This document shows positions 1 through 55,572 of a stretch of DNA of 55,572 bases, piece by piece. The notes under the pieces were generated by a model, which was not told the origin of the DNA, did not search any database, and saw only the letters and a program-made list of their open reading frames with translations. Source of the stretch: Bacteroidota bacterium (GTDB lineage: Bacteria > Bacteroidota > Bacteroidia > UBA7662 > JAIXUI01); the NCBI GenBank assembly GCA_027484125.1, contig JAIXUI010000160.1, positions 1 to 55,572 of the forward strand. The letters are read 5' to 3'. How positions within the stretch are numbered: the first letter of the stretch is position 1; every line of letters starts with the position of its first letter. The position numbers and the translations under genes are program-made.

Positions 1-1260
<1,260 letters not shown>

Positions 1261-1393
1261 AGTATTTTATCCTGTTATTTTTTCTTGCTTTCAACTTACC
1301 TTCTTCGACAGATATCACTATCCGCCGGTGCTTGCATCATGTCAAGGAACGAAATTCTCCGCGTTTTGCCAACCGGCTCTTGCGAAGCGGCTG

Positions 1394-1422
1394 CAAAGGT
1401 AAGAGAACTTTTAGCGAAACAA
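1394..1422 (-). promoter_or_regulatory. Putative promoter of the 16S rRNA operon
   Basis: On the minus strand a -7 box TACCTTTG (1394-1401) matches the Bacteroidota consensus TAnnTTTG. A TTTTG (1420-1424) precedes it with an 18-nt spacer. Transcription would begin near 1387, giving a leader of about 125 nt before the 16S 5' end. The -7 box and the spacer length are identical to those of the tRNA promoter upstream. Confidence 0.75.
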
Positions 1423-1449
1423 AACAAATTGTGAAATTTATTTTGTTTG

Positions 1450-1534
1450 TACCCAGGGCGGGAATTGAACCCGCACGACCTCATCGGTCACGGGATTTTA
1501 AGTCCCGCGTGTCTACCGGTTTCACCACCTGGGC
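1450..1534 (-). tRNA. tRNA-Leu (anticodon UAA)
   Basis: An 85-nt class II tRNA on the minus strand. The 7-bp acceptor stem pairs 1528-1534 with 1451-1457, with one G-U pair, and the discriminator base is A. The anticodon stem-loop has loop CTTAAAA, giving UAA. A long variable arm and a T-arm with GTTCAATTC follow. The CCA end is not encoded. It lies between tRNA-Gly and 16S, in the same direction. Confidence 0.96.
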
Positions 1535-1539
1535 GCACT

Positions 1540-1613
<74 letters not shown>

Positions 1614-1657
1614 ATTTTTTTCGCTGTTTCTAAGAACTACCCCGCTGAACGGGAGAG

Positions 1658-1686
1658 CAAAGGTAGAGCTAATTTTAAAAATTCAA
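1658..1686 (-). promoter_or_regulatory. Putative promoter of the tRNA-Gly / tRNA-Leu unit
   Basis: The minus strand carries TTG (1684-1686), an 18-nt spacer, and TACCTTTG (1658-1665), a full match to the Bacteroidota -33/-7 pattern. Transcription would start near 1651, about 38 nt before tRNA-Gly. No terminator is visible between this point and 16S. Confidence 0.75.
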
Positions 1687-1738
1687 GTACCCCTCCAAAA
1701 ATTTTTTCAAAAAAGTTACTGCTAACTTAGCGCCCCAG

Positions 1739-2458
1739 ATGAAAGACGTTCATATACTGTCTATTGTAATCCCAGCCTATAATGAGGGGCCCACAATCCT
1801 TCATATCTTAGAGAAGGTTAAAGCGGTTAATCTAACTAAAGGTGTGGCTAAAGAGCTTATCATTGTTAACGACTGCTCTATGGATGATACCGAGGTTCAT
1901 ATTCTCAACTTTATTAATAGTAATCCGGATTTGAACCCTAAGTATTTCAAGCATGAAATGAATCAAGGCAAAGGAGCTGCTTTAAGAACGGGTATTCAGC
2001 AAGCAACCGGAGATTTTGTGATAATTCAAGATGCTGACCTTGAATATGATCCTCATGAGTTTAACTTACTACTCTCCCCCATTATAAATGGCCATGCAGA
2101 TGTAGTGTATGGTTCAAGATTTATGGGTGGAAGACCACACCGTATACTTTTCTTCTGGCATACCATCGGGAACAAGTTTCTGACGTTCCTCTCAAATGCA
2201 TTCACTAATTTGAATCTTACTGACATGGAGACTTGTTATAAAATGTTCAGAAGAGAGATCATCCAGAAGATTCAACTGCACGAGAATAGGTTTGGCTTTG
2301 AGCCGGAGGTTACAGCCAAGATTGCTAAGATTCCAGGTATAAGAATCTATGAAGTTGGCATCTCTTATTTCGGAAGAACTTACGCAGAAGGAAAAAAGAT
2401 AAACTGGAAAGACGGCTTCAGGGCTATATACTGCATCTTGAAGTATAACCTATTTTAG
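1739..2458 (+). CDS. Glycosyltransferase family 2 (polyprenyl-phosphate sugar transferase-like)
   Basis: A 239-residue cytosolic GT-A enzyme resembling dolichyl-phosphate mannosyltransferase (DPM1-like). The N-terminus has [10 protein letters not shown] (8-17), an NDCSMDDT block (44-51) and the metal/nucleotide-sugar motif QDADLEY (97-103). YGSRF and an FEPE motif, typical of the acceptor side, follow. Family members transfer a sugar from a nucleotide donor to a polyprenyl phosphate. No C-terminal membrane segments are present, so this is the short form. It lies 2 bp before a PMT/ArnT-like gene, and such enzymes use polyprenyl-phosphate sugars, which supports a shared pathway. The sugar is unknown. 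ATG at 1739 is the first start and lacks a Shine-Dalgarno site. Confidence 0.9.
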
Positions 2459-2460
2459 TC

Positions 2461-4125
2461 ATGACAAATTCTGGTGGGCTGGTTTTGGCTTTGCGTTACC
2501 TTCTGCCATTATTGGCCCTAGTCACCTTGGTGTTCGGTTTATTTACTGACAGCATGGATGTTGATGCTACCCAATATGCATTAATGTCAAAAGAGCTACT
2601 AGAATCTGATAACTGGTTGCACTTTTACTGTAGAGGCGTACCCTACCTCGATAAGCCACCCCTAATTTTCTGGTCCACGGCACTCTCTTATAAAATTTTC
2701 GGGGTTACTAATTGGGCTTATAAGTTGCCCTCCTTACTGGTAATGCTTTTGGGGACATATGGCCTTTATCGAGCTTCAAAGATTTGGTATAACCAGAGAA
2801 CTGCGGAGATTTCTGCCACTGTATTTACTTTTTCTTTTTGGTTCATTATGATTGCTCAGGATGTAAAAACTGACAATCTGCTTATAGGATTTAGTTGTCT
2901 TAGTTTCTGGAGCATTTCAGAATGGCTGAATGCACGAAGCCTAAAATGGATACTACTTACAGCTGTTTTCCAAGCGTTTGCATTAATGGCCAAAGGGCCC
3001 ATTGCAACGGTATCTTTATTTTCAGGAATAGGCCTACATCTAATGATTAAAAAGGATTGGAAGAAAATTCTTGACTGGCATTGGTTATTGCTTATCGCTA
3101 CAATTGTTTTGCTTTTGGCCCCTATGACTTTCGGCCTTTACACTCAATACGGCAAGGAGGGAGTGCTATTTTTTTATTGGACACAGAGTTTTGGGAGAAT
3201 AACCGGAGCTAGTAGCTGGTCTAATGAGCTTGGACCAGACTTTTTCATACATACTACGCTTTGGGCATTTTTACCATGGACGCCAATTGCCGTAATCGCA
3301 CTCCTCAAAAGTTTATCCGTTTTTTTCTCCACTGAAAAGCGAAGCCGTCAGTCTGAATGGCTAACAGTTGGTAGTTTCCTTTTACCCTTTATTGCCCTTA
3401 GTACCTCTAGGTTTAAATTGCCTCATTATATCTTTATTACTTACCCCTATCTGAGTATAATCACTGCCATTTACCTTGATAAAATCATTAAACACCGTTT
3501 AAAAATGAGTCGACTTTGGTCTCTATGGAGTGTAGTTATCTTAGTGGTAGTTGCACTTTTAGTAACGGTTATCTTAACAGTCGTTTTTCCATGTAAAAAC
3601 TATCTACTTTTCACGCTGCTTTCCGGGCTTCTCTTTATCGGTATTATTTCCCTTTATCATTCTGGAAGTAATTCAACAATAAAGTGGGTGATGGTACCGG
3701 CGCTAGCCATTACGATTCTTGGCTTGACTCTGAACTTTCACTTCTACCCCAATCTTCTTGACTTTCAGTCGGGAAGTGTAGCAGGCAGATGGATAAAAGA
3801 GCACTGCCAGCCGGATCATTCAGTATTTGGATACAGGCTGTTTGGCTATTCTTTAGACTTATATGCCAATAGAAGAGTGGAGCAGATTGAAGACATTAAG
3901 CCAGTTATCAAGGATTTGAAGTTAAATAAGCGAGTATTCCTTCTTCTTAAAAATGAAGACTTTGAGATTCTAAGAAATCAAGGAATCAACCTCAATATTC
4001 AAACTAACTTTCCATCTTTTCACATCAGCTTGTTAACGCCAGATTTTTTGAACCCTACGACTCGTTCTAAAGCTTTAGAAACTATCTATATGGCTGAAGT
4101 TTCATTAACCAACATTAAACCATGA
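2461..4125 (+). CDS. ArnT/PMT-like membrane glycosyltransferase (GT39/GT83 type)
   Basis: A 554-residue polytopic membrane protein with about 11-12 hydrophobic segments. The first external loop carries acidic residues in TDSMDVDATQYA (D33, D35) and then LDKPPLIFW (63-71), the hallmark of ArnT/PMT-type enzymes that use polyprenyl-phosphate sugars. A soluble tail follows the last membrane segment (from about residue 430). It probably transfers a sugar from a lipid carrier to a lipid or protein on the periplasmic side. It begins 2 bp after the GT2 gene and overlaps the next gene by 4 bp (ATGA), so the three are cotranscribed. The acceptor cannot be deduced. Confidence 0.87.
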   Translation: MTNSGGLVLALRYLLPLLALVTLVFGLFTDSMDVDATQYALMSKELLESDNWLHFYCRGVPYLDKPPLIFWSTALSYKIFGVTNWAYKLPSLLVMLLGTYGLYRASKIWYNQRTAEISATVFTFSFWFIMIAQDVKTDNLLIGFSCLSFWSISEWLNARSLKWILLTAVFQAFALMAKGPIATVSLFSGIGLHLMIKKDWKKILDWHWLLLIATIVLLLAPMTFGLYTQYGKEGVLFFYWTQSFGRITGASSWSNELGPDFFIHTTLWAFLPWTPIAVIALLKSLSVFFSTEKRSRQSEWLTVGSFLLPFIALSTSRFKLPHYIFITYPYLSIITAIYLDKIIKHRLKMSRLWSLWSVVILVVVALLVTVILTVVFPCKNYLLFTLLSGLLFIGIISLYHSGSNSTIKWVMVPALAITILGLTLNFHFYPNLLDFQSGSVAGRWIKEHCQPDHSVFGYRLFGYSLDLYANRRVEQIEDIKPVIKDLKLNKRVFLLLKNEDFEILRNQGINLNIQTNFPSFHISLLTPDFLNPTTRSKALETIYMAEVSLTNIKP

Positions 4126-5738
4126 TCAAATTCATCAAGCACAAATACCTGTTAGTTTGGCTAGGTCTAATTTTAATCATCTTGTTTCTCAACAATAGCA
4201 ACACTTCGTTTTGGGATCAGGACGAGGCTGCTTATGCTGGATTCGCTTTAAGGATGAATGAAACCGGCAATTATCTTGTACCTGATTTTACTTGGAGCGA
4301 ACCACATCGCAAAACTCCTTTCCACTTTTGGAGCATTGCAGGCAGCTATCAATTATTTGGTGCTAATGAGTTTGCTACTCGAATTCCGAGTATCCTCGCC
4401 ATTTTAGGAAGTCTTTTTTCGCTCTATTTCTTAGGAAAAAAGACGTTCGGAAGAGATATAGCTATGTTGGCAGCCTTAATTATGGGAACCAGCTTATTAC
4501 CCAGTTTAGGAAAAGTATCAGTAACGGATGCAACATTGCTCATGTTTGAAACCATTGCCTTTCTGGCTGTTTGGGCTTACATCCAAACTGGAAAATGGAC
4601 ATCGTTACTGTGGCTGTTTTTAACAATTGCTGGTGGAACTTTAGTTAAAGGCCCACCGATTCTTATCGTAACTGGCGGGAGTTTGGCCTTAATGGTGTTT
4701 TTCGGCCCAAATAGAGTTCGCGCTTTCACCGCAGGAATCGTGACGATATTTGGAATTATGCCATTATTGGTTTGGGGTAGAATTGCTTGGTTATCAGACG
4801 GCGGAACCTTTATAAGCTGGTTGATTGATTGGTACATCCTAAAAAGAACTTCGGGAACTGTTTTTGGTCAGACTGGCCCTCCTGGATATTACTTACTTGT
4901 TTTTTTATTAGCATTTTTACCATGGCTTCCTATGTTTGTCCATGCACTTAGGGAATATTTTAAAAATCTATTTTCCAAGGAAAAGAGAAGCAATTTTGAT
5001 TTGTTTCTATTCTTTTGGTTTAGTTGCGGATGGTTCTTTTATGAAATAGTACCCAGCAAACTTCCAGCTTATGCGATTGCCGCTTATCCTGCACTAGCTT
5101 TATTGATGGCAAAATCTATTTTAAGTTTAAATGAAGATCATATAAATACTAACAAATGGATTAAAGGAGGATGGTGGTTGCAAGTTATATTCATTGTAGC
5201 CATCAGTGCTGGATTAATTTTCGGGCTCGCACCCATTCTAAATGAGGAAGGGAAATGGATTTGCTATTTGATTGCTCTATTTCTATTCACATTTAGCATG
5301 AGTCAGCGATTGGCAATCAAAGGTTCCTGGGGCAAGCAGGGCTGGATTTTTTTCCCTGCTTTCGGCCTTGGTTTTCTGCTACTTGTATGGGGGCTTTTAA
5401 TTCCTTCATTTGAGTTTGAGCGTTCTGCAACCAAACGACTTGCGAATGAATTAAAGACTTTAGGCGCACAAGAAGTAGTTATCACGCAAGATTTCGACTT
5501 ACCCAGCTTGCCATTTTATTTGGAACAAAATAAAATACCTTACACAATTCAAGAGACTCCTGAATTGTGGTCCTCAGCGTTCAGCTCAAACAAAAAACGA
5601 CATTTTGTTTTTTCTGAAGACAAGCTCAAGCAGTTTATTGAAAAAGTTCCTCAACAAAAGCGCCCCTCCGTTCTAGCAATTAAAGGATGGGTTTCCGACC
5701 AAGGCAAAACCATGGATTACTTGATAATCACGAATTAA
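4122..5738 (+). CDS. ArnT/PMT-like membrane glycosyltransferase, second paralogue
   Basis: A 538-residue polytopic membrane protein of the same family as the preceding gene but clearly diverged. The catalytic loop reads WDQDEAAYAGF (31-41), followed by RKTPFHFW in place of DKPPLIFW, so the KP pair is altered to KT and specificity may differ. A soluble domain of about 100 residues closes the protein. The start overlaps the previous stop (ATGA). Its 3' end overlaps the convergent lipoprotein gene by 4 bp at 5735-5738, with no visible terminator between the two operons. Confidence 0.86.
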   Translation: MIKFIKHKYLLVWLGLILIILFLNNSNTSFWDQDEAAYAGFALRMNETGNYLVPDFTWSEPHRKTPFHFWSIAGSYQLFGANEFATRIPSILAILGSLFSLYFLGKKTFGRDIAMLAALIMGTSLLPSLGKVSVTDATLLMFETIAFLAVWAYIQTGKWTSLLWLFLTIAGGTLVKGPPILIVTGGSLALMVFFGPNRVRAFTAGIVTIFGIMPLLVWGRIAWLSDGGTFISWLIDWYILKRTSGTVFGQTGPPGYYLLVFLLAFLPWLPMFVHALREYFKNLFSKEKRSNFDLFLFFWFSCGWFFYEIVPSKLPAYAIAAYPALALLMAKSILSLNEDHINTNKWIKGGWWLQVIFIVAISAGLIFGLAPILNEEGKWICYLIALFLFTFSMSQRLAIKGSWGKQGWIFFPAFGLGFLLLVWGLLIPSFEFERSATKRLANELKTLGAQEVVITQDFDLPSLPFYLEQNKIPYTIQETPELWSSAFSSNKKRHFVFSEDKLKQFIEKVPQQKRPSVLAIKGWVSDQGKTMDYLIITN

Positions 5739-6880
5739 TCTGGTCTTCCTATTGCAAAAACAGAAGGATTTATCAGCATGGTTTTGACTTGATTATCCTT
5801 GCTGTAAAGCCTAATCATACCATTAAACTCAATTCTTTGGGTTAATTTCCCATTTCTATCCTTTTCTCCAGAAGATTGTTTAGAAATAACAAATCTTGAG
5901 TCTTGTGGTTGCGCACTTAAATCTGAACTAAACTCCTTGCCAAATTTGTCCCGATAAATCAGTTTTACTTCACCTAATCTTAAAAGAGGATTCACTGGCG
6001 GAGGTGGAATTTGTCGGAAATTGAAATTTGCACGACACATGTTAACTCCTGGTGTGGCAATATTCTTCCTTACTGTTTTGGCACAGCCTCCCATTGTATC
6101 TATAACTTGCATGGTTACGGTGTAAACACCAGGTTGTTGATAACTATAGGTAACAATATTACCGGAAGCTTGAAGTTGACCTCCATCACCAAAGTTCCAA
6201 AGTACAAATGCCCTATTTGAAGCTAATGGCTGATTATTGTGGAGAGGTTGAAATTGAAATGCAGCACTAGCACCAAAAGAACTGGCAGAAAAGTCATATT
6301 GACAAAGCGAATCCTCAGGATGGGTATTTATTGTATTAAGTATAGTGCTGGAGCAACCCGTTGAAAAGTTAACTTTAAGACGAACGGTGTAATTACCATA
6401 ACCAGAATATTGATGACTTGGAGCAGAATGACTCGATGTAGTGCCATCTCCAAAATCCCATTCGTAGTTAATCGGTGCTCCATAACCACTTACTTGTGAT
6501 TGAAAATCTACTTTTACTGATGGTGTAGATTGACTAGTGAGAGCCACAAAATTTCTTTCACCAATGAAAAAGGCTGAATCTGAGTTAAAATCTTCAGGAT
6601 TAATTCCACGACGCTGATTTCGAATTTGAATTTCAAAGCGTTCACCTGAAACTTGATCTTCAAGATTTCCACTAAAAATCATGACATTCAAAGAATCTGA
6701 CAAGGTGGAAGTATACATGTATTTATCGTCTTTACCTGCCATAATCTGGAACTTTTGTCCATCTAACTCTGCGTCTAATAGATAGATTGATTTCCCTTGA
6801 AAAGACTGTGGAATTTCTTTAGAGCAAGCAGTTAGAGCAAGAAAGGCAAGAAAGAACAATCGGTTCACCAGAGTTTCCAT
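5735..6880 (-). CDS. PKD-domain lipoprotein, third gene of the sigma operon
   Basis: A 381-residue exported lipoprotein. The signal peptide ends in lipobox LTAC (C19). A beta-rich N-terminal region (about 30-115) precedes two PKD-like domains marked by WDFGDG (141-146) and WNFGDG (228-233). Paired cysteines occur near 176/193 and 266/282. A C-terminal beta-rich region ends in IGRPD. PKD folds usually mediate adhesion or protein-protein contact at the surface. The start overlaps the anti-sigma-like gene by 16 bp, so translation is probably coupled. It may be the periplasmic or surface partner of that sensor, or a target; the sequence does not decide. No enzymatic motif is seen. Confidence 0.8.
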   Translation of the reverse strand: METLVNRLFFLAFLALTACSKEIPQSFQGKSIYLLDAELDGQKFQIMAGKDDKYMYTSTLSDSLNVMIFSGNLEDQVSGERFEIQIRNQRRGINPEDFNSDSAFFIGERNFVALTSQSTPSVKVDFQSQVSGYGAPINYEWDFGDGTTSSHSAPSHQYSGYGNYTVRLKVNFSTGCSSTILNTINTHPEDSLCQYDFSASSFGASAAFQFQPLHNNQPLASNRAFVLWNFGDGGQLQASGNIVTYSYQQPGVYTVTMQVIDTMGGCAKTVRKNIATPGVNMCRANFNFRQIPPPPVNPLLRLGEVKLIYRDKFGKEFSSDLSAQPQDSRFVISKQSSGEKDRNGKLTQRIEFNGMIRLYSKDNQVKTMLINPSVFAIGRPD

Positions 6881-8166
6881 CTTCCTGATAGTTTAAGCTG
6901 TGAAAAATCTTGAATAGGATCCAAAGTTGAGGAATGCCAATTTCTTCGCTGTCCAATCCAGTAAATTCCAAAATTAAGTTGACTATTCCACGCAAATTCA
7001 TAGCCCAGTTGAACAGAGAAAGAATTATAAAGATTAGAATTTCCGCCCCATTCTTGAGTAGTAATTTTTTGTGATTGCTCGAAATTTGAAACCCTAGTAT
7101 GACTTACTTCGTTAAGCCCATAAATTGGAGTATGCCAGTTAAAACCAGCTGAAATTGCATGAGAGCGATGGAGTTGAATTAACAAACCAATATGTGCAAT
7201 TCCCTCAAGCATCCACAAAGGCTTAAGCTCATATTGACTTCTCCGAAAACCAAAGTCAAAGATTGTACTATCCCAGGTCAATGATTGATCGAGTTGGTGC
7301 TGAGATTGAGCACTTAAACCAATGATAAGACTTGTAGAACGTCCAAGGTATTGGGTTCTTCTCAAACCTAATCCAAAAGCTGAAGAAATAGGTGCCTGTA
7401 TAAACACTTCCAAATCCGTCCTTGATTTTTTCTTAATCGCATCGGTAGTTAAATTTTTACTCTTCTTTCCTATCGAATCAAGAAGCTGCTTATTGAATTC
7501 GGGGCCTAAAACTGCTTCTTCTGAGAGAAGACGTGCTGGTAGTTGATTCAAGATGGCAATTGCCTGAAATTCAATATAGTTTTGAGCGGAATTTTGAATA
7601 GAATCTGGCAACTCAGTCATGAGCTTCTGTTCATTCAGTCTTCCTACTTCCTGCCCTCTCACTGTATTGTTTTTAGTTCTGGATAGGCGTTTTCCAGAGA
7701 ACTTGGAACGCAATCCGAAATTGGAGGCACGAGCTACACCAGTTGGTTGATTGTCCTGATCATGCTTTCTGTTAATGTTGTCATTGTCAGCAGAAGCATT
7801 AACCTTGTTGGTGAAAGCTTTAGTGGCAACTCTATTGGAATCAGACTGATTAGGAATGGGTGAAACAGAAGTTAGAGCAGCTGAGCGCCCATCCGACAGT
7901 TTATCTGCTTTTGAACCAACGCCAAGCTCAGTATGCTGTTGAATTCTTGAAGAATCAGAAAGATTAGACCAATTCCAAGCACCCCATGCCAACAAAAGCA
8001 AGAGTGTGCCAAAAGAAAACCAGCGGAAGAGTAGGATCCTTCTTTTCTTCTTCTCTTCTGCCTCTAACAAAGCCTGAGCTTTTAGCCAATAAGCTTCCTG
8101 ATAACTAAGGTCTGCTTCCTCTAGCTTTCTTTTAAAAAAATCATCGATGGGCTCTTTTTCCATCAT
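6865..8166 (-). CDS. Putative dual membrane-spanning anti-sigma factor (Dma-like)
   Basis: A 433-residue protein with three parts. Residues 1-44 are charged and helical (cytoplasmic, KKKRR at the end). Residues about 45-66 form a single hydrophobic segment. Residues about 67-250 are a hydrophilic Ser/Asn/Asp/Lys-rich linker. Residues about 251-433 show alternating amphipathic strands with Gly and aromatic residues and end in RWKLW, as in small outer-membrane beta-barrels. It overlaps the ECF sigma gene by ATGA, which argues that the N-terminus is the anti-sigma part. I infer one chain spanning both membranes, as described for Dma proteins of Bacteroides. Alternative: a separate envelope protein of unknown role with an inner-membrane anchor. 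The first ATG of a double ATG is chosen because it gives the stop-start overlap. Confidence 0.7.
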   Translation of the reverse strand: MMEKEPIDDFFKRKLEEADLSYQEAYWLKAQALLEAEEKKKRRILLFRWFSFGTLLLLLAWGAWNWSNLSDSSRIQQHTELGVGSKADKLSDGRSAALTSVSPIPNQSDSNRVATKAFTNKVNASADNDNINRKHDQDNQPTGVARASNFGLRSKFSGKRLSRTKNNTVRGQEVGRLNEQKLMTELPDSIQNSAQNYIEFQAIAILNQLPARLLSEEAVLGPEFNKQLLDSIGKKSKNLTTDAIKKKSRTDLEVFIQAPISSAFGLGLRRTQYLGRSTSLIIGLSAQSQHQLDQSLTWDSTIFDFGFRRSQYELKPLWMLEGIAHIGLLIQLHRSHAISAGFNWHTPIYGLNEVSHTRVSNFEQSQKITTQEWGGNSNLYNSFSVQLGYEFAWNSQLNFGIYWIGQRRNWHSSTLDPIQDFSQLKLSGRWKLW

Positions 8167-8726
8167 AGTATTATAGACTTTACGGCTGAAAAAACGCCTT
8201 TCAGCATTTCTTTAAGTTTTGTTCTGGCAAAGTTGACATGCCATTTAGAGGTTCCCTCGCTAATGCTAAGTTTCTCAGCAATTTCTTTATGCGAGTATCC
8301 GTCAATTGCAAACAGATTAAATACAGAACGCGTGACATTCGGCAACTGTCCGACTAGCTTCAAAATTGACTCTGCATCAAGCTTTCGATCGGCTTCGTTA
8401 ACATCTGCAACATTAAACTCTGCAGTAGTTAAATCACCGGTATGTATCATCTCTTTGTACTTCTTATTTTTTCTAAACTCATCGATAACGGAGTTAACAG
8501 TGATTCTTTTAATCCAAGCTTCAAATGGAACTTCCTCGTTATACTTGTCAAGGTTATTAATAACCTTAAGAAAAGCAATATTGAGTAAATCAACAGCATC
8601 ATCTTTACAATCTGCATAGCGATAACAAACTAACATCATGGGTCTGAAACACCGCTCATAGAGCAGCTTCTGCGAACGACGATCTCCGTCTTTGCAGGAC
8701 TTCAGAAATTCATGAGTTACTTTCAT
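8163..8726 (-). CDS. ECF-type RNA polymerase sigma factor
   Basis: A 187-residue sigma-70 family protein with only regions 2 and 4. Region 2 runs from about residue 20 to 90, with FEAWIKRITVNSVIDEFRKN near 68-87 as the core-binding and -10 recognition part. Region 4 lies near 125-175 and contains a helix-turn-helix (GYSHKEIAEKLSISEGTSKWHV). Such factors redirect RNA polymerase to stress or envelope promoters and are held inactive by an anti-sigma factor, usually encoded next to them. Here the next gene overlaps the stop by 4 bp. No TAnnTTTG box is apparent in the 190 bp upstream, which would fit autoregulated transcription but does not prove it. Confidence 0.93.
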   Translation of the reverse strand: MKVTHEFLKSCKDGDRRSQKLLYERCFRPMMLVCYRYADCKDDAVDLLNIAFLKVINNLDKYNEEVPFEAWIKRITVNSVIDEFRKNKKYKEMIHTGDLTTAEFNVADVNEADRKLDAESILKLVGQLPNVTRSVFNLFAIDGYSHKEIAEKLSISEGTSKWHVNFARTKLKEMLKGVFSAVKSIIL

Positions 8727-8917
8727 GTAGTTTGCTATGGATAGCTAAGACAACTTAAAGCTACCTTATTCACGCGAAAACATCCCAATTGGTTGGGTTA
8801 TGATTAAAAAATCACTTAAAGAGGCAGGGAAAATCCTGAGGGTCGATTCTTATAATCAACACGTAAGGCCAAGTAGAAATCGTTGGGTAGGCTAAATAAT
8901 TGCATTAACATTAAGCC

Positions 8918-9400
8918 ATGAAATTAGATGCATGGCAATTTCGCTGGATGATGAATTTGTACCCACCGCTAATGCTAAATGGAGTTAGGATTATCCGTTT
9001 AAGCAGTGACTACCGACAGATGACTGTAAGGGTAAGGCCGGGTTTACTCAATAGGAATCTACAAGGGAGCATATTTGGCGGCTCCTTGTTTAGCGCATTC
9101 GACCCTTACTATCCGGTAATGCTATGGCAAATTTTGGCCAGAGAAGGAATTGCTACCCAGGCTTGGCTTAGAGCAGCTGAAATAAATTACCTATTTCCGG
9201 CGAGGTCAAGAATGACCATCTTGTTCAAATGGACGGAAGAAGAAATAAACGAAGCAAAACTTCAGCTCATGAAAACCGGGAAATACAAAGGTTGGCATTT
9301 TGCAGAAGCGAAAAACAGCGAAAATAAAGTTTGCGCAACCTGTCGACTACTGGTTATTTTAAAAACTAAAGGCCTTACAGATGATTCGCCAGGCTTTTAA
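8918..9400 (+). CDS. DUF4442 hotdog-fold protein
   Basis: A 160-residue soluble protein resembling the DUF4442 (hotdog, acyl-CoA thioesterase-like) family. Recognisable features are an N-terminal helix with a WMMNLYPP stretch, then IRIIRLSSDYRQMTVRVR, NLQGSIFGGSLFSAFDPY (the part equivalent to the hotdog central helix), and INYLFPARS. No established substrate; thioesterase activity is inferred from the fold. It is a single gene, divergent from the sigma operon and convergent with the small membrane-protein gene (3-bp gap). ATG at 8918 is the first in-frame start after an AT-rich leader. Confidence 0.82.
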   Translation: MKLDAWQFRWMMNLYPPLMLNGVRIIRLSSDYRQMTVRVRPGLLNRNLQGSIFGGSLFSAFDPYYPVMLWQILAREGIATQAWLRAAEINYLFPARSRMTILFKWTEEEINEAKLQLMKTGKYKGWHFAEAKNSENKVCATCRLLVILKTKGLTDDSPGF

Positions 9401-9403
9401 TAG

Positions 9404-9817
9404 TTACTTGAAAAGCTCTGCAATTGCACCTCGTACGATGTTATATATATCATCTACACTTGAGTTATAACCTGGAAATACATCTATATCATAATGACGT
9501 TTGATTTCAAGTAGCATCAATAACGCAAAGAAAAGTACAGCAATAGTGTATCCAAATTTTATAAGCAACTTAAATCTTCCATAATAATTCTTGAGATTCC
9601 CCTCAATATGTTTAACTCGTTCATCAACTCCAGCTTGAAAAGAGAACTCTCCATAGATTCTAATTAATTCAGCTAATTCTTTATTTAGGTGATTAGATTT
9701 AAACTTCTCTGCGTCTTTGTCACATTCCTCCCAATTATATCGTTTAAAATAACGGGACGCAATTTCTTCCGGGCCAAGTACACGATTTTTGCCGGACTCA
9801 AACTCACGATTAGTCAT
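9404..9817 (-). CDS. Small membrane protein of unknown function coupled to the FtsB-like gene
   Basis: A 137-residue protein not recognised as a known family. The N-terminal 85 residues are charged and probably helical. One hydrophobic segment (about residues 90-108) is followed by a 30-residue tail with an amphipathic C-terminal helix. The start chosen is ATG at 9817, which lies inside the last codons of the upstream FtsB-like gene (GATGACTAA), so translation is probably coupled. A longer reading from 9847 would overlap that gene by 38 bp and is less likely. Position after eno and ftsB suggests a possible role in division or envelope, by context only. Confidence 0.65.
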   Translation of the reverse strand: MTNREFESGKNRVLGPEEIASRYFKRYNWEECDKDAEKFKSNHLNKELAELIRIYGEFSFQAGVDERVKHIEGNLKNYYGRFKLLIKFGYTIAVLFFALLMLLEIKRHYDIDVFPGYNSSVDDIYNIVRGAIAELFK

Positions 9818-10124
9818 CCTTTGCGTTCTTATCGGACTCTGGAACAACTACGAAAAGGTCTTCATCTTCCCTTTTCATCCTATACTTTTCGCGAGCAAAT
9901 TTTTCTTTAGACGCTGCATCAGCCATTAATTCATTCATTTGAGCTTTCAGCTTTGTTGTTTGCTCTTTATAGTAAATTGCTGTCTCCTTTAAAGATTTAA
10001 GCTTTTGGTAATCACTCCACTGATCGATAAGATCATTGCGGTCAACAAAAATGAGCCATAGGATAAAAACCAAGCTTATCCAGAAATACTTATTTCTTTT
10101 AACCGCAATGAACTTTTCTTTCAT
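9810..10124 (-). CDS. Septum formation initiator FtsB/DivIC-like protein
   Basis: A 104-residue bitopic protein. It has a short cytoplasmic N-terminus, one membrane helix at about 13-27 (FWISLVFILWLIFV), then a coiled coil (about 35-75), and an ARE-YR-KR-EDE-style segment typical of FtsB/DivIC, the division proteins that link FtsL and FtsQ/DivIB at the septum. It lies 11 bp downstream of eno, the same eno-ftsB neighbourhood found in many bacteria. Confidence 0.88.
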   Translation of the reverse strand: MKEKFIAVKRNKYFWISLVFILWLIFVDRNDLIDQWSDYQKLKSLKETAIYYKEQTTKLKAQMNELMADAASKEKFAREKYRMKREDEDLFVVVPESDKNAKDD

Positions 10125-10135
10125 AGAACGAGAAA

Positions 10136-11434
<1,299 letters not shown>

Positions 11435-11438
11435 TTAT

Positions 11439-12533
11439 TTAGGCTAGCAAGTTAGCAAATTGATTAAACAGATAGCGTGAATCATGTGGACCAGGAGATG
11501 CTTCCGGGTGATATTGTACTGAAAAGAATGGAGTCTCCAGATAACGCAATCCTTCTATTGTAGCATCATTAAGATTTACATGGGTTACTATAGCATGTGG
11601 ATTCCTAGAAATTGAATCAGCCTCAATGGTAAATCCATGATTCTGAGAAGTTATTTCACAAAGTCCAGTTTCAAGATTCTTGACAGGATGATTAATGCCA
11701 CGGTGTCCATGATGCATCTTTATCGTAGTCAAACCTTGTGCGAGTGCCATCAATTGATGTCCTAAACAAATACCCATTACAGGTATATTCAAAGACAGCA
11801 ATTCTTTAAGATTAGCAACATGATTAGGCATCGCGGCAGGATCACCAGGACCATTAGACAATAAAACGCCAACGGCTCCCCACTCTTGAATCTGACTTGC
11901 AGAAGTATTATGCGGAAAAACACGAAGGTGAAGATCAGCTTGAACTAAGCAATCAAGGATCGAACGTTTAACTCCGTAGTCAATTACAGCTACTTTTCGA
12001 TTTGAAGAATCTCCTAACTCATAGACAGATTGGGTTGAAACTTGACTACTGAGTTCTAAACCTTCCATCGATGGAGCTTCTTTCAAAATAACTTGAAGCT
12101 TATTAATAGCTACAACCTCTGAAGATATAACTCCATTCATTGCTCCATGAGTTCTTAAATGACGAACCAAGGCACGGGTATCTACGTTAGTAATGGCAAC
12201 CAATGATTCATTTACAAGAAAATCCTGTAACTGTTCATCTGCCAAAGTTCTAGAACCAATTAGCTGGAAATTTCTGCAGATGAGGCCATTAATCTGAACT
12301 TTTCCAGACTCATTCTCAGCCTGCTTGACGCCATAATTTCCTATATGTACGTGGGCAGTTACCATTAATTGGCCTTTGTAGGAAGGATCGGTAAAAATTT
12401 CTTGATAACCCGTTACGCCTGTATTAAAACAGAGTTCACCTACAGCAGTTCCAATTTTTCCGGCTGAAAAGCCATGAAATACAGTACCGTCTTCTAATAA
12501 AAGTACTGCGGGGACTTTTTCCAAAAAACTCAT
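11439..12533 (-). CDS. carA: Carbamoyl-phosphate synthase small (glutaminase) subunit
   Basis: A 364-residue subunit that hydrolyses glutamine and passes ammonia to CarB for pyrimidine and arginine synthesis. The N-terminal CPSase domain has LLLEDGTVFHG and NTGVTGYQEI. The class I amidotransferase domain has the nucleophile in MGICLGHQ and the His/Glu pair in VQYHPEAS. The start is ATG at 12533 (MSFLEKVP). A further upstream ATG at 12560 falls in the loop of the rplQ terminator and is unlikely to be used. No carB lies nearby. The terminator T-run ends only about 6 bp before this start. Confidence 0.97.
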   Translation of the reverse strand: MSFLEKVPAVLLLEDGTVFHGFSAGKIGTAVGELCFNTGVTGYQEIFTDPSYKGQLMVTAHVHIGNYGVKQAENESGKVQINGLICRNFQLIGSRTLADEQLQDFLVNESLVAITNVDTRALVRHLRTHGAMNGVISSEVVAINKLQVILKEAPSMEGLELSSQVSTQSVYELGDSSNRKVAVIDYGVKRSILDCLVQADLHLRVFPHNTSASQIQEWGAVGVLLSNGPGDPAAMPNHVANLKELLSLNIPVMGICLGHQLMALAQGLTTIKMHHGHRGINHPVKNLETGLCEITSQNHGFTIEADSISRNPHAIVTHVNLNDATIEGLRYLETPFFSVQYHPEASPGPHDSRYLFNQFANLLA

Positions 12534-12539
12534 ATTCTT

Positions 12540-12571
12540 AAAAATAAAAAAGGGAGACATTGCTGTCTCCC
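12540..12571 (-). terminator. Intrinsic terminator after rplQ
   Basis: On the minus strand GGGAGAC (12565-12571), a 6-nt loop and GTCTCCC (12552-12558) form a perfect 7-bp stem followed by TTTTTTATTTTT (12540-12551). It lies 6 bp past the rplQ stop and ends the ribosomal cluster. On the opposite strand it is also followed by a T-rich run, but no gene there needs it. Confidence 0.9.
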
Positions 12572-12577
12572 TTCTTT

Positions 12578-13030
12578 TTATTCTGCTGACTCTTGACTTT
12601 CAGAAGTTGCTTTTTTACGGCTTCTTCTAGTTGTTTTGGCCTTTTTAGTAGGTTCTGCAGAGAGCAGAAGCTCATTGAAATCAACCAATTCAATCATACA
12701 AGTTTCTGCGGCATCACCTAAACGGAATCCGGTACGAATGATGCGCGTGTAGCCTCCGGGACGATTGGCGATACGATTCGCAACTTCTCCGAAAAGTTCT
12801 TTCACAGCCTCTTTATCTTGGAGGTAGCTGAACACCATTCTACGAGAGTGAGTGGTATCACTTTTTGCTCTGGTGATGATAGGCTCCACATAACGGCGAA
12901 GCGCTTTCGCCTTAGCCACTGTAGTCTCAATTCTTTTATGAATAATGAGGGAAGTAGCCATATTGGACATTAAAGCAGCACGATGTGAATGCGTTCTGCC
13001 GAGGTGATTATCTGTTTTACCGTGTCTCAT
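12578..13030 (-). CDS. rplQ: 50S ribosomal protein bL17
   Basis: A 150-residue large-subunit protein at the end of the alpha part of the cluster. The conserved N-terminus [12 protein letters not shown] and the [14 protein letters not shown] segment are intact. About 30 residues beyond the usual E. coli-type length (127) form a Lys/Arg/Ser-rich tail, as is common in Bacteroidota. It starts 2 bp after rpoA ends. Confidence 0.99.
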
Positions 13031-13032
13031 GA

Positions 13033-14025
13033 TTAATCTTCGTCAAGTTTGTATTTGGACACATCCATACCAAAGGTCAAGCCTTTTTCGCGTACTAACT
13101 CCTCAAGCTCTGTAAGAGACTTCTTACCAAAGTTTCTGAATTTCAAGAGATCGGCGATGTCATACTTAACTAAATCAGCAAGAGTTTTGATTTCAGCTGC
13201 TTTTAAGCAGTTAAATGCTCTTACGGAAAGGTCAAGATCAGCGAGAGGGGTTTTGAGCACCTTGCGCATCATCAAATAAGTTTCATCAACTTCAGCAGCC
13301 AATTCTTTTGGCTTAGACTCAAGTGTAATGGACTCATCAGAAAAGAGCATGAAGTGTTGAATGAGGATTTTCGCAGCCTCTTTCAACGCATCTTCAGGGT
13401 GGATGGATCCGTCAGTTTTAATTTCAAGAATTAACTTCTCGTAGTCGGTTTTTTGTTCTACACGCGTATTTTCAATGGTGTATTTCACATTCTTGATAGG
13501 CGTGTAAATAGAGTCGATTGGAATTGTACCTAGAACACCATCATTTTGATTGTGCTCATCAGCAGCCACATAGCCACGACCTTTTTCAACCGTAAGTTCC
13601 ATTTCAATTTCAACGTTACTATCCATTCTGCAAATGGTTTGCTCAGGATTTAGAATCATGAAATTGGAAGAAAATCGCTCGATATCACCAGCTGTAAAAA
13701 CTTCTTGTCCTTTTACAGTTATGTAGATTTTTTCATGATCAGAAACATCGAACTTCTTTTTAAGACGTACTTGCTTCAGATTGAGAATAATTTCTACCAT
13801 ATCCTCGATTACTCCAGGAATTGAAGAGAACTCATGTTCCACTTTAGGAATACGTACAGAAGTAATCGCATAACCTTCCAGAGATGAAAGTAAGATTCTT
13901 CTTAGGCTGTTACCTATAGTAACGCCAAAACCGGGTTCTAGCGGTCTGAATTCGAAAGTGCCTTCAAAGTCGTTAGCTTTTTGCATTACAACTTTATCGG
14001 GCTTTTGAAAGCTGAGAATTGCCAT
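13033..14025 (-). CDS. rpoA: DNA-directed RNA polymerase alpha subunit
   Basis: 330 residues, full-length. The N-terminal assembly domain (about 1-230) includes [20 protein letters not shown], which organises beta and beta'. The C-terminal domain (about 255-320) has the helix-hairpin-helix surface that contacts DNA and activators ([19 protein letters not shown]). It sits between rpsD and rplQ, as in the classical alpha operon. Confidence 0.99.
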
Positions 14026-14045
14026 ATTGGTGGGTTTAACCCGGA

Positions 14046-14651
14046 TTATTTCGAATAAAGTTCAACGATGAGTTGCTCTTTGATGTTCTCAGGTATCTGA
14101 TCACGTTGTGGATAGTCTAAGAACTTGCCACTTAATGATTGAGCATCAAATTCAATCCAATTAAACTTGCTAGATCTTCCTTTTACAGATTCTACAATAG
14201 CTTCAAGCGTTCTGGACTTTTCACGAACTGCAACAACGTCACCAGGACGTAGTGAGTAAGAAGGTATGTTCACTAACTCACCGTTTACAGTAATATGACG
14301 ATGAGAAACCAACTGACGTGCACCGCTTCTAGTAGGAGAAATCCCCATACGATAAACGGTATTATCAAGACGAGCCTCTAAAAACTTAAGTAAGTTTTCA
14401 CCGGTACGACCTTTTTTGTGAGATGCCTTTTCGAATGTACGAGCGAACTGACGCTCTAATACACCGTAAGTATATTTAGCCTTTTGCTTTTCCATTAACT
14501 GGACAGCATATTCAGACTTTTTATTGTTACGCTTGGTAGGACCATGCTGCCCAGGACTGTAATTCTTACGAGAAAGTACTTTATCTGGACCAAAGATGGC
14601 TTCTTTGAATTTACGCGCAATTTTGGAACGGGGGCCTGTATATCTTGCCAT
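14046..14651 (-). CDS. rpsD: 30S ribosomal protein uS4
   Basis: 201 residues with an N-terminal arm and an S4 RNA-binding domain ([13 protein letters not shown], then [14 protein letters not shown]). uS4 nucleates 30S assembly and in other bacteria represses its own operon. The N-terminus has no CxxC zinc motif, so this is the zinc-free form. It lies 20 bp upstream of rpoA. Confidence 0.99.
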
Positions 14652-14667
14652 TTTCTAATTCCCTTAA

Positions 14668-15057
14668 TTAAATTCTTCTTCTTTTTGGCGGGCGGCAACC
14701 GTTGTGAGGCATTGGAGTTACATCAATGATTTGTGTAACTTCAATACCAGCACCAAAAACAGTACGAATCGCGGACTCGCGTCCTGCACCCGGACCTTTA
14801 ACATAAACAACAGCTTTGCGCATTCCTGCATCATAAGCAACTTTTGCACAATCATTCGCAGCTACTTGTGCAGCGTATGGGGTATTCTTTTTTGAACCAC
14901 GGAAGCCTGCTTTACCAGCAGAACCCCATGAGATAACCTGTCCATCACTGTTAGTAATAGAAATGATGATGTTGTTGAAGGTAGATTTGATATGAACCTC
15001 GCCAACAGCATCAACGCGGACAACGCGCTTTTTAACAACTTTAGTTGATTTTGCCAT
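14668..15057 (-). CDS. rpsK: 30S ribosomal protein uS11
   Basis: 129 residues. Platform protein of the 30S subunit, identified by [18 protein letters not shown], the [17 protein letters not shown] block and the basic C-terminus [13 protein letters not shown]. It starts 6 bp after rpsM and is followed by rpsD after 16 bp. Confidence 0.99.
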
Positions 15058-15063
15058 GTCGGA

Positions 15064-15441
15064 TTATTTCGTTGCTTTTTTCTTGTTAGCGACTGTCTTG
15101 CGCTTACCTTTCCGTGTGCGGCTGTTGTTTTTAGTTCGCTGACCACGTACAGGAAGACCTTTACGATGGCGTAACCCGCGATAACAACCAATATCCATCA
15201 AACGTTTGATATTCAACTGAACTTCAGAACGTAGTTCTCCTTCAGTTTTGAACTCTTCCGCGATGATTCCACGAATTGCATTTAATTGATCATCATTCCA
15301 CTCACTAACTTTAGTGTTGAAATCGATACCCGCTTTTGCCAATATATATTGAGCACGGGGACGGCCAATGCCGTAAACATAGGTGAGACCTATCTCACCT
15401 CTTTTGTTGCGTGGGAGGTCAACTCCAGCGATTCTTGCCAT
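15064..15441 (-). CDS. rpsM: 30S ribosomal protein uS13
   Basis: 125 residues. Head protein that contacts the 50S subunit and P-site tRNA. Typical features are [20 protein letters not shown] at the start, [20 protein letters not shown] in the middle and a very basic tail. It is 3 bp downstream of rpmJ. Confidence 0.99.
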
Positions 15442-15444
15442 GGG

Positions 15445-15561
15445 TTATCCTTGTCTTTGCTTGAACTTAGGGTTCTTTTTGTTGATTACGTACAACTTAC
15501 CCTTGCGGCGTACAACCTTACAGTCGACGCTGCGCTTTTTGATGGAGGCTCTAACTTTCAT
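15445..15561 (-). CDS. rpmJ: 50S ribosomal protein bL36, zinc-free form
   Basis: A 38-residue protein between infA and rpsM. It begins [11 protein letters not shown] and ends [10 protein letters not shown]. Of the four zinc ligands of the classic form (three Cys and one His) only C14 remains; the others are S11, N27 and F33, so it is a C-minus variant, which is usual for Bacteroidota. Its start lies 2 bp after the infA stop. Confidence 0.97.
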
Positions 15562-15563
15562 CT

Positions 15564-15779
15564 TTAGTATCTGTAACTGATTCTTCCTTTGGTTAGATCA
15601 TATGGCGACATTTCTACAGCCACTTTATCACCAGGCAAAATTTTGATGTAATTCAGACGCATTTTGCCTGAAATATGAGCAATGATGATGTGCCCATTTT
15701 CGAGCTTTACTCTGAACATGGCATTGGAGAGTGCCTCCAATATGATTCCGTCTTGCTTGATGGATGACTGTTTCGCCAT
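15564..15779 (-). CDS. infA: Translation initiation factor IF-1
   Basis: 71 residues forming a single S1/OB-fold, with [39 protein letters not shown] and [14 protein letters not shown]. It binds the 30S A site during initiation. It lies 3 bp after map and 2 bp before rpmJ. Confidence 0.99.
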
Positions 15780-15782
15780 CTG

Positions 15783-16562
15783 TTATTGGGGTTTATTTTT
15801 AATTTCTTCAATCCATTGAAATGTTGACAAGACTTCAGCAGCGTTTTCACGCACGACCACAGTATGCTCGAAATGGGCCGATGGCTTATTATCACGTGTA
15901 GTAATGGTCCATCCATCGCGATGCATTTTTACATCTTTTGTTCCCATGTTAACCATAGGTTCAATTGCGAGGACCATTCCCGTTTTTAATAATACACCGG
16001 AACCTCTCTTTCCATAGTTGGGAACTTCGGGTTTTTCATGTAAGGAAGTACCTATACCATGACCCACCAACTCGCGCACCACACCGTATCCATGTTTTTG
16101 AGCATGCTGTTGAACAGCATTTCCTATATCACCTATACGGTTCCCAGCTACAGCCTGTTCTATTCCTTTGAATAGACTTTCTTTAGTTATACGAAGCAGG
16201 TTTAAAGTTTCTTGCTTAACCTCTCCTACAGGAAAAGTGTATGCAGAGTCACCATAATATCCCGCTATTTCTACACCGCAATCAACACTTATGATATCAC
16301 CATCCTCTAAAATTACAGAGGATGGCATACCATGAACTACTTCTTGATTACGGGACAAGCATAAACTGCCTGGAAAACCGTTATAACCCTTGAAAGCCGG
16401 ACGACCTCCGTGCGAACGAATGAAATCTTCCGCAATTTGATCTAATCTCAACAGACTTACACCGGGTGTGATGTGCCTGGCTACTTCAGCCAGAGTCTTA
16501 GCAACAAGCAAAGAACTTTCACGAATCCGTTGAATTTCTTCTTCGGAGCGAAGGTTGATCAT
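15783..16562 (-). CDS. map: Methionine aminopeptidase, type I
   Basis: 259 residues. It removes N-terminal methionine from nascent proteins. The metal-binding residues are present in SVDCGVEIAGYYGDSAYTF (two Asp), VGHGIGTSLHEKPEVPNYG (His), AIEPMVNMG (Glu) and HFEHTVVV (Glu). There is no N-terminal zinc-finger extension. ATG at 16562 follows the secY stop (TGA-T-ATG). A GTG at 16577 would add five residues and overlap secY. There is no adk gene between secY and map, unlike in many bacteria. Confidence 0.97.
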   Translation of the reverse strand: MINLRSEEEIQRIRESSLLVAKTLAEVARHITPGVSLLRLDQIAEDFIRSHGGRPAFKGYNGFPGSLCLSRNQEVVHGMPSSVILEDGDIISVDCGVEIAGYYGDSAYTFPVGEVKQETLNLLRITKESLFKGIEQAVAGNRIGDIGNAVQQHAQKHGYGVVRELVGHGIGTSLHEKPEVPNYGKRGSGVLLKTGMVLAIEPMVNMGTKDVKMHRDGWTITTRDNKPSAHFEHTVVVRENAAEVLSTFQWIEEIKNKPQ

Positions 16563-16563
16563 A

Positions 16564-17922
16564 TCAAATTTGTGCACCTACCGCGGAGCGGCCTCTGATA
16601 CGACCAGTCTTCATTAAGCCATCATAATGTCTCATCAACAAATGGCTTTCTATTTGTTGAAGGGTATCTAAAACAACACCGACCATGATTAACAAGCTGG
16701 TACCGCCGTAGAATTGTGCGAATTGTGAGTTAATTCCTGCAATGATAGCAATTGCAGGCAAGATTGCAATGACTGCAAGGAAAACAGAACCAGGAAGTGT
16801 GATCTTCGATAGCACATCATCAAGATATTCTTCTGTTTTCTTACCAGGTTTTACGCCGGGTATGAATGCATTATTCTTCTTCAAGTCTTCAGACATCTGC
16901 CTGGAGTTAACAGACAAAGAGGTGTAGAAAAATGTGAAAATGATAATAAGAAGGGCCAGAATGATATTGTAAGTGATGCTGGTAAAATCCATGAATGCAC
17001 TAGCAATACCTTGGCTGATATCACTATCTGGAAAGAACTGAGCTATCGTAGCCGGCAGGAACATAATTGCCTGAGCAAAAATGATGGGCATTACACCTGC
17101 AGCATTTACCTTAATTGGTATAAACTGACGAGTACCGCCATACACTTTGTTTCCTACTACCCTTTTTGCAACTTGAATAGGAATTCTTCGAGTACCTTGA
17201 ACAAGTAAGATTACACCTGCAACTATCAATACCAAGAACATCAATTCAAGTAAGAAAGGGATTAATCCTCCTCCGCCTGTACCGGTTCTAAAATTAAATT
17301 CAGCTGAAAGTGCAACAGGTAGTCGAGCAATGATTCCTACCATGATGATTAGTGAAATACCATTTCCTAAACCCTTATCAGTAATCTTCTCGCCTAACCA
17401 CATGATTAACATGGTACCAGCGGTTAATGTAACAACAGTAGAAAATATGAACGATAAGTCGAGACTATCTCCGGTTTTCAGGATGATGGCAGACCCATAC
17501 TGGGCTTTAAGGTTAATTAAAAACCCGACAGCTTGAGCTACTGTTATAGCTATGGTTAGGTATCGAGTTACTTGATTCAGCTTATTCCTACCACTTTCAC
17601 CTTCACGTTGGAGTTTTTGAATGGAAGGAACAACCATTCCAAGCAACTGAACAACAATAGAAGCGGAAATGTAAGGCATGATACCAAGCGCAAAGACAGA
17701 TGCACGAGAAAATGCACCACCTGCAAACAGGTCAATTAGGCTAGACAAACCAGCACCAGTTCCCTGGGGAGTTATATTCTCAAGAACCACTGGATCAACA
17801 CCGGGTAAAACCACATAGGATCCTAAACGATAAATGAGTAAAAGACCGAGGGTGAAGAGTATTCTACTCCTCAGTTCCTCGATCTTGAAAATATTCCGAA
17901 CGGAATCGATGAATTTTTTCAT
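16564..17922 (-). CDS. secY: Preprotein translocase channel subunit SecY
   Basis: A 452-residue inner-membrane protein with ten membrane segments, the channel of the Sec translocon. Recognisable parts include RSRILFTLGLLLIYRLGSYV near the N-terminus, GIMPYISASIVVQLL (plug-side segment), the cytoplasmic loop with RRIPIQ and the C-terminal loop around IPGVKPGK. It starts 6 bp after rplO. Confidence 0.99.
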   Translation of the reverse strand: MKKFIDSVRNIFKIEELRSRILFTLGLLLIYRLGSYVVLPGVDPVVLENITPQGTGAGLSSLIDLFAGGAFSRASVFALGIMPYISASIVVQLLGMVVPSIQKLQREGESGRNKLNQVTRYLTIAITVAQAVGFLINLKAQYGSAIILKTGDSLDLSFIFSTVVTLTAGTMLIMWLGEKITDKGLGNGISLIIMVGIIARLPVALSAEFNFRTGTGGGGLIPFLLELMFLVLIVAGVILLVQGTRRIPIQVAKRVVGNKVYGGTRQFIPIKVNAAGVMPIIFAQAIMFLPATIAQFFPDSDISQGIASAFMDFTSITYNIILALLIIIFTFFYTSLSVNSRQMSEDLKKNNAFIPGVKPGKKTEEYLDDVLSKITLPGSVFLAVIAILPAIAIIAGINSQFAQFYGGTSLLIMVGVVLDTLQQIESHLLMRHYDGLMKTGRIRGRSAVGAQI

Positions 17923-17928
17923 TCAAAC

Positions 17929-18378
17929 TCAGATTACCTCAGCAGTACCGCCGAGCGCTTCGATGGCTGATTTGGCAGAAGCACTGAATGCGTGAACTTT
18001 AACATTTAGCTTATGCTTCAGCTCGCCACGACCCAATACTTTAACAGGGTTTTTGAGGTTGGAAAGAATTCCATGCTCTTTAAGAAACTCAGGAGTAACA
18101 TCGGTTACCTTATGAGTTTCTGCAAGTGTATTGAGAACATCGAGGTTTATCGCAGAATACTCAACACGGAATGGATTCTTAAAACCAAATTTTGGAACAC
18201 GTAGTTTCAAAGGCATTTGACCTCCTTCAAAACCAGCTTTTTCTTTATATCCTGAGCGAGAACCAGCTCCTTTGTGACCGCGGGTAGAGGTACCACCACG
18301 ACCAGAGCCTTGTCCACGACCAATACGCTTAGATTTCTTTACAGAACCTGAAGCAGGTTTAACATCATGTAAAAACAT
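17929..18378 (-). CDS. rplO: 50S ribosomal protein uL15
   Basis: 149 residues. The Gly/Arg-rich N-terminal extension (RIGRGQGSGRGGTSTRGHKG) penetrates rRNA. The globular part contains FEGGQMPLKLRVPKFGF. The start codon shares one base with the rpmD stop (TAATG), so translation is coupled. Confidence 0.99.
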   Translation of the reverse strand: MFLHDVKPASGSVKKSKRIGRGQGSGRGGTSTRGHKGAGSRSGYKEKAGFEGGQMPLKLRVPKFGFKNPFRVEYSAINLDVLNTLAETHKVTDVTPEFLKEHGILSNLKNPVKVLGRGELKHKLNVKVHAFSASAKSAIEALGGTAEVI

Positions 18379-18560
18379 TATCCGATCTCCTCTACAGTTA
18401 TAAGATGATTTAATTGATTGATCATACCTTGGATTTGAGGAGAAACTTCCTTCTCAACATAGGTATTAGGGCGAGTTAAGCCAAGTGCCTTAGCTGTACT
18501 CTTCTGATGGTGACTACGGTCAATTAGACTTTTCACCAAAGTGATTTTAACCTTTGCCAT
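18378..18560 (-). CDS. rpmD: 50S ribosomal protein uL30
   Basis: 60 residues, the standard short bacterial form: MAKVKITLVKSLIDRS, then the KALGLTRPNTYV motif. It lies between rpsE (2-bp gap) and rplO (1-bp overlap). Confidence 0.98.
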   Translation of the reverse strand: MAKVKITLVKSLIDRSHHQKSTAKALGLTRPNTYVEKEVSPQIQGMINQLNHLITVEEIG

Positions 18561-18562
18561 AA

Positions 18563-19078
18563 TTAACCGTTGAAAACTTTGTTAAGGTTTACACTTCTTA
18601 CTTCAGCAATTGCATGAGCATCGCGAAGTTTTGATAGAGCATCGAAAGTAGCTTTCACCACGTTGTGTGGGTTAGAAGACCCTTTAGATTTAGCTAATAC
18701 GTCATGGATACCAGCACTTTCGAGCACAGCACGCATAGCTCCACCGGCTATAACACCTGTACCAGCTGCTGCGGGTTTGATTAATACTCTACCACCACCG
18801 AATTTACCTTCTTGATCGTGAGGAATAGTTCCTTTAAGTACTGGAACTTTGATCAACGATTTTTTTGCATCATCGATACCTTTAGCGATAGCTTCAGAAA
18901 CTTCCTTGGCTTTACCGAGGCCATAGCCTACGATTCCATTTTCATCTCCTACTACTACGATAGCAGAGAAACTGAAGGTACGACCACCTTTAGTAACCTT
19001 TGCTACACGATTAACTGCAACCAGGCGATCTTTAAGATCTATATCACTGGCCTTAACTCTTTTTCCTTGAGTGGACAT
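18563..19078 (-). CDS. rpsE: 30S ribosomal protein uS5
   Basis: 171 residues. The double-stranded RNA-binding-like N-terminal half has [20 protein letters not shown] and [18 protein letters not shown], regions known for accuracy and spectinomycin mutations. The C-terminal half has [15 protein letters not shown] and the [14 protein letters not shown] block. Confidence 0.99.
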
Positions 19079-19087
19079 CTTTGTTGC

Positions 19088-19441
19088 TTAGAAATTTAAA
19101 CCGCCTTCACGAGCTCCTTCAGCGAGAGCTTTAATACGACCATGATAGAGATAACCGTTTCGGTCAAAAACCACCTGAGTGACACCAGCTTCCAACGCTT
19201 TTTTTGCTAAAATCTGGCCTACTGACTTAGAAATATCAACTTTAGGACCTGTAGCTTCAAAACCTTTGTCTCTAGAAGATGCAGAAGCTAAAGTACGACC
19301 TGAATTATCATCAATAATTTGGGCGTAGATTTCTTTGTTACTTCTAAAAACACTTAAACGGGGACGTTCTGCAGAACCGTAAATCTTTTTACGAATACCG
19401 TGTTTAATACGGACTCTTCTTGCCTCTTTTGTCAATTTCAT
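19088..19441 (-). CDS. rplR: 50S ribosomal protein uL18
   Basis: 117 residues. A 5S rRNA-binding protein recognised by [33 protein letters not shown] and the end [19 protein letters not shown]. It lies 9 bp before rpsE. Confidence 0.99.
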
Positions 19442-19446
19442 ATTAG

Positions 19447-20004
19447 TTATTTTTTAGAGGCTGATTTACCGGCTTTACGTCTCAATACCTCACCAGCGAA
19501 CTTAATACCTTTACCTTTGTATGGCTCAGGCTTGCGTAGAGAGCGAATTTTTGCTGCTACCATTCCTAAAAGTTCCTTGTCGGTACATTCAAGTTTAATG
19601 GTAGGATTCTTTCCTTTTAAAGTTTCGGTAGTAACCTTTACTTCATTGGGAAGTTGAAAAGCAATTTCGTGAGAATATCCAAGGGCTAATTCAAGAATTT
19701 GACCATTGGCATTGGCACGGTAACCAACCCCAACAAGTTCCTGAGTTGTAGAGTAGCCTGTGGTCACACCAATTACCATGTTGTTAATTAGCGTACGGCT
19801 AAGGCCATGTAAAGCACGAGCACGTTTTGTATCAGATTTAACAGCGACAGCTATCTGATTATCATCCACATTCACCGTCAGCTCCATGGAGATGGCTCTT
19901 GATAATTCTCCTTTGGGGCCTTTAACAGAGACCAGATTCTTTTCAGTAACCTGGATCTGTACACCGGCAGGGATTGGAATGGGAAGTTTTCCTATGCGGG
20001 ACAT
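19447..20004 (-). CDS. rplF: 50S ribosomal protein uL6
   Basis: 185 residues with two homologous domains: [15 protein letters not shown] at the start, [15 protein letters not shown]-like segment, and the C-terminal [20 protein letters not shown] block near the factor-binding centre. The start is ATG at 20004; an in-frame start at 20028 would overlap rpsH and add eight non-conserved residues. Confidence 0.99.
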
Positions 20005-20012
20005 GTTATTAA

Positions 20013-20408
20013 TTAAGAGACGTAACACAAAACTTCACCCCCAACATTGAGAGTGCGGGCTTCTTTGTCTGTCATAACTCCTTTAGAAGTAGACATAATG
20101 GCGATGCCAAGACCATTAATTACACGAGGCATAGTATCAACCCCTGTGTATTTCCTTAAACCAGGGCGGCTAACGCGACGTAAAGAACGAATCGCATTTT
20201 GCTTAGTTACAGGATGATATTTCAAGGCAATTTTAATGACACCTTGAACGGTAGTGTCATCAAACCTGTAGTTAAGGATATAACCTTTATCAAAAAGAAC
20301 TTTAGTAATTTCTTTTTTGATATTGGAAGCAGGGATCTCAACTACTTTATGACCAGCACTAATAGCGTTGCGAAGGCGGGTCAGATAATCTGCGATAGGA
20401 TCAGTCAT
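20013..20408 (-). CDS. rpsH: 30S ribosomal protein uS8
   Basis: 131 residues. It begins TDPIADYLTRLRNA and carries SRPGLRKYTG and GLGIAIMSTSKGVMTDKEAR, the part that binds 16S helix 21. In other bacteria S8 represses the spc operon. Neighbours are rpsN and rplF. Confidence 0.99.
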   Translation of the reverse strand: MTDPIADYLTRLRNAISAGHKVVEIPASNIKKEITKVLFDKGYILNYRFDDTTVQGVIKIALKYHPVTKQNAIRSLRRVSRPGLRKYTGVDTMPRVINGLGIAIMSTSKGVMTDKEARTLNVGGEVLCYVS

Positions 20409-20419
20409 TGTCTTGAATT

Positions 20420-20689
20420 TTACCAGCTGGATTTAGTTACACCAGGAATTTTACCAGCAGAGGCCATTTCACGGAACGTTACACGAGAGATTCCAAACTG
20501 GCGCATATAACCGCGAGGGCGACCAGTGAGTTTACAACGATTATGCAAACGCACAGGAGATGCATTCTTTGGTAATTTCTGCAGACCGAGGTAATCACCA
20601 GCTGCTTTTAGATCAGCACGTTTTTTAGCGTAACGTGCTACTGTTTTTTGGCGTTTTAGCTCACGAGCTTTTACACTTTCCTTTGCCAT
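20420..20689 (-). CDS. rpsN: 30S ribosomal protein uS14
   Basis: 89 residues, the longer zinc-free type: a single cysteine (in [20 protein letters not shown]) and no CxxC pairs. ATG at 20689 ([10 protein letters not shown]) is chosen because the ten extra upstream residues overlap rplE and are not family-like. Confidence 0.98.
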
Positions 20690-20693
20690 GGGA

Positions 20694-21248
20694 TTACTTA
20701 GTTTTGAAAGGCAAACCAAGCTCTTTTAAGAGCGCGAATGCTTCTTCGTCGGTTTTTGCAGATGTAACAAAGGTGATATCCATACCCTGAATTCGGTTCA
20801 CTTTATCAATATTGATCTCAGGGAAAATGATTTGTTCAGTTACTCCCAATGTGTAGTTACCGCGGCCATCAAAACCTTTAGGATTGATGCCCTTAAAATC
20901 ACGAACACGGGGGAGAGCAACTGCCACTAAACGATCAAGGAATTCATACATATTGGCTTTGCGCAAAGTTACGCGAACACCTATGGGCATGTTTTCCCTT
21001 AGTTTAAAGTTAGAAATAGCCTTTTTAGATTTAGTTGCTACTGCACGTTGTCCAGTGATGGAGGACATTTCGTTGATAGCGAATTCAATGAGTTTCTTAT
21101 CAGAAACAGCATCGCCTAAACCTTGGTTAATACAGATTTTCTCGAGACGAGGCACCTGCATTGGGCTTTTATAGTTGAATGCCTTTTGCAAATTAGGCAC
21201 AACTTCATTTTTGTATTTGTCTCTAAGACGTGTAGTTGTAGTTTCCAT
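20694..21248 (-). CDS. rplE: 50S ribosomal protein uL5
   Basis: 184 residues. A 5S rRNA-binding protein of the central protuberance. It contains [34 protein letters not shown] and [20 protein letters not shown]. The start overlaps the rplX stop by one base (TAATG). Confidence 0.99.
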
Positions 21249-21556
21249 TACTTGATCACCTCTCCGGTTTTCTTGGCGTAACGAACGATTTTGTTATCCA
21301 CTAGCTTACGACCCACGCGGGTAGCTTTCCCCCCAACTACGAGCATAAGCTTAGATAAATGAAGGGGAGCTTCCTTCTTAATAATACCACCCTGGGTGTT
21401 GTTGGCAGTTGGTTTTTGGTGTTTAGTAACCAAGTTAACGCCTTCAACGAGGGCACGCATTTCTTTTGGAAAGACTTGAATAATCTTGCCTTCACGGCCT
21501 TTATCATCTCCAGAGATGACTCTAACGAGATCGCCTTTTTTAAGTTTCAGTTTCAT
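21248..21556 (-). CDS. rplX: 50S ribosomal protein uL24
   Basis: 102 residues with an N-terminal KOW motif ([20 protein letters not shown]) that binds 23S rRNA early in assembly, followed by [23 protein letters not shown] at 21556 is preferred over an adjacent upstream GTG. Confidence 0.98.
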
Positions 21557-21568
21557 CACTCAAACAGA

Positions 21569-21937
21569 TTAAAGCACCTCGGGTGCCAGTGAAACAATCT
21601 TCATAAACTGCTTCTCTCGAAGCTCACGAGCCACGGGACCGAAGATACGAGTACCACGAGGTTCATCATTGTTGTTGAGTAGGACTACAGCATTATCATC
21701 GAAGCGGATGTAAGAACCATCTTTACGACGAATTTCCTTGCGAGTACGTACTACCACTGCTTTAGAAACGGCACCTTTCTTAACATTGCCGGAAGGCATA
21801 GCAGCTTTAATAGAAACTACTACTTTATCACCAACAGACGCATAGCGTTTGCCGGAACCACCGAGAACACGGATGCACAATACTTCTTTTGCGCCACTGT
21901 TGTCTGCAACAGACATGCGCGATTCTTGTTGAATCAT
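21569..21937 (-). CDS. rplN: 50S ribosomal protein uL14
   Basis: 122 residues. It begins [19 protein letters not shown] and ends [12 protein letters not shown]. It forms part of an intersubunit bridge and is the docking site of silencing factor RsfS in other bacteria. It lies 2 bp after rpsQ. Confidence 0.99.
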
Positions 21938-21939
21938 CC

Positions 21940-22197
21940 TTATTTAGCCCTTTCTAAGATTTCTACCAGACGCCAACGCTTATTTTTACTCAAAGGACGG
22001 GTTTCCATGATTTTAACAAGGTCACCTACTTTGCACTGATTATCTTCATCATGAGCCATAAACTTTTTAGTTGACTTGATGAATTTGCCGTAAATCGGGT
22101 GCATCACCTTTCTTTCAACGGCTACGGTTATAGACTTCGTCATTTTGTTGCTGACGACGGTCCCAACCTTCTCTTTTCTAAATTTTCTAGTTTCCAT
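21940..22197 (-). CDS. rpsQ: 30S ribosomal protein uS17
   Basis: 85 residues, an OB-fold primary 16S-binding protein: [28 protein letters not shown] and [19 protein letters not shown] are recognisable. It lies 11 bp after rpmC. Confidence 0.99.
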
Positions 22198-22208
22198 TCG
22201 TTGAAAGA

Positions 22209-22403
22209 TTAGGCCTTCGACTTACGTGAAGAAAGTTCCGTTTTGAGTCTGGCGATAAGTTGACGAGTTTTAGCCATAGAAGATGGATCTTCTAGGGCAG
22301 CAACAGCATGACTGAGGCGCATCTTAACCAGATTAATTTTCTCCTCGCGGACTCGATCTGCAATCTCTGCTGAAGTGAGTCCTTTGATATCCTTGTATTT
22401 CAT
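22209..22403 (-). CDS. rpmC: 50S ribosomal protein uL29
   Basis: A 64-residue helical hairpin protein near the tunnel exit ([18 protein letters not shown], then [19 protein letters not shown]). ATG at 22403 is chosen; an ORF start at 22430 lies within rplP. The gap to rplP is 4 bp. Confidence 0.98.
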
Positions 22404-22407
22404 CGTC

Positions 22408-22833
22408 TTATACCTCTTCAACGTAGTCACGACGGACTACAAATTTTGTGCTAACGGGAAGTTTTTGAGCGGCAAGACGCATGGCTTCCTTAGCGACCGG
22501 CAAAGGTACACCATCTGCTTCAAATAACAAAGTACCAGGTTTAACAACGGCGACCCAATATTCGGGAGCACCCTTACCTTTACCCATACGAACCTCAGCA
22601 GGCTTCTTGGTAATTGGTTTATCAGGGAAGATACGAATCCAAACTTTTCCTTCCCTTTTCATATAACGAGTAACAGCGATACGAGCTGCTTCAATCTGGC
22701 GGCTAGTAATCCACTTGTGTTCAAGTGATTTCAGACCGAAAGAGCCAAAGTCAAGTGAGAAACCTCTACTGGCGAGGCCCTCATTACGACCTTTCTGGAC
22801 TTTTCTAAATTTTGTTCTTTTAGGTTGTAACAT
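22408..22833 (-). CDS. rplP: 50S ribosomal protein uL16
   Basis: 141 residues. A late-assembling protein at the A-site side of the peptidyl-transferase centre: [37 protein letters not shown] and [19 protein letters not shown] are intact. It lies 14 bp after rpsC. Confidence 0.99.
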
Positions 22834-22847
22834 GGCTGTGAGCCTCC

Positions 22848-23654
22848 TTATTTTTTACCGCCGGTACGACGCTGACCACCATTTTGGCCATTGCCACCAC
22901 CTTTACGGTTACCACCTCTTGATTTATTTCTATCATCGCGACGGTCATTACGACGGTCATCGCCGCCACGGCCACCTGACATAGCAGGACCGCTGTATTT
23001 ACCCGCGATATTGGGAGAGAGGTCACGCTTACCAAATACTTCTCCTTTGCAGATCCACACTTTTACGCCGATTTTACCGTACACAGTTTGTGCTTCGGCC
23101 AAAGCGTAATCGATATCTGCGCGGAGAGTATGAAGCGGAATTCTACCGTCCTTATAACGTTCGGTACGTGCCATTTCAGCACCACCAAGACGACCTGAAC
23201 AAACAACCTTAATACCTTCTGCTTGAGAGCGCATAGTATTGGCAATCGCTAGTTTCATTGCACGACGGAATGAAACACGAGCTTGTAATTGTTTTGCGAT
23301 ACCCTCAGCTACTAGAAAAGCATCAAGCTCAGGCTTCTTAATCTCGAAAATGTTAATCTGAACGTCTTTACCAGTAAGCTTTTTAACTTCTTCTTTGATT
23401 TTATCAACTTCAGCACCACCCTTACCGATAACTATTCCTGGTCTGGATGTGTGAATTGTGATTATAATCCTCTTAAGGGTGCGTTCGATAACGATTTTAG
23501 AGATACCGCCGTTAGTGATACGAGCATTAAGATATTTTCTGATACGCTCATCTTCGATCAGCTTGTCGGCATAACGGTTACCACCATACCAATTGGATTC
23601 CCATCCACGGATGATACCAAGCCTTAAACCTATTGGGTTAACTTTTTGTCCCAT
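22848..23654 (-). CDS. rpsC: 30S ribosomal protein uS3 with a Gly/Arg-rich tail
   Basis: 268 residues. The N-terminal KH domain has the GxxG loop in [10 protein letters not shown] (75-84) and lines the mRNA entry tunnel. The C-terminal domain ends near residue 220. Residues about 221-268 form a low-complexity tail of Gly, Arg, Asp, Asn and Lys, making the protein about 35 residues longer than the E. coli form (233). The tail is probably disordered and RNA-binding. Confidence 0.98.
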
Positions 23655-23663
23655 TGTATGATC

Positions 23664-24017
23664 TTATTCAGCTGAATTTTTACTGTCGAGGATGAGAGTG
23701 ATGTGGTTAGAACGCTTGCGAATGCGGTGCATACGTCCTTGCGGAGCAGGCTTAATACGCTTAATCATTCTACCACCATCAACAAAAATCGTTTTCACAT
23801 AAAGCTTCGCATCCTCGATACGTTGCTCAGGGTTAGCAGCTTGCCAATTACTAATGGCCGAGCGAAGGAGCTTTTCAATGTTGTACGAAGAGCTCTGGGT
23901 ATGATGCTTGAGGATATAGAGTGCTTTTTCAGCCTCCATACCACGGATGAGGTCAGCAACAAGGCGGGCCTTACGTGGAGGCACCGGACAGTTGCGCAAA
24001 ATTGCTTTGGCTTCCAT
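23664..24017 (-). CDS. rplV: 50S ribosomal protein uL22
   Basis: 117 residues. The N-terminal CPVPPRKARLVADLIRGM and the C-terminal hairpin segment KRIKPAPQGRMHRIRKRSNH, which reaches into the exit tunnel (macrolide-site loop), are intact. It lies between rpsS and rpsC. Confidence 0.99.
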   Translation of the reverse strand: MEAKAILRNCPVPPRKARLVADLIRGMEAEKALYILKHHTQSSSYNIEKLLRSAISNWQAANPEQRIEDAKLYVKTIFVDGGRMIKRIKPAPQGRMHRIRKRSNHITLILDSKNSAE

Positions 24018-24027
24018 TTTTCCTTAA

Positions 24028-24306
24028 TTAACGCTTTCCTTTATCCTTCTTGGCAACGTGCCCACGGAAGTTACGCGTGGGGGAGAACTCCCCTAGTTTG
24101 TGACCTACCATATTTTCGGTGACATACACCGGAATGAACTTGTTTCCGTTGTGAACCGCAACTGTGTGGCCCACGAAATCGGGTGTGATCATGGATCTTC
24201 TCGACCAGGTTTTGATCACAGTTTTCTTTACGCCCTCATTCATCGCCAACACCTTTTTCTCCAGGTGGAGGTCGACGAAAGGACCTTTTTTAAGCGAACG
24301 CGCCAT
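24028..24306 (-). CDS. rpsS: 30S ribosomal protein uS19
   Basis: 92 residues. Head protein with [34 protein letters not shown] and [15 protein letters not shown]. It lies 2 bp after rplB. Confidence 0.99.
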
Positions 24307-24308
24307 GT

Positions 24309-25133
24309 TTATCCTTTTCTAGTCTTGACGATGAACTTATTAGAAGCTTTCTTCTTACTACGGGTTTTGTAACCTTTAGAAAGAAGACCTTTACGAGAGC
24401 GTGGATGACCTCCGGAAGCACGACCTTCACCACCACCCATGGGGTGATCTACAGGGTTCATTGCAACACCACGTACACGTGGACGGCGGCCCAACCAGCG
24501 AGAACGTCCAGCTTTACCACTTCTAACCAAAAGATGGTCAGGATTAGAGGCTGAACCGACAGTTGCCATACAAGTCAATAAAACCATTCTGGTTTCACCA
24601 CTAGGCAACTTGATTGTTGCGTACTTACCATCACGAGCAAGGAGTTGACCATAAGATCCGGCTGTACGTGCTAGCATACCGCCTTTACCTGGATATAGCT
24701 CAATGTTATGAATTGTAGTACCCAATGGAATCTCACTGAGGTAAAGTGTATTTCCAATTTCTGGAGCAACTCCTTTACCGGAAATAATTTTTTGACCTAC
24801 TTTAATTCCGTTTGGTGCGAGGATATAACGCTTTTCGCCGTCTGCATAAACCACGAGAGCAATAAATGCAGTGCGATTTGGGTCATACTCAACCGTAGAA
24901 ACGGTTGCAGGAATATTGTGCTTATTACGCTTGAAATCGATAATACGATACTGGCGCTTGTGACCACCACCGATGTAGCGCATGGTCATTTTACCAGTAT
25001 TGTTACGGCCACCTGACTTCTTAATAGAAGTTACAAGAGACTTTTCAGGCGTATTGGTGGTAATCTCCGCATAAGCGTTGGCCACCTTGAATCTAGTGCC
25101 CGGTGTTATCGGGCGGAATCTTTTAACTGCCAT
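24309..25133 (-). CDS. rplB: 50S ribosomal protein uL2
   Basis: 274 residues. The largest core protein near the peptidyl-transferase centre. It has the RNA-binding SH3/OB part ([20 protein letters not shown]) and the conserved C-terminal [20 protein letters not shown], whose histidine is required for activity in other bacteria. Confidence 0.99.
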
Positions 25134-25142
25134 TTTCTCTTA

Positions 25143-25433
25143 TTATACGGTTCCGTAAAAATCAATTTTATCACCATCTTTCAGGGTAACAACCGCTTTC
25201 TTGTAGCGAGTAGTTTTTCCACTTACATAACCTCTCTTGGTGTAGCGAGATTTTGCTTTTCCAGGATAAATCATGGTATTAACAGCGACAACTTTAACGC
25301 CATAAAGCGTTTCGATAGCTGATTTTATCTCCTCTTTGGTAGCCGTAGGGCTTACACGAAAAGCGAATTTATTCAGCTTTTCACCCAACATGGTGTACTT
25401 CTCGGTAATAACCGGTTTCTTCAGAATATCCAT
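25143..25433 (-). CDS. rplW: 50S ribosomal protein uL23
   Basis: 96 residues. Tunnel-exit protein that docks trigger factor and SRP. It is recognised by KKPVITEKYTMLGE, NKFAFRVSPTATKEEIKSAI and GKAKSRYTKRGYVSGKTTRY. It lies 3 bp after rplD. Confidence 0.98.
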   Translation of the reverse strand: MDILKKPVITEKYTMLGEKLNKFAFRVSPTATKEEIKSAIETLYGVKVVAVNTMIYPGKAKSRYTKRGYVSGKTTRYKKAVVTLKDGDKIDFYGTV

Positions 25434-25436
25434 GAC

Positions 25437-26066
25437 TTACTTGTTAAGGGTTTCGTTGATGGTGTTAATTGCGGCTGTTGAAACTAAAATAGCAGCGGCA
25501 TTAACTACATCATAAGTATTGATGTCGGTAGCACGAACAACTTTAGTTTTTTGGATATTTCTAGCAGAGAGCACGATGTTCTTATCCAAGCTGTTAGTTA
25601 CCATTAACACACGCTTACCTTCAATCTTCAGAGCCTTCATGAGGTCAACGAAGTTTTTAGTTTTGTGATCAGCGAAACTTGCGTCTTCAACTACGATAAC
25701 CGCGTTACCTTGAGCTTTATAAGTAAGAGCTGACTTACGAGCGAGTGATTTAAGCTTTTTATTCAACTTAAATCCGTAATCACGAGGGCGTGGGCCAAAA
25801 ACACGAGCACCACCACGATACTGAGGGTTATTAATATCCCCTGCACGAGCTCCACCGGTACCTTTTTGTTTTTTCAACTTACGAGTAGAACCAGACATTT
25901 CGCTGCGTTCTTTCGCTTTATGGGTACCTTGACGCTGGTTAGCGAGATACTGTTTTACATCTAAGTAGATGGCGTGGTCATTTGGTTCAATACCAAACAC
26001 CTCTGTGGGGAGGGTAACAGACTGCGAAGTTGCTTTACCCTGGAGGTTGTAAACAGACAGTTGCAT
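25437..26066 (-). CDS. rplD: 50S ribosomal protein uL4
   Basis: 209 residues. Its central extended loop ([18 protein letters not shown]...) reaches the exit tunnel. The globular C-terminus contains [12 protein letters not shown] and [11 protein letters not shown]. In E. coli uL4 represses its operon by acting on a leader, but no leader space exists here, so that control is unlikely. Confidence 0.99.
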
Positions 26067-26069
26067 ACC

Positions 26070-26687
26070 TTATTTCTCCACGATTACAAATGAACCCTTA
26101 GGACCGGGAACAGATCCTTTAACTACTAAAAGGTTTTGCTCAGGAAATACCTTAAGTACTTCTAGGTTTTGCGCTTTTCTATTTACTCCACCAGTACGAC
26201 CAGCCATTCGCATGCCTTTGAAAACTCGAGAAGGAAAAGAAGAAGCACCTAACGAACCAGGAGCACGGAGACGGTTGTGCTGACCGTGGGTTTGCCCACC
26301 AACACCACTGAAACCGTGACGCTTAACAACGCCCTGAAAACCTTTACCCTTGGTTACCCCTTGAACATCAACAAAGTCACCTTCGCTGAAAATTTCTACT
26401 GTAACGGTATCACCAAGATTGTACTCAGCTTCAAAGGTTTCGAATTCTTTGAGCTTACGTTTAGGCGAAGAACCCGCCTTTTTGAAGTGTCCGAGCATGC
26501 TTTGGGTGGTGTTTTTTTCTTTCTTATCACCAAAAGCAAGCTGGTAGGCAGCATAACCGTCTTTTTCAACGGTTTTAACTTGCGTAATAACGCAAGGACC
26601 AGCTTCCAAAACTGTGCATGGCACATTTTTGCCCTCAGCACTGAAAATGCTGGTCATTCCTACTTTTTTACCAATTATTCCTGACAT
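26070..26687 (-). CDS. rplC: 50S ribosomal protein uL3
   Basis: 205 residues. It begins [19 protein letters not shown] and carries [15 protein letters not shown]-like and [20 protein letters not shown] segments near the peptidyl-transferase centre. It lies 4 bp after rpsJ. Confidence 0.99.
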
Positions 26688-26691
26688 TGAA

Positions 26692-26997
26692 TCAGACTTT
26701 TATCTCTACGTCTACGCCGCTAGGCAGTTCGAGTTTCATTAAAGCATCTACCGTCTTCGAAGAAGAGCTGTAGATGTCGAGAAGGCGCTTGTACGAGCAA
26801 AGCTGGAATTGCTCACGCGCTTTCTTATTTACGTGTGGGGAACGAAGAACTGTGAAGATTCTCTTTTGAGTAGGCAATGGAATGGGACCACTAACTACAG
26901 CACCAGTGAGTTTCACGGTCTTTACAATTTTATCAGCACTCTTGTCAACCAGGTTGTGGTCGTAAGACTTGAGTTTAATGCGGATTCTGTGACTCAT
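26692..26997 (-). CDS. rpsJ: 30S ribosomal protein uS10
   Basis: 101 residues. It contains [40 protein letters not shown] and [19 protein letters not shown]. In E. coli it also acts as NusE in antitermination. It directly follows fusA (5-bp gap), with no tuf gene between them. Confidence 0.99.
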
Positions 26998-27002
26998 GAC
27001 TA

Positions 27003-29132
27003 TTAATCTTTTTCTGCTTTTGCTTTGCTGTGTTTAGCCAATACCTCGTCAGAGATGTTCTTCGGAGCTTCGGCATAATGAGAGAATTCCATGGTAGAAG
27101 TTGCACGACCAGAGGTAAGCGTACGAAGTACAGTTACATAGCCAAACATTTCACCAAGTGGAACAAGAGCCTTGATGACCTGAGCACCACCGCGAGTATC
27201 CATACCTTGGAGTTGGCCACGGCGTTTGTTAAGGTCACCCATTACATCTCCCATGTACTCATCAGGCGTGATAACTTCCACTTTCATGATGGGTTCGAGG
27301 AGGATTGGAGCAGCTTTGCGGCAAGCCTCACGGAATGCGGCACGTGCAGCGATTTCGAAAGAGAGTGAGTCAGAGTCAACTGGGTGGAAAGAGCCATCAA
27401 AGAGGCGTACTTTCAGACCAGTAACTGGGAATCCTGCAAGTACACCATTGGAAAGCGCAGACTGGAAACCTTTTTCAACAGCTGGGATATATTCACGTGG
27501 AACAGCACCACCAACGATTTCGTTTACGAAAGTAAGACCTTCCTGACCTTCATCCTGTGGCATAATTTCAACTTGGATATCCGCGAATTTACCACGACCA
27601 CCAGTTTGTTTTTTGTATGTCTCACGGTGAGTAACCGGGCGAGTGATTGCTTCTTTGTAAGCAACCTGAGGAGCACCTTGATTACACTCTACTTTGAATT
27701 CACGACGCAGACGGTCAACGATGATTTCAAGGTGAAGCTCACCCATACCAGAGATAACCGTTTGACCTGTTTCTTCGTCAGTATGAACTTTGAAAGTTGG
27801 ATCTTCTTCTGAAAGTTTCGCTAGCGCGTTACCCAGTTTATCAGAGTCAGCTTGAGTTTTAGGTTCAATAGCGAGACCGATAACTGGATCTGGGAAGTCC
27901 ATAGCTTCGAGAATGATTGGAGCTTTCTCGTCGCAAAGGGTATCACCCGTTTTGATGTCTTTGAAACCAACAGCAGCACAAATGTCACCAGCTTCTACAA
28001 CCTCAATTGACTTACGATCGTTAGCGTGCATCTGGAAGAGACGAGAAATACGTTCTTTTTCCATCATGATACCACGATCAGCATCGGAGCGAACTTTCAT
28101 TACGTAAGAGCCGGCTTCGAGACGACCTGAGTACACGCGGAAATAAACCAGACGACCTACGAATGGGTCGGTAGCTACTTTAAAAGCGAGTGCACAGAAA
28201 GGCTCATCTACAGATGGCTTACGAGTGATAGGCGCGTCAGTTTTGGGGTCGGTACCAGAAACAACTTCCTTATCGGTTGGAGCAGGAAGAAATGCACAAA
28301 CTGCATCAAGAACTGCCTGAACACCTTTGTTTTTGAAAGCTGATCCGCACATCATGGGAACGAACTCTCCATTGATTACAGCGGCACGAATAGCGGTTCT
28401 CATTTCCGCATCGGTGATGCTATCCGGATCGTCGAAGAATTTTTCAAGGAGCGCATCATCGTATGAAGCACAAGCTTCAACGAGGATTTGACGATACTCA
28501 TTAACGGTTTCAACCAAATCAGCCGGTATAGGGACTTCGGTGAAAGTCATTCCTTTAGAAGACTCGTCCCAAATCATGGCTTTGTTAGTGATGAGGTCAA
28601 CTACCCCTTTGAAATGTTCTTCAGCACCGATAGGGATTTGAAGAGGGATAGCCGTTGAGCCCAACATTTCTTTTACCTGCTTACAAACCTCAAAGAAGTC
28701 AGCACCTTGGCGGTCCATTTTATTAACGAATCCAAGGCGTGGAACGTTATAGTTATTAGCGAGGCGCCAGTTTGTTTCAGACTGAGGCTCAACACCATCT
28801 ACAGCAGAGAAAAGGAATACTAGACCATCAAGAATACGAAGGGAGCGATTTACTTCAACAGTAAAATCCACGTGCCCTGGGGTGTCGATGATGTTGATTG
28901 CGTATTCTTCATTATGCCATTTCCAAGCGGTTTTAGTAGCAGCAGAAGTGATGGTAATACCACGTTCTTGCTCCTGAACCATCCAGTCCATGGTAGCTGC
29001 ACCGTCGTGTACTTCCCCGATTTTATGGGTCATACCGGTGTAGTAAAGAATACGTTCGGTTGTGGTGGTTTTGCCAGCATCGATGTGAGCGGCAATACCA
29101 ATATTACGGGTGTATTTAAGATCGCGTGCCAT
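27003..29132 (-). CDS. fusA: Elongation factor G
   Basis: A 709-residue translocation GTPase. G-domain motifs: AHIDAGKT (15-22), the RGITI switch I (57-61), DTPGH (83-87) and NKMD (137-140). Domains II to V follow, including the domain [14 protein letters not shown] and [10 protein letters not shown] regions. It lies between rpsG (5 bp) and rpsJ. Confidence 0.99.
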
Positions 29133-29137
29133 TGTTA

Positions 29138-29605
29138 TTAGAAGCGGAAGTGCGAGAAGGCTTTATTAGCTTCAGCCATTTTGTAAGTATCTTCTTTCTT
29201 CTTTACTGCAGCACCTTCACCTTTGGAGGCGGCAATAACTTCAGCAGCGAGTTTATCCCGCATTGTTTTTTCGTTACGCTTGCGAGCATAACCGATTAAC
29301 CAACGGAACCCCAAAGCAACCTTACGTGCTGGGTTAACTTCAGTTGGAACCTGGAAAGTAGCACCACCTACACGGCGGCTGCGTACTTCAACGGAGGGCA
29401 TAACATTTCCGAGCGCCCTACGCCATACTTCGTGGCCACTTTCACCTGTTTTCTTTTCTACGATTTCTAAAGCTTCGTAGAAAATTTTCATAGCAGTACT
29501 TTTCTTACCGCTGTACATCATGGTGTTGATGAACTTAGTCACCATGGTGTCATGAAAACGAGGATCAGGAGCGATTTCCCTTTTCTTGGTACTTGATTTT
29601 CTCAT
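29138..29605 (-). CDS. rpsG: 30S ribosomal protein uS7
   Basis: 155 residues. Primary head-assembly protein: [36 protein letters not shown] and [20 protein letters not shown] are typical. It follows rpsL by 12 bp. Confidence 0.99.
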
Positions 29606-29617
29606 GGTTAGGAGAGA

Positions 29618-30025
29618 TTATTTCTTTTTAGCGCCGCCTTTTGCTGGAGGAGCAGCTTGTTTAGCTTTCGCACCATACTTGGAGCGAGCTTGTTTACGGC
29701 CATTAACGCCAGCGGTGTCGAGTGCACCACGGATGATGTGGTAACGTACACCTGGAAGATCTTTAACACGACCACCACGGATAAGCACGATACTGTGCTC
29801 TTGAAGGTTGTGACCTTCACCCGGAATGTAAGCGTTGACTTCCTTTTGGTTAGTTAAACGAACCCTTGCAACCTTTCTCATTGCTGAGTTTGGTTTTTTA
29901 GGAGTAGTGGTGTACACACGGGTACACACGCCCCGACGCTGGGGGCAGGCATCTAAAGCCGGAGACTTACTTTTGTAAGGCTTGTTTTCACGGCCGATGC
30001 GGACTAGTTGTTGTATGGTAGGCAT
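29618..30025 (-). CDS. rpsL: 30S ribosomal protein uS12
   Basis: 135 residues, first gene of the cluster. The decoding-centre loops [20 protein letters not shown] and [19 protein letters not shown] carry wild-type lysines at the positions where streptomycin-resistance changes occur. A short Ala/Pro/Gly/Lys tail ends the protein. Confidence 0.99.
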
Positions 30026-30075
30026 ACCTTCTCGCGGTTTTCCTTTGCTTTTTTACCCCTTTATCAGAGGGACTG

Positions 30076-30106
30076 CAAAAGTAGAGAATAATTTTTCCGC
30101 GAACAA
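30076..30106 (-). promoter_or_regulatory. Putative promoter of the ribosomal cluster (rpsL)
   Basis: Minus strand: TTG (30104-30106), a 20-nt spacer, and TACTTTTG (30076-30083), matching TAnnTTTG. Transcription would start near 30069, about 44 nt before the rpsL ATG. It is the only clear promoter seen ahead of the 17-kb cluster. Confidence 0.7.
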
Positions 30107-30141
30107 GCTGATTTTCAGAAATTGTTTGTATATAAATGAGT

Positions 30142-31614
30142 TCAGAGCTCAGACGGGCAGCTTACCCAAAGAAAACTTGCGTCATCACTCAATTTATTTA
30201 CTTCCAATTGCTCCATAAATTCTTGTAGGCAATCAGGAGAAGGTCCTTTTTGCTGATGTGATTGTAAAATAAACCGATCAAGTTCATCTTCTCCTATTAA
30301 TGCATTAGACTTCATAGATCTGGCTTCTGCCCAACCATCAGTAGGAATCATAATAAAGTCTCCGGGGTGAAGCGATAGTTCCATGCATTCATAGCTAGCC
30401 TGATAAGTAAGCCCTAACAGCGTTCCTTGAAGCGGCATTCTATGAATTTCGTTTAAGTTTCCTTTACGTGGTAAAAGGCCCGCGTTAACTAACTGAATTT
30501 TATTTCCATCAGGCATTATTCTCAACAGACATAAAGTGGTAAACACCTCGGCAAGTTGCAAGTCTCGGCAAACAGAGAGGTTTAGCTGCTCCATGAGGTT
30601 AACTAGATTAAAAGAAGAAGATAATTGAGCTGCATGTGCTTTTACCAACGTTCTTAAGTAAGCTAGATAGCCCATAGAGACAAACCATGCTCCCCAAAGT
30701 TTACCCATAACATCTCCTATTGCCATTAAACACGACCCGTCGGGAAGCCAGAATTGGTCAATAAAATCACCGCCCGCCAGACCGCCATAGGACTGACTCA
30801 TTCCTGCAATTCTTAGCGCACCAACATGGGTGTCGAAATGACTATTTTGGAGAATGGTCGTTTTCTTTACAGCTTTCTGAAATTCCTCTTGAATTTCGGT
30901 TTGAAGTAAAGGTTTAAAAGCTAAAAAAGCTTCGAGTGTATGCCCAAGTTGCGAAATAGGTATTGGACTGGCTCCTGGAAGCAGAAATGTATCATTTTCT
31001 AATTCAATTTTTAACCGAATTGTATTGAACACTGATTTCTCGGCAGGCTTAAGCAATTGCGGATTAAAGCCGGAGGCCTTGTAAACAACTGCATCTGGTA
31101 ATAAACCGGCGGGTAATTGGGTAAAGGTGTGAAGAAGTTGACTTGTTTGGAAAAGACAACCTTCCTCTTCAGTTAGATTCCAAAGATGGAAACCAGAAGC
31201 AGCTTTTTTCAGAGCATCTGCACCATCGCTCCAAGCAATTGGTCTGAGCCAAGCTTTAATTTTTGCCGTAAGTAGGGAAGGCTCTACGGGCTTTACCAAA
31301 AAGTCTCTAGCGCCAGCTTCAAGGGATTCGAGCCAAGTATCTTGTTCGTGAATACTTGATAGAAATATAAAAGGAATGTCGCGAAGACCTGGCATTGCTT
31401 TAAGCCGATCTAAAAGTTCTCGGCCAGACATTGCGGGCATTTCCATGTCAGAAAGTACAAGGTCAATGCGTTGTCGTTGAAGAATTTCAAGTGCTTCGGT
31501 AGCGGAAGCGCATACTTCAACCGCGACAATATTACGCAACAGGTGTTTGATAACCTTGAGGGTAACAGCATCATCGTCCACAGCTAGTACTGTGAGATGA
31601 GCAAAATGTTGCAT
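30142..31614 (-). CDS. Response regulator with PP2C (SpoIIE/RsbU-type) phosphatase output
   Basis: 490 residues. The N-terminal receiver domain (about 6-118) has the acidic pocket DDD (13-15), the phosphoacceptor D56 in LVLSDMEMP and K108 in FLVKPVE. A middle segment (about 125-250) has no clear domain. The C-terminal PP2C domain has GGDFIDQF, AIGDVMGKLWGAW and MIPTDGWAEARS, keeping the metal-binding Asp residues. Known relatives dephosphorylate a STAS anti-anti-sigma protein when their receiver is phosphorylated. The adjacent upstream gene is a STAS protein whose stop overlaps this start by one base, so it is the likely substrate. No serine kinase (RsbW-like) is next to them. Confidence 0.9.
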   Translation of the reverse strand: MQHFAHLTVLAVDDDAVTLKVIKHLLRNIVAVEVCASATEALEILQRQRIDLVLSDMEMPAMSGRELLDRLKAMPGLRDIPFIFLSSIHEQDTWLESLEAGARDFLVKPVEPSLLTAKIKAWLRPIAWSDGADALKKAASGFHLWNLTEEEGCLFQTSQLLHTFTQLPAGLLPDAVVYKASGFNPQLLKPAEKSVFNTIRLKIELENDTFLLPGASPIPISQLGHTLEAFLAFKPLLQTEIQEEFQKAVKKTTILQNSHFDTHVGALRIAGMSQSYGGLAGGDFIDQFWLPDGSCLMAIGDVMGKLWGAWFVSMGYLAYLRTLVKAHAAQLSSSFNLVNLMEQLNLSVCRDLQLAEVFTTLCLLRIMPDGNKIQLVNAGLLPRKGNLNEIHRMPLQGTLLGLTYQASYECMELSLHPGDFIMIPTDGWAEARSMKSNALIGEDELDRFILQSHQQKGPSPDCLQEFMEQLEVNKLSDDASFLWVSCPSEL

Positions 31615-31943
31615 CAGGAGAGCGCTTCTTCTACTGTAGATTTTACAATAAAAACTTGTTCAAGCTGAAGGATAGCCATCAAATCACGGACATCACTATT
31701 TAAGCCACACAAGAAAAGCTGACCACCTGAAGTTCTAACCTTCTTTAACAATGAAATAAGGGCACCAAAACCAGAACTGTCAATAAACTCTATGTTAGAT
31801 AAATCGACGGCTATTTTGTAAGAGTTAGTTTGCATAACTTGTTCTAATTCAGCTTTGAGGCGTATCGAAACACGAGCGTCAAGGCTGTCAATACCATCAA
31901 AGCGAATCACCAAAGCATTGGCATTTTTCTGAATCGAAATCAT
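31614..31943 (-). CDS. STAS-domain anti-sigma factor antagonist
   Basis: 109 residues forming one STAS domain. The phosphorylatable site is FIDSSGFGAL (53-62; S56/S57), preceded by KIAVDLSNIEF. Such proteins bind an anti-sigma kinase in the unphosphorylated state and free its target. It is translationally linked to the PP2C phosphatase gene. The pair would work with a kinase encoded elsewhere. Confidence 0.92.
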   Translation of the reverse strand: MISIQKNANALVIRFDGIDSLDARVSIRLKAELEQVMQTNSYKIAVDLSNIEFIDSSGFGALISLLKKVRTSGGQLFLCGLNSDVRDLMAILQLEQVFIVKSTVEEALS

Positions 31944-31999
31944 ATGACAATTATAAGAAATTGGCTATTAACCCCATTTTCATGGTGGTAATAAAAGCA

Positions 32000-32025
32000 G
32001 AAAAGGCTGGAATTCCAGCCTTTTC
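32000..32025 (-). terminator. Palindromic terminator after the bifunctional nuclease
   Basis: A perfect 26-bp palindrome (GAAAAGGCTGG AATT centre, then its complement) lies 8 bp beyond the nuclease stop. On the minus strand the stem is flanked by A's before and TTTTC then TGCTTTTATT after, giving an intrinsic terminator. It separates the etf operon from the STAS/PP2C pair. Confidence 0.8.
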
Positions 32026-32032
32026 AATCAAG

Positions 32033-32623
32033 TTAATCAAGTAATCTTCTGCTCAATTCATCTCTTATTTCTGCTGCCTTCTCATAATCTTCATTATCTA
32101 AGGCAAGTTTGAGCATTTCTTTCAATTCTTCCACTCGTTTACCGAGAAAAGGGTTGGATGGTTGCTTATCGCCAAGGTTTTCGTCGTCGGTTGTTTCTAA
32201 CGAATATTCTTCTCTTTCTATGACAGTTCCTGCTTGCTGCAAGATTTTCTCATAGGTATAGATAGGACAGCGAAAGCGTACCGCCATGGCAATAGCGTCA
32301 GAAGTTCTTGAATCGAATTGAAACTGGTCGGAACCTCTCTTACAATGCAGTTGAGAGAAGAATACCCCTTCCTTCAAATCATGAATTAAGATTTCTTCGA
32401 GTTCAAGTTGCATGGCCCTCATGATCGACTTGAGCAAGTCGTGAGTCAGAGGCCTTGCCGGTTTCATATGTTCAAGTTCGGTTGAAATTGCGTTAGACTC
32501 AAACTGGCCTATAACCATGGTTAATTCTCTTTTTCCGCCCACTTCTCTTAAGAAAATAAGCTGAGAACCATTTGCATGCAGAGACTCAGTCATCGAGTGC
32601 ACCACCAATTTCACCTTTTGCAT
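32033..32623 (-). CDS. Bifunctional nuclease family protein (DUF151 with UVR motif)
   Basis: 196 residues. The DUF151/bifunctional nuclease domain (about 1-135) includes FLREVGGKRELTMVIGQFE, RPLTHDLLKSIMRAM and the SDAIAMAVRFRCPIYTYE motif. A UVR motif (about 166-194, MLKLALDNEDYEKAAEIRDE) ends the protein. Plant relatives have DNase and RNase activity; the role in Bacteroidota is unknown. It starts 6 bp after etfA and is probably cotranscribed. Confidence 0.9.
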   Translation of the reverse strand: MQKVKLVVHSMTESLHANGSQLIFLREVGGKRELTMVIGQFESNAISTELEHMKPARPLTHDLLKSIMRAMQLELEEILIHDLKEGVFFSQLHCKRGSDQFQFDSRTSDAIAMAVRFRCPIYTYEKILQQAGTVIEREEYSLETTDDENLGDKQPSNPFLGKRVEELKEMLKLALDNEDYEKAAEIRDELSRRLLD

Positions 32624-32629
32624 CCTTAA

Positions 32630-33589
32630 TTAGTTAGCTGCTTTGAGCGCTTTAATGGCATTGTTGAGTTGTGGTAACACTTCGAAGGCGTCACCAACAA
32701 TTCCATAATCAGCTATTTTGAAGAAAGGTGCTTCTTTATCGGTATTGATGGCTACAATCACTTTGCTACCACTTACCCCAGCGAGGTGCTGAATGGCGCC
32801 AGAAATACCCACTGCAATGTATAAGTTTGGCTTGATGGTAATACCAGTTTGGCCAACATGTTCATCATGGGTGCGCCAATGCATATCAGAAACGGGCTTA
32901 GAGCAAGCGGTTGCAGCACCTAAGGTTTCTGCCAAGTTTTCAATGAGGTGCCAATTTTCAGGGCCCTTCAATCCACGTCCACCCGAAACCACTACTTCAG
33001 CTTCAGTCAATGGAATTTTACCTGTTACCTTTTTAACCTCTATCGTGCGGATTTTGTAATCAGCAGCGCTAACAGAAGCAGAAAAGACTTCAACCACTGC
33101 ATTGGGCTTTCCGCCTTCTACTTTGTAAGCATTGGTAGTAAGTGAAATGACTTGGACACTGGTTTTAGCGATAGTATCTGCAAAACCTTTGTTAGAATAA
33201 ACGGTTCGTTTGATACCATTTGCAGCCGGTAGATCAACGGCTGCAGGAACTAAGCCGGCTTTCAAACGTACTGCAACACGTGGCGCCAAAGATTTACCGG
33301 AGTAGGTATTTGCTAGCACTACTTTGGTAGCGTTTACCTGAGCCGCAGCATCGGAAATGATGCGTGCGTAAACACGTGCGTCGAAGTTTTGGAAAGATGA
33401 ATCAGCGATGTGCAGCACGCGAGCAGCACCAAATTGACCGAGTGCTTGAAGTTCCTCGTTGCTTGCAGGACCAATGGCTACCGCAGTAACAGGAGTTCCA
33501 CCAGCGATATCAAACGCATAGGTAATGGCCTCGAAAGTGGCTTTTTTGAAAAGGCCACCGGCATTTTCAGCATATACTAGTACTGACAT
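32630..33589 (-). CDS. etfA: Electron transfer flavoprotein, alpha subunit
   Basis: 319 residues. With EtfB it carries electrons from acyl-CoA and other dehydrogenases to the quinone pool. The C-terminal FAD-binding domain has VSGGRGLKGPENW, then HVGQTGITIKPNLYIAVGIS and VIVAINTDKEAPFF. The start is ATG at 33589 (MSVLVYAENA), just after the etfB stop (TGA-T-ATG). The 26 extra upstream codons of the open frame lie inside etfB. Confidence 0.97.
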   Translation of the reverse strand: MSVLVYAENAGGLFKKATFEAITYAFDIAGGTPVTAVAIGPASNEELQALGQFGAARVLHIADSSFQNFDARVYARIISDAAAQVNATKVVLANTYSGKSLAPRVAVRLKAGLVPAAVDLPAANGIKRTVYSNKGFADTIAKTSVQVISLTTNAYKVEGGKPNAVVEVFSASVSAADYKIRTIEVKKVTGKIPLTEAEVVVSGGRGLKGPENWHLIENLAETLGAATACSKPVSDMHWRTHDEHVGQTGITIKPNLYIAVGISGAIQHLAGVSGSKVIVAINTDKEAPFFKIADYGIVGDAFEVLPQLNNAIKALKAAN

Positions 33590-33590
33590 A

Positions 33591-34331
33591 TCAAATGATT
33601 TTGGCTTCGTTGTGAAGGAGATTGACCAGTTCTTGAACATTGGATGGATCAACGAACTTACACCCACCTTTAGCAGGAGGTAGTGTGAGGGTGTTTACCT
33701 CTGTTAGCAATTCATTATTGGAAGGAGCCAACACTGCCAAAGGTTTAGTACGGGCAGCCATAATTCCTCTCATATTTGGAATACGAGGCTCGGTTAGTTC
33801 TTTCTGAGCTGAAACAACCATAGGTGTTTCCAGTTCTACTACTTCGCGGCCGCCATCGATATCGCGCTCGATGGTTGCTTTGTTGCCATTAAAAACGATG
33901 CTGTTGATGACATTAACTGAAGGCCAATCGAGGAGCTCTGCAATCATCCCACCAACCTGACCGCCGTTGAAGTCGATTGATTCACGACCAGTAAAGATGA
34001 GATCAAAACCTTTATCGCGGGCATATTCTGCGATGAGACTTGCGACCTGAAATGCATCCAATGGTTGAGCGTCAATTCGAACCGCATCATCAGCACCAAT
34101 AGCCAGTGCTTTACGGATATTAGGTTCGGTGCTTGCATCACCAACAGTGATGGCAGTTACTGAACCACTTCCAGCAGCCTCTTTTAATTCGAGTGCTTTT
34201 GTAAGCGCCAGCTCATCATAAGGGTTGATGATAAAAGTAACGCCCGCGCTGTTGAGCGCTTTCCCGTCGGGCGTAAAACTAATTTTTGTGGTGGTGTCGG
34301 GCACTTGGCTGATGCAAACCAGAATCTTCAT
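33591..34331 (-). CDS. etfB: Electron transfer flavoprotein, beta subunit
   Basis: 246 residues. It begins MKILVCISQVPDTTTKISF and carries INPYDELALTKALELKE, TVGDAS, FTGRESIDFNGGQVGGMIAE and the C-terminal recognition-loop region TEPRIPNMRGIMAARTKPL. It is the AMP-binding partner of EtfA and first gene of the operon etfB-etfA-nuclease. Confidence 0.97.
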   Translation of the reverse strand: MKILVCISQVPDTTTKISFTPDGKALNSAGVTFIINPYDELALTKALELKEAAGSGSVTAITVGDASTEPNIRKALAIGADDAVRIDAQPLDAFQVASLIAEYARDKGFDLIFTGRESIDFNGGQVGGMIAELLDWPSVNVINSIVFNGNKATIERDIDGGREVVELETPMVVSAQKELTEPRIPNMRGIMAARTKPLAVLAPSNNELLTEVNTLTLPPAKGGCKFVDPSNVQELVNLLHNEAKII

Positions 34332-34351
34332 ACCTTTTCTTAAAGTGGACG

Positions 34352-34359
34352 CAAAATTA
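34352..34359 (-). promoter_or_regulatory. Possible -7 promoter box of the etf operon
   Basis: TAATTTTG on the minus strand matches TAnnTTTG and lies 20 bp before the etfB start. Only a weak -33 element (TTTC, 20 nt upstream) accompanies it. Confidence 0.45.
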
Positions 34360-34398
34360 GGCTAAATTTCGTCCTTATTGAAATGTGATTAAACGCTA

Positions 34399-34737
34399 AT
34401 GGAAAACCCCAGAATCAATCAATTGTTTTCGCTTCTGGAAAAGGCGCCTCAGGATGTTTTTCTGAATTACGCTTTGGCGATGGAATATCTTTCCGTGGAG
34501 AATTGGAAAGAAGCCGCTGCCTATTTGGAGCAAGTCAAACATCTGGACCCTGATTATCTAGCACTTTATTATCATTTGGGAAAAGTACAGATTCAATTAG
34601 GAGCAATTGAAGATGCGTCGATAACCTTTCGCGAAGGGATTAAGCTTGCCAACAAGCTCAAAGACTTTAAGACAAAGGCCGAGTTATGGTTTGCATTAAC
34701 TGCCTTAACCGGCGAAGAGGAAGATGATGAAATATAG
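34399..34737 (+). CDS. Small tetratricopeptide-repeat protein
   Basis: 112 residues, with two to three TPR-like helical repeats (LNYALAMEYLSVENWKEAAAYL, then YLALYYHLGKVQIQLG and an ASITFREGIKLAN unit) and an acidic tail (GEEEDDE). TPRs mediate protein contacts; no partner is evident. There is no signal peptide, so it is cytosolic. It is a single gene, divergent from etfB and convergent with the porin gene (15-bp gap). Confidence 0.85.
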   Translation: MENPRINQLFSLLEKAPQDVFLNYALAMEYLSVENWKEAAAYLEQVKHLDPDYLALYYHLGKVQIQLGAIEDASITFREGIKLANKLKDFKTKAELWFALTALTGEEEDDEI

Positions 34738-34752
34738 TTTTTCCTCAGCCTT

Positions 34753-36264
34753 CTAAAAGCGAAAGCCAAGTGACAGCATAAGATTCCACCAAGAATTGTG
34801 AAGGACTGCCCCTACCGGCGGCAATCCTATTGCCTGATACATGGCCCGATATTGTGACTGCCAGGTTTGCCCATAGCCTAAGTCTAAAGTAAAAGTATTG
34901 GTTCTGTAACCTCCACCCAAAGCGATACCCCAAGCTGATTGGTCAGCGCCCGCGGTTTCAACGGAAGATTGAAAAGGACTGGTGCTAAAATTAAATCCTG
35001 CTCTTGTGACCCATTGATTTTCATTTCCCAATCTTCTTTCAACTCCGGTTCTGAAGGTATGCCGGGTGGTGAAGAGCGCTCTAATTCTCGTGTTGTTAGA
35101 ATTAGACCAATCTGAAAAACTGGATGCGTTCATTTTCATTTGGTTCAGGGAGGTTTGCTCATAATCTAAACTGACCAGCCAAACAGCATTAGGAAAAAGC
35201 GCTACACCGGCATTGAATCTAAAAGGCTGGGTAAGGGTATAATTGAAGTTATTAGAGGGCGAACTATAATCATACTGACCGGTAATGCCCATATTGGTGC
35301 TAAGTCGAGTTTGGTAGCCATCTTGAAGGATGTGCGAAACAGGTGTTGTAATCCCCAGTCCAAAACGTAGCCAACGAATTGGTTGATACATTAATCCGAC
35401 TCTGAGTCCAATTCCTATCTGACCTACAGCTGTATTATTTTGAGTGTAAGTAAAGTTATTAAAGCCGGGAATGGTATCGGCAACATCTTCTTCTCTAAAA
35501 AGCTGGGTGATGGATAAGTTGGTACTTTGAAGAAATAATGTGGCACCAATCATCAATTTATCCTCATAATTGCCTCCTAAAGAAACTGCAAATTCATTCA
35601 CTGAGCCAGCCATAGCCACGCTATCAGTTTGGCGAATTCCACCTTGAGGCACTGGACTAGTGAATAATTTATTAACAGTATCAGTTGGATTGATGAGGTA
35701 AGTCATATAAGCCGGGTAAGCCGAAAATGGAAAATTCTCATTAAGGCCTTGGGCAGAAAAAGGAACAGCCGGATCGTTTGCTTGATCTAAAAACTGATCT
35801 ACAAGAGATGATCTAAGGTTATTTCCCTGCACACGAGAAGCAGTATTAAAATCACGAATTCGAGCGAAGCTGAAACCGTAGTTAAAAAATCTCCAAGCGG
35901 ATTGTGGATTTTTTACTCGCAAATCTTGAACGGAGACAATGCCAAGACTACCGAATGAAAAATCGGAGTTTGTCGCAGAGCCTTCTTGGCCAAAAAAAGT
36001 GGCATGGCTATTACCACCTGCCAATTGAGGGGAAAAAGACAAGATTGATTTTCGAAAAACCGCAATCCCAGCCGGATTAAAAGAAAGGGCCCCAATATCG
36101 CCACCTACTGCCGACATGGCATTGGCCATCCCTAAAGCACGTGCAGAGGTAGCTCTATAATCGGAGGTTAGCCTAAGGGCGTCAGTTTCATTTTGAGCAA
36201 TAGCGTAAACCGGCCAGAGCAGAAAAACCCAGGCGGTCGCCCACGCGAAAAGCGAACGCATCAT
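34753..36264 (-). CDS. Outer-membrane transport protein, OmpP1/FadL-like
   Basis: 503 residues with a signal peptide (cleavage near A23-Q24). The N-terminal SDYRATSARALGMANAMSAV and DIGALSFNPAGIA stretch is typical of the OmpP1/FadL/TodX family. The rest shows repeated beta-strands, and the last residue is Phe (LGFRF), an outer-membrane insertion signal. The family takes up long-chain fatty acids or other hydrophobic compounds; the substrate here is unknown. It lies 18 bp after the Gly/Trp-rich lipoprotein gene and near proS, an association I recall from other Bacteroidota. Confidence 0.85.
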   Translation of the reverse strand: MMRSLFAWATAWVFLLWPVYAIAQNETDALRLTSDYRATSARALGMANAMSAVGGDIGALSFNPAGIAVFRKSILSFSPQLAGGNSHATFFGQEGSATNSDFSFGSLGIVSVQDLRVKNPQSAWRFFNYGFSFARIRDFNTASRVQGNNLRSSLVDQFLDQANDPAVPFSAQGLNENFPFSAYPAYMTYLINPTDTVNKLFTSPVPQGGIRQTDSVAMAGSVNEFAVSLGGNYEDKLMIGATLFLQSTNLSITQLFREEDVADTIPGFNNFTYTQNNTAVGQIGIGLRVGLMYQPIRWLRFGLGITTPVSHILQDGYQTRLSTNMGITGQYDYSSPSNNFNYTLTQPFRFNAGVALFPNAVWLVSLDYEQTSLNQMKMNASSFSDWSNSNNTRIRALFTTRHTFRTGVERRLGNENQWVTRAGFNFSTSPFQSSVETAGADQSAWGIALGGGYRTNTFTLDLGYGQTWQSQYRAMYQAIGLPPVGAVLHNSWWNLMLSLGFRF

Positions 36265-36282
36265 TGAACTTTATCTGCTTAA

Positions 36283-37368
36283 TTATCGAGGCCTTGAAGT
36301 AGCTCCACCGCCGCCACCGCCGCCGCGAGGGCTGCTGAATCCACCACCTGCGGGTTGACTCCAACCGCCACCTTGTTGACGTGATGGAAAAGCTTCTGTA
36401 TTTCTGCTTCTACCGGAGGAGGGAGCGTCGTCACCAGAAAAAACTTCCCTCCAAAAGGAACCTCTTTCATTTCGAGGTTGAGCGGGCTGATTGTCTCTTA
36501 CCCAGTCATTGTTTCTGCCTGACGGCTGTGCTCTATTATCAATTTCGCGGGCGGGCACTTGCGGAGCGCGGCCACCTACAGGCTGCTGACCACGACCTGG
36601 AAGCGCTCCACCACGGGTAAATCCTGAATTGGTGGGAAGATACCCTCTTCCCCAAGATTCACGGTTCACCGGGATGGATGTTCTGTTGACTTGATCAACA
36701 TGGCTATTCCATCCACCTGGGAAAAATCCGGTTTGGTGCCCCCAGTTAGACCAAGGACTGAAAATACTGCCAGACCAAGGATTCCCCCATCCTGTGCTCC
36801 ACATAGGATTGCTCCATCCATTGTTCCAATAAGGATTATTAATTCCTCCATTCCAGAATGGATCACCCCAAGGACTCATGCTCCAACCGAACGGACTCAT
36901 TCCCCAGCCTTGAGGGCCAAGGCCACTGCCCATCCAAGGTTGGCCCATTCCTATACCTAGAGGGCCAAAACCCATCGACATACCCAAGCCACTCCAGCAA
37001 TTCATGCCAAAAGACCATCTGCTTCCACCACTTAGAGGCATGAAATCAGGATCGAGGTTACTGAGGCCGGGACGCCAACCGGGCGTCAGCCAAAAGTCGT
37101 CACGGTATTGATCGTATCTGGAGCCATCGAGGCCTCTGTTGGATTGAGCCATAGAAGGCTGACCGGAATTTCGAGATTGGCCACCCAAGTAGCTGTCTAA
37201 AGTTGCATTGCCGCTTGAAGCAATAATTGCCGGAGCCTCATTGGCACTACCATCAGCAACGGCATAAACATCGTCTTGAACTTTTTGACCTGAAGTAAGA
37301 CCAGTACCGGACTGGCAGGAAGAAAACCAGGCAGCCAAAGGGATTAACCAAAACAAGCGTTTTTTCAT
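36283..37368 (-). CDS. Gly/Trp/Asn/Pro-rich lipoprotein of unknown function
   Basis: 361 residues with a lipoprotein signal peptide (lipobox SSC, C18). Residues about 110-230 are a low-complexity region built on short GW, NP, WG and MG units. The C-terminal 130 residues are Gly/Arg/Ser/Pro-rich and end in a polyglycine run. No family is recognised. The composition suggests an intrinsically disordered, possibly surface-exposed protein. It is cotranscribed with the following OmpP1-like porin gene and may act with it. Its reading frame is open throughout and has typical start and stop codons. Confidence 0.72.
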   Translation of the reverse strand: MKKRLFWLIPLAAWFSSCQSGTGLTSGQKVQDDVYAVADGSANEAPAIIASSGNATLDSYLGGQSRNSGQPSMAQSNRGLDGSRYDQYRDDFWLTPGWRPGLSNLDPDFMPLSGGSRWSFGMNCWSGLGMSMGFGPLGIGMGQPWMGSGLGPQGWGMSPFGWSMSPWGDPFWNGGINNPYWNNGWSNPMWSTGWGNPWSGSIFSPWSNWGHQTGFFPGGWNSHVDQVNRTSIPVNRESWGRGYLPTNSGFTRGGALPGRGQQPVGGRAPQVPAREIDNRAQPSGRNNDWVRDNQPAQPRNERGSFWREVFSGDDAPSSGRSRNTEAFPSRQQGGGWSQPAGGGFSSPRGGGGGGGATSRPR

Positions 37369-37413
37369 AGCCTTACTTTTTTAATACAGACACTAAAAGT
37401 GCGTCCTTGGTTT

Positions 37414-37421
37414 CAAATTTA
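37414..37421 (-). promoter_or_regulatory. Possible -7 promoter box of the lipoprotein-porin operon
   Basis: TAAATTTG on the minus strand, 45 bp before the lipoprotein start, matches TAnnTTTG. No convincing -33 TTG is seen. Confidence 0.4.
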
Positions 37422-37486
37422 CAGTTAAGAATGGTGTCTTTTAACGCTAAATGGCCAAATTCGTTTTAGCACCCCAACTTGAGCCC

Positions 37487-37494
37487 TATTTTTG
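37487..37494 (+). promoter_or_regulatory. Possible -7 promoter box of proS
   Basis: TATTTTTG matches TAnnTTTG; a TTTTAG (37464-37469) lies 17-18 nt upstream as an imperfect -33 element. The expected start near 37501 leaves a leader of about 37 nt that ends in an A-rich stretch before the ATG. Confidence 0.5.
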
Positions 37495-37537
37495 CGCTTG
37501 AGCTCGCTAAGAGAACACACTTTTTTACAAAAATTTA

Positions 37538-39010
37538 ATGGCTAAGGAAATTACCCCCCGCTCCCAGGACTATTCACAATGGTACAATGATCTAGTCATC
37601 AAGGCTGGATTAGCTGATTATTCAGCAGTTAGAGGATGTATGGTGATTAAACCATACGGCTTTGCGATATGGGAACGGATGCAACAAATACTTGATGGAA
37701 AATTCAAGGAAACCGGGCACGTAAACGCCTATTTCCCGCTTTTTATTCCAAAGTCATTCTTTTCCAAAGAAGCGGCACACGTAGAAGGCTTCGCTAAGGA
37801 ATGTGCTGTTGTGACCCATTACCGATTAATGAACGACGGAAACGGAGGCATAACGGTAGATCCAGAAGCTAAACTTGAAGAAGAGCTTATAGTAAGGCCT
37901 ACTTCGGAAACCATCATCTGGAACACTTATCGCGATTGGATTAAGTCGTATCGCGATCTTCCTTTATTAATCAACCAATGGGCCAATGTGGTTCGTTGGG
38001 AGATGAGGACAAGGTTGTTTTTAAGAACTACCGAGTTCTTATGGCAAGAAGGTCATACAGCTCATGCAACTGCCGAGGAAGCGATTGAGGAAACCGTAAA
38101 AATGCTGAACGTTTACGCTGATTTTGCGGAGCAAGTTTTGGCGGTACCCGTAATTAAAGGAGTAAAAACCGCCAATGAGCGTTTTGCAGGAGCACTTGAT
38201 ACTTACTGTATCGAAGCCTTGATGCAAGACGGGAAAGCCCTTCAAGCCGGAACATCACACTTCCTTGGGCAAAACTTCGCCAAGGCGTTTGATGTCAAAT
38301 TTGCCAACTCCAACGGTCAACTGGAGCACGTTTGGGCTACCTCCTGGGGCGTTTCTACCCGCTTAATGGGCGCGTTGATCATGGCACATAGCGACGACGA
38401 AGGCCTGGTACTTCCTCCAGTCCTTGCTCCTACTCAAGTGGTGATAGTTCCAATTTATAAATCACAAGAGCAATTGGATGCTTTAAATGCACAAATCGCT
38501 CCGCTGAAAGATGCCTTGAAACGAGCTGGTATTCGGGTAGAATACGACAATCGTGATAACCACAAACCTGGCTGGAAATTCGCTGAATATGAAATGAAGG
38601 GAGTGCCCCTTCGCCTCGCAATCGGGCCTAAAGATCTAGAAGCAGGAACCGCAGAATTAGCCAGAAGAGACACCCGCGAAAAAACCTCTGTTGCTTTCAA
38701 TTCACTTGAGCAGTTAATCCCTGCATTACTGGATGAAATTCAGGATAAGCTGTTTCAAAAAGCTCTCAATTTCCGCAATTCACACATTACAGAAGTCAAT
38801 TCCTTCGAAGAGATGAAGGAAGTGCTAGATAACCAAGGCGGATTTGTTTCTGCACATTGGGATGGAACCCCTGAAACCGAACAAAAAATTAAAGAGCTTA
38901 CCAAAGCCACTATTCGTTGCATTCCGCTTGAAAACAAACAAGAAGCAGGCCTTTGCGTTTTAACCGGAAAGCCCTCTGAACAAAGGGTGCTATTTGCGAA
39001 AGCTTACTAA
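37538..39010 (+). CDS. proS: Prolyl-tRNA synthetase (short, archaeal/eukaryotic-like type)
   Basis: 490 residues of a class II synthetase. Motif 1 lies around [19 protein letters not shown], motif 2 around [33 protein letters not shown], and motif 3 near [21 protein letters not shown]. The anticodon-binding domain follows. The bacterial-type editing (INS) domain is absent and the protein has the C-terminal zinc-like domain of the archaeal/eukaryotic type, so it is the short ProS form. It charges tRNA-Pro. It is followed 11 bp later by an unknown gene. Confidence 0.97.
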
Positions 39011-39021
39011 AACTAATCACC

Positions 39022-39684
39022 ATGGACGAACATCAGGAAAGTATTCTCAGTTTGCTGGAGACTAAGTCGTCTCATAAGCAAGCCACCTACCGTAACACTT
39101 TACGTCATTTCGAAAACCTGAAAAGCCTGTTACAAAAAGCTTCTTCGTATTACGGGAGTGCCATGAAAGAGCGCGATCCATACGTAGAAGTTTCTTACCA
39201 CTCTCCCAACTTGTTTGATGCGGAGTTGAAATTTTCAGGTGATTTACTGGTGTTTTCCATGCACTCGAATGTATTTACATTCGACCATAAGCACTTTGCT
39301 TATCAAACTGCTTATGTAAAAGAAAATCCGCTAAGGGCTTACTGTGGTGTTATCAACGTATATAACTTCTTGGCTGACTCTTACAAGTATAAGCGCATGA
39401 ACGATGTCGGGTTCTTGCTTGCACGCATCTTTGTTAATACAGAAAACCACTTTTTTGTAGAAGGCACTCGTCTTATGACCACCAATTACAGTGACTTCGG
39501 CAATCAAGTGCTTGATGAGCCAGTTTTAGAGGAGGTGGTACAACGTGCCATACTTCAATCCTTACAAATTGATCTTCAAATACCGCCATTCGAACAAGTT
39601 CAAGCCATCAGTGTAGGTCAGAAAATGACTGAAAATACGAATTCCGGCTTATTTACTGGGAAAAAGCTGGGCTACTCGAAATAG
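39022..39684 (+). CDS. Conserved-looking protein of unknown function after proS
   Basis: 220 residues, not assigned to a family. No signal peptide or membrane segment is apparent. The N-terminus (1-50) is helical and charged; the middle (about 55-150) is mixed alpha/beta and rich in Phe, His and Tyr, for example FSMHSNVFTFDHKHFAYQT and CGVINVYNFLADSYKYK. It lies 11 bp after proS and is probably cotranscribed. It is convergent with folA (10-bp gap). Confidence 0.75.
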   Translation: MDEHQESILSLLETKSSHKQATYRNTLRHFENLKSLLQKASSYYGSAMKERDPYVEVSYHSPNLFDAELKFSGDLLVFSMHSNVFTFDHKHFAYQTAYVKENPLRAYCGVINVYNFLADSYKYKRMNDVGFLLARIFVNTENHFFVEGTRLMTTNYSDFGNQVLDEPVLEEVVQRAILQSLQIDLQIPPFEQVQAISVGQKMTENTNSGLFTGKKLGYSK

Positions 39685-39694
39685 GTTTTATCGA

Positions 39695-40189
39695 TCAATC
39701 GGCTTTCCTTTTCCATTCTTGAAATCGAAAAGGGAAGTCGTGTTTTTCGTCCGCCGGATGAGCCTCATCTGAAGTGAGTTCCCACAGATGCTCTTCGAAT
39801 TGGAAGAAAGTATCAGCAAGCGGAGCACAATCAACTTGGGTGAGCCAAATAAAATCTGCTAAAGGAAGTAGCTGCTTGTAGATTTGACCACCACCGATGA
39901 CGCAAATGAGGGGAACTTCCTGCAAAGCAGCTAAAGCCTGTTCGAGTTCAGGATATACCTCCACATCAGGTATGGAATTCATGGTGGAAGAAACTACCAC
40001 ATTTCGGCGACCAGGTAATGGTTTTCCAATAGACTCGAAAGTATTTCTGCCCATCAAAACCGGATGACCCATGGTCATCTTCTTGAATCTTTTCAGGTCG
40101 TTAGGGAGTTTCCAAATCAGTTGATTTCCTAACCCAATGGCGCCATTGTTAGCAGCAGCCACTACCAGAACAATTTCAGGTCGTTTCAT
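39695..40189 (-). CDS. folA: Dihydrofolate reductase
   Basis: 164 residues. It reduces dihydrofolate to tetrahydrofolate with NADPH. Typical parts: [28 protein letters not shown] (substrate site and Met20 loop), [22 protein letters not shown] and the nucleotide-binding [13 protein letters not shown]. It overlaps thyA by 4 bp (ATGA), the classic thyA-folA pair, which recycles the dihydrofolate made by ThyA. Confidence 0.98.
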
Positions 40190-40980
40190 ACTGCTACCGG
40201 CGCTTTGATGGCAGGATGAGGATTGTAGTCCAGGATTTGAATGTCTTCGTACTTAAAATCGAAGATGTTGGTGATAGCAGGATTTAGCTCCAACTTAGGC
40301 ATTGGGCGAATTTCACGAGACAATTGGGTATTGACTTGCTCCAAATGATTGAGGTAGATGTGAGCATCACCCAAAGTGTGGACAAACTCACCAGGCTTAA
40401 GGCCACAAGCCTGCGCCATCATGGCGGTCAACAATGCATACGAAGCGATGTTAAATGGAACTCCGAGGAAAAGGTCAGCACTGCGTTGATACAATTGACA
40501 GCTAAGCTTTCCATTGGCCACATAAAACTGAAAAAGCGCATGGCAAGGAGGAAGTTTCATGCTATCAATATCTGCCACATTCCATGCGGAGACCATGAGT
40601 CTTCGAGAATCCGGATTGCGTTTAATCATCTCCTGCACTTGAGCAATCTGATCGATAACTCTGCCATCCGGACACGCCCAGGAGCGCCACTGGTAGCCGT
40701 AAACTGGGCCAAGGTTGCCGTTTTCATCGGCCCACTCGTCCCAGATGCTTACACCATTCTCCTTGAGGTAGGCAATGTTGGTATCGCCTTTCAGAAACCA
40801 TAACAGCTCATGAACGACTGATTTGAGGTGCACCTTCTTAGTAGTCACCAAAGGGAAGCCATCTTCGAGGTTGAACCGCATTTGGTAGCCAAAAACCGAG
40901 ATTGTACCCGTTCCGGTACGGTCTTCTTTCCGAACACCAAACTCAAGGACATGACGGAGTAAATCGTGGTAGGCTTGCAT
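40186..40980 (-). CDS. thyA: Thymidylate synthase
   Basis: 264 residues, the folate-dependent ThyA form. It methylates dUMP to dTMP. The nucleophilic Cys is in [11 protein letters not shown], the phosphate-binding Arg residues are in [20 protein letters not shown], and [20 protein letters not shown] is near the N-terminus. It is first gene of a two-gene operon with folA. Confidence 0.99.
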
Positions 40981-41004
40981 GGGTCAATCGTACGAAAAAG
41001 TTGG

Positions 41005-41012
41005 CAAAATTA
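41005..41012 (-). promoter_or_regulatory. Possible -7 promoter box of thyA-folA
   Basis: TAATTTTG on the minus strand, 24 bp before the thyA start, matches TAnnTTTG. The -33 element is not clear. Confidence 0.45.
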
Positions 41013-41043
41013 GAATAATAAGCTAACTTCTTCAGATTACATT

Positions 41044-42381
41044 TTATCCAATGCTAGAGTAAGTTTCGTTTACAATTTCATGGATAACAACATCTAACTG
41101 CTCACTACTTCTTTTCAAGCCATCTAGTAAAGCATCAAAATCAGCTTTCTCGATGTGGGATGAGCCTTCAAGAAGCTGAATTAGTCCAAGGATATTCGAC
41201 AGAGGCGCTCTTAGCTCATGAGAATGACGCCAGTTAATTTTTTTCAAGCTTTCATTTTGAATTTCTAGCTGACGCTGCATTTCCTTGATATTGGTAACGT
41301 CGGAGGCTGTAAGTGCAAACTGAAAATTTCCCAGCTCTTGATCTTTGATGGGATAAACATTGACACGAAGCCATCGATTAACAATGAAAACGTCTTTTGA
41401 AATCCGCTTGCCCTTTTGAACAATTTCATCAAACTCAGACATAAGAAATTTAAATTCCTCAGGCAAAAAAGATCGGATGTCAACACCTTCAGACAATAGT
41501 TCACCGTCCATGGTTTGAAAGTTTTTGGCAGCCTCATAGTTGAAGTAGGTGACTACCAAATTAGCGTTGAAGTAAATGACCGTATCCAAACTGTTGTCTA
41601 GCAATTGCCGAAGGTTGAGTTGTGCATCTTTGAGTTTGCGTAAGTTAAGCTTGCTTTCAGTAACATCCTTCATAAGAAAGGAGATAAACTGATCACTAGA
41701 TGCGAAATAAACAGTGTAGAATTCCTCATTAATTTGTAAGGCTTGAGTCTGAGAAAATGATTCTTTTATTTCGCTCAAACTATTCAGCAGTATCATTAAA
41801 TCAATATTATAACGATTTTTCAATGACATCAAATTCATTCCTTTTGTCGGAACATCCACATTGCCTTTGGAGAAGAAATTCTTAGCTGAAGGATTGAGCC
41901 TTACGATGTTATAATTTCGATCCATCACTACCAGTATATCCGGATTCTTTTCAAAAATGATTTCAAAGTGATGAGCCACTCCCGACAGGGCAAATTTGAC
42001 TGCTTTGTTGCGAGACAGCGGATATCCAATGGCCGAAATTACCGGCTTAAGCGTATTTGCATTTCGGTACATTCTAAACTCCCAGTGTACAGAGAATAAT
42101 TGGCCATCTTCAAGCTTGGAGGTGAGTACATGGTTTAAACCCTTTTGAGGATTCAATTCTAAAAGCTTAAATTCTTGTTCAATCCTTTGTTGCTCTTCCA
42201 ACAAAAAGAGATCTTGAAAAAGAACATGGTCATCTGTTAAGGGATTGCATTGATAGATTTTTCTAAATTGATCGTTAACAAGTATTAGCCTTCCTCCAAG
42301 TTCTAATGCTCCATAAATAAGCATTTCGCTCTTTGCTAATTCAATCCAGAGGCCATTCTCCTTCAGGTTAAATAGTTCCAT
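41044..42381 (-). CDS. PAS-domain protein ending in a histidine-kinase dimerisation domain, no ATPase domain
   Basis: 445 residues, soluble. Three PAS-like segments lie near 18-125, 140-240 and 258-370 (for example DILVVMDRNYNIVRLNPSAK and DTVIYFNANLVVTYFNYEA). A HisKA-type helical hairpin (about 375-440) has the H-box HSHELRAPLSN with H388. The protein stops there (NETYSSIG); no HATPase domain follows and no second open frame encodes one downstream. It may act as a phosphorelay intermediate, a dimerisation partner or a pure sensor. Similar short forms occur in other Bacteroidota, so this is probably not a truncation by mutation. Confidence 0.82.
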   Translation of the reverse strand: MELFNLKENGLWIELAKSEMLIYGALELGGRLILVNDQFRKIYQCNPLTDDHVLFQDLFLLEEQQRIEQEFKLLELNPQKGLNHVLTSKLEDGQLFSVHWEFRMYRNANTLKPVISAIGYPLSRNKAVKFALSGVAHHFEIIFEKNPDILVVMDRNYNIVRLNPSAKNFFSKGNVDVPTKGMNLMSLKNRYNIDLMILLNSLSEIKESFSQTQALQINEEFYTVYFASSDQFISFLMKDVTESKLNLRKLKDAQLNLRQLLDNSLDTVIYFNANLVVTYFNYEAAKNFQTMDGELLSEGVDIRSFLPEEFKFLMSEFDEIVQKGKRISKDVFIVNRWLRVNVYPIKDQELGNFQFALTASDVTNIKEMQRQLEIQNESLKKINWRHSHELRAPLSNILGLIQLLEGSSHIEKADFDALLDGLKRSSEQLDVVIHEIVNETYSSIG

Positions 42382-43119
42382 AATGCTGCAATTCTAACTG
42401 ATAAAAAATTAACCAATTTATACCACTCTAGTTAATTAAGAAAGATTAGAATTTTAGATTAAAGAATTCAATTAGTAAAAGCTGATAATTATTTACACTA
42501 ACTAATAATAATATTACTTTATATAGTTTATTATAAAATTAAACGCAGTTATTTAATTTATATAAATTTAAAACGCCTAAAATTTCATATTTCTATTCTC
42601 GAATTAAATGTCTTCATCGAAAAATTCCTTCCCACTGTGCAGATGAATTATAAATCTATTTAACAAATAAACTGTTTTTAGAGGAAAACAAGTTGCCAAA
42701 AACGACAGATTTATTCTTTCATAACAAATATTTGCGCAAACAACATAGTGAAGAAACAATTTTAAGAAGTCATCATTAATTCATCAATAAATAGAATTTA
42801 TGATAACGCATGAACAATTACAAACAGGGATTTTATCATTTTATACTTTTTACAACAAATAGAGATCCATAAATAATGCTATCAAGCATTCACTCACGAC
42901 AAGCTAAGCCCTATATGAATCGAACCAACATAAGAGAGACGGGAATATCACCTAAAGCCATGAAAGCGGGTATCCGATTATTTTTTGCGACTAACAACAA
43001 CTATCAAGATTGACTCTACAAGCTCACTAGAGGACAAACCCTATTGCCATTCTTTGCTATAGGATTCGATGGTATAGTATAAAAAAGAAAACGTGAGACT
43101 GATAAAAATCCAACCTACT
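42382..43119. other. Long AT-rich intergenic region without a recognisable gene
   Basis: About 740 bp between the PAS gene and the dnaN terminator, both on the minus strand. The part near 42390-42800 is very AT-rich with many short A/T runs. The part near 42880-43060 is closer to coding composition but has no open frame of useful length. I see no tRNA, no good DnaA box cluster and no CRISPR-like repeats. The promoter of the PAS gene must lie here, but no full TAnnTTTG box is apparent. Confidence 0.6.
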
Positions 43120-43152
43120 ACCAATAAAAAAGCCACCTAGAAGTAGGTGGCT
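43120..43152 (-). terminator. Intrinsic terminator after dnaN
   Basis: A perfect 9-bp stem AGCCACCTA (43131-43139) and TAGGTGGCT (43144-43152) with a 4-nt loop. On the minus strand it is followed by TTTTTT then ATTGG. It lies 22 bp beyond the dnaN stop and ends the gld-dnaN operon. Confidence 0.92.
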
Positions 43153-43174
43153 ATTTTCTACGCGACTTGATTGA

Positions 43175-44341
43175 TTAATCGTATTTGTTGAGCATGACCG
43201 GCATGATAAGCATGAGTGTATCCTCATTTTCTTGCTTAACACCGGGGAAGAGTAGTCCGGGGCGACTTGGGGTACTTAACTCTAAAAGAACATCCTCAGT
43301 ACCGAGGGTATTAAGCATTTCGATGAGGAAGCGGGCATTGAAGCCAATTTCCATGTCTTCGCCATCGAATTCGCAAATCAACTTTTCGGATGCACTATTG
43401 GCATAGTCCATATCTTCCGCAGCAATCGTAAGCTCTGAGCCTTTGATGCTCATCCTAATTTGATTGGTGGCTTTGTTGGAGTAGATAGAAGTACGTTTAA
43501 GCGCACCGAGGAAGTCGTAGCGATTGAGGCGCATTTTGTTGGGATTCTCTGCTGGAATTACAGCGTTGTAATCCGGATATTTCTGATCGATGAGCCTACA
43601 AGTGAGGGAGGTGCTTTGAGGCAAGGTCTCATCAGAGTCGTTTTTACCACCTTTGGCTTGAATATCGAAGAAGATATTGCTGGTATTAAAAGCCACCCGC
43701 ACCATAGATTCGTTATCAGGCAGTGCAGACTTCAACAAGTTCAGGGCCTTTCTCGGAACGATAATCGAACCTTCCATAGGGAGGTCCATGGTCAGGGTGT
43801 GGCGAACAAGTTTGTGGGCGTCGGTGGCTACAAAAGAGATGCTTTCCTTCTTCATATCGAAGTTTACCCCAGTCATTGCCAAGCGAAGTTCGTCGGTACT
43901 TACAGCGAAGAAAGTAGTTGTGATAGCATGAAGGAGCGCCTTTGCGGGAATCAAGAAAGAATCGGCATCCTCTTCCATGGTTTGAATTTTAGGAAAGTCG
44001 CTTCCTATTTCACCTTGGAGACGATAAATCCCATTATCACTTTTTATTTCGATCGCATTAGACTCGTTGATGCTAAAAGTAACCGGTTGCTCCGGCATAC
44101 TTTTGAGCGTTTCGATGAGGATTTTAGCAGGGACTGCAATAACACCGGTTTTATCCACTCCACGAACCGGGAGAACAGTGGTCATAGAAGTATGTAAATC
44201 CGTGGTGCTAATTCTGAGACTATCTTCCTGAATTTCAAAGAGGAAGTTCTCAAGGATTGGCAAGAGGGAGTTGCTGCTGATGACCCCTTGAACGGCCTGA
44301 AGGTGTTTAAGCAGGGTGCCTGTAGAAGCAATGAATTTCAT
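43175..44341 (-). CDS. dnaN: DNA polymerase III beta subunit (sliding clamp)
   Basis: 388 residues. A ring-forming processivity factor with three similar domains. It begins MKFIASTGTLLKHLQAVQGV, contains LPILENFLFEIQEDSLRIS and SFVATDAHKLVRHTLTM, and ends MLIMPVMLN, where the usual MPMRL end forms the protein-binding pocket. It is not next to dnaA here; it follows the DUF4340 gene by 35 bp at the end of the gliding-type ABC operon. Confidence 0.98.
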   Translation of the reverse strand: MKFIASTGTLLKHLQAVQGVISSNSLLPILENFLFEIQEDSLRISTTDLHTSMTTVLPVRGVDKTGVIAVPAKILIETLKSMPEQPVTFSINESNAIEIKSDNGIYRLQGEIGSDFPKIQTMEEDADSFLIPAKALLHAITTTFFAVSTDELRLAMTGVNFDMKKESISFVATDAHKLVRHTLTMDLPMEGSIIVPRKALNLLKSALPDNESMVRVAFNTSNIFFDIQAKGGKNDSDETLPQSTSLTCRLIDQKYPDYNAVIPAENPNKMRLNRYDFLGALKRTSIYSNKATNQIRMSIKGSELTIAAEDMDYANSASEKLICEFDGEDMEIGFNARFLIEMLNTLGTEDVLLELSTPSRPGLLFPGVKQENEDTLMLIMPVMLNKYD

Positions 44342-44376
44342 GGGCTGGGGAAATTTAGGCTAAAGATAGAAGGCTT

Positions 44377-45369
44377 TTAGTTTTGAATGAGGTCAGAAGC
44401 CTTAAGAAAGATTTTATCTCCGGCAATTCTTTGAATGGTCCCAAAGTCACCGGTTTCTTTTACGTAGAAAAAGTCTCTTTCCAAGTCATCGTAAGGTGAA
44501 GGCTCTGAAGTCTGTGGATGGTAAAGTTGTTTTTTTGCAAAAACCGACACGGTTGTAGTTTTTCCGGATTGCTCTACCACTTTAAGGGTTAGTTTAGGTT
44601 TAGAGGCCAGTACTTTTTTGCTAATTGGGCCAGGCCTGTCAAAACCTTCAACAGGTATCCAGCGAAACTGCTGAACAAATTGTTTCAGACGGGCAGGGTT
44701 TGGATGATTTACAAGTTGTTTGGTGTTGTTATAAAGCAAGGCACCTTGAGGACTTAACTGTACTGAAAAGTTGTATTCAGAAGTATCTATCCAAGCTACT
44801 TCAATGGACTTGATGGCTTCTGGAGTTAGCCTCATGATGCTGTTATCTCTCCAGAGCTGTTCATCGGCAAAAAAGCGAGGGCTTAAATAGCCATTGAATC
44901 CGGGAATATACACCACATACGGCAGTTCGCTTTCTTCCAATTTCATGAAGGTTCCGGTCATGTCAGGAGTGAAATTACCTACATAAAAAGTGCGCACTTT
45001 TTGACCCTTCATATAAATCTCCGTTTTCACACCCATGGTGGACAAATCACGGATTACACCATCGTAAGCAGACCTTGGAACCGGATTTTTGACCCTCATG
45101 CGATACAAGGTGCTAAGCATGGTTTTCATGGCATCCTCGCGAACAAGGTATTTATTGTTAACGACCCATTGGCCATTTACGCGCTTTAACGTTGACTTAA
45201 AGCCTTTTCTATCGGCAAAGAAAAGTTGGTCTATGGAGGCTGTGTCGGTTACAAAGAAAGCTACATCCTGCTCTTTGAGCGTAGATTTTGAATCTGACAA
45301 CACCATCCAAACTGCGACAGCTGCTAGGACAATGAAGATCAGGGTATAAAGGAGGGTTTTGTTTTTCAT
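44377..45369 (-). CDS. DUF4340 domain protein, partner of the Gld ABC proteins
   Basis: 330 residues. An N-terminal membrane anchor (about 5-24, LLYTLIFIVLAAVAVWMVL) precedes a periplasmic part of alternating strands and helices resembling the DUF4340 family. DUF4340 proteins are often encoded after ABC permeases of the GldG type and are thought to be accessory extracytoplasmic components. The start overlaps the gldG stop by 4 bp (ATGA). Confidence 0.82.
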   Translation of the reverse strand: MKNKTLLYTLIFIVLAAVAVWMVLSDSKSTLKEQDVAFFVTDTASIDQLFFADRKGFKSTLKRVNGQWVVNNKYLVREDAMKTMLSTLYRMRVKNPVPRSAYDGVIRDLSTMGVKTEIYMKGQKVRTFYVGNFTPDMTGTFMKLEESELPYVVYIPGFNGYLSPRFFADEQLWRDNSIMRLTPEAIKSIEVAWIDTSEYNFSVQLSPQGALLYNNTKQLVNHPNPARLKQFVQQFRWIPVEGFDRPGPISKKVLASKPKLTLKVVEQSGKTTTVSVFAKKQLYHPQTSEPSPYDDLERDFFYVKETGDFGTIQRIAGDKIFLKASDLIQN

Positions 45370-47108
45370 GCTTGAGTTTGGGCGTAACGTCGGGTTCTGC
45401 GCCAGCGGAAGATAAAGCCAAAGATGGCGAGCATTAACAAAGGAGCGCCTACGTTTACCAATTGGATCATCACTTTCTGGCGTTGTACTTTTTGGCGATT
45501 CAGGAGGCGAAGGGTAATTTCTCTTGCCCTAATTTCCATAAAACCTGCATCATCTAAGAGATAATCCACACAATTAAGCAAGAAGGTTTTATTACCGTAA
45601 AGCTGACCGGTAAATCGGTCGAAGCCCAGCGGACTTACTGCTCCGGTGCTTTTATTCACAGAGTTCGCAATCATATCTCCATCCGAAATGACAATCATCT
45701 TAGTGGGTGATGATTTTTCCCGGATGGGCATTTTCAGTGAGTCAATCACTTGTTGAGCAAAGCTTCCGATGATTCGGTTTTGGTAAAGGCTTGGGAACTC
45801 ACCTTCAAGTAAAACTGCCAGATTTTGGTTGGCATTTTTAAACTTTCGGGGATCCGGTTTTTCTTTGATAACTCCCAAGCTTACGCGAGCAGGAGCTGGA
45901 AGCACTTTGGTGTAACGAGAACTGGTAAGAAGCACTTGCTTTTTCACCGGATTGTCGATGAGGTCAATGGTTCCTGCGAAGCGAAGTTGGATAGGGTCGA
46001 TGTTTTTACTGAGTGGATGCTGTCCATTTGGGGTTACTAACGGGTAATAATACCACGGCATCAACTCGGTTTGTGGTCGGTTACCCATTTGCCCAACAAC
46101 AATAGGGATTGGGGTACAGCGAATATCTTGAATAAGGTCATAATTCAACCTAACGCCATATTTAAACAACATGTCATCGAGGTTGAGGTTGCGGGGAAAC
46201 GCCATAAATGAAACGCCGCCTTGCATGCTGTCCATGGAGGCATCCACTTGATCAACCAACCACAAGACTCGTCCGCCGCGCATCACGAAGTTGTCGAGCT
46301 TATAGCGTGCCCAGTCAGAGAAAGTTGAATCGGGTTTGGCTACCACTACCAGCTTCACATCAGCAGGAATGGGCTCTGGTTTAGACAGTGTGTAAGCCTG
46401 TACTTCGTAAAACTCACTCAAGCTGGAGACAAAATCAATGACTGAGCGCCTTGGAAGTTCCCTATTGCCTTCAAGAATTAAGACCTTAGGATTGTTGACT
46501 GAAGTAGCCTTTCTAATGCCATTGGCGAATGCGTATTCCAACAACTCCTCGCTGGCGTTGATGGCAGAAAGAGGGTCCTCGCCAGGGCTGTTGTTAACCA
46601 AAAAGTTGACAGCGATTTCTTTGCCTTTGTAATAAAGCAAGGCACCCGGCCAGATAATCTGACGATTCAAGCCTCCTTCTTCCTTCACTTGTAAGTCGGT
46701 GGGTTGAAGGCCTTTGCGCATCAATTGATCATAAGCTTCGTTGGTGGCTTTATCATTTCCATCCAACGCAGGATTCACAAATTCGAAAGACACCTTTCCT
46801 CCAGATTCTTGCCTTAACCGTTCTAGGAGCACCTTAACGCTGCTTTGTAGCTTTCTAAAGCCAGCAGGAAACTCACCTTCGAGATAAACTTTAATGAATA
46901 AATCATCCTTGAGGTTAGACGCCATATTCAGCGTAACCGGAGAAAGTGAGTAGCGCTTCTCAGCAGTTAAATCGAGGCGGAAGAAGTAGCGTGAGCCTAT
47001 GAAATTAACCAGCACCAAAACGGCAGTCAGGAGCAGGAGGCGAATGCGACGTTCCTTGCGAATGCCGGCAGTTTTAGCCTTTTCAGCGGTAGCGGTTTTG
47101 GAGGACAT
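45366..47108 (-). CDS. gldG: Gliding-motility-type ABC transporter auxiliary protein GldG
   Basis: 580 residues. N-terminal membrane segment (about 24-45), a large extracytoplasmic domain with VNFIGSRYFFRLDLTAEKRYSLS and a DUF4350/GldG-type core (GGRVLWLVDQVD), and a C-terminal membrane helix near 545-565 followed by a basic tail (RWRRTRRY). In Flavobacterium johnsoniae GldA, GldF and GldG were defined as an ABC transporter needed for gliding. The start overlaps gldF by 26 bp. Confidence 0.9.
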   Translation of the reverse strand: MSSKTATAEKAKTAGIRKERRIRLLLLTAVLVLVNFIGSRYFFRLDLTAEKRYSLSPVTLNMASNLKDDLFIKVYLEGEFPAGFRKLQSSVKVLLERLRQESGGKVSFEFVNPALDGNDKATNEAYDQLMRKGLQPTDLQVKEEGGLNRQIIWPGALLYYKGKEIAVNFLVNNSPGEDPLSAINASEELLEYAFANGIRKATSVNNPKVLILEGNRELPRRSVIDFVSSLSEFYEVQAYTLSKPEPIPADVKLVVVAKPDSTFSDWARYKLDNFVMRGGRVLWLVDQVDASMDSMQGGVSFMAFPRNLNLDDMLFKYGVRLNYDLIQDIRCTPIPIVVGQMGNRPQTELMPWYYYPLVTPNGQHPLSKNIDPIQLRFAGTIDLIDNPVKKQVLLTSSRYTKVLPAPARVSLGVIKEKPDPRKFKNANQNLAVLLEGEFPSLYQNRIIGSFAQQVIDSLKMPIREKSSPTKMIVISDGDMIANSVNKSTGAVSPLGFDRFTGQLYGNKTFLLNCVDYLLDDAGFMEIRAREITLRLLNRQKVQRQKVMIQLVNVGAPLLMLAIFGFIFRWRRTRRYAQTQA

Positions 47109-47811
47109 AGCGGGTTAGCGTTAAGAAAAAGGCGTTGAGAGAAACAAAATAGAGCACATCGCGGCTATCGATGACACCTTGCGACATGCCTTCGTAATGG
47201 CGGGCTATACCTAAGTATTCCAGAACCAACAAGACTTGTTGAGGAAGTTGCATCAAACTCAAAGAATCGAAGGCTGCGTAAAAGAAGAAGCTGAAGAAAA
47301 CTGCTGTGACGAAAGAGACAATCTGATTGTCGGTAAGAGAAGAACTGAAAAGCCCGATGGCCACAAAAGCGCTTGCCAAACAAAACAGTCCGATGTAAGA
47401 ACCCAACATAGCACCGGTATCCACATTGCCGATTGGGTCTGCTAAGCGGTAAACGGTAACCGCATAGAGGAAAGTGGGCAGTAAACTCAGGAAAACTAAC
47501 ACCAAACCGGCGAGGTATTTGGCTCCTACAATCTGAAAATCCGTCAATGGGCGAGTCAGCAGGAGCTCGATGGTGCCCGATTTTCTTTCTTCCGCAAAGC
47601 TGCGCATGGTTACTGCAGGAATAAGGAAGAGAAAAATCCAGGGAGCCATTACAAACAAGGGGTCCATGTTGGCGAAGTTGAACTCCAGGATGCTGTAATC
47701 AGGGAAGACCCAGATAAACAAGCTGGTCACCAGCAGAAACACCCCGATAACCACGTAGGCAATGGGAGAGCTTAAGAAGCTTCTGATTTCTTTGAGAAAG
47801 AGCGAATACAT
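47083..47811 (-). CDS. gldF: ABC transporter permease GldF
   Basis: A 242-residue ABC-2-type membrane protein with six hydrophobic segments. It starts MYSLFLKEIRSFLSSPIAYVV and contains MRSFAEERKSGTIELLLTRPLT, the conserved cytoplasmic motif of this permease class. It lies 2 bp after gldA and before gldG. Confidence 0.92.
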   Translation of the reverse strand: MYSLFLKEIRSFLSSPIAYVVIGVFLLVTSLFIWVFPDYSILEFNFANMDPLFVMAPWIFLFLIPAVTMRSFAEERKSGTIELLLTRPLTDFQIVGAKYLAGLVLVFLSLLPTFLYAVTVYRLADPIGNVDTGAMLGSYIGLFCLASAFVAIGLFSSSLTDNQIVSFVTAVFFSFFFYAAFDSLSLMQLPQQVLLVLEYLGIARHYEGMSQGVIDSRDVLYFVSLNAFFLTLTRYVLQNRYR

Positions 47812-47813
47812 GA

Positions 47814-48722
47814 TTAAGATCGGGTCAATTGGCGGAAAACATCTTCCAGTGAACTTTGCTGAACATTGAGACTAAGGATGGCCCGGTTTTGTTTTACGGC
47901 CAGGTCGAATATGGCTTTGCGAAGGTCGTTACCTGCTTGGGCTTCCACCTTGTAGCGATTTCCGGATAGCACTTCAACCCGTAAAACCCCGTTTAAGCCA
48001 CGCAAAAGAGCCACATCAATAGCGCCATCGAGTTCAACCTCTACCAGTTCTTGGCCTTTCTTGCCTCTTTGCAAAGATTCGCGGCTGCCATCGGCTACAA
48101 TTTTCCCTTTATTGATGATGATGATGCGTGGGCAGAGCGCTTCCACCTCCTGCATGATGTGGGTGCTGAGGATGACAGTTTTTTGCTGACCGATTTCGCG
48201 AATCAAATTCCGGATATCGACCAATTGGTTAGGGTCGAGGCCGGAAGTAGGTTCATCGAGGATGAGGACTTCGGGGTCGTGAACGAGGGCTTGGGCCAAA
48301 CCCACGCGCTGGCGGTATCCTTTGGAGAGCTGTTCAATGCGCTTATGCTGTTCCGGGCCAAGACCGGTAAGTTCGACCATTTGTTTGACTCTGGCTTCCG
48401 GATTAGCAAGTTTGTACATCCCGGCTACATGAAGCAGGTATTCCTTCACATACATATCGCCATAGAGCGGATTATGTTCAGGGAGATATCCCACCCTTCG
48501 TCTCACTTCGAGTGGACTGGTTCGGGTGTTGAAGTTGCACACTTCTGCTTCGCCCGAAGATTGGGGCATGAAACAGGTAAGGATTTTCATGGTCGTGCTC
48601 TTGCCGGCACCGTTAGGTCCGAGCAATCCTACCACTTCGCCATGCCCGATGGAAAAGCTGATGTGGTCGATGGCATTTTGCACGCCATAGGTTTTGGTTA
48701 ATGATTCAATACGGACTGACAT
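47814..48722 (-). CDS. gldA: ABC transporter ATP-binding protein GldA
   Basis: 302 residues. ATPase motifs: Walker A GPNGAGKST (35-43), signature LSKGYRQRV (132-140) and Walker B LILDEP (153-158), with STHIMQEVEALC as the H-loop. A C-terminal regulatory segment (about 220-302) is as in GldA proteins. It drives the GldF/GldG complex. It is first gene of the operon gldA-gldF-gldG-DUF4340-dnaN. Confidence 0.92.
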   Translation of the reverse strand: MSVRIESLTKTYGVQNAIDHISFSIGHGEVVGLLGPNGAGKSTTMKILTCFMPQSSGEAEVCNFNTRTSPLEVRRRVGYLPEHNPLYGDMYVKEYLLHVAGMYKLANPEARVKQMVELTGLGPEQHKRIEQLSKGYRQRVGLAQALVHDPEVLILDEPTSGLDPNQLVDIRNLIREIGQQKTVILSTHIMQEVEALCPRIIIINKGKIVADGSRESLQRGKKGQELVEVELDGAIDVALLRGLNGVLRVEVLSGNRYKVEAQAGNDLRKAIFDLAVKQNRAILSLNVQQSSLEDVFRQLTRS

Positions 48723-48747
48723 GGTTGTTCTGTTGCCGAAAAGCGCG

Positions 48748-48755
48748 CAAAATTA
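48748..48755 (-). promoter_or_regulatory. Possible -7 promoter box of the gldA operon
   Basis: TAATTTTG on the minus strand, 25 bp before the gldA start, matches TAnnTTTG. It lies back-to-back with the sucA box at 48778-48785. A clear -33 TTG is lacking. Confidence 0.45.
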
Positions 48756-48777
48756 AAGTTTTGTGGCATGGGCGTGT

Positions 48778-48785
48778 TAACTTTG
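48778..48785 (+). promoter_or_regulatory. Possible -7 promoter box of sucA-sucB
   Basis: TAACTTTG on the plus strand matches TAnnTTTG; a TTTTG lies upstream (48759-48763) but only 14 nt away. The implied transcript start near 48791 excludes an upstream in-frame ATG at 48768 and supports ATG at 48816 for sucA. Confidence 0.5.
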
Positions 48786-48815
48786 CGCTGCTTTTCCGTA
48801 ACCTGTAACGTATTC

Positions 48816-51539
48816 ATGGATTCATTCTCCTTTATTGCCAACGCTGACCCAGTCGCCATTGAGGCGCAATATCTGGCTTGGCGAGCACAGCCAGAAGCTG
48901 TAGACCCCTCCTGGGCGTCGTTTTTCAAAGGTTTTGACTTTGCTGTCACGCATGGCAACGGAGCCGTTGGCGGGGGCGCCGCTCCCGATCGTGACCACTT
49001 GGTGAAAGAACTTCATGTGGTACATTTAATTCACGCCTACCGCACCCGCGGCCATTTACTCTCAAAAACGAACCCAATTCGCCCGAGAAAAGACCGTGAT
49101 CCAGGTGTTGCACTCCATTATCATATGCTTTCCGATGCTGACCTCGACACCCGTTTTGGTGCAGGAGTGCTCATCGGATTGGAAAATGCCACGCTAAAAA
49201 CCATCATCGAGAAGCTCGAATCTACCTATACCCGCGCCATCGGCATCGAGTATATGCACATACGAGATACCCATATTCGGGAATGGTGCCGCGATTATTT
49301 CGAATCCACTGCTCACAACTACATTATTCCTTTAGAGAAGAAGAAGAGAATTCTCTCCAAGTTGAATGAAGCGGTAGTTTTCGAAAGCTTCCTCCATAAA
49401 AAGTATGTTGGTCAAAAGCGTTTCTCGCTTGAAGGAGGAGAGAATACCATTCCGGCACTCGATGCTTTGATCAATAAATCAGCTTCACTCGGTGTTGAAA
49501 TGGTAGCCATCGGAATGGCACACCGCGGACGATTGAATGTGCTTGCCAACACTTTGGGCAAAACCTACGAATACATCTTCAACGAATTTGAAGGAAACAC
49601 CTTAGCCGACACCACTTTTGGTGATGGCGATGTGAAATATCACCTCGGCTTTTCTTCTTTGGTAAAAACATCAGAAGGAAAAGACGTAAGGCTCGAATTG
49701 GTTCCGAATCCTTCTCACTTGGAAGCGGTCAATCCGGTCATTGAAGGCTATGTAAGAGGCGAAGCTGAGTTAATGTACGAAGGCGATCTTTCTCGCGTAC
49801 TTCCCATCTTGATTCATGGCGATGCCGCTCTTGCCGGCCAAGGAATTGTTTACGAAGTAGCGCAGATGTCGCAACTACGCGGCTACCAAACCGGAGGTAC
49901 GGTTCACTTTGTCATCAACAACCAAATCGGTTTTACCACAGATTTTGACGATGCACGTTCTTCTGACTATTCAACAGCCGTAGCTAAAGTAGTAGATGCA
50001 CCGGTCATTCATGTGAATGGAGACGATGCAGAAGCGGTGGTTTATGCCATGGAATTCGCAGCAGCTTTCCGCCAGAAGTTTAACCGTGATGTATATGTGG
50101 ACATGCTTTGCTATCGCCGCCACGGCCATAACGAAAGCGATGAGCCAAAATTCACCCAACCTTCGTTGTATGCGTTAATCGACAAGCATCCAAACCCAAG
50201 AGAAGTCTATAATCAGGCACTAATCGCTAGAGGAGAGATTGATGCGGACTTAGCGAAAACCTACGAAAAAAACTTCCAGAGTCTGCTTCAGGATCGCTTG
50301 AACATGGTGAAGCAAAAGCAATTACCTGAGCTCAAAACATTCATCGACCAAGAGTGGGCTCAAATGCGAAAATCAACTCCGGAAGATTTTCGCCAATCCC
50401 CTTCCACGGCAATCACTGCCGAGCAAATCAAACAAGTAGGCGATGCGCTTACCAGCTACCCTGCTAACATCAGCCCAATCAAGAAAGTACAGAAGCTAAT
50501 AGACGAGAGACGTCAGATGTTAGCTGATGGAAAAATCAACTGGGCTTTGGGCGAATTGCTTGCTTATGGCAGCATTTTACTTGATGGAAAACCCGTTCGT
50601 TTGAGTGGACAGGATGTGGAACGAGGCACCTTCTCACATCGTCATGCCCTCATCCGTGATGAAAAGACCTCCGAGCGATATAACCCGCTCAGCCAAATCG
50701 CTCAAGGCAAAGCGAAGTTCAGTGTTTACAACTCTTTGCTCTCCGAGTACGCAGTTTTAGGCTTTGAATACGGCTATTCGCTGGCTTCACCCCATGGTTT
50801 AACCATTTGGGAAGCGCAGTTTGGCGATTTTGCCAACGGTGCACAAACCGTTATCGACCAGTTCCTCTCCTCGGGAGAATCGAAATGGCAGAAAATGAGC
50901 GGTTTGGTGATGTTGTTACCCCACGGCTATGAAGGCCAAGGACCTGAGCACTCCAACGCTCGCCCGGAACGCTTCCTTCAATTATCGGCAGAATACAACA
51001 TGGTAGTGGCGAATGTGACTACACCGGCTAATTTCTTCCACCTGATTCGTCGTCAGATGGCTTGGCCCTTCCGCAAACCGTTGGTGGTAATGTCGCCGAA
51101 AGCCTTGCTTCGTCACCCCCTTTGTGTTTCTTCTTTGAAAGAAGTTGAACAAGGCCAATTCCAGGAACTTATTGTAGATGAATGTGTTGACAAGAAAGTG
51201 AAACGCGTACTCTTCTGTTCCGGAAAAATCTACTACGACTTGCTTAACCGTAAGTTGGCAGAACAGAGAGAGGATATCGCCCTCGTAAGAGTAGAGCAGC
51301 TCCATCCGATGCCAGAGCAAAAAATCGAAGAGGTATATGCCCGTTTTCCCAAAGCCGAATACTACTGGGTACAGGAAGAGCCGAAAAATATGGGCTATTG
51401 GACGTATATCTTGCGTTACGAACCTAACCAGAAAATGAAGTTGATTTCACGCAAGGCTAGCGCATCACCTGCAACGGGCTATGCCAAAGTACACGAGCGT
51501 GAGCAACAAGAGATTCTCGACAAGGCCTTTCAAATTTAA
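48816..51539 (+). CDS. sucA: 2-oxoglutarate dehydrogenase E1 component
   Basis: A 907-residue thiamine-diphosphate enzyme of the TCA cycle; it decarboxylates 2-oxoglutarate and passes the succinyl group to the lipoyl arm of SucB. The N-terminus (MDSFSFIANADPVAIEAQYL) and SWASFFKGF are typical for binding E2. The cofactor region includes MAHRGRLNVLANTLGK, HGDAALAGQGIVYE and VHFVINNQIGFTTD, and later YRRHGHNESDEPKFTQP. Near the C-terminus GYEGQGPEHSNARPERFLQL and VQEEPKNMGYWTYI are conserved. Downstream is sucB (24 bp). Confidence 0.99.
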   Translation: MDSFSFIANADPVAIEAQYLAWRAQPEAVDPSWASFFKGFDFAVTHGNGAVGGGAAPDRDHLVKELHVVHLIHAYRTRGHLLSKTNPIRPRKDRDPGVALHYHMLSDADLDTRFGAGVLIGLENATLKTIIEKLESTYTRAIGIEYMHIRDTHIREWCRDYFESTAHNYIIPLEKKKRILSKLNEAVVFESFLHKKYVGQKRFSLEGGENTIPALDALINKSASLGVEMVAIGMAHRGRLNVLANTLGKTYEYIFNEFEGNTLADTTFGDGDVKYHLGFSSLVKTSEGKDVRLELVPNPSHLEAVNPVIEGYVRGEAELMYEGDLSRVLPILIHGDAALAGQGIVYEVAQMSQLRGYQTGGTVHFVINNQIGFTTDFDDARSSDYSTAVAKVVDAPVIHVNGDDAEAVVYAMEFAAAFRQKFNRDVYVDMLCYRRHGHNESDEPKFTQPSLYALIDKHPNPREVYNQALIARGEIDADLAKTYEKNFQSLLQDRLNMVKQKQLPELKTFIDQEWAQMRKSTPEDFRQSPSTAITAEQIKQVGDALTSYPANISPIKKVQKLIDERRQMLADGKINWALGELLAYGSILLDGKPVRLSGQDVERGTFSHRHALIRDEKTSERYNPLSQIAQGKAKFSVYNSLLSEYAVLGFEYGYSLASPHGLTIWEAQFGDFANGAQTVIDQFLSSGESKWQKMSGLVMLLPHGYEGQGPEHSNARPERFLQLSAEYNMVVANVTTPANFFHLIRRQMAWPFRKPLVVMSPKALLRHPLCVSSLKEVEQGQFQELIVDECVDKKVKRVLFCSGKIYYDLLNRKLAEQREDIALVRVEQLHPMPEQKIEEVYARFPKAEYYWVQEEPKNMGYWTYILRYEPNQKMKLISRKASASPATGYAKVHEREQQEILDKAFQI

Positions 51540-51563
51540 CCGACCCCTCAGAACCCCAACCCT

Positions 51564-52787
51564 ATGTTGATTGAAGTTAAAATCCCTGCTTTAGGGGAAT
51601 CGATATCAGAAGTAACCATTTCCCGCTGGATGAAGAAATCCGGAGAAAGAGTTGAAATGGACGAAGTACTCTGTGAAGTGGAAACCGACAAAGCAACCAT
51701 GGAGCTGAACGCGGAAGCAGGCGGAGTCCTTCAAATTCTTGCGGAAGAAGGCAAGACGCTGGTTATCGGCGACCTTATCTGCACCCTCGACACCGAAGGT
51801 GCTGCAGCCGCTGCTCCTGCTCCTGTTGCTGCGCCTGAGACCGCTCCAACTGCTGCACCCGCAGCAGCTTCCAACACCACCTATGCTTCCGGACACCCCT
51901 CGCCTGCTGCCGGAAAAATTCTTGCAGAAAAAGGCATTGATCCTGCTACCGTAAACGGCAGTGGTCGAGATGGTAGAATTACCAAAGCAGATGCAGAAAA
52001 TGCTCAAGCAGCTCCTGCAAAAGCAACTGCTCCCGCAGCACCGGCTATTCCAGCCGCTCCGGCTGCTCCCGCAGCTCCGGCAGGCGCTAGAAACAGCCGT
52101 CGTGAGAAAATGACGACGCTGCGCAAAACCATCTCTAGAAGATTGGTAGCCGTGAAAAACGAAACGGCTATGTTGACCACGTTTAACGAAATCAACATGG
52201 GCCCCGTGATGGAGCTTAGAAGCCGTTATAAAGACAAATTCAAGGAGAAACACGGTATCGGTCTTGGCTTTATGTCGTTCTTCACCAAAGCAGTATCTAT
52301 CGCTCTGAAAGAATGGCCAGCGGTAAATGCCATGATTGACGGAGAAGAAATCGTTTACAACGATTATTGCGACATCAGCATCGCAGTTTCAGCACCCAAA
52401 GGATTGGTAGTTCCAGTCATTCGCAATGCAGAAAAACTTAGCCTTGCAGATATTGAAAGAGAAGTTTCATCGTTAGCTAAAAAAGCTCGTGAGAACAAAC
52501 TCACCATCGATGAGATGACCGGAGGAACCTTCACCATCACCAATGGCGGGGTATTTGGCTCCATGCTATCTACTCCCATTATCAATGCGCCACAATCTGC
52601 CATTTTGGGCATGCACAACATCGTAGAACGCCCAATTGCCTTGAATGGCGAAGTGGTAATTCGTCCGGTGATGTACGTGGCACTTTCTTACGACCACCGC
52701 ATCATCGATGGCCGCGAGTCAGTGTCTTTCTTGTATCGGGTGAAAGAATTGTTAGAAGATCCAGCAAGGATGCTTCTCGATATCTAA
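51564..52787 (+). CDS. sucB: 2-oxoglutarate dehydrogenase E2 (dihydrolipoyl succinyltransferase)
   Basis: 407 residues. The lipoyl domain (1-75) carries K43 in ETDKATMEL. An Ala/Pro-rich linker leads to the E1/E3-binding domain (about 113-150, [20 protein letters not shown]). A second Ala/Pro linker precedes the catalytic domain (about 180-407) with [16 protein letters not shown] holding the active-site His and Asp. It forms the core of the complex with SucA; the E3 gene is not in the window. Confidence 0.98.
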
Positions 52788-52830
52788 ACCTTGAAATGTT
52801 GGAATGACGTTAAAAAAACTGGAACGGTTT

Positions 52831-52858
52831 TTGAAAATCGCCGACAGAATTAAATTTG
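52831..52858 (+). promoter_or_regulatory. Putative promoter of the DUF1573 gene
   Basis: TTG (52831-52833, within TTTTTG), a 17-nt spacer, and TAAATTTG (52851-52858), a strong match to the Bacteroidota pattern. The start of transcription would be near 52865. The short leader is A-rich up to the ATG at 52878. Confidence 0.75.
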
Positions 52859-52877
52859 AAACAATAAAAAACGAACC

Positions 52878-53333
52878 ATGAAAAAAATTCTCTTCGCACT
52901 CTTCCTTGCAGTAGGTGCTACTGCAACTGTTTCAGCTCAATCTAAACCAGCTGAAGACAAGAATGCACCAGACATTAAATTCGAAAAAGAAGTGCATGAC
53001 TTCGGTACCATCACCGAAGGTACGCAAGCTACTTACGAGTTTAAGTTTACCAATTCAGGTGGCAAAGAGCCGCTGATTCTGACTAATGTTCAGGCTTCTT
53101 GCGGATGTACCACTCCATCTTACACCAAAGAGCCAGTAGGTAAAGGAAAATCCGGAAGCGTGAAAGCAGTTTACAATTCCAGCGGACGTCCAGGCCCATT
53201 CACCAAAACCATCACCGTTTCTTCTAATGCTAAAGGTGGTAATAATGTGAAGCTGCTTACCATCAAAGGAAACGTTGAAAAAGTTCCTACTACTCCGGTA
53301 CAACCAGACAACAGCCCAGTAAAGGCCAACTAA
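52878..53333 (+). CDS. DUF1573 secreted protein
   Basis: 151 residues with a signal peptide (about 1-20, ending VSAQ). The mature part is an immunoglobulin-like beta-sandwich of the DUF1573 family: FEKEVHDFGTITEGTQATYEF, then the signature VQASCGCTTPSY and a PGPFTKTITVSSNA strand pair. It is exported to the periplasm or surface; the role of the family is unknown. A Pro/Thr-rich tail ends the protein. It has its own promoter and terminator. Confidence 0.9.
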   Translation: MKKILFALFLAVGATATVSAQSKPAEDKNAPDIKFEKEVHDFGTITEGTQATYEFKFTNSGGKEPLILTNVQASCGCTTPSYTKEPVGKGKSGSVKAVYNSSGRPGPFTKTITVSSNAKGGNNVKLLTIKGNVEKVPTTPVQPDNSPVKAN

Positions 53334-53360
53334 GTCTGAGGAGAAATTCCTAACACAGCA

Positions 53361-53396
53361 ACGGCTGTCGCGTATATTTGCGGCAGCCGTTTTTTT
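53361..53396 (+). terminator. Intrinsic terminator after the DUF1573 gene
   Basis: ACGGCTGTCGC (53361-53371) pairs with GCGGCAGCCGT (53380-53390), an 11-bp stem with one T-G pair, followed by six T's (53391-53396). The T-run touches the ATG of the aminotransferase. The 8-nt loop overlaps a TATATTTG box (53373-53380) that matches the -7 consensus. Confidence 0.9.
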
Positions 53397-54596
53397 ATGC
53401 CCAAAATTTCAACACGCGGAGTCGAAATGCCGGCTTCGCCTATCCGACGATTGATACCCTTTGCCGAAGCCGCTAAAAAGCGAGGTACGCATATCTTTCA
53501 TCTCAACATTGGCCAGCCTGATATTGAAACCCCTGACACCTTTTTAGCTGCCATTAAAAATGCTGACTTAAAGGTGGTAGAGTATTCACATTCCGCAGGA
53601 AATGAAAGCTACCGCAAGAAAGTGGCATCTTACTATCAATCGAAAGGACTTTCGGTAAACACCACCGATGTGATGATTACCACTGGAGGTTCAGAGGCCA
53701 TTCTCTTTGCTATGATGAGCTGCTTGGACCCAGGCGATGAGGTGATCATTCCGGAACCCTTCTACGCCAACTATAATGGTTTTGCTCGTGCAGCAGGCGT
53801 GGTAGTGGTACCGGTAACCGCTCATATTGAAACGGGCTTCGCCCTACCTCCTATTGAGGAATTTGAAAAGAAGATTACTTCAAAAACCAAGGCTATCATC
53901 ATCTGTAACCCCAATAACCCCACCGGTTATTTGTACAGCAAAGAAGAATTGGAGCGATTACGCGATGTAGTTACTCGCCACGATCTCTTCTTGTTTTCAG
54001 ATGAAGTTTACCGAGAGTTTTGCTACGAGAACCAAATTCACACCTCGGTTTTATCCATCGAAGGACTTGAAGCCCATGCGATAGTGGTTGATTCTATCTC
54101 CAAACGGTACAGCGCTTGTGGCGCTCGTATTGGCTGGATGGTGAGTAAAAATGCTGCCGTTATGGCGGCTGCACTTAAGTTTGGTCAAGCGCGATTATCG
54201 CCACCTACTTACGAACAAATTGGCGGAGAAGCCGCTATTGATACGCCTCAATCCTACTTTGACCATGTTTTAGACGAGTATGTTCAGCGCAGGGACTTGG
54301 TAGTGAAGGCACTTCGTGCCATGCCGGGAGTGGTTTGTCCGAACCCCGGAGGCGCTTTTTATGCCACAGTTCGCCTGCCTATTGATGACAGTGATGCGTT
54401 CTGCCAGTGGATGCTGGAGCATTTCTCCCACCAAGGGAAAACGGTTATGATGGCACCTGCAACCGGATTTTACGCAACTCCCGGACTTGGGAAAGATGAG
54501 GTCCGAATTGCGTATGTGCTGAATCTTCAGGATTTGCAAGAAGCGATGGAAGCTTTAGCAGAAGCGCTTAAGGCTTATCCTGGTAAGACTAACTAA
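53397..54596 (+). CDS. Class I aminotransferase (aspartate aminotransferase-like)
   Basis: A 399-residue PLP enzyme, fold type I. The substrate loop is HLNIGQPDIETP (35-46), the PLP-aspartate region is FSDEVYREF (200-208), the NPNNPTG motif is 171-177, and the lysine that binds PLP is K236 in DSISKRYSACGARIGW. The first residues MPKISTRGVEMPASPIR match the usual N-terminus of this subgroup, so ATG at 53397 is preferred to ATG at 53427. Substrate preference cannot be told. The start abuts a terminator, so the leader is very short or absent. Confidence 0.9.
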   Translation: MPKISTRGVEMPASPIRRLIPFAEAAKKRGTHIFHLNIGQPDIETPDTFLAAIKNADLKVVEYSHSAGNESYRKKVASYYQSKGLSVNTTDVMITTGGSEAILFAMMSCLDPGDEVIIPEPFYANYNGFARAAGVVVVPVTAHIETGFALPPIEEFEKKITSKTKAIIICNPNNPTGYLYSKEELERLRDVVTRHDLFLFSDEVYREFCYENQIHTSVLSIEGLEAHAIVVDSISKRYSACGARIGWMVSKNAAVMAAALKFGQARLSPPTYEQIGGEAAIDTPQSYFDHVLDEYVQRRDLVVKALRAMPGVVCPNPGGAFYATVRLPIDDSDAFCQWMLEHFSHQGKTVMMAPATGFYATPGLGKDEVRIAYVLNLQDLQEAMEALAEALKAYPGKTN

Positions 54597-55063
54597 GTTG
54601 TTTTTAAACCCGGCCTCGTCATGATTAGTTTGTCGAGGCCGGGCCCATAACCATCGTGCTGGTATGAAACCAGCTCAAACCCATACTTCGCAAAAAAGCC
54701 ACCAGCATGCTGGCTGGTATCCAGTGAGATGGCTTTTTCAGGCCAGTTAGCATCGACATATCTCAATCGGTGCATCAATAGCTCTTTTCCTAAGCCGTTT
54801 TTTTGATGTAATCGAGCAACCATTCCCCAAATCAATACGGTTTTCTCAGGTTCAAGCCTAGATGGGCCTATACCCCCACAGCCTACCACTGCATCGTTGA
54901 CTTCGACCACCCAATAAGGACATTCCGGATTGAAGCTCGTTTGGCGAAGTAAAAACTCATCAAAGTCTCCCACTTCGGATGGCAAAAAGTCGCGAGGCAC
55001 ATTAGACTTTATCACTTCGAGACAAGCGCCGTGGTCGGATGGCAGATAAGGTCTAATGATCAT
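54593..55063 (-). CDS. GNAT-family N-acetyltransferase
   Basis: 156 residues. The acetyl-CoA-binding motif A is HQKNGLGKELLMHRL (about 87-101, matching QxxGxG). A strand ending WVVEVNDAVVGCGGIG precedes it and FFAKYGFELVSYQHDGYG follows. The substrate is unknown. It is 29 bp downstream of the DUF2200 gene and convergent with the aminotransferase gene, overlapping its end by 4 bp. Confidence 0.88.
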   Translation of the reverse strand: MIIRPYLPSDHGACLEVIKSNVPRDFLPSEVGDFDEFLLRQTSFNPECPYWVVEVNDAVVGCGGIGPSRLEPEKTVLIWGMVARLHQKNGLGKELLMHRLRYVDANWPEKAISLDTSQHAGGFFAKYGFELVSYQHDGYGPGLDKLIMTRPGLKTT

Positions 55064-55092
55064 AACGTTTGTTTATCAGATGCTATTAAAGC

Positions 55093-55452
55093 TTATCTAA
55101 TCACTTTATTTAATGGTTTCCCTTTGGCCAGTTCATCGATGAGCTTGTCGAGATAACGGATATTTCGGCTTAAAGGATTGGCGATTTCTTCCACCCTATA
55201 ACCGCAAATTACCCCTTTGATGTTTGAAGCATTTGGGGGAATGTTGGCTCGCTCGAAAAACGTTTTGAAAGTAGCCTTTTCTTCCATAAGCTGTTGAAGA
55301 TCCGTTTCAGTAAAACCCGTTAACCAATGAATCACTTGATAAAGCTCGTCTAGCGTTCTGCCTTTTTTCAGAACCTTATTCACGTAATGCGGAAAAACCG
55401 ATGCGAACGTGAGGTTAGCCATGCGTTCGTCTTGAGCGGTAGTGGTGGTCAT
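55093..55452 (-). CDS. DUF2200 family protein
   Basis: 119 residues. The sequence ERMANLTFASVFPHYVNKVLKKGRT and the HWLTGF and IRYLDKLIDELAKGKPLNKVIR blocks correspond to the DUF2200 family of small cytosolic proteins of unknown function. The start at 55452 is preferred because the family normally has several residues before the TFASV motif. Only 24 bp separate the start from the predicted 3' end of a group II intron, so its original promoter region is interrupted or displaced. Confidence 0.85.
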   Translation of the reverse strand: MTTTTAQDERMANLTFASVFPHYVNKVLKKGRTLDELYQVIHWLTGFTETDLQQLMEEKATFKTFFERANIPPNASNIKGVICGYRVEEIANPLSRNIRYLDKLIDELAKGKPLNKVIR

Positions 55453-55476
55453 GAGGTAGTGGGTGGATGAGTAAAA

Positions 55477-55572
55477 ATCGAGTAGGAAGGTAGGGATTAT
55501 TTCCCTACCTGTCCTCTCACACCACCGTGCGTACCGTTCGGTACACGGCGGTTTGCTAGAATAATTGGAGCT
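55477..55572 (-). mobile_element. 3' end of a group II intron (domains V and VI), rest beyond the window
   Basis: Read on the minus strand. Domain V (about 55520-55553): a 9-bp lower stem pairs 55544-55552 with 55521-55529, a 2-nt bulge lies at 55530-55531, and a 4-bp upper stem pairs 55540-55543 with 55532-55535 around a GAAC loop. It is followed by GTGAGAGG and a domain VI hairpin (stem 55502-55509 with 55489-55496). TCCTACTCGAT then ends near 55477, with a candidate branch-point A at 55483. This fold and end are characteristic of bacterial group II introns. The body and any reverse-transcriptase gene would lie right of the window. Confidence 0.78.

Follow-up and report, generated by a model that had tools for sequence, protein, structure and literature searches.

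How does a cell with two membranes tell a cytoplasmic sigma factor what is happening at its surface? How Bacteroidota perceive ligands or damage at their outer membrane is largely not understood, and to our knowledge no dual-membrane anti-sigma factor (Dma) has a known signal so far. Dma proteins are candidates for a direct line of outer-membrane sensing in this phylum. The window analyzed here, a stretch of 55,572 nucleotides, raises the question for a single locus in which the gene of an ECF sigma factor is followed by that of a 433-residue protein of putative Dma type. We investigated what this protein is, whether its linkage to the sigma factor is kept in relatives, which further gene belongs to the set and what the sigma factor is likely to transcribe.

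An operon of three overlapping genes

The 433-residue Dma protein is encoded in the middle of an operon of three genes on the minus strand (Table 1). The product of the sigma gene matches the Pfam families Sigma70_r2 and Sigma70_r4_2 well over the cut-off; the solved structures nearest to it are SigW, SigH, RpoE and CnrH, and its nearest named relatives belong to Saprospiraceae and Flavobacteriales. The lineage that carries the operon falls within class Bacteroidia or close to it. An earlier prediction made on this DNA (called the original prediction for simplicity) had given coordinates, strand and lengths of the sigma gene and its partner as well as their ATGA overlap exactly. It did not include the third gene of the operon, which encodes a lipoprotein with PKD domains and overlaps the Dma gene by 16 bases. 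A divergent ORF of 160 aa lies on the opposite side of the operon, and housekeeping genes follow further out, among them those of enolase and carA (both identified by eye), rpoA, secY and others.

Table 1. Coordinates of the operon, of its predicted promoter and of the predicted parts of the Dma protein in the window.
Feature	Position	Strand	Basis or remark
Predicted autoregulatory ECF promoter, CCAACC-N16-CGT	8772..8796	-	Comparative; 70 bases before start codon
ECF sigma factor gene, 187 aa	8163..8726	-	Pfam Sigma70_r2 2.2e-13, Sigma70_r4_2 8.9e-13
Dma gene, 433 aa	6865..8166	-	ATGA at 8166-8163 common with sigma gene
Dma residues 1-44, two-helix putative anti-sigma domain	8035..8166	-	Conservation, model, tandem copies in relatives
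Dma residues 45-69, predicted inner-membrane helix	7960..8034	-	Hydrophobic sequence; model helix
Dma residues 70-248, predicted periplasmic tether, largely disordered	7423..7959	-	Low pLDDT, lowest conservation
Dma residues 249-433, predicted 8-strand outer-membrane beta-barrel	6868..7422	-	Model, structural alignment, Pfam matches of relatives
Lipoprotein gene, 381 aa, Cys19, two PKD domains	5735..6880	-	Pfam PKD_4 9.1e-28

Predicted architecture of the Dma protein

An AlphaFold2 model of the Dma protein, built with 30 relatives, reached a mean pLDDT of 71. It contains a helix at residues 7-17 and an unbroken one at 24-69, a tether with pLDDT <50 over residues 74-104 and 106-197 and short helices at 188-207 and 223-233, and C-terminal strands from residue 250 to 431 with pLDDT of about 82-98 apart from one weak block. 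When residues 249-433 were aligned structurally with solved proteins, OprF gave a Z score of 16.5 (rmsd 2.3 Å over 130 residues), and other eight-stranded outer-membrane barrels followed with 15.5 for OmpA (1qjp) and 15.3 each for NspA and PagL. The chain ends in W433. Among the 30 relatives, 17 match OMP_b-brl_2 (best 1.7e-12) and 12 match OMP_b-brl, and most of the relatives have one hydrophobic stretch at the position of residues 45-69. Searches of Pfam and NCBIfam with the 433-residue protein itself returned no usable match; a match to SAVED (0.044) was far under the cut-off of that family and was dropped. The Dma profile run against solved structures found no anti-sigma factor and gave weak porin matches only.

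The architecture claimed originally, i.e. one inner-membrane helix at about residues 45-66, a long hydrophilic linker and a C-terminal barrel with an aromatic end, is recovered in this model: the helix covers residues 45-69, residues 70-248 are predicted to be largely disordered, and the eight-strand barrel of the model, proposed as a check on the original prediction, is closed. The domain order of the modeled chain agrees with the one that PMC13088901 describes for the Dma family, and such a chain would span from the inner to the outer membrane.

A putative sigma-binding module at the N-terminus

Residues 1-44 carry the motif IDxxF...F/L-x-Y-x-E-x-x-W and are the best-conserved region of the protein, with a mean top-residue frequency of 0.42 versus 0.20 in the tether; W27 is kept in 93% of the 30 relatives. 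Tandem copies of the motif occur in relatives, four of them ahead of the membrane helix in Fluviicola sp. XM-24bin1 (L046, 5067-6776) and several in the Dma proteins of loci L039 and L049. Because the motif is repeated at just that position, the copies suggest a discrete binding module, and one such chain might hold several sigma molecules, for which these relatives provide a natural test of the sigma number per chain. The two predicted helices before a single membrane helix resemble the layout of class II anti-sigma factors, among which CnrY binds sigma4 with its first helix and sigma2 with its second (PMC7406223). No sequence link between class II anti-sigma domains and the Dma N-terminus was found in the profile search of solved structures. 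Covariation between the sigma factor and Dma residues 1-44 was determined in 70 pairs: the ten top values sum to 1.76 versus at most 1.49 in 20 shuffles, a weak excess that shared ancestry could explain, and the single top value falls inside the shuffle range. On the basis of the conserved two-helix motif and its tandem copies, we propose residues 1-44 as a putative sigma-binding part.

The sigma factor and the Dma protein are paired across Bacteroidota

To follow the pairing, 84,980 named genomes were scanned with the sigma factor alone, so that the neighboring gene was not selected for. All 80 sigma loci returned bear Bacteroidota lineage names. A gene lies downstream of the sigma gene in 76 of the 80 loci, with its start at most 20 bases from the sigma stop in 65; it overlaps the stop in 45 loci, in 28 of them by exactly four bases. 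The proteins encoded by these genes have a median length of 446 aa, with a single hydrophobic stretch around residues 40-60 in nearly all of them. The ATGA overlap, from which an anti-sigma role had been proposed originally, is kept in relatives. At the level of the phylum, the Dma profile matched in 121 of 296 sampled genomes, part of these matches being plain barrels or short split forms. One split paralogue occurs in the present genome (L002, G000:C38, 882-3037), where a sigma gene is followed by the gene of a 221-residue one-helix protein without a barrel and then by that of a separate 302-residue OMP_b-brl_2 protein; the genome therefore has both fused and split forms.

NigD is a lipoprotein family known from Bacteroidales. 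For comparison, genomes of the class that encode NigD were chosen, and the surroundings of nigD were read. In four loci of Bacteroidaceae type, a sigma gene and the gene of a 409-425-residue protein adjoin nigD. A Dma profile built without these sequences found all four nigD-side proteins with E values of 1e-11 to 8e-8 (hmmsearch, small database), and hhalign against the nigD-side set gave a probability of 98% (E 1.5e-13) over the barrel, the N-terminal region lying outside the local alignment. The original prediction had proposed a homology search against Bacteroides Dma proteins; these matches support homology to Dma/Reo proteins of Bacteroidaceae type. The sigma profile likewise matches the nigD-linked sigma factors of Bacteroidaceae type at 3e-35 to 2e-30. 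The identity of the four loci as EcfO-Reo type rests on synteny with nigD: the sigma and anti-sigma genes of EcfO-Reo are M0N98_03761 and M0N98_03760 (PMC9308784), and nigD (M0N98_03762) adjoins them (PMC13114119). By homology and predicted architecture, the 433-residue protein is a member of the Dma/Reo family with putative sigma binding. The original prediction had seen in it an extension of the architecture to a further lineage; the Dma protein is indeed present here, but its occurrence is expected and not new, because the class has already been published as Bacteroidota-wide and restricted to this phylum, together with a role in vesiculation (PMC13088901).

A PKD lipoprotein is tied to the near Dma subgroup

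The third gene was followed in the 37 nearest loci (L015-L051, called near loci), of which 34 have a readable second gene and 32 remain after exclusion of two in which the contig ends ahead of the third gene. The same lipoprotein family is third in 29 of these 32 loci, and in 26 of the 29 it starts at most 20 bases after the Dma stop. The cultured relative Phaeodactylibacter luteus KCTC 42180 (L016) has all three genes. For the reverse direction, a profile of the N-terminal domain of the lipoprotein only, without the PKD domains, was run against 395 genomes of the class and matched in 70 of them; 30 lipoprotein loci were read, and Dma lies directly upstream (E 6e-37 to 4e-111) in all 29 readable ones, the thirtieth being cut by the contig end. 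With the full-length profile, three near-full-length matches were obtained in 148 genomes of the phylum, all beside Dma, and the remaining matches among those listed covered PKD domains only. The forward (29/32) and reverse (29/29) counts both tie the lipoprotein to the near Dma subgroup.

The modeled lipoprotein (pLDDT 84) has a beta domain at either end of the chain, with two PKD domains between them. The matches listed by the fold search are mainly to PKD-type domains, and the end domains may have known folds. In many relatives, the sequence C-[KS]-K-[DE]-x-L-P begins at the lipid-carrying cysteine (residues 19-26, window 6803-6826); it resembles Bacteroidota lipoprotein surface-export signals. 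More distant sigma-Dma pairs are followed by other third genes: a YceI-like gene (by eye) in the sigma-Dma loci of Mucilaginibacter, Pedobacter and Arcticibacter (L055, L056, L063, L078, L080, L093), and the gene of a Rieske-like protein after sigma-Dma in Larkinella/Spirosomataceae (L067, L071). Genomes of Bacteroidaceae type have DUF4943 as third gene, or NigD nearby. No published report of a Dma protein paired with a PKD lipoprotein was found in the literature covered, which does not extend to the founding Dma1 paper, and the set of Dma, PKD lipoprotein and predicted self-activating promoter appears not to have been described previously.

A conserved promoter motif points to the operon itself

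Of 35 near loci, 23 have the motif CCAACY-N16-CGT upstream of the sigma gene and 24 have the looser form C[CT]AAC[CT]-N16-CGT; 11 lack the motif as written. In 300 shuffled sets of the 35 loci, the motif occurred 0.04 times on average and twice at most, and with the other spacings from 11 to 22 it was present in 0 or 1 near loci. The evidence is comparative, since within the window alone a single match is at chance level. A terminator scan placed the -35-like element inside a small palindrome, CCCAACCAATTGGG (window 8784-8797).

In the 3.33-Mb genome, CCAACC-N16-CGT has 13 sites versus 28 for the reversed control, i.e. there is no enrichment, and a genome-wide regulon derived from this motif was dropped. 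Among the 13, only the site of the operon is intergenic and precedes a gene; the rest are intragenic or are followed by no gene, with the exception of one that precedes a 101-aa ORF running antisense to part of a longer gene. The variant CYAACT-N16-CGT has 30 sites in the genome, two of which (CCAACT and CTAACT) stand ahead of genes for secreted proteins (G000:C90:9954, L123; G000:C101:14704, L126); they could be sigma targets or chance, and we take them as probable chance. In three other genomes, where 30 of 98 sites were read, the motif gave scattered intergenic sites and no common target. As the operon is the chief target indicated by the predicted promoter, the simplest reading is that the sigma factor chiefly serves its own operon by predicted autoregulation, which agrees with the small, self-inducing regulon of P. 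vulgatus (PMC9308784).

Proposed mechanism

We consider it probable, at about 0.75, that the sigma factor, the Dma protein and the lipoprotein form an autoregulated operon working as a two-membrane switch. Most likely, the two-helix N-terminus of Dma would bind the ECF sigma factor and so keep it at the inner membrane, which helix 45-69 would cross. The disordered tether would run through the periplasm to the eight-strand barrel, seated in the outer membrane. If that membrane were disturbed, or a ligand met there, the barrel or the tether would change state, and the sigma factor would be released, either directly, as in the original prediction with no separate protease partner, or after proteolysis, and transcribe its own operon from CCAACC-N16-CGT. 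Apart from the switch components, the PKD lipoprotein would be the chief product. Its place of action would be the outer membrane, where it could be a partner of the barrel, a protective output in the position that NigD has in Bacteroides, or both. The near subgroup would make a small and clean study system, in which the third component is obligate, the promoter is short and defined, and the predicted regulon comprises about one operon.

For the release step, the likeliest course is that the barrel acts as a sensor of assembly, i.e. that failure of its folding or insertion, through trouble with BAM or lipoprotein transport, leaves the chain in the periplasm, where a protease would free the sigma factor with no surface ligand involved; this is a version of the main mechanism, so that their probabilities overlap, and we put it somewhat short of even odds. 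It is favored by the textbook dependence of small OmpA-type barrels on BAM. It also fits the induction of the P. vulgatus Reo system by BcpT and by bacteroidetocin, which blocks BamA (PMC9308784, PMC13114119), but the lipoprotein behind Dma would then need a separate reason. The barrel and the PKD lipoprotein could also form one outer-membrane receptor, with the lipoprotein as dedicated sensing or plugging subunit and Dma as the wire to the sigma factor, an idea that we regard as rather unlikely. If true, the operon would be a complete self-inducing surface-to-cytoplasm receptor and would differ from Dma/NigD systems, where the lipoprotein is output only.

Two further explanations give up the two-membrane chain. 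Cleavage of the tether could closely follow export of the precursor and leave an ordinary one-helix anti-sigma factor and a free barrel to act separately, as the split paralogue in the same genome and the poor conservation of the tether would allow; this is improbable in our judgment, since fusion has persisted in many families despite long divergence and the published Dma/Reo proteins are described as spanning all compartments (PMC13114119, PMC13088901). The gene product could also be a small, otherwise ordinary porin-like protein whose signal anchor is unusual and which has no more than an operon in common with the sigma factor. This would suit a partner that matches no anti-sigma family but is very hard to reconcile with the 44 conserved residues before the helix, the tandem N-terminal copies in relatives and the linkage to a sigma gene at about 76 of 80 loci, none of which is a feature of a signal peptide.

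Comparison with known systems

Dma1-Das1 and Dma2-Das2 of Bacteroides thetaiotaomicron (Pardue 2024, 2026; PMC13088901) have the same domain order and an adjacent ECF sigma gene. The present operon differs from both in its third gene, a PKD lipoprotein found only with the near Dma subgroup, and in its predicted ECF promoter, CCAACY-N16-CGT. NigD is the route of Dma1 to vesiculation, whereas PF12667 (NigD_N) has no match in the present genome; the vesiculation role of Dma1 is for this reason not to be carried over, and the link to vesiculation that had been drawn originally is not supported, the operon itself being the chief target indicated by the predicted promoter.

EcfO-Reo of Bacteroides fragilis and Phocaeicola vulgatus (PMC9308784, PMC13114119) likewise consists of a sigma gene followed by the gene of an anti-sigma factor, there a five-compartment protein, and has a small regulon with lipoproteins in which the EcfO gene is self-induced 33-fold. 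Its outputs are NigD proteins at separate sites, several per genome, whereas here one lipoprotein gene stands directly behind Dma. CnrH-CnrY-CnrX and other systems with class II domains place a short two-helix cytoplasmic part before one membrane helix, as is predicted for the Dma protein. CnrY, in contrast, ends in a short periplasmic part and has a separate sensor protein. Finally, FecI-FecR-FecA signals from an outer-membrane barrel to a cytoplasmic ECF sigma factor, as is proposed here, but it does so with a separate barrel and anti-sigma factor in a TonB-dependent manner, whereas the protein described here would join both functions in one chain with a small closed barrel.

Follow-up and report, generated by a model that had tools for sequence, protein, structure and literature searches.

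The window, i.e. the whole stretch of 55,572 nt analysed here, is contig C30 of an assembly of 3.33 Mb in 167 contigs. Its right end carries, on the minus strand, the 3′ terminus of a group II intron, followed by an intact gene for a DUF2200 protein and by a GNAT acetyltransferase gene that is possibly co-transcribed with it (Table 1). The intron leaves the DUF2200 coding sequence whole and interrupts no gene. The 3′ exon at the junction reads TTTTACTCATCC, and the DUF2200 ATG, 24 nt past the junction, is situated at the same position as the start of the aligned homologues.

Table 1. Features at the right end of the window (positions are those of the window).
Feature	Position	Strand	Evidence or remark
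GNAT acetyltransferase gene, outside the intron	54593..55063	-	PF00583, 3.7e-9; 29 bp after DUF2200
DUF2200 gene, 119 aa, intact, outside the intron	55093..55452	-	PF09966, 6e-46 (Pfam)
24-nt 3′ exon/leader, intron end to DUF2200 ATG	55453..55476	-	Sequence
Last intron base; 3′ exon begins with T at 55476	55477	-	Six 3′ junctions compared
Group IIC intron, 3′-terminal 96 nt (domains V and VI, preceded by the end of domain IV)	55477..55572	-	RF00029, fold, 3′ ends identical or nearly so to those of five other contigs
Domain VI	55479..55519	-	Fold; one unpaired A at 55483
Domain V (ACCGCCGTGTACCGAACGGTACGCACGGTGGT)	55521..55552	-	RF00029 alignment span and fold

The initial annotation had proposed this terminus from a minus-strand domain V with a 2-nt bulge, a domain VI and a final TTCCTACTCGAT, and had placed the junction 24 bp before DUF2200, in the same direction; both claims hold. 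The Rfam model RF00029 (domains V-VI) matches 55477-55553 of the minus strand over its complete length (1-77 of 77) with 45.0 bits, above the gathering score of 40 (E 1.1e-5), confirming domain V by covariance model. The 96 nt fold with a minimum free energy of -44.8 kcal/mol, the mean of 200 dinucleotide shuffles being -23.8 kcal/mol (z = -5.99); no shuffle (0/200) was equally stable, which rules out a chance fold. In this fold the 2-nt bulge breaks the domain V helix and the unpaired A of domain VI lies 7 nt from the intron 3′ end, which makes it the predicted branch point by analogy with established group II anatomy. The 3′ boundary is fixed because the intron terminates with TTCCTACTCGAT both in the window and in five other contigs (C8, C27, C81, C89, and C25), past which the six sequences part ways within the next bases, the first base of the 3′ exon being T in all of them. 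The intron tails of the other five are mostly at contig ends, and the window stops where it does because the intron is a repeat at which the assembler halted. The smallest contig in our sample is ca. 2.6 kb and, therefore, short repeat contigs were apparently dropped from the assembly.

Besides these six matching 3′ junctions, the genome contains seven 5′ junctions, starting with GTGCG in contigs C156, C126, C107, C64, C51, and C7 and with GTGTG in C5; the intron is thus present at about seven sites in this bacterium. An overlap of exactly 119 nt joins contig C156, with the 5′ part, to C8, giving a 1945-nt element that starts with GTGCG and has the defined 3′ end, although it is not certain that both contigs belong to the same genomic copy, because both ends lie in repeats. 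The domain I-IV models RF02001 (145 bits) and RF01998 (54 bits) match the 5′ part and the region preceding the ORF of this element.

Bases 42-117 of contigs C50 and C104 of G000 (L022 and L023) belong to another group II intron, unlike the first (RF00029, 60.3 bits), with GCCTGACCCGATTA as its 3′ end. Its copies, of which there are at least two, are again situated at contig ends, and the assembly yielded no reverse transcriptase (RT) for it.

The only RT/maturase ORF found in the genome is in contig C8, codes for 483 aa and ends just before domain V. The deduced protein matches TIGR04416, and Pfam finds in it the RVT_1 and GIIM domains only, with no HNH endonuclease domain; it terminates soon after the maturase domain. 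Its best match in a PDB search was the RT of GsI-IIC (8.2e-123), followed by 7uim, another group II intron RT/maturase (8e-115), with LtrA far behind (1.2e-32), closeness being judged here by match score. The protein is ca. 40-60% identical to the relatives found, and a protein scan of the genome contig collection with it returned no relatives. Downstream of the intron 3′ end, C8 (L017) contains at 1767-1805 a terminator-like hairpin and, after it, a T-run (ATCGGCTGCGAA..TTCGCGGCCGATTTTTT), which precede the ATG of a gene for a BipA/TypA-like GTPase.

Insertion next to terminators is a described habit of group IIC introns (PMC4424553; PMC8919778). Strong hairpins of intrinsic terminators, of -21 to -27 kcal/mol in the 44 nt directly preceding the intron, were found at six of the seven 5′ junctions; of 5000 stretches taken at random from the window, 0 to 0.08% attained such energies. 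At the remaining junction, that of C126, the hairpin is weak (-4.5 kcal/mol). Contig C167 (L061; ca. 6570-6714 and 12724-13877) contains decayed copies of the intron with internal deletions, which differ from it by 10-18% and show older rounds of insertion; two of them have their 5′ ends directly behind terminators as well. Among the matches listed for the family, the first base of the 3′ exon could be read at 98 junctions and is T at 88 of them. A search for an EBS1-IBS1 pairing identified AUAGGAG, at position 149, which pairs with UUUUUAU in three copies, other stretches scoring equally. The intron is a terminator-associated group IIC (class C) intron. A comparison, via relatives, of the DUF2200 neighbourhood with the seven 5′ flanks gave one weak, non-decisive match, between a C7 protein and L048 (37%).

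The copies of this intron differ upstream of domain V. Contigs C81, C89, and C27 agree with C8 from the motif CTTCACC to the 3′ end, with two different bases in C81 and C89, whereas the ca. 15 bases preceding CTTCACC are unrelated to C8, the break falling inside the last codons of the RT gene. At this place there is an inverted repeat, GAGCTGGTG-TACTT-CACCAGCTC, which is a perfect 9-bp repeat in C81 and C89, where it includes retained bases, and has one mismatched pair in C27. The simplest reading of these contig ends is that the ORF was lost from this subtype, with the hairpin closing domain IV, and most copies in the genome appear to carry such a variant of domain IV without the ORF. Complete relatives lacking the ORF do exist; one of them, L205, is ca. 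0.6 kb long, is situated behind a terminator and is matched by the models for D1-D4, DV, and DVI. The window does not reach far enough to include the hairpin, but has both of the bases that set C81 and C89 apart. It is therefore likely that the window copy is of the ORF-less form, in which case it was probably served in trans. ORF-less introns are rare in bacteria, and nearly always share their genome with related introns, which may provide proteins in trans (PMC4424553).

Two other readings of the window copy have to be weighed against this one. It could be full length and encode a maturase as in C8, with the RT gene beyond the contig end: a copy with the ORF does exist in the genome, and a collapsed ORF contig of ca. 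1.7 kb would fall under the apparent size cutoff of the contigs. Nevertheless, we consider this unlikely, since only one RT was found in the genome and the two bases ally the window with C81 and C89, which leave the ORF-bearing copy abruptly within its last codons. Given that cutoff, the middle of an ORF-less intron, or else another ORF, could be on a short repeat contig that is missing from the assembly. It is very improbable, in turn, that the 96 nt are a dead 3′ fragment instead of the end of a whole intron. Truncated, degraded copies do occur in this genome, in C167, but their divergence is unlike the window, whose 96 nt are identical to the tails of C81 and C89 and meet the contig end where the collapse of a repeat predicts it. 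The RT gene and the GTGCG-type 5′ end that the initial annotation proposed to look for to the right of the window do exist in the genome, as do an intron body and 5′ boundaries, although the 5′ half of the window copy itself is absent from the assembly and a maturase ORF immediately to the right is doubtful, because the window matches a subtype lacking at least the end of that ORF.

Splicing or an intron-borne promoter had also been suggested to control DUF2200, which is possible but unsupported by our results. The 24-nt leader before a conserved start codon leaves little room for a separate promoter, and, were there a terminator upstream of the intron, the old promoter of DUF2200 would have had to overlap it or be situated further up; transcription might then start inside the intron, or read through from upstream and be followed by splicing. 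Additionally, PMC4424553 cites a study on outward promoters of IIC-attC introns, which are related to this one. However, consensus scans, which are weak tests, recognised no sigma-70-type promoter in the intron tail or the leader, and no Bacteroidota-type -33/-7 promoter in the intron tail, the leader or the body of the reference intron. We also scored, with a crude ORF caller, the orientation of the next ORF at the 94 scorable 3′ junctions of the family among the matches listed, finding it co-directional at 41 and opposite at 53; where the ORF is co-directional, the 24-nt spacing of the window is among the shorter ones. This rules out a special co-orientation with downstream genes and, since the next gene is opposite as often as co-directional, does not suggest that the intron was selected as a promoter. 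A takeover of DUF2200 expression by the intron is thus rather doubtful, even if a promoter that the scans do not recognise could still exist, and we regard the adjacency to DUF2200 as one of the sites of the intron and not as a special regulatory arrangement. Quite improbable, too, is the combined scenario of an ORF-less IIC subtype, with a small hairpin in place of the ORF, that spread behind terminators in trans from one maturase source and also supplies the promoter of DUF2200.

A search with a DNA pattern for domain V identified relatives in many genomes, mostly of Bacteroidota; among the matches listed, most share the 5′ terminator context and a few are inserted instead at or beside the end of another intron. 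The hairpin subtype was not found in the viral contigs searched, and the plasmids searched yielded distant, partial matches only. In L199, two related IIC introns are in tandem, the second beginning 4 nt past the 3′ terminus of its neighbour, as though domain VI of the latter and the T-rich flank had been recognised like a terminator. L210, an IMG/VR contig of 2019 nt, consists almost entirely of a single related IIC intron; it has a terminal direct repeat of 123 nt, and the intron 3′ end joins its own 5′ end directly. This may reflect insertion in tandem, a circular molecule or an assembly artefact catalogued as viral.

The intron resembles the group IIC introns B.h.I1 and GsI-IIC in its terminator-associated insertion, its GTGCG-type 5′ end and domains V and VI, its matches to the domain I-IV models, and an RT closest to that of GsI-IIC. 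Unlike these, it belongs to a family of Bacteroidota, and most of its copies in this genome have a domain IV variant apparently devoid of an ORF. It also resembles the bacterial ORF-less group II introns (PMC4424553) in having several near-identical copies that do not match domain IV of the ORF-bearing copy, together with one copy of the RT, although here the absence of the ORF is deduced from contig ends instead of being read through. As with group IIC-attC introns, this is a class C intron that inserts at hairpin DNA, but its targets are intrinsic terminators and not the attC sites of integrons.

We are thus highly confident that the window ends in a class C intron that is present in about seven copies inserted behind terminators, the window copy being probably of an ORF-less subtype mobilised in trans. 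In the mechanism that we propose, the intron RNA, together with the maturase/RT encoded by at least one copy (C8), would reverse-splice into DNA directly past the hairpin of an intrinsic terminator, on its 3′ side. The exon joint would lie within the T-tract or beyond it, and would be followed by a T. The window copy, whose subtype probably lost the domain IV ORF and moved in trans, would have entered just before DUF2200, behind a putative terminator of the upstream gene situated beyond the window. If this copy follows the habit of its family, it adjoins DUF2200 because of the choice of target.

A known mobile element accounts, therefore, for both the contig break and the gene context, and an attractive regulatory explanation is no longer called for. 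If the window copy and its like are indeed devoid of the ORF, this bacterium would harbour non-autonomous IIC introns in several copies, those with the hairpin apparently outnumbering the one with the ORF; PMC4424553 describes such introns as rare in bacteria.
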